From the IMG/VR virus record IMGVR_UViG_3300035703_002833, positions 1 to 20,147 of that record: a DNA stretch of 20,147 nt. One strand, 5' to 3'. Each line of letters begins with the position of its first letter. The first letter of the stretch is position 1. Below the pieces are notes generated by a model. The model saw only the letters and a list, made by a program, of their open reading frames with translations. It ran no database searches and was not told where the DNA came from. This DNA comes from a virus. The position numbers and the translations under genes are program-made. Positions 1-20,147 of the stretch are shown here, piece by piece.

Positions 1-11
1 CACAAGAAGTG

Positions 12-338
12 ATGAGAACGAAAAAACAGGACGAAGAGTGTCCATATCCGCCGAGTTCAACACCGATTACCGATGAGGCCCACGCCCGCTGGGCCCAAGG
101 CAAGGTCAGCTGGATCGACGAGATGGCTAGACTGGAACTCGAATCGCTAGAGCAGGCGCGGCTATTAGGTATGTCCGCCGAACGTGAGTGCGCGCTACGC
201 GGAGAACTCGAACGGTGGCGCAACTGCGCCCGAAAACTCGCTGCTATTGGAATGAGTAAAGATTTTCACACTAGCGGGGAATGGAACAAAGCAATGGAAT
301 TTTACCGAAAACTACAAGAACAAACCAATGAAATATAA
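12..338 (+). CDS. Small hypothetical protein with a C-terminal domain shared with the next gene
   Basis: The protein is about 108 aa, hydrophilic and of unknown function. The ATG at 12 is chosen; a GTG at 9 is in frame, and no in-frame stop lies between the window edge and the start, so the gene could begin further left. From about residue 40 onward it carries a predicted helical domain with the motif RGELERWRNCAR followed by SGEW..KAMEFYRKLQEQ. This domain recurs, without gaps, at the C-terminus of the following hexapeptide-repeat protein. The last 11 bases overlap the start of that gene (ATG at 328), so the two are probably translationally coupled. I do not recognise the domain. It could be an interaction or oligomerisation module, but nothing here shows that directly. 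Confidence 0.75.
   Translation: MRTKKQDEECPYPPSSTPITDEAHARWAQGKVSWIDEMARLELESLEQARLLGMSAERECALRGELERWRNCARKLAAIGMSKDFHTSGEWNKAMEFYRKLQEQTNEI
168..333 (+). repeat. Direct repeat copy A (C-terminal domain plus next start codon)
   Basis: This segment aligns without gaps to 1069-1234, an offset of 901 bp. The best-conserved part is 286-323, where 38 consecutive bases match 1187-1224. After one mismatch the match resumes as CCAATGAAA, which includes the start codon of the following gene. The repeat therefore carries the end of one gene and the start junction of the next. Confidence 0.85.
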
Positions 339-1260
339 ACTAACAGACGAAACCATGACATTGATTTGCGGCACGATTGTGTACCGCGTACAGGCACTCG
401 AAGACTTTGCAGACGTAGAGGCAGGAGATCTCGGCGGATGGGTGGAGAGCCATCAAAACTTATCGCACGATGGCGATTGCTGGGTGTACGACGATACTAT
501 AGTCTATGAGTCGGCGTGTGTCTATGGGTCTGCGCGGGTCTATGGTGAGGCGGTTGTCTATGGAAATGCGCAGGTCTTTGGAGAGGCGGAGGTCTTTGGA
601 GAGGCGCGGGTCCATGGAAATGCGCAGGTCTATGGATCGGCGGAGGTCTATGAGTCGGCGTGTGTCTATGGGTCTGCGCGGGTCTATGGTGAGGCGGTTG
701 TCTATGGAAATGCGCAGGTCTATGGATCGGCGGAGGTCTTTGGAGAGGCGCGGGTCCATGGAAATGCGCAGGCCTATGGGTCTGCTTATATCCATGAGAC
801 GACGGAGATCTTTGGGAAGGCGCGGATCTATGGGTCTGCGCGGATCTACGGTGAGGCTCAGGTCTTTGGAGAGGCGCGGATCTACGGTGAGGCTCAGGTC
901 TTTGGAGAGGCGCAGGTCTATGAGTCGGCGCGGATCTATGGTGAGGCTTATATCCATGAGACGACGGAGATCTTTGGGAAGGCGCGGATCTATGGTGAGG
1001 CTCAGGTCCATGAGTCGGCGAGAGAGGCCAATTTTGAGCTGGATCTCTGCGAGGAGTTCCGACTCAACGGCATGGGAGCCGAGCGCGAGTGCGACCTTCG
1101 CGGCGAACTTGAACGGTGGCGCAACTGCGCTCGACAACTTGCCGCGCTGGGCATGCCCAAGAGCTGGCAAAATTCTGGCGAGTGGTACAAAGCAATGGAA
1201 TTTTACCGAAAACTACAAGAACAATCCAATGAAACCAAAAACGTACAAAATCCTGAATGA
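328..1260 (+). CDS. Hexapeptide-repeat (left-handed beta-helix) solenoid protein
   Basis: The 310-aa protein has three parts. Residues 1-52 form a cap containing ALEDFADVEAGDLGGW and NLSHDGDCW, a cap type known from phage and bacterial hexapeptide-repeat proteins often annotated as polymer-forming or acyltransferase-like. Residues 53-232 are 30 consecutive six-residue units of the form [VI]-[YFH]-[GE]-x-[AT]-x, the signature of a left-handed parallel beta-helix. The C-terminal domain duplicates that of the preceding gene. Thirty units would make about ten triangular coils. I see no catalytic histidine loop interrupting the coils as in true acyltransferases, so a structural or binding role is more likely; that is inference. 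The start overlaps the preceding stop and the end overlaps the next start, as in a coupled operon. Confidence 0.85.
   Translation: MKYKLTDETMTLICGTIVYRVQALEDFADVEAGDLGGWVESHQNLSHDGDCWVYDDTIVYESACVYGSARVYGEAVVYGNAQVFGEAEVFGEARVHGNAQVYGSAEVYESACVYGSARVYGEAVVYGNAQVYGSAEVFGEARVHGNAQAYGSAYIHETTEIFGKARIYGSARIYGEAQVFGEARIYGEAQVFGEAQVYESARIYGEAYIHETTEIFGKARIYGEAQVHESAREANFELDLCEEFRLNGMGAERECDLRGELERWRNCARQLAALGMPKSWQNSGEWYKAMEFYRKLQEQSNETKNVQNPE
484..1023 (+). repeat. 18-bp tandem repeat array (30 units)
   Basis: The hexapeptide units are encoded by 30 near-identical 18-bp units, for example GTCTATGGGTCTGCGCGG. Higher-order copies are visible: 502-576 recurs exactly at 646-720 (144 bp, eight units). 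The stretch starting TATATCCATGAGACGACG at 787 recurs at 949 (162 bp, nine units). Codons as well as amino acids are conserved, which points to recent unit duplication by slippage or unequal recombination. The periodicity also keeps other frames free of stops, producing long spurious ORFs. Confidence 0.95.
1069..1234 (+). repeat. Direct repeat copy B (C-terminal domain plus next start codon)
   Basis: This is the second copy of the repeat at 168-333, with the same alignment and no gaps. It ends with CCAATGAAA, where the ATG at 1229 begins the 58-aa gene. The two copies bracket the solenoid gene. Confidence 0.85.
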
Positions 1261-1405
1261 CTGCGTCGGCAACGGCCTCGAATATGGCTGGAACCGAGCG
1301 CATAAACATACCGACCAGCCGACCCCAGACGTCATCAAAGATTGCATTGGGGAAGCTATCATGATTGAGATCTCCGAAAATTTTTCTTTTGAAGACGATG
1401 ATTGA
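1229..1405 (+). CDS. Small acidic-tailed hypothetical protein, 58 aa
   Basis: An ATG at 1229 opens a 58-aa frame beginning MKPKTYKILNDCVGNGLEYG and ending in the acidic run FEDDD. It overlaps the end of the solenoid gene by 32 bases and reaches the start of the next gene at 1398. The start context CAATCCAATGAAA matches that of the solenoid gene, supporting this start over the much longer repeat-derived frame upstream. A central motif WNRAHKHTDQPTPD precedes a predicted helix. I do not recognise a family, but length, coupling and composition fit a genuine small phage early gene. Confidence 0.7.
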   Translation: MKPKTYKILNDCVGNGLEYGWNRAHKHTDQPTPDVIKDCIGEAIMIEISENFSFEDDD

Positions 1406-1613
1406 CCTACACCAACTTCACGTAGAGGCCGGACTCTGGGACCGGAACAACTTTGAGCTGCGCGTCAAGTGGATGAACGCCCTCAGAAAAATTGTTGACA
1501 GACGAACTCCGGTCAACAAAGCTGGGTCTCACCTGACGTCCGACATTGACGTGGCTCTGGCTACGCAAGAAGAACATCTGGAAGCACTGGAAAAAATTAA
1601 ACCGAAACAATGA
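1398..1613 (+). CDS. Small hypothetical protein, 71 aa
   Basis: The chosen ATG at 1398 overlaps the preceding stop by 8 bases (ATGATTGA), the same coupling style as the neighbouring genes. A TTG at 1365 would add 11 residues but is less convincing. The protein starts MIDLHQLHVEAGLWDRNNFE and is probably mostly helical and highly charged, ending EALEKIKPKQ. No catalytic motif or membrane segment is visible. Its last four bases overlap the next start as ATGA. Function unknown. Confidence 0.7.
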   Translation: MIDLHQLHVEAGLWDRNNFELRVKWMNALRKIVDRRTPVNKAGSHLTSDIDVALATQEEHLEALEKIKPKQ

Positions 1614-1945
1614 CGACTTGCGAAGAAAACTGGGATGAGGTACATTGCCCGCCCATGCCGAAGAAGATCAACTACCCGTTACGCGGGCGCTACGGAGTTA
1701 GCGCGACTATGCAGCAAGACCAGCCGAACCTTTGGGTTCTGCGCTCCAAATCAGGAATGATCCGTTTCGGTGGGTCGGAAGACGATCCAAATAAAATTTC
1801 TTTTGTTGACTTCGACGGCGGCCCGTTTATTGAAATCGGAACCGACATCGGTCACCTGCACACTCTTCTACCGGAAGGCATTGTTGCTGAGATCAATCTG
1901 GTCAAAGGCAAAGGGATCTGTGTAACGACTAAACCAGCCGAATAA
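1610..1945 (+). CDS. Hypothetical protein, 111 aa
   Basis: This gene overlaps the previous one by ATGA. The protein is 111 aa and probably beta-rich, with a segment LWVLRSKSGMIRFGG and a later FVDFDGGPFIEIG. It has no signal peptide, no membrane helix and no motif I recognise. The leader TTAAACCGAAACAATG is A/C-rich and lacks a Shine-Dalgarno sequence. It lies among small accessory genes ahead of the replication operon, a usual place for host-takeover or accessory functions; that is only a positional suggestion. Confidence 0.7.
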   Translation: MTTCEENWDEVHCPPMPKKINYPLRGRYGVSATMQQDQPNLWVLRSKSGMIRFGGSEDDPNKISFVDFDGGPFIEIGTDIGHLHTLLPEGIVAEINLVKGKGICVTTKPAE

Positions 1946-1950
1946 AACCA

Positions 1951-2217
1951 ATGCAACAAGTATTCGTTTCCCTTGAATGGGGTGATATCATCGAGACCAA
2001 ACAGGGATACTACCTGACAGAGTCAGAAGTAGCGGACGGTGATCTCGCTGTCTATTCTATTCAACAACAAACTAACAAGCCAAACGCTAGATTCTTCGTG
2101 TTCCGTCTTACTCTTAGTGGCGAAAAACCTGTCGGCAATTTCGCGACACTAGACGAAGCAAAACAGGGAGCTGAGAATGATCTCTGTGCCCTACTAAAAG
2201 GCCGCTTTGGAACCTGA
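1951..2217 (+). CDS. Small conserved protein, paralogue of the gene at 11270-11542
   Basis: The 88-aa protein has the core WGD-x2-x-TKQGYYLTE followed by a short beta-rich region and a C-terminal helix (LDEAKQGAENDLCALL). The same layout and many identical residues occur in the minus-strand protein encoded at 11270-11542: TKQGYYLTE, the L-SGEK segment, and DEAK...DLC-LL. The two are clearly paralogues. No catalytic residues are recognisable. The start follows AATAAAACCAATG, with no Shine-Dalgarno. A small adaptor or regulatory protein is possible, but the function is unknown. Confidence 0.75.
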   Translation: MQQVFVSLEWGDIIETKQGYYLTESEVADGDLAVYSIQQQTNKPNARFFVFRLTLSGEKPVGNFATLDEAKQGAENDLCALLKGRFGT

Positions 2218-2228
2218 ATCCTGCGCCC

Positions 2229-2277
2229 GAAACCCTAAATCCGAAACAAGAAACCCGAAACATGAAACATGAAAACA
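2229..2277 (+). repeat. Heptanucleotide GAAACNN tandem array before the helicase start
   Basis: Seven consecutive 7-bp units are visible: GAAACCC, TAAATCC, GAAACAA, GAAACCC, GAAACAT, GAAACAT, GAAAACA. Five contain an exact GAAAC (at 2229, 2243, 2250, 2257 and 2264). The helicase ATG at 2269 spans the last two units. There is no Shine-Dalgarno sequence, so the array may act as an unstructured leader or an initiation enhancer. Most of the 51-bp gap between genes consists of this array. Confidence 0.75.
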
Positions 2278-3570
2278 CTATTCCCAAAACAGCGAGAGTC
2301 CGTTGACTTCCTTAAATCCGCGCTTGTCTGCTACGGCGGTGCGTTAGACTCCAGCCATACCGGAGTCGGCAAGACAATCATCGCGTGTAGAGTAGCTGCT
2401 GAAATGGATCTTCCGGTAGCGGTAGTCTGCCCAAAGATCGTCATCCCACATTGGACTAGGGAGCTCAAAGAGGTCGGTGTCGAGCCGTTGTTTGTTACCA
2501 ACTACGAGAAGATCAAAAGAGGTAAGGACGAGCACTTGTCGAAGATCGGCAAGAAGTTGTTCCGTTGGAACCTACCGGACAACACACTCCTCATCTGGGA
2601 CGAGTGCCACAAATGCAAGTCACCGTTCAGCCAGAACAGCCAGATGCTTGTGGCGGCAAAGCAGGCCGGATACTTCAACCTGATGCTATCCGCGACCGCC
2701 TGTCAGGATCCCACAGAGATGAGATCCATAGGCTACGTCTTGGGCTTGCACTCACTCAACAGAGGCGAGGGCAGCTTGAAGAGCTGGTTCTCATGGATGA
2801 TGGAGTACGGCTGCCGAAAAGATCAGTGGAACAACTGGGTAACCGGAGCGGTGTGGCGCTTAAAATCCCTTAATGAGAAACTGTACAGCTCGAATTGCGT
2901 AAAGCTGACGGCGGACGACCTGCCCACTGCGTTCACTCAGAACCATGTGATCACCGAGCCTTTGGCTTTCGCCGCCCTTAAAGATATCGCCAAGTTCTAT
3001 AAAGAGCACGGAGTCACGCCGGACATCGTCGAGCAGTTTCTGGAGGACGGCGGCGCGTCGCCTCATGTGCTCGTCGAAATCCTTCGGGCTCGGCAAATGG
3101 CTGAGGCGGCAAAGGTTCCCGACATTATCGACATGACTAACGATGCGATTAGTGAAGGATTTAGCGTTGCCATTTTTGTCAACTTTGTGGATACCGTCAG
3201 AGCCTTACAGGTCGGCCTACCGGACTGCGCAACAGTCGTAGGTGGGCAGTCGGCGGCAGATCGCGAAGCTAACGTGCAGAGATTCCAGACCAACGACGCA
3301 AGGGTCATCGTCTGCAACATCGCCGCCGGAGGAGTTGGCGTGTCGCTGCACGATACCGAAGGCGGACATCCTCGGATGTCGTTGATCTCACCGACATTCA
3401 ACGTCAAGGACTACATTCAGACCTTAGGCCGAGTACATCGGGCCGGAGCCAAAACCCCTGTGGTACAACGCATTCTGGTCGCCTCGAAAACAATCGAAGA
3501 AAAAATCGTTGACAAGTTGGAACAGAAGCGCTTGGCTCTCGACACACTTCACGCGAAACAAGAACCATGA
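2269..3570 (+). CDS. SF2 DNA helicase/ATPase (DECH-box)
   Basis: The 433-aa protein has the full superfamily 2 layout. Walker A (HTGVGKT) is at residues 30-36, motif II (DECH) at 111-114 and motif III (SAT) at 141-143. The second RecA-like lobe has GGVGVS and motif VI (QTLGRVHRAG) at about 384-393. The arrangement resembles phage SNF2/UvsW-like helicases that remodel forks or recombination intermediates. It probably acts on DNA in the cytoplasm with the polymerase, nuclease and primase encoded downstream. It overlaps the nuclease start by ATGA. A second ATG at 2262 is out of frame, so 2269 is the start. Substrate polarity cannot be read from the sequence. Confidence 0.92.
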   Translation: MKTLFPKQRESVDFLKSALVCYGGALDSSHTGVGKTIIACRVAAEMDLPVAVVCPKIVIPHWTRELKEVGVEPLFVTNYEKIKRGKDEHLSKIGKKLFRWNLPDNTLLIWDECHKCKSPFSQNSQMLVAAKQAGYFNLMLSATACQDPTEMRSIGYVLGLHSLNRGEGSLKSWFSWMMEYGCRKDQWNNWVTGAVWRLKSLNEKLYSSNCVKLTADDLPTAFTQNHVITEPLAFAALKDIAKFYKEHGVTPDIVEQFLEDGGASPHVLVEILRARQMAEAAKVPDIIDMTNDAISEGFSVAIFVNFVDTVRALQVGLPDCATVVGGQSAADREANVQRFQTNDARVIVCNIAAGGVGVSLHDTEGGHPRMSLISPTFNVKDYIQTLGRVHRAGAKTPVVQRILVASKTIEEKIVDKLEQKRLALDTLHAKQEP

Positions 3571-3582
3571 ATCAAGAAACCA
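3555..3582 (+). repeat. Heptad-periodic leader spanning the nuclease start codon
   Basis: Four 7-bp units beginning with GAA lie in register: GAAACAA, GAACCAT, GAATCAA, GAAACCA (at 3555, 3562, 3569 and 3576). The ATG at 3567 lies across the second and third units. The pattern matches the array before the helicase gene, although here it is also coding sequence. Confidence 0.55.
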
Positions 3583-4697
3583 CACTACCAGCACACGCCG
3601 AGTTCGGCCCTTCGTCGCTTAAATACGTATCGCTCTGCGCCGGATTCCACGGTAAGAACGAGACCAACAAAGCCGCCGAAGTAGGCACTCGCATCCACGA
3701 AGCGCTTGAGACCAGAGACCCATCCGCGCTACAAAGCGAGGATGAACTGCAAATGTACGAGCGTTTACTCTCGGAAGAGAACGAAGTCTTTGAGAATGTC
3801 TTCGGCGGAACGGACGGCGTCACGATTCACAAAGAGATGCGTTTGCATCTTGAGCTCGATTGCAAGACTCCGACCTTCGGTACTTCGGATATTGTCGCTT
3901 TCAAAGACGGCATCGGTCTATTGGTTGACTACAAGACTGGCATCAGCAAGATCGACGAGCCGAGAAACAACTGGCAGGCCAAAGCGTACACACTCGCGGC
4001 GTTCCAGATGTTTCCGGACCTCAAACTGATCCACTTTGCTTTCCTCGTTCCGAAGCGCGACGAGATTCTTGTCGGGCACTTCGAGCGCGGGGAAGCTGAC
4101 CGCCTCCGCGAAGAGATCAGTTCTGTTATCCTCGCAGCAGAGCAGACTCGCCCCAAATGGGAGACCAAGACGGTTGGCATTGACGACCTCAACCCAACGG
4201 TCAACTGCCGCTTCTGCCGACATGAGGAACACTGTCCGGCATTGGGCGCTGTCTGCATCGAAGTCGCGGAGCGCTACAAACCGGAGCTTCTACCGGACGG
4301 GCCAATCGCGTCACACGACGTGGACGATCCAGAGACTCTGGAGAAACTGTACGTCGTAGCAAAGATTGTCGAGAACTGGGCCAGCGGAATTAAGAACAAA
4401 GCAACGGCTCTCGCGCTCTCCGGTCAGAAGTTCAACTCATTGAAACTGCGCTCAATGGGCGCACTCAAAAAGACGGTCGAGAAAAATTATCTTGCACAAC
4501 TCGCGATTCGGTATGGACTTGAGCTCTCCGACGTCATCGAAGCCGCCGACCTTACTATGAACCAGTTGTCCAAAGCACTGCACGATAAAGCGCCTAAAGG
4601 CAAAAAATCTTTCGTAGTCCAATCCTTCGAACGCGAAGCCGTTGATCTCGGCATTGTGGAAGTCGGCCAGACGCGATACACACTTTCCTCGAAGTGA
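3567..4697 (+). CDS. RecB/Cas4-like PD-(D/E)XK exonuclease with Fe-S cysteines (DUF2800-like)
   Basis: The 376-aa protein carries the motifs of the RecB/Cas4 nuclease family. An early GTRIHEALE helix holds the motif histidine H44. The catalytic core is D108, then D121-x-K123 in VDYKTG, with Q137 and Y141 in the QAKAY motif. Four cysteines, C24 plus C214, C217 and C223 (CRFCRHEEHC), are spaced to bind a 4Fe-4S cluster as in Cas4 and AddB. The layout matches phage DUF2800 proteins, usually found beside phage polymerase and helicase genes. Likely role: DNA end resection for recombination-coupled replication. No CRISPR array or other cas genes are present, so a Cas4 role in adaptation is unlikely. 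The start overlaps the helicase stop by ATGA. Confidence 0.88.
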   Translation: MNQETTLPAHAEFGPSSLKYVSLCAGFHGKNETNKAAEVGTRIHEALETRDPSALQSEDELQMYERLLSEENEVFENVFGGTDGVTIHKEMRLHLELDCKTPTFGTSDIVAFKDGIGLLVDYKTGISKIDEPRNNWQAKAYTLAAFQMFPDLKLIHFAFLVPKRDEILVGHFERGEADRLREEISSVILAAEQTRPKWETKTVGIDDLNPTVNCRFCRHEEHCPALGAVCIEVAERYKPELLPDGPIASHDVDDPETLEKLYVVAKIVENWASGIKNKATALALSGQKFNSLKLRSMGALKKTVEKNYLAQLAIRYGLELSDVIEAADLTMNQLSKALHDKAPKGKKSFVVQSFEREAVDLGIVEVGQTRYTLSSK

Positions 4698-4702
4698 GGA
4701 AG
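4684..4702 (+). other. Small hairpin over the nuclease stop codon
   Basis: A 7-bp stem (TTTCCTC with GAGGAAG, one G-U pair) encloses a 5-base loop and includes the TGA stop. No U-tract follows, so it is not a convincing intrinsic terminator. It may stabilise the mRNA end or be chance. Confidence 0.3.
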
Positions 4703-4749
4703 AAGGGAGTCGGCGGCCCCCTGCAATTAAGACGATTCTAGTCAGCCGC

Positions 4750-4777
4750 CAAATCAGAAACCAGAAGCCATAATCCA
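4750..4777 (+). repeat. Heptad-periodic leader before the 207-aa gene
   Basis: Units CAAATCA, GAAACCA, GAAGCCA and TAATCCA stand in 7-bp register, and the final A is the first base of the ATG at 4777. This resembles the helicase leader array. The rest of the 79-bp gap (4698-4749) is G/C-rich and holds only a weak GGCGGC/GCCGCC inverted repeat. Confidence 0.55.
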
Positions 4778-5400
4778 TGAGCACTACAGCACTAGCTACA
4801 ACCAGTAACAGTCTTGCGTTTGTTTCGCAGGACATCGATATCCCCCGCCTCAACGTCATCCAAAAGATGTCTGAGATCGAGGGACCAGTTGGCTCCGTCG
4901 TTCTCGACAAGGAGTCTGTTCTCCTACAAGCAGAACAGAAAGCTCCGGTCGTGGTCGTCGGCGCTCTCAAGCGATGGAAGGAAGACGTACCCTTCGGAGA
5001 AGAGTATATTCCCAAAATCGTAAGCACCGAAACCGAAGCTCAGGAGCTCGCTAAAACTAGCGACTACGAAGTGACGGAGTTCGCCGAAATCATCCTCCTC
5101 ATCCCTCAGGTTGGCGAAGATGACAGTTTGTTCCCGTATCCGATTGGGGACAAGAACTACCAGATCGGTCGGATCACGGTCCAGAAGGACGCATACCGCC
5201 TCACCTACAAGAGGTTGTTTACCTTCCAGACCTTCAATCCTTCCGTTCCGGTTTCCTCCCGCTTCTGGAGCTTCAGCACTGAGCTGATGTCCAAAGGCAA
5301 GTACAGCTGGTATGTTCCGACTCTTTCGCATACGAAAGACGACGTACCTGCTGAGGTCACCGAGTTTGCGACTCGTTTGACGGGAGGAGGTGCGGCATGA
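4777..5400 (+). CDS. Conserved phage replication-operon protein, possible ssDNA-binding role
   Basis: The 207-aa protein is soluble and probably mixed beta/alpha. Recognisable blocks are IPRLNVIQKMSEIEGPVGS near residues 22-40, FPYPIGDKNYQIGR, and a C-terminal GKYSWYVPTLSHTKDD. I recall no experimentally defined function for such a protein. It sits between a DUF2800-like nuclease and a family A polymerase, where many phages encode a single-stranded DNA-binding protein (DUF2815 type). It does not look like DUF2815 in sequence, so the binding role is a positional guess. The heptad leader, not a Shine-Dalgarno, precedes the ATG. It overlaps the next gene by ATGA. Confidence 0.7.
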   Translation: MSTTALATTSNSLAFVSQDIDIPRLNVIQKMSEIEGPVGSVVLDKESVLLQAEQKAPVVVVGALKRWKEDVPFGEEYIPKIVSTETEAQELAKTSDYEVTEFAEIILLIPQVGEDDSLFPYPIGDKNYQIGRITVQKDAYRLTYKRLFTFQTFNPSVPVSSRFWSFSTELMSKGKYSWYVPTLSHTKDDVPAEVTEFATRLTGGGAA

Positions 5401-5636
5401 TTATCAACACACCTAATCCGTTAGCGGTACTCAAAAGGGAGTCCGACTCGATCCGTGCAGTGGTTACCACAATCGATGGTAACATTGCAGACCTCAACAA
5501 CAAGATCACTGAGCTTGCTACTCAGAAGCACTCGCTCAACCTTGTTGTGACGGCGATCGACAATGAGATGGATCGACTTCGTAGTATTGGAGTCGAAGAA
5601 CAACTTGAAATTCCTCTCGACGAGGAAGTTGAGTAA
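5397..5636 (+). CDS. Small coiled-coil protein, 79 aa
   Basis: The 79-aa protein is mostly one long helix with heptad-like hydrophobics (IDGNIADLNNKITELATQK, then LNLVVTAIDNEMDRL) and an acidic C-terminus. A dimeric coiled coil is likely. It overlaps the preceding gene by ATGA. It is the one plus-strand gene with a good Shine-Dalgarno-like sequence (GGGAGGAGG, ending about seven bases before the ATG), though that sequence also encodes the Gly run at the end of the previous protein. Function unknown; a partner for the 207-aa protein or the polymerase is possible. Confidence 0.65.
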   Translation: MIINTPNPLAVLKRESDSIRAVVTTIDGNIADLNNKITELATQKHSLNLVVTAIDNEMDRLRSIGVEEQLEIPLDEEVE

Positions 5637-5649
5637 ACGCATGAGACAA

Positions 5650-5681
5650 GCCTGCACGTCGTTGGACATCGGCGTGCAGGC
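5650..5681 (+). promoter_or_regulatory. 12-bp hairpin ahead of the DNA polymerase gene
   Basis: GCCTGCACGTCG (5650-5661) pairs with CGGCGTGCAGGC (5670-5681), with one G-U pair and an 8-base loop TTGGACAT. It fills most of the 63-bp gap between the coiled-coil gene and the polymerase and ends 18 bases before the polymerase ATG. No U-tract follows (AACCTTTCC). It could be an attenuating mRNA structure, a processing site or a protein-binding site. Confidence 0.7.
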
Positions 5682-5699
5682 AACCTTTCCTACAATCAT

Positions 5700-7475
5700 A
5701 TGAACACCTATGCCTTGGACTTTGAGTCCTACTACGATAGTGATTGCTCAATCACAACCTTAGGCCCGAAGGGCTACTTCTCCCATCCGGCGTTCGACGC
5801 TTACATGGTATCTGTCGTATCTGATAGCGGGTACGAGTTTGTCGGTAATCCTAGGGAGTTTGATTGGTCGGTTCTTGACGGCCAGCGCGTGATTTCCCAT
5901 AACGCAGCTTTCGATGAAAGCCTGTATCTTTTTGGCGTCGAGTCTGGCTGGTGGCCTGCTTGCACACCTACTGAGTGGCACTGTACCGCCGACATGACTG
6001 CGTTCCTCGGTCTGCCTAGATCTCTCAAGAACGCATCCGCTGCGGTCTTAGGGATTGAGGTCAGCAAAGACGTTCGCTCAAATATGAAAGGCAAGCGGTG
6101 GGAAACTATGACAGAAGAATTCCGGACGCAAGTTAGGGACTACGCTCTTCTGGACTCACGATACTGTTTGCAGCTATGGCAAAAACTAGAGGATCAATGG
6201 CCTCAAACCGAGCGCGAAATCAGCTTGCTGAATCGGCGGATCGGGCAGCGCGGTTTACCGATTGATACCGATTTGCTCCGCAAGAATCTGGAAACAATTC
6301 AAACAGAACTATTTGAGGCCGAGCAATCGATTCCGTGGATTGGGGACTACACGCCGCTATCTCGGAAAGCGTTCAACGAACAGTGTCGAATCCAAGGCAT
6401 TGAGCCTCCGGCATCAATCGCGATGGGTAATGAGGAGGCCGACAAGTGGTTCGCCGCGCACCAACAGGCTTGCCCGTGGGCGAGAGCCGTACAGAATTAC
6501 CGCCGCATCAATGCGTTCCTTCGAAAACTGGAAGCGTTTGATAACGGCACGATGCCAGACCAAAGATACTACGGCGGTCTGATGTACTGCGGGGCCAACC
6601 CGACTGCCCGCTTTAGTGGCAGCGGCGGCAACCTTAACCTCCAGAATCTTCCGAGGGATGAGATGTTTGGCGTCAACTTCCGCCACATGATTCGTCCTAA
6701 GAAAGGACACAAGCTTATTGTAGCTGACCTATCTCAGATCGAGGTTCGCACTCTGTGCTGGCTGGCGGGAGACAAAGACGCACTAGAGCTGATTCGAGAG
6801 TCTGAAGATATTTACCATGCTTTCGGTGTATTGCTAAGCCTACATGATCCGGCTAATGGGCCACTGAAATCGTTCGATCCAAAGCTGCGTCACAAAGTGA
6901 AATCGATTGTCCTCGGCTGTGGGTACGGTATGGGACCGACAAAGTTTGCTACATTCAGCGGACTGCCGTTGGAAGAAGCCGAGGCGGCAGTGAATCTTTA
7001 TCGAGAGAAAATGTCTACGGTTAAAAGACTGTGGCGCAAACTCGATAACGATATGGCCGTCGCCTACTCGATTAGCGAGCCCTTTGAACTCGACATGCCA
7101 TCTGGCAGAATGATGCGCTACGGCGTCCTTAAGCGAATGAAGGATACGTCCTCCGACAAGACTCGTTTTCGCTACATTGGCAAGTTGATTCGGAATGGGC
7201 AGCTGAGGGATTTCGCCCTATGGGGCGGGATCTTAACAGAGAACCTGTCACAAGCGCTCGCGAGAGATATTTTCTGCGACATGCTGCTGCGAATTGACAA
7301 AGCTGGATTCCCGATCATTCTGCACGTTCACGATGAAGTGGTGCTTGAAGTTCCGGAAGACACAGCAGAGGACGCGCTACAGCAAGTCCTTCAAATCATG
7401 TCCACTCCTCCGGACTGGATACCGGACATTCCGGTCGCAGCCGAAGGCCACATCTTAGATCTTTACTCCAAATAA
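5700..7475 (+). CDS. Family A DNA polymerase with 3'-5' exonuclease
   Basis: The 591-aa replicative polymerase has a proofreading domain and a polymerase domain but no 5' nuclease domain. Exo I is D7-F-E9, Exo II is HNAAFD around N68-D72, and Exo III is Y148-x3-D152. Polymerase motif A is DLSQIEVR at 343-350. Motif B runs from R397 and K401 to Y409-G410. Motif C is HDE at 544-546. All catalytic carboxylates (D343, D545) are present, so both activities should be intact. The residue aligned to E. coli Pol I F762 is L405. The ATG at 5700 follows CTACAATCAT, with no Shine-Dalgarno. Only four bases separate its stop from the primase start. Confidence 0.95.
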   Translation: MNTYALDFESYYDSDCSITTLGPKGYFSHPAFDAYMVSVVSDSGYEFVGNPREFDWSVLDGQRVISHNAAFDESLYLFGVESGWWPACTPTEWHCTADMTAFLGLPRSLKNASAAVLGIEVSKDVRSNMKGKRWETMTEEFRTQVRDYALLDSRYCLQLWQKLEDQWPQTEREISLLNRRIGQRGLPIDTDLLRKNLETIQTELFEAEQSIPWIGDYTPLSRKAFNEQCRIQGIEPPASIAMGNEEADKWFAAHQQACPWARAVQNYRRINAFLRKLEAFDNGTMPDQRYYGGLMYCGANPTARFSGSGGNLNLQNLPRDEMFGVNFRHMIRPKKGHKLIVADLSQIEVRTLCWLAGDKDALELIRESEDIYHAFGVLLSLHDPANGPLKSFDPKLRHKVKSIVLGCGYGMGPTKFATFSGLPLEEAEAAVNLYREKMSTVKRLWRKLDNDMAVAYSISEPFELDMPSGRMMRYGVLKRMKDTSSDKTRFRYIGKLIRNGQLRDFALWGGILTENLSQALARDIFCDMLLRIDKAGFPIILHVHDEVVLEVPEDTAEDALQQVLQIMSTPPDWIPDIPVAAEGHILDLYSK

Positions 7476-7479
7476 TCAA

Positions 7480-9636
7480 ATGAGATACCGATACCTGAAA
7501 AACCATCGTGCCGTCGCCACGACTTCAATCGACGACCTGTCTACACTCAGCCTGCCCAAACCGAACTTCGACACGAAGGCGCAGTTTCGGAGTTGGTGCG
7601 CAGATGCAAACACCGACCACTGCTTCTACTCAATGGCCGAAGGAGATAATCCGAACGCCAGAATCAGCGAAGACAATCCGGTCAATAAGATACACGGCTT
7701 CGTCGCCGACTACGATGCTCCGGTAGACTGGTCGAAGATCGACGAAGTGTTGAAAGCAAGATGCGAGGATGCGCTCATACCGACATGGCGGACAAGAACA
7801 CATTCCGGTTACATCCGTCTGGTATGGGAGTTTGAAAGCGCATTGCCAATTCCTCCGGCATTAGCCGAGTCATTCTACAAGCGGCTGTCCGACGGCCTCA
7901 AAGCATCGATGCTCGCAGCCGGATTCGACCGGATGAGCCTCAAGCCATCGCAATACTTTGAACTCGGCGAGGACTGGACTAAGACCGGCAACCGCCTGTC
8001 GGAACAACTTGTTCGTACCGTTCTCCTTAAAGCGGCGAATGATACGACAATCAAGACAGAGGACACGAACATACCGATCGACGAGATCGCCGCCGAAGTA
8101 GAACGTCGCTTCCCCAATCGATGGTCCGGCGACTTCTCTGTCGGCGCTCGCGGCCCGTTGTTCTGGATCGACGACGGCATCGACCGCGACGGCTGTCAGG
8201 TGCGTGAGGATGGCATGATCTGCTACTCCGATCGTGCTGGAAAAGGATTTGTCAGCTGGCGGGAAATCTTCGGTAAGAAGTTCGTCGAGCAGTTTGAACA
8301 GAAGAAGCTGACCTGCCTGATGGACCAGTACTGGTTCAACGGCAAGAGTTTCTACAAGCTCTTAGGGAGCGGTCCTGTAGCTATTCCTAAGGAACAGCTT
8401 GTGTTGGAACTGCGCAAAGCCGGATTCTCACTCAAGATTAAGAAGGGTCAGACGATCTCTGAAATCGAGCAAGCGATCCTCACGATCTCCAACGACTGCC
8501 GTGTGGAGGAAGTCGCTCCTGTGATCTTCTCTAAGGATCGGGTCGTCGGGTACAACGGACGCAAGATCCTTAACAGCTGCCGAACGATTCCTGTCAAGCC
8601 CGACACTGACGGCGATCCTTCGAAGTGGCCTTGGCTGCACGACTTCCTTACGCCGTTCTTTGCGGTAGATAACGACGGCAACTCAACGCTGCCCTACTTC
8701 CTAGCATGGTATCAGAGACTGTACCGTGCCGTGTTGGAACACAGACTCGACCAAGGACAGCTGATGATTCTTCTCGGCCCGACCGGAAGAGGAAAAACGC
8801 TATTGACCAACAAAATTATTGGCGCTTCAGTCGGCGGGTTCAGCGATGCCTCCGACTACCTGTCCGGCAAGACCAACTTCAACAAGGATCTGTGCGGGTC
8901 CGCAGCATGGGTCATCGACGACCAGACGGCTGCTACAACCTACGCCGACCAAAGGAAGTTTGTCGAGCTCACAAAGCGGTGCGTTGCTAACCCGAGACTT
9001 GAGTACCATGCCAAGTACTCAGACGCGATTCCGTTGCCGTGGTCCGGACGAGTGATGATGAGCCTAAACATCGACGCAAACTCACTCGCGGCTCTGCCTA
9101 CACTGGACAGCAGCAACCGTGACAAGATTATCGCCCTCCGCGTAAACAGCGGCCACAAAGTCAAATTCCCATCTAATGAAATTGTTGAGAATACTATTAA
9201 CAGTGAGCTTCCTCACTTCCTCCGTTGGCTGCTCGACTGGTCAGCGCCTGATACTATCAAGGACAGCAGCCGCTTCGGAGTGCGAACTTACATCGATTCG
9301 TTCATTGAAGCTGCAGCCTACGATAACAGCAGTCGTTCCGCCATCGCTGAGATGGTCGAATTCTTCAGTAAGAAAGTGAGGGAGGCGTCCGACCGACCGA
9401 AATGGCGAGGCACGCTGACCGAGTTTACTGTGGTGCTGCATGAATGCAACGGCGGTCGGTCAGTCGGCAACTCTCACAATCTGGAGTTCGTCCGGCGCGG
9501 CATGACCGTACTGGAAGAAGTCAGCCAGCACAACAAGCACGTTCGTCCGGTTCGGAGCAAGGGCCACGGCGGCGGCAAGATTTGGGAGATCGACCTGTCG
9601 CCCGACTACGATATCGACAAAGGCGAGGACTTCTGA
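7480..9636 (+). CDS. Primase-polymerase / SF3 (D5-like) helicase fusion
   Basis: The 718-aa protein joins two replication modules. The N-terminal third looks like an archaeo-eukaryotic-type primase: the acidic motif VADYD is at 75-79 (D77, D79), then RTHSGYIRLVWEF, then a third-motif-like FDRMSLKPSQYF at about 149-160. The C-terminal half is a D5/DUF5906-like SF3 helicase. Walker A (GPTGRGKT) is at 433-440, Walker B-like VIDD at 478-481, followed by an arginine/sensor region GRVMMSLNID. It would prime and unwind for the adjacent family A polymerase. The primase assignment is weaker than the helicase one. The gene's last 31 bases overlap the oppositely oriented nuclease gene. Confidence 0.85.
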   Translation: MRYRYLKNHRAVATTSIDDLSTLSLPKPNFDTKAQFRSWCADANTDHCFYSMAEGDNPNARISEDNPVNKIHGFVADYDAPVDWSKIDEVLKARCEDALIPTWRTRTHSGYIRLVWEFESALPIPPALAESFYKRLSDGLKASMLAAGFDRMSLKPSQYFELGEDWTKTGNRLSEQLVRTVLLKAANDTTIKTEDTNIPIDEIAAEVERRFPNRWSGDFSVGARGPLFWIDDGIDRDGCQVREDGMICYSDRAGKGFVSWREIFGKKFVEQFEQKKLTCLMDQYWFNGKSFYKLLGSGPVAIPKEQLVLELRKAGFSLKIKKGQTISEIEQAILTISNDCRVEEVAPVIFSKDRVVGYNGRKILNSCRTIPVKPDTDGDPSKWPWLHDFLTPFFAVDNDGNSTLPYFLAWYQRLYRAVLEHRLDQGQLMILLGPTGRGKTLLTNKIIGASVGGFSDASDYLSGKTNFNKDLCGSAAWVIDDQTAATTYADQRKFVELTKRCVANPRLEYHAKYSDAIPLPWSGRVMMSLNIDANSLAALPTLDSSNRDKIIALRVNSGHKVKFPSNEIVENTINSELPHFLRWLLDWSAPDTIKDSSRFGVRTYIDSFIEAAAYDNSSRSAIAEMVEFFSKKVREASDRPKWRGTLTEFTVVLHECNGGRSVGNSHNLEFVRRGMTVLEEVSQHNKHVRPVRSKGHGGGKIWEIDLSPDYDIDKGEDF

Positions 9637-10154
9637 ATCGTCCGCTTTGTGATCTTCCGTTTCGGCGGGTTCAATTCGGATATCGGCAAAGTGTACTCGT
9701 CCGCAAACGAGAGCTTGCCGTCATCCGGATTGATATGGCCCTTTGGCAGAAACAGTGCCTGCTCGATGAAAGATCGGGCGGGCAGCCAGCCGACGACGTA
9801 GACTTTGGACAGCGCCGAGTTGCACCTAACAAAATAGTAGACATCGCATTTGGCGCAGAGTTTTTCTTTGTCTTTCTCCGACCCGTACACACGGGCAACG
9901 TAGTGGGGCAGTGGCTCTACACTTCCTCTGGTCGTCTTTACATCAACCGTTACGCCGTTCGGCAGAACAAGATCATAAGCGTAGACTCGATTGCCCACTC
10001 GCTCGCCGCCGAGTAGATGATGGATGACAATCTCACCCATCATTCCGGTCTCGTTGCCTTGGCCTCTAGTAAATGAGTTCCGTAGGGAACCCATATCCTT
10101 GGCCTCCCTCCGAGCTTGTTTTCGCATCGTCGGGGTGGGCTCGATAAAAATCAT
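9606..10154 (-). CDS. PD-(D/E)XK endonuclease-like protein
   Basis: The 182-aa protein shows a restriction-endonuclease-like core: E41 in MMGEIVIHHLL, D61 in YDLVLPNG, and D71-V-K73 in VTVDVKTT. Two cysteines follow in LCAKCD, but a metal site is uncertain. The N-terminus is basic (RKQARREAK). Possible roles include Holliday-junction resolution, packaging-related cleavage or host DNA degradation; the sequence does not choose among them. The start codon shares one base with the stop of the upstream virion gene (TGATG), implying coupled translation with it. Its end overlaps the primase gene tail to tail by 31 bp. Confidence 0.75.
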   Translation of the reverse strand: MIFIEPTPTMRKQARREAKDMGSLRNSFTRGQGNETGMMGEIVIHHLLGGERVGNRVYAYDLVLPNGVTVDVKTTRGSVEPLPHYVARVYGSEKDKEKLCAKCDVYYFVRCNSALSKVYVVGWLPARSFIEQALFLPKGHINPDDGKLSFADEYTLPISELNPPKRKITKRTIQKSSPLSIS

Positions 10155-11098
10155 CAGTAGATTGTGTAGAGATTATTCCGATTGCTGGTCCCGTACGGAT
10201 CCACGTTCAGGCGCGGAATCGCTGCGCCTCTGGACGAAGCCATTTCTTCCTCCAGAAGAAGCTGTGCGCGTTGCCAATGATAGTCGGCACGCTCAAGGTC
10301 TGCGTTGTCCTCCGCTAGACGGCCCAACAAGCCGTGCTTGAGAGCACCGATATTTGTCAGGTACACAACGTCTTCGTCGTCCCACAACGGCTTGAACGCC
10401 CGCTTGCAGAGCACATGGACGGTCGTGACGTTATCGGTCGCCCGATTCAGGCGGAACCAACGGTAGCGAGTGACTCCGGAGTCCGGACCAATCGTGGCAA
10501 TGGTCGTCTCGGGATCATCCGCATCTAACCGAATGTCGTAGATGTCGGTAAGCCCGTCGAACTTGATCTCGCGGATCGTCGTGATGTCTTCAGAAAAGGT
10601 GAGGGGCACAGCGTCGCCGACCGCAACTCCGGTACTGGAAGTGTAGACCTTATCTCCGTCGGTAGCCGAAATCGAAACCGTCCCGCCGCTACTGGTACTG
10701 AAGGCAGTTGTCGCGGCGGACTCCGCTGCTGGAACTAGATGGAGGGTGTCGGTCGCGTCGTCGATTAGGAGCTTGGTCGGCCAGTAGCCCGCGTCGATCA
10801 GCCCCCATAGAAGATCGGCTCCGTTATGGTTGAGCCCGACCGAGCGGTAGTCATGCCACAAAGACCGGACCGGAGAAGGGTGGCCGTCTACCATTGTGTG
10901 CAGCACCGAATCGGCCTCTTCCGGAAGCACGACATGTCCGCTTTGGACGGGCAAACTGTACTGGATGGTCAGATCCCGATAGGTTCCACTCCGATGCAGG
11001 CGGTCGAGCACTTGATTTAGGCTAGACTTGAAGTCGCCGTTAGGCTCGATATACGAACCTAAAAGCGGCCTGAGCTGGTTGAGGGTCATTGCGGCCAT
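10154..11098 (-). CDS. Probable virion structural protein (possible head-tail adaptor)
   Basis: The 314-aa protein begins MAAMTLNQLRPLLGSYI. The N-terminal region is helical, the middle (about 125-200) is Ser/Thr-rich and beta-rich, and the C-terminus is helical with LKHGLLGRLAEDNADLERA and a paired tyrosine end. The C-terminal pattern of a long helix with regularly spaced acidic and alanine residues resembles podovirus tail-tubular or adaptor proteins (T7 gp11 type), but this is a weak resemblance. The gene follows the 43-aa gene after 6 bases and is coupled to the nuclease. No Shine-Dalgarno is seen. Confidence 0.6.
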   Translation of the reverse strand: MAAMTLNQLRPLLGSYIEPNGDFKSSLNQVLDRLHRSGTYRDLTIQYSLPVQSGHVVLPEEADSVLHTMVDGHPSPVRSLWHDYRSVGLNHNGADLLWGLIDAGYWPTKLLIDDATDTLHLVPAAESAATTAFSTSSGGTVSISATDGDKVYTSSTGVAVGDAVPLTFSEDITTIREIKFDGLTDIYDIRLDADDPETTIATIGPDSGVTRYRWFRLNRATDNVTTVHVLCKRAFKPLWDDEDVVYLTNIGALKHGLLGRLAEDNADLERADYHWQRAQLLLEEEMASSRGAAIPRLNVDPYGTSNRNNLYTIY

Positions 11099-11104
11099 AC
11101 TGGC

Positions 11105-11236
11105 TTACTTCTTCGGTTTGACTTTGACCTCGCCGGAGTGAAGCTCTTTCTTCAGCTTGCTTTGCTGCTTGCCGGACAAAGGGCTTACTTTGGAAAGCAA
11201 ATAAGCTACCTGTTTCTGAGACTTCTCTTGAGGCAT
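11105..11236 (-). CDS. Small basic protein, 43 aa
   Basis: The translation starts MPQEKSQKQVAYLLSKVSPL and ends KVKVKPKK-like (basic tail, VKVKPKK). It is rich in Lys, Gln and Ser with a short amphipathic helix. It is short, but has a clean ATG, stops 6 bases before the next gene's start, and sits 8 bases below a promoter-like -10. Many phages encode similar very short basic proteins near structural genes, some called DUF3008-like. A specific family cannot be assigned. Confidence 0.6.
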   Translation of the reverse strand: MPQEKSQKQVAYLLSKVSPLSGKQQSKLKKELHSGEVKVKPKK

Positions 11237-11244
11237 GACGTCAA

Positions 11245-11273
11245 ATACTAAACGCCGCTGTGTAATTGGTCAA
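11245..11273 (-). promoter_or_regulatory. Promoter-like site for the 43-aa gene
   Basis: On the minus strand TTGACC (11273-11268) is separated by 17 bases from TAGTAT (11250-11245). The ATG at 11236 is 8 bases after the -10, so a usual start would yield an almost leaderless mRNA. The -35 overlaps the stop codon of the upstream paralogue gene. Confidence 0.45.
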
Positions 11274-11542
11274 CTAAAATCAGACTCCAGTAGATCGCAG
11301 AGGTCTTTGACCGCAGCTATTTTGGCTTCGTCAAATGTAGTATAACTGCCCACGGTTTTTTCACCGCTGATCGTAAGGCGGTACACAGAAAACTTAGCGT
11401 CTGGGTTTTCTGAAGGTTTCTGGATAGCGTAAACGCCTAGCTGACCCTTAGCGATTTCGGCCTCGGTCAGATAGTACCCTTGTTTTGTTTTGACAAGATC
11501 GCCCCAGTTTAACTTGATTTGGCAAACGGTTGGGTGGTCCAT
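11270..11542 (-). CDS. Small conserved protein, paralogue of the gene at 1951-2217
   Basis: The 90-aa protein shares with the early-operon protein the blocks WGD, TKQGYYLTE, L-x-VY-x-IQ, RLT-x-SGEK, and DEAK...DLC-LL. The ATG at 11542 gives an N-terminus of similar length to the paralogue and is preferred over an in-frame TTG at 11584. Identity is clearly high over the whole length, so both copies are probably functional. It is carried on the opposite strand, next to the virion genes, with its own promoter-like site. Function unknown. Confidence 0.75.
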   Translation of the reverse strand: MDHPTVCQIKLNWGDLVKTKQGYYLTEAEIAKGQLGVYAIQKPSENPDAKFSVYRLTISGEKTVGSYTTFDEAKIAAVKDLCDLLESDFS

Positions 11543-11552
11543 AAGTTGGCTG

Positions 11553-11581
11553 AACCTAAGCGGGCGGTCGTCGATTGTCAA
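11553..11581 (-). promoter_or_regulatory. Promoter-like site for the minus-strand paralogue
   Basis: A perfect TTGACA (11581-11576 on the minus strand) precedes TAGGTT (11558-11553) by exactly 17 bases. The ATG at 11542 lies 10 bases after the -10. The -10 match is only partial. It forms a divergent pair with the plus-strand site at 11593-11620. Confidence 0.45.
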
Positions 11582-11592
11582 CAAAAATACAC

Positions 11593-11620
11593 TTGACCGA
11601 TCCGGCCCACCTGCTATCCT
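11593..11620 (+). promoter_or_regulatory. Promoter-like site for the 149-aa gene
   Basis: TTGACC (11593-11598), a 16-base spacer and TATCCT (11615-11620) are followed after 8 bases by the ATG at 11629. The short distance again suggests a near-leaderless transcript. Confidence 0.4.
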
Positions 11621-11628
11621 TTTCGCGT

Positions 11629-12078
11629 ATGGCTAGTGTACCTTTTGCTTCAGTCGCCGAGCGCGGCGGTCGTCTTACTATGGCCCAGAACGCTGCGTAT
11701 CAGTCGGGCCTCCAACGGGCAAACCAGATGCCGCAGTCTACCGGAGCTAAAATCTTCGAAGACACCTTTGCGAACATTCGTGCTAGGTACGGAACTTCCG
11801 GCAGCGGCATTCCTTCAGGCACTGACCGCATGGGTAGGTTCGTCGAGACTCTACTCCGCCGCGCCGAAGTCGGTACAGGTTTGATGACGCCGTTGGAAGT
11901 GCGTGCGAGGGCGATGCCGAATACGTTCGCCTCTTCGCTGAGAAACGCGGGCCTGTCTAGTCAGGTCAGTTCTACGGGCCAGATCGCAGGACAGGCCAGT
12001 CTGTCTTCGATGAGCGATCCGTATGCCAAAGAGAGAAGCGCGTATGCCAGTACAGGCACAGGCCGCTACTTTTCTTAG
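11629..12078 (+). CDS. Hypothetical protein, 149 aa, isolated on the plus strand
   Basis: The ATG at 11629 is chosen because it follows a promoter-like site; a TTG at 11575 is in frame but would place the promoter inside the gene. The protein begins MASVPFASVAERGGRLTMAQ, is rich in Ala, Ser, Gly and Thr, and ends STGTGRYFS. It is predicted partly helical, with RFVETLLRRAEVG near the middle, and low-complexity at the C-terminus. No membrane segment is seen. It is the only plus-strand gene inside the minus-strand virion region. Its last four bases overlap the opposite gene's stop. It could be a small virion or scaffold-like protein; the function is unknown. Confidence 0.65.
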   Translation: MASVPFASVAERGGRLTMAQNAAYQSGLQRANQMPQSTGAKIFEDTFANIRARYGTSGSGIPSGTDRMGRFVETLLRRAEVGTGLMTPLEVRARAMPNTFASSLRNAGLSSQVSSTGQIAGQASLSSMSDPYAKERSAYASTGTGRYFS

Positions 12079-12860
12079 TAAAAAAAAGAAGTAGCTGCGA
12101 TAGTCTGTGTTCTGATAGCGACCGACGGCTGTTGGTTTTGAATCTGTGTTGTGCGTGTTCTCTCAACTTTTAGTTCAGATTCACTGATTGATATATCATA
12201 CTCTGTGGTAGTATTTCCTTGCTGAGAATTTTCATAGTCATAGCATGCGCAAAATGCGTCATTATAAATGACAAAATCTATACCTATAGTTGGGTCGGTA
12301 TCGGCTACCCAGACATCGTACCCAAGCTCTTGGCTAAAGTCTTGAAACAAAAAACCAGCTGTTATCCCCCAAGAGTCATCATAGCTAGACTGATTTAGTG
12401 TATACCTACCGGCACTAGAATCAGCATACAAAGCCAAAAAATCCGACACACTAGACTCGCCATCGGACGGAAGGAATGGATTATATTGTCTTATTGGAAA
12501 TGGGTGCTCTGAGTTAATGTAGGCGTCACTTCTATTAACTCTTGGTGGGTACTCAAATAGATCAGTAGAATTGTCGAACATAGCCCTGTTATTAAACACA
12601 ACAATTATTTGTTGAACAGGAATAATTATAGGGTCTTGTTCTACCCCATTAAAAGATTGCTCGGTTATTTTTAGATACGACCGAAGCCTATGGTTCCAAT
12701 TTATGTACGTTTGCTCCGATACCTGCTGTACAACTTTGTATGATGCAAACTGTTCGTCGGTGATGGTTTTTGTCTTCCCTTTTTCGTAGATACAAATAGG
12801 GTACACATAAGAATCCCCTGACGGGAATACTGGAGTGTACTCTCTGACCCATCTACCCAT
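12075..12860 (-). CDS. Hypothetical virion-associated protein, 261 aa
   Basis: The protein starts MGRWVREYTPVFPSGDSYVY and is rich in Tyr, Asn, Ser and Thr, the composition of beta-rich phage tail or fibre proteins. No catalytic motif is visible. The C-terminal section from about 210 is Ser/Thr/Glu/Gln-rich and probably extended. The gene lies 8 bases below the 103-aa gene in the same direction. Its DNA is markedly AT-rich (20 G/C in the 60 bases 12181-12240; 19 in 12601-12660), unlike the replication genes, suggesting separate origin. Its stop overlaps that of the plus-strand gene by 4 bases. Confidence 0.65.
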   Translation of the reverse strand: MGRWVREYTPVFPSGDSYVYPICIYEKGKTKTITDEQFASYKVVQQVSEQTYINWNHRLRSYLKITEQSFNGVEQDPIIIPVQQIIVVFNNRAMFDNSTDLFEYPPRVNRSDAYINSEHPFPIRQYNPFLPSDGESSVSDFLALYADSSAGRYTLNQSSYDDSWGITAGFLFQDFSQELGYDVWVADTDPTIGIDFVIYNDAFCACYDYENSQQGNTTTEYDISISESELKVERTRTTQIQNQQPSVAIRTQTIAATSFFY

Positions 12861-12868
12861 AAATTTTA

Positions 12869-13180
12869 TCAGGGTTCTGTGAAACCGTACGATGCCTGCA
12901 CCGAGATCGTACCTAGTCTACCGCCTTTGAAACACAATATCGGAATCAAATGACTGCAAGAAGCCGTAAGACCTTGGTTATCGCCTAAAGATGATCCAGC
13001 TGAGATCGATCGTTCGTTTGCTGGTTCTGTTACAGGTAGTGCTTGCGTGACCGACGTGGTCAGGTTCACTGTGCTAACAGTCGATGAGCGGCGACTGTTG
13101 CCCTGATCCACATACGAGGACAAGAATCGCTGCATCTCGTCCATTGAGACGGTAGCGCTTTTTGTAGTTGGGTCTGCCAT
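12869..13180 (-). CDS. Small Ser/Thr-rich hypothetical protein, 103 aa
   Basis: The protein starts MADPTTKSATVSMDEMQRFL, has a Ser/Thr/Val-rich centre and ends with ISVQASYGFTEP. It begins two bases after the stop of the 1146-aa gene, so it probably belongs to the same transcript. The leader CAAATAATTATG is AT-rich without a Shine-Dalgarno. No known domain is recognised. It may be an accessory of the large adhesin upstream, such as a chaperone or small virion protein; this is only context. Confidence 0.6.
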   Translation of the reverse strand: MADPTTKSATVSMDEMQRFLSSYVDQGNSRRSSTVSTVNLTTSVTQALPVTEPANERSISAGSSLGDNQGLTASCSHLIPILCFKGGRLGTISVQASYGFTEP

Positions 13181-13182
13181 AA

Positions 13183-16100
13183 TTATTTGAATTGTGCGGC
13201 GTCAAGTATTGTTGTGATACAGCGAAACCAGCCCCACTTATAGTATTCGATTTTGTAGTCAATCAAGTATAGGCCGCCCCTAGGAATATCCTGCGGGCTA
13301 GAGGGTGGAACTATTACACCAGCCGTTGCGCGGGCCCCTTGGTCACGATGCGTTATGCTTCGGCTTGCCGAATTATATGGATCCGAATCAGTAATATTAT
13401 TTACTGAAGTGGGGGTTATGTTGGTAGTGTTAGAAATGCTGAATCCTTTGGTCAATACGTTGGATATTTCAGTGACCGTAACTTTTGTGTCGGTTGAATA
13501 CGAATAACTCGTAGACCATGAACGAGCGCGAAAGACGGAAGACTCTGACACAGCGTCAGACTGACTTTTGCTATACGAGCTCGTCTGAGACACACTTCTA
13601 CCGACGCCAATTGCACGGCCTGATGAAGTCTTAAACACAGGCCAAGGGTTTATTTTTTCGGCGTTCGCGTAAACATATACAGTTAAGGACCGCGTTTTTG
13701 TTACGCCTCCGGACTCTACTGTAAGCGTAAATGTTGTAGTTTTCTCTACATTAACGACTACTTCACCAGACAAACCCAGATTAGTAGGTTTTGGCTGCGC
13801 CCATACAGGCAGACCTTTAAGGGGGTTACCGTCTAACAAGAAGCTAAAATCTGGGTCGTCAGCAGTTATTTTGACAGAAACAGAAAACACCCCCGTTCCG
13901 TCCCTGAATCCTGTAGCGAAGATTGAACTCGACGAAGCTCCTGCGATTGCAGTTACATTAGATGCGAGCCTGTATCCTTCAGGGTTAGTAGTGAAGATAA
14001 CTGGCGCAGCTAGATCAATTTTAAGGATAGAAAAAACACCACAAAAAACGTAACCGCCGTATACTGTCATCCAGTATTCAACTGACCCCGCGCCCACTCT
14101 GGTATCCCCGTATGTAATTACTGTTGTTGTGGATCCAGATATCTTATAGATGTACCCATTATCAGTAGCATAATAAACATCTGATCCGTCGATAGCTACC
14201 CCACGTACAGTTTTATTGCTTACCGTGGTAAAAGACTGAGTAAAATTACCGGAGGTAGTTGTAATTTTTCTAAGTGCTCTGTTATAATACTCCGAAACAT
14301 AAAGAATAAAATCTGCGCCAGACTCGTCTATGTCGATAGTTTGCGGTAGCAAAAACCTTACCGAACTAGCTGTTGTACTGTTAACGAGTCCGCTATCTGT
14401 TCCGGTGAGCGAGCCAGCAAAAGTTGTCACAGCCCCTCCGCTTGATATTTTTCTAATGGCGTGGTTGCCTGTATCAGTAATGTAAGCGTTCGAGGAAGAA
14501 TCAAATACTATGTCCGTTGGGTTTCTGAATTTGGCAAGAGACTTGTCGGCATTGTTAACATATCCTTCTTCCCCTCCGGCAAAAGTAGTAACTACACCTG
14601 CTGGAGTAACCTGTCGAATACGGTGTTCATCAACCACATAAACATTACCATTCGGTGCGACACAGATACCTTTAGGGTTCAAGAACCTAGCCGCTGGTCC
14701 GGTATTATCAACATAGCCTGACACGGTTGCTGATCCTGCGATAGTAGTAACAACGCCCGCTTGTGTGCATTTTCTTACGGCGTAGCTGTCTACAAAATAA
14801 ATATTGCCGCTACTGTCGACGTCTAGACTTTTAGCTTTTAGCAACGAACCCCCAGCGGACGCCAAATCAGTCCCATAAAATAAAGAAATTACGTCTCTCT
14901 TTTTAGCTACCGTGTTGGACGCGTCGAACTTACTAATAAGTGTTTCAGTAGACGGGGCGACGGTGACAGTAATGGTCTGTGATTCTGTTTTTCCGTTACT
15001 TACTGTCTCAAGAGTGTAAGTAGTATTTGTCGTCGGGCTCAACGAGCCTGTAGTACCTTGTTTAGCTACAGCAGTACCGTTGAGTTTAACTGATTCGGAT
15101 AAAGGAGCAGACCAAACAATTTCAGTGGATTCTCCTTCCCTTATGGTATTTGGCCGCGCATCAAAGTATTCAATCGGCCCGCCGTAGAATTTTTGTTGCG
15201 TAGCCTCGATAACCTCTTCTTCAGTAAAATTCGTATTTGAGAGGCTCTCTTCCCCGCCTTTATTGATGAAGAATATGTGGTTATTGACTTTCAGATCGCG
15301 ACCCCAGATACGTTGTGTCGTGATCACAAACTCCGGCATTGAGCTAGAGGAGCTAGAGGACGACCCGCCAGTTGATAAAGAGTACGCGATATTGCCTGAA
15401 CTACTGCCGGAGCTTGAAAGATTATCGGACGTGCTTTTGCTGTTCGAAGAGCCTTTAGACTCGCTTGTGTTATAGAGTACCTCTACATTAAGGAGTACCG
15501 ACGGCAGATCCAAATTGGTGCGCGAAGGGAAAGTAAACCTGTACGACGACAATCCGTCCGCAGGCGGAACCTCAGTCTGTTTCAGATAGCGGTCCTCGTT
15601 GACTGGCTCGAACGAGGTGAACGGCGTTTGTAGATCGCTTTCAGATGGCGGGTCAACAAAAGTCCTCTTCGTCAGAATTGGCGAATTAAGCAACGGGTCC
15701 CACTCAGATCGGGTCAGCTCCGGCCAGTCCTGAACCTTTACCGTCTGCACGACAAAGTTGCCGTCGCCCAACGGAGTTGTTTTGGACTCGACCACATGCA
15801 GCCCCGTTTCGAGTTCGGGGCTCGTCGTGAGGGTCTCGGTCACTGACGCGGTGGTCGTCTCGACGTAGGCTTGTTCGCCGCTGAGGGTAACCGTGTCTGT
15901 GAGGCCGCCTCGGCTGATGTTCGTGACCAGCTTGACGTCCGGATTGATCTGCTTTTCTGTTACCGCCAGATCATCAGCGTCGAGAGTCGGCTCTTCGGCC
16001 TGTCCTTCGACTATCCGGTCGGTCCGAAGTGTTGGGTACTCAGCTCTGAACTTTTCAGGAATAACGTCGGGCCGTTCTTTTTCAAAGGAAGGAATGTCGT

Positions 16101-16623
16101 CCAGCAAAGACCGCTCGATGTAGCGGTGGGCCTCGATGACGTACAGCGAGTCGAGTTCGGGCTGGTCCGTCTTCTGTTGCTCTTTGTCGAAGAAGATGTA
16201 CTCGTCTTTCTCGAACATGCCCTTCGGCACGTCAGGCATCGCAGTGCCGAACGGAATGTCCACCGGATCGTACTCTGCTCTCGGCGTAACGTAGATCCGA
16301 GTAATGATCCTGTAGTTCCGGTCTCCTTCACGACCGCCGATGTTAGAAAAGCCTGTTGAGAAATTGTACAGATCCTGATTGGCGCGGTCGGCGGCGTAGT
16401 AGAACTCGAACAGACCTTCGCGCTGATCGGCTTCGACCTGCTTGACAAAAACCAGCTTATGATCAGGCCACTTCTTGGAATCCGGATGCGCCGTGCCGTA
16501 CGCAGGAATCTCGGTGCGGGTGCAATCCCGAAGCTCACTGAACAGCACATCGCTGCTGAGCGGCGTCGGAAAGATTCTGGTATCTTGCCGGAACGGCGAT
16601 AAAGGCAGTTTGGAGATAGCCAT
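13183..16623 (-). CDS. Large virion adhesin-like protein with NHL beta-propeller and Ig-like domains
   Basis: The 1146-aa protein is modular. Residues 1-380 look like a virion-attachment region, containing LVFVKQVEADQREGLFEFYY. Residues 388-428 are a Ser-rich linker with eight consecutive Ser. Residues 484-555 form an Ig-like sandwich (GESTEIVWSA ... YTLETVSNG). Residues about 598-870 hold NHL-type propeller blades: DSSGNIYFVDSYAVRK with VVTTIAGS, PNGNVYVVDEHRIRQ with VVTTFAGG, SSNAYITDTGNHAIRK with AVTTFAGS, then two or three degenerate blades. Residues 916-986 form a second Ig-like domain, and a Ser/Thr-rich tail follows. It likely contributes to host recognition or tail structure. No signal peptide is seen. 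It starts one base after the fibre gene's stop. Confidence 0.82.
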   Translation of the reverse strand: MAISKLPLSPFRQDTRIFPTPLSSDVLFSELRDCTRTEIPAYGTAHPDSKKWPDHKLVFVKQVEADQREGLFEFYYAADRANQDLYNFSTGFSNIGGREGDRNYRIITRIYVTPRAEYDPVDIPFGTAMPDVPKGMFEKDEYIFFDKEQQKTDQPELDSLYVIEAHRYIERSLLDDIPSFEKERPDVIPEKFRAEYPTLRTDRIVEGQAEEPTLDADDLAVTEKQINPDVKLVTNISRGGLTDTVTLSGEQAYVETTTASVTETLTTSPELETGLHVVESKTTPLGDGNFVVQTVKVQDWPELTRSEWDPLLNSPILTKRTFVDPPSESDLQTPFTSFEPVNEDRYLKQTEVPPADGLSSYRFTFPSRTNLDLPSVLLNVEVLYNTSESKGSSNSKSTSDNLSSSGSSSGNIAYSLSTGGSSSSSSSSMPEFVITTQRIWGRDLKVNNHIFFINKGGEESLSNTNFTEEEVIEATQQKFYGGPIEYFDARPNTIREGESTEIVWSAPLSESVKLNGTAVAKQGTTGSLSPTTNTTYTLETVSNGKTESQTITVTVAPSTETLISKFDASNTVAKKRDVISLFYGTDLASAGGSLLKAKSLDVDSSGNIYFVDSYAVRKCTQAGVVTTIAGSATVSGYVDNTGPAARFLNPKGICVAPNGNVYVVDEHRIRQVTPAGVVTTFAGGEEGYVNNADKSLAKFRNPTDIVFDSSSNAYITDTGNHAIRKISSGGAVTTFAGSLTGTDSGLVNSTTASSVRFLLPQTIDIDESGADFILYVSEYYNRALRKITTTSGNFTQSFTTVSNKTVRGVAIDGSDVYYATDNGYIYKISGSTTTVITYGDTRVGAGSVEYWMTVYGGYVFCGVFSILKIDLAAPVIFTTNPEGYRLASNVTAIAGASSSSIFATGFRDGTGVFSVSVKITADDPDFSFLLDGNPLKGLPVWAQPKPTNLGLSGEVVVNVEKTTTFTLTVESGGVTKTRSLTVYVYANAEKINPWPVFKTSSGRAIGVGRSVSQTSSYSKSQSDAVSESSVFRARSWSTSYSYSTDTKVTVTEISNVLTKGFSISNTTNITPTSVNNITDSDPYNSASRSITHRDQGARATAGVIVPPSSPQDIPRGGLYLIDYKIEYYKWGWFRCITTILDAAQFK

Positions 16624-16624
16624 G

Positions 16625-18085
16625 TTATGGAGCTGGCGGTGTGTTACTGGCTTTGATGACTACAAACCGGATGACGATAGCTTCGCCTAAAGCGCCCGCA
16701 GTTACGTTACGTACATAAATATCAGCTAAACCACTGCCAGCTGCTGCATTAAGGGTATAAGCTCCTAGTGTGCCTCCGCTAACATGATTCAAAATAAGTA
16801 CATCTGTTGGTTCGATTTTATCGTTAGTAAGTTCAAAGGTTACTGTAGTGTCAGCAGCTAAAGAATCGTCATCTAAAGTAATATCGCCACAGTAGGCATT
16901 AATTTCTACTGCTGTTGTTTTATCCGTAAGCTGAGTTTCTGAATTGCCAGTCTCTGAACCATAACCCAAGCCTCCGGTTCCGGAGACCAGAATGCTGCCG
17001 GAGCCTGTGGTCTCGATGTTGCCGTTAACCGTTTCAATCGTATTTGAGCCTGTTAAGCCTAATGAAACGTCCCAGTCAGTGAGGTCGTCGGTTCCGGTTC
17101 CGCCGTTGGTCTCTCCTAAGACCGAAGTACCGACTGCGTTAGCAGCGGACAAGTTGATGCTGCCCCATTCCGGCGTAGTGCCGTTAGAGACGAACACGCG
17201 GCCCGTTAGGCCGATCGGACGTTTAGAAAGAACATTGGCTGCTGAGGCGTACAATACGTCTCCTGTTACATACGAAATCAATCCTGTTCCGCCTTTGGTC
17301 GGCGCGAGGTTCAGGTCCACGCTGCCCAAAAGTGGATCCTGCCACTCCAGCGCTCCGGTCCCGCTAAGTCCGAGTACCCTATTCTCGTTCGACGCGAAGT
17401 CAGGAAGAATAGTCGAGGCAGCACCATCTTTGGTAAGCTGCTGAAGGAAACCTGTGCCAGATGAATTAAGAAGGATAGAAGCTACAGAGATTCTGGAGTA
17501 CTGAGATGTTCCGACTGTCGCGCCGATTAAAACTCCTCCGGCGTCGATGCCCGAAACAACAGGAATCTCCAGTTTAGATAGAGTCACCGAGTTGTTTCGT
17601 ATATGGTCGGTCGTTACAGCTCGGTTGCTGTCGATAGCCGAATCCGATTTGAGTTTGGCTGAGTCAATCGCGTTGGCCGAAACTGTAAGCACTCCGGACC
17701 CGTTGAGCGTAGCGTCTCCCGAAACAGCTTGGTACGTAGGAGTGAAAGTAGGAGAAGCGCCAACAACAGGAATCTGTCCAGCAACCGTTCCGGCTGCGAG
17801 CTTGCTCAGAGCAATCGCAGCGGTCGCGCTAACGTCCGCGTTTACAATTGCTCCGGCAGCAATGCTGAAGACTCCGGTGTCGCTGATGTCAACGTCGCCG
17901 GACGGGTTGACAGAGGTAGGGACATTGCTGCTGTTGCCGACTAGAATGTTGCCGGAGGACAGAGCGGCCAGCTTGCTAAACGCAATGGCAGCGTCTGCGG
18001 CAACGGACGCATTAGTCACGGAACCGGATGCCGGAATGGCATTAGCCGCATCGGAAATGGTAAGAGTGTAGGTATCGGAGGGCAT
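16625..18085 (-). CDS. Tail fibre protein, 486 aa
   Basis: The protein is Ala/Gly/Ser/Thr-rich with features of trimeric phage fibres. Two copies of a fibre repeat are seen, VTNASVAADAAIAFSKLA at 23-40 and VNADVSATAAIALSKLA at 81-97. Segments of the type GDVDISDTGVFSI and GDATLNGSGVLTV follow, then threonine-glycine turns such as KGGTG and NGGTG. The last 100 residues (VEINAYCGDITLDD ... RNVTAGALGEAIVIRFVVIK) match a C-terminal domain common in tail and head fibres of many phages. It probably recognises the host surface or forms a shaft for a receptor-binding tip. It lies one base upstream of the 1146-aa gene and 12 bases below the 127-aa gene. Confidence 0.82.
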   Translation of the reverse strand: MPSDTYTLTISDAANAIPASGSVTNASVAADAAIAFSKLAALSSGNILVGNSSNVPTSVNPSGDVDISDTGVFSIAAGAIVNADVSATAAIALSKLAAGTVAGQIPVVGASPTFTPTYQAVSGDATLNGSGVLTVSANAIDSAKLKSDSAIDSNRAVTTDHIRNNSVTLSKLEIPVVSGIDAGGVLIGATVGTSQYSRISVASILLNSSGTGFLQQLTKDGAASTILPDFASNENRVLGLSGTGALEWQDPLLGSVDLNLAPTKGGTGLISYVTGDVLYASAANVLSKRPIGLTGRVFVSNGTTPEWGSINLSAANAVGTSVLGETNGGTGTDDLTDWDVSLGLTGSNTIETVNGNIETTGSGSILVSGTGGLGYGSETGNSETQLTDKTTAVEINAYCGDITLDDDSLAADTTVTFELTNDKIEPTDVLILNHVSGGTLGAYTLNAAAGSGLADIYVRNVTAGALGEAIVIRFVVIKASNTPPAP

Positions 18086-18097
18086 CGGTATGTATGG

Positions 18098-18481
18098 TTA
18101 GCTTATTGGATCAACGGGGACGCCTTTGGTGTAGTTGGGCCTAACGGTTAGTGAGCCATAGATTAAGCGTTCCATTTTTGTGCTACGTTGCATAAAGATG
18201 TCGTACTCATACGAGCGTTTAGCATTCAATAGCAGCGTATTGGCTTCCGTAAGGGTCAGCTGAATTTTGCCGTCGGTCGCAGGAGAGAGTACATCACACG
18301 TGAACGACACTATGGTCTTCTTGTTATCCGCATCGCGTACGTCAGCCCAGACCTTGTCAGCGTTCGCGCCGTCCTCTACCGAAGTAAGATCTACGGCAGC
18401 GCCAGACTGATCTTTGATCGTCAGCACGAACGTGTATTCGGCAGCACGATCAAGGGTGATGTCGTAGTTGGCGGCGAGCAT
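18098..18481 (-). CDS. Small beta-sandwich virion protein, 127 aa (BppU-N-like pattern)
   Basis: The protein reads ANYDITLDRAAEYTFVLTIK, then DQSGAAVDLTS, an ADVRD segment, DGKIQLTLTEANTLLL, YEYDIFMQRST, and LIYGSLTVRPNYTK. This sequence of strands is widespread in phage tail and baseplate neighbourhoods, including the N-terminal domain of BppU-type proteins, where it forms a small beta-sandwich that docks onto fibres. I infer a fibre-connecting role from that pattern and from its place between fibre genes. Its start shares one base with the preceding stop (TAATG). Confidence 0.7.
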   Translation of the reverse strand: MLAANYDITLDRAAEYTFVLTIKDQSGAAVDLTSVEDGANADKVWADVRDADNKKTIVSFTCDVLSPATDGKIQLTLTEANTLLLNAKRSYEYDIFMQRSTKMERLIYGSLTVRPNYTKGVPVDPIS

Positions 18482-18741
18482 TACAGCGAAGGCTTGTACG
18501 ATTTATAGGCGCGAACCTTACCTTCTGTCAACGTAAAAGCAGTGAACTTACCGCGCAACTGAGTTCCTGCCGGAAACTCAACTCCAGTAAGTGCATCTCC
18601 GCTTGCGTTGACCTCGGTGAGGAGCGCAAAGTTAGTGGCGGTTAGGCAGTCGATGACGTCAAACTCGCCAGTAACAGCGGTATTTCCTGTCTCGTTAACG
18701 ACTCCGGCTGCGCCGTAGTAGGATTTTTCAATAGGGCTCAT
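18481..18741 (-). CDS. Small conserved phage virion-region protein, 86 aa
   Basis: The protein starts MSPIEKSYYGAAGVVNETGN and is beta-rich, with FDVIDCLTATNFALLTEV, an AGTQLRGKFTAFTLTEGKV segment and a terminal tyrosine-lysine stretch (YKSYKPSL). The FxAGTxxxGxFTxxxLxxGxVxAY pattern is common in short proteins encoded near phage fibre or head genes. Function is not established. It is coupled by a one-base overlap to the 127-aa gene and lies 6 bases below the 120-aa gene. Confidence 0.65.
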   Translation of the reverse strand: MSPIEKSYYGAAGVVNETGNTAVTGEFDVIDCLTATNFALLTEVNASGDALTGVEFPAGTQLRGKFTAFTLTEGKVRAYKSYKPSL

Positions 18742-18747
18742 AAGGGG

Positions 18748-19110
18748 TTATTCTGGTTGGGGTTCGGTTGGTTGCTGCGGTTTCGGCAGCGGGGTTACGG
18801 TAAAGGTTCCATCCTCGGCCACCGTGAACTCGCGGCCTGCGGTTGTTTTGGCGCGCTTGGCTTGGCTGGCGGACGCGTCGAGTGCTGCGTTGACGGAGAC
18901 AGCAATTGCTTGATGCGCGGAAAAAATGGCATTGACCTGTGCCGCGCCCAAGTGGTTCAGCAACGCGGACAGTCGATCATCTGGTAGTTGCCACACGGCT
19001 GCATGGGCGCGGTCTAGGGCTGACGCGAGACTGGCAACGGAGTAGCTCGCAGCGTCAACTGCTCGTTGCACGTTAGCCAAATCTGTTTCGAGTTGTGTTT
19101 TAGTAAACAT
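18748..19110 (-). CDS. Hypothetical protein with helical N-terminus and Pro-rich tail, 120 aa
   Basis: The first 85 residues are Ala-rich and probably helical (TDLANVQRAVDAASYSVASL, LSALLNHLGAAQVNAIFSAH), possibly a coiled coil. The tail is proline- and glutamine-rich (PLPKPQQPTEPQPE). No enzymatic motif is seen. It lies 14 bases below the glycine-rich fibre gene, with the leader CGAAAAGATTCTATG. A fibre-assembly or accessory role is possible from context, but unproven. Confidence 0.6.
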   Translation of the reverse strand: MFTKTQLETDLANVQRAVDAASYSVASLASALDRAHAAVWQLPDDRLSALLNHLGAAQVNAIFSAHQAIAVSVNAALDASASQAKRAKTTAGREFTVAEDGTFTVTPLPKPQQPTEPQPE

Positions 19111-19124
19111 AGAATCTTTTCGTG

Positions 19125-20147
19125 TTAGTAGTAGACATACATACGGATAAAACCATCGCCGCCGTTCCCTCCAGCTCCTGACGAGGTTCCGTTAACCGAG
19201 GCGGCTCCACCGCCCCCGCCACCTCCACCAGCTCCGTTGGCTCCGCTGACGAAGGTTGTAGATCCACCGCCTCCGCCGCCACCAATCTTGAAAATCCCAA
19301 CGGCTCCAGCTGTTGCTGCTGCGACTGCTGTTCCGCCCAGAGCGCCGCCGATACGATAAATTGTTGATGAGCCGATGAATCCTGCTCTACCGCCATTGCT
19401 CGCCGTGTTTGATGTATTTAGTCCGCCGCCCCCTCCACCGCCGGAACCCTGAAGCATATTGTTGTTGTCAGCAGAATTTGCTCCAGCTCCATTCGATCCG
19501 GCAGCACCACCTGATGCTGTCACTGTATTTGTTGGGATATTCCCACCAGCGTCTGACCTTGATGCTCCACCACCTCCGGTAGTTGTTCCGCCACCACTTC
19601 CAGCGAAACCGCCTTTTGCTGTGATTGATAATCCAGTTGCCTGAAGGGTTGTATCATTACCAACTGATCCATTGGATCCATTGGTATCATTCGTGCCTAC
19701 AGACGAGGCTCCAGCACCACCGGAACCGACGGCATAAGTAATTGGCCAAGTTATGTTTGCAACTGGTATTGGTTGTGTAATCACAACACCACCAGCGCCA
19801 CCACCTCCGCCGCCTGATCTATCAGTCCCTGCTGCACCTCTACGGCCAGAACCTCCGCCTCCGCCGCCGCCGATCAACAAAAATGAAACTGATTTTGCGT
19901 TTGCTGGTTGCGAAATAGTGCCTGTACCTGAAGCATATTCAAAAATATCAGAAGCAGTCAAAGAGCTAAATGATGCTCCACCAGAGCCGGATGCCGTGAG
20001 AACATAGCCAGCTGATGCTATTTCTGAATCAATGTATGCTGCTGAAACCCTGCCGTCTGTTTTGTCAGTTAGAGCAATAGTCCCGTTGTCATCCGGCAAC
20101 TGACAAACAATGTCGTTGTTTATGTTGTCCGACTTAATTTGCCCAGC
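19125..20147 (-). CDS. Glycine-rich fibre protein, 5'-partial
   Basis: The frame is open to the right edge of the window, so the N-terminus is missing; at least 340 residues are encoded here. The first visible part contains QLPDDNGTIALTDKTDG, a phrase typical of tail-fibre proteins. The rest is a glycine-rich domain: FLLIGGGGGGGSG, repeated runs of six to nine Gly, Asn/Ser/Thr/Ala-rich loops, and a final GGDGFIRMYVYY. This matches the known phage glycine-rich fibre pattern. Polyglycine helices at phage tips, as in gp38 of phage S16, are an established precedent, but a matching fold here is only possible. It probably forms a receptor-contacting tip or a structural cap. Confidence 0.8.
   Translation of the reverse strand, partial: AGQIKSDNINNDIVCQLPDDNGTIALTDKTDGRVSAAYIDSEIASAGYVLTASGSGGASFSSLTASDIFEYASGTGTISQPANAKSVSFLLIGGGGGGGSGRRGAAGTDRSGGGGGGAGGVVITQPIPVANITWPITYAVGSGGAGASSVGTNDTNGSNGSVGNDTTLQATGLSITAKGGFAGSGGGTTTGGGGASRSDAGGNIPTNTVTASGGAAGSNGAGANSADNNNMLQGSGGGGGGGLNTSNTASNGGRAGFIGSSTIYRIGGALGGTAVAAATAGAVGIFKIGGGGGGGSTTFVSGANGAGGGGGGGGAASVNGTSSGAGGNGGDGFIRMYVYY

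Follow-up and report, generated by a model that had tools for sequence, protein, structure and literature searches.

An Ig–NHL Propeller Block at One Site of an Unnamed Phage Protein Family

Introduction

That host-recognition proteins of phages can carry propellers is established, an example being the receptor-binding protein Gp45 of Staphylococcus phage phi11 with its propeller platform (PMC4901313). PRD1 P2, PhiKZ gp131 and the endosialidases are cited in that paper as further phage propellers, the K1F and phi92 endosialidase tailspikes among them. NHL repeats have been described in the tail fibre of the Nitratiruptor phage NrS-2, and three of its six repeats are missing from the fibre of NrS-3 (NrS2_61 and NrS3_61; PMC9723563). 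In the open literature, as distinct from subscription journals, we found no paper joining the terms NHL repeat, phage and receptor binding protein. Here we analyse a stretch of viral DNA of 20,147 nucleotides (IMG/VR record IMGVR_UViG_3300035703_002833, positions 1 to 20,147; hereafter the window), in which a minus-strand open reading frame at 13183-16623 encodes a protein of 1146 amino acids, P0001. A preliminary description made from the letters alone had reported an NHL propeller and Ig-like domains within a phage virion-type protein, and the analysis confirms that this feature is real.

Compared with these systems, P0001 resembles the NrS-2 and NrS-3 fibres in carrying NHL-type repeats that vary between close relatives, but those phages belong to another group, Pfam assigns the propeller repeats of the NrS-2 fibre (five stretches) to SBBP and not to NHL, and searches with the P0001 scaffold left the NrS-2/NrS-3 record unmatched. 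Its likeness to phi11 Gp45 is a propeller inside a protein with a role in host recognition, a putative one for P0001. Gp45, unlike P0001, has a five-bladed propeller in a trimer with a helical stem and does not appear among the P0001 sequence matches; the architecture found here is not of the phi11 type, the propeller being NHL-type and long helices being absent from the models of the insert and of the scaffold relative L012. The K1F and phi92 tailspikes likewise bear a propeller on a tail adhesin, but one that, as cited in PMC4901313, is a catalytic endosialidase with trimeric propellers on a stem. Among solved structures, the propeller is closest to a teneurin-like protein from a bacterium (PDB 9ifo; 3e-29 by sequence, 2.5e-13 with Foldseek), which, like other NHL proteins, is cellular and differently built. 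Among uncultured phages, a fibre-like protein of 1826 amino acids (L089:4141-9621, IMGVR_UViG_3300024999_000186) has two sets of six NHL repeats, but no common scaffold was seen and its repeats are 33% identical to the P0001 propeller. P0001 adds one case to the few phage fibres with NHL-type propellers.

Results and Discussion

Gene Layout and Neighbourhood

The coordinates of the protein domains and of the neighbouring genes are collected in Table 1. At the position of the 486-aa upstream protein, the insert-free phage L132 (see below) has a tail fibre gene (phrog_24754, 8e-44) whose product is related to it (E 2e-14). The 314-aa gene, c0, lies a few genes downstream of the family gene in nearly all of 81 loci, and the window agrees with this arrangement; profiles of c0 and of another neighbour, c10, found no relative in the PDB. 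Markers of tailed phages in this group include amidase-type endolysin genes and, in the sister contig G001, a terminase gene.

Table 1. Positions in the window of the P0001 gene, its domains and its neighbours.
Feature	Window positions	Strand	Basis
Whole gene P0001	13183..16623	-	Open reading frame; sister L002:8001-11558 agrees in start and full length
Conserved N-terminal domain, residues 1-178, motif AYGTAHPD..KWP.HKL	16090..16623	-	At least 95 viral loci; family alignment
Remaining scaffold, residues 179-454, with Ser-rich stretch at about 385-430	15262..16089	-	46-47% identity to insert-free L130 and L132, measured across residues 1-454
Inserted Ig-NHL-Ig block, residues about 455-968	13720..15261	-	Splice alignment; drop in third-position GC; edges +/- about 25 residues
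Ig-like beta-sandwich 1, residues 480-560	14944..15186	-	AlphaFold pLDDT about 73-90; 38% identity to sister domain
NHL blade 1, residues 597-632	14728..14835	-	Blade profile, 31.4 bits
NHL blade 2, residues 644-685	14569..14694	-	Blade profile, 54.5 bits
NHL blade 3, residues 696-738	14410..14538	-	Blade profile, 55.2 bits
NHL blade 4, residues 755-799	14227..14361	-	Blade profile, 17.8 bits
NHL blade 5 (degenerate), residues 806-841	14101..14208	-	-0.4 bits, within shuffles; strands at moderate pLDDT
Presumed blade 6 (degenerate), residues about 846-882	13978..14088	-	Alignment to sister blade 6 only; low model confidence
Ig-like beta domain 2 (weak), residues 889-985	13669..13959	-	Strands at pLDDT about 30-72; 39% identity to sister domain
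C-terminal scaffold part, residues 992-1146, PWPVFK...DYKIEYYKWGW	13186..13650	-	Also in the sister and in orthologues lacking the insert, E 1e-8 to 1e-12
Upstream tail-fibre-type protein, 486 aa	16625..18085	-	phrog_18251, 1e-35 (unknown function); phrog_2012, minor tail protein, 0.002
Downstream gene in variable segment, 103 aa	12869..13180	-	Gene call; window-G001 comparison
Downstream gene in variable segment, 261 aa, third-position GC 0.37	12075..12860	-	Gene call; window-G001 comparison; third-position GC
Conserved downstream gene c0, 314 aa	10154..11098	-	Cluster of 82 members; 97% identity in sister

An Unnamed Protein Family Forms the Scaffold

The N-terminal domain is common to at least 95 viral loci from uncultured tailed phages, 80 of which were fetched. 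An alignment of 36 members shows conservation of R12 and Q13, of Y42-D48, and of R109 and Y111, to all of which P0001 conforms. The propeller is joined to the domain of a phage protein family in a tail-fibre neighbourhood, which bears out the phage-like N-terminal region of the preliminary description. Most family members are 390-610 aa long, and two of the more distant ones (L009 and L010, genes starting at 8001) have in their central part low-complexity Ser/Thr/Asn/Gly repeat tracts of several hundred residues. The C-terminus of P0001 compares weakly with the wide family at the profile level, the link being supplied by L131 and L132. In a search for NHL repeats over 49 records, they were present only in the window, in G001 and in the unrelated L089. 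One further locus encodes a protein of 1045 aa (L036:4227-7361) with three N-terminal domains in tandem.

Despite its presence in at least 95 viral loci, the family has been missed by annotation libraries. The scaffold has no convincing family match in PHROG, Pfam or the PDB, and the model of its relative L012 retrieved nothing at E <= 0.001 from PDB and BFVD with Foldseek. Among the records of named phages, neither the N-terminal domain, nor an insert-free orthologue, nor the 314-aa neighbour found a match. A search of 296 genomes from a single phylum and 7 further genomes, run without a positive control, gave no provirus with the N-terminal domain. This unnamed family looks new, as does the fact that one of its sites is occupied in some members and empty in others.

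Sequence and Model Evidence for the Propeller

The three motifs quoted in the preliminary description are present at residues 606-612, 659-665 and 711-717, and VTT[IF]AG follows each of them (625, 678 and 732). Its count of at least three NHL blades can be raised to four significant ones in P0001, by a blade profile that drew on bacterial sequences only and was judged against a background of 200 shuffled proteins (top score 1.8 bits); the fifth blade scores at noise level, and the same profile finds all six blades in the sister protein. Pfam NHL families exceed their curated cut-offs, both TEN_NHL (PF25021; 2.2e-15, 56.9 bits against 27.1) and NHL (PF01436; 4.2e-9, 36.4 bits against 20).

The input to an AlphaFold model of residues 478-1146 included the sister protein together with six NHL segments from bacteria; the full-length family alignment put NHL fragments in the wrong place and was left out of folding. 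The model has four-stranded blades from residue 597, with blades 1-4 mostly at pLDDT 75-95 (down to about 67 in the linker between blades 3 and 4), blade 5 at about 57-77 and the sixth position mostly below 50, while the C-terminal 155 residues of P0001 are unreliable. Foldseek matches include Pizza6, NHLRC2, PknD and SOQ1, with target-normalised TM mostly 0.68-0.78 for single-propeller chains, and about 0.67-0.78 for the six-bladed Pizza6. Structure prediction, the check that had been proposed, therefore returns an NHL-type propeller, and that the P0001 insert contains a propeller of this fold is shown. As blades 5 and 6 of P0001 are degenerate, we infer its closure by six blades, which is likely. 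With regard to the flanking Ig-like domains, the one on the N-terminal side holds as a confidently modelled beta-sandwich, with Pfam Ig matches that fall below the cut-off, and the one on the C-terminal side is weak (Table 1).

The Block Is Absent from the Closest Orthologues

A search with the 314-aa neighbour led to four phages (L129-L132) that have the same gene upstream of the 314-aa gene, and in them it carries no propeller; in L129 and L131 the gene start is lost at the contig end. Residues 1-454 are 46-48% identical to the insert-free orthologues, and the sequence is common with them again from about 965-992 onward. Splice alignment replaced a global alignment with cheap gap extension, in which the edges of the insert came out scattered. 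Against L132 it gives an insert of 514 aa at 455-968, with a right-hand score of 167 compared with a shuffled maximum of 41, and against L131 one of 509 aa at 465-973, with 124 compared with 32. For the sister protein P0002 the splice cut against L131 fell elsewhere (550-1094), and its edges were therefore taken from L132. The Ig-propeller-Ig block is shown to be a clean insertion with respect to the orthologues. Gain of the block is likelier than loss because most family members are without it. The preliminary description had considered that homologues might have an ordinary fibre shaft here; the four nearest homologues without the insert lack the region altogether, unlike the more distant L009 and L010 with their low-complexity centre.

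The Sister Phage and Mosaicism

The sole full-length relative found with a propeller is encoded by a 34 kb contig (G001 or L002, IMGVR_UViG_3300034021_001102), and its protein is 53% identical overall to P0001. The two phages share 93.6% nucleotide identity over window positions 1607-11237 (9.6 kb) and have zero nucleotide similarity over 11238-13158 and 13303-15493. Along the protein, identity is highest in residues 1-235 (95-97%), lower in 236-380 (71%) and lowest in the blocks of 381-985 (36-41%; about 38% over 481-985), and past residue 381 no estimate of synonymous distance could be obtained, as saturation would give. The insert as a whole is 34% identical between the two, and both keep the reading frame and the domain order Ig-propeller-Ig. 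Third-position GC falls at the insert from 0.62-0.67 to 0.34-0.38 in P0001 and from 0.52-0.63 to 0.31-0.45 in the sister, and remains low through the C-terminus in both phages. These nucleotide and protein comparisons show mosaicism around the insert.

Origin of the Propeller

Domains of this type often occur in surface proteins of bacteria. Bacterial proteins match part of the propeller at 38-53% identity and come from several phyla, among them Spirochaetota, Proteobacteria and Bacteroidota. No near-identical bacterial relative is present in samples of 247, 398 and 198 genomes, the top match being 53% over 139 aa, and a scan of genome collections for a relative of the propeller gave at most 42% identity. 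Over its first four blades, P0001 has 46% identity with a Haliotispira protein and 39% with the sister P0002, and in a tree of these four blades the relevant nodes have support of 54-69 and give no placement. An origin from propellers of bacterial type is plausible. Because the matches are distant and scattered over phyla and the tree of four blades is undecided, neither a donor nor the capture from a host proposed in the preliminary description is established, the sampled genomes holding no near bacterial donor; mimicry of a host surface protein, also suggested there, finds no support beyond the bacterial-type origin.

Two kinds of apparent phage matches were set aside. The NHL genes of two unverified faecal 'phage' records, MT835956.1 and MT837514.1 (L123 and L124), are likely Bacteroides lipoproteins (IPT/TIG and NHL domains, with a lipobox-like start), and we take these records to be possibly bacterial DNA. 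A match in a Salicola phage is better explained by a WD40-like protein.

Possible Roles of the Inserted Block

Given the clean insertion and the exchangeable position, host binding is the best reading, and the Ig-propeller-Ig block is probably an exchangeable module for host recognition, carried by a tail-associated protein. The N-terminal domain and the C-terminal part would form a scaffold attaching to the particle. At one site of this scaffold, the window phage and one sister carry the block of about 514 residues. The propeller would project outward and, by analogy with what is thought for other phage adhesins, would bind a surface ligand of the host cell. The stretch containing the block turns over among close relatives in the manner of host-range modules. 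It is possible, and we propose it tentatively, that the family is a general module-swapping platform for host recognition, whose central site takes either NHL and Ig domains or Ser/Thr/Gly/Asn tracts. Comparison of members in which the site is occupied with members in which it is empty allows a test of the role of the propeller in host recognition.

A rather unlikely alternative is that the block decorates the surface and holds the particle to environmental polymers (mucus, polysaccharide or biofilm matrix) instead of to the infection receptor, comparable to the Ig domains of some phage heads. It accords with the Ig-like domain before the propeller, and probably another after it, and with the block being missing in most family members, so that it would be dispensable for infection in general; but the gene adjoins tail-fibre genes, and turnover of the segment among close relatives is more typical of host-range modules.

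NHL propellers may also serve as enzymes or protein-protein platforms. That the insert has no binding role, being a spacer or a protein-protein platform inside the tail whose divergence reflects relaxed constraint, is doubtful in view of the frame and domain order preserved in two phages at only 34% insert identity, even with degenerate blades 5 and 6 in P0001, relatives that do without the insert, and tracts in L009 and L010 that resemble spacers. We find it very unlikely that the propeller is an enzyme domain, such as an NHL-type lyase, modifying a surface polymer. The endosialidase propellers of phages are catalytic (cited in PMC4901313), but the top structure and sequence matches of P0001 are teneurin-like proteins, NHLRC2, PknD and designed Pizza proteins, and its first four blades, only 39% identical to those of P0002, give no sign of a fixed catalytic set, as judged from overall identity and not site by site. 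An assembly chimera or bacterial contamination, to which the bacterial type of the NHL region and the two lipoprotein-like faecal records could point, is contradicted by the distinct contig G001, where this architecture recurs between phage genes, and can be set aside with near certainty.

Other Genes in the Window

Elsewhere in the window, the adjacent genes at 9-338 and 328-1260 have a common C-terminal sequence (ERWRNCARKLAA...EFYRKLQEQ.NE), and a single region of G001 matches both; the second of them contains a YdcK-type beta-solenoid repeat (Pfam, 7e-14). Two small related proteins of 88 and 104 aa, with ..TKQGYYLTE.., are encoded on opposite strands at 1951-2217 and 11270-11584 and fall in one gene cluster.
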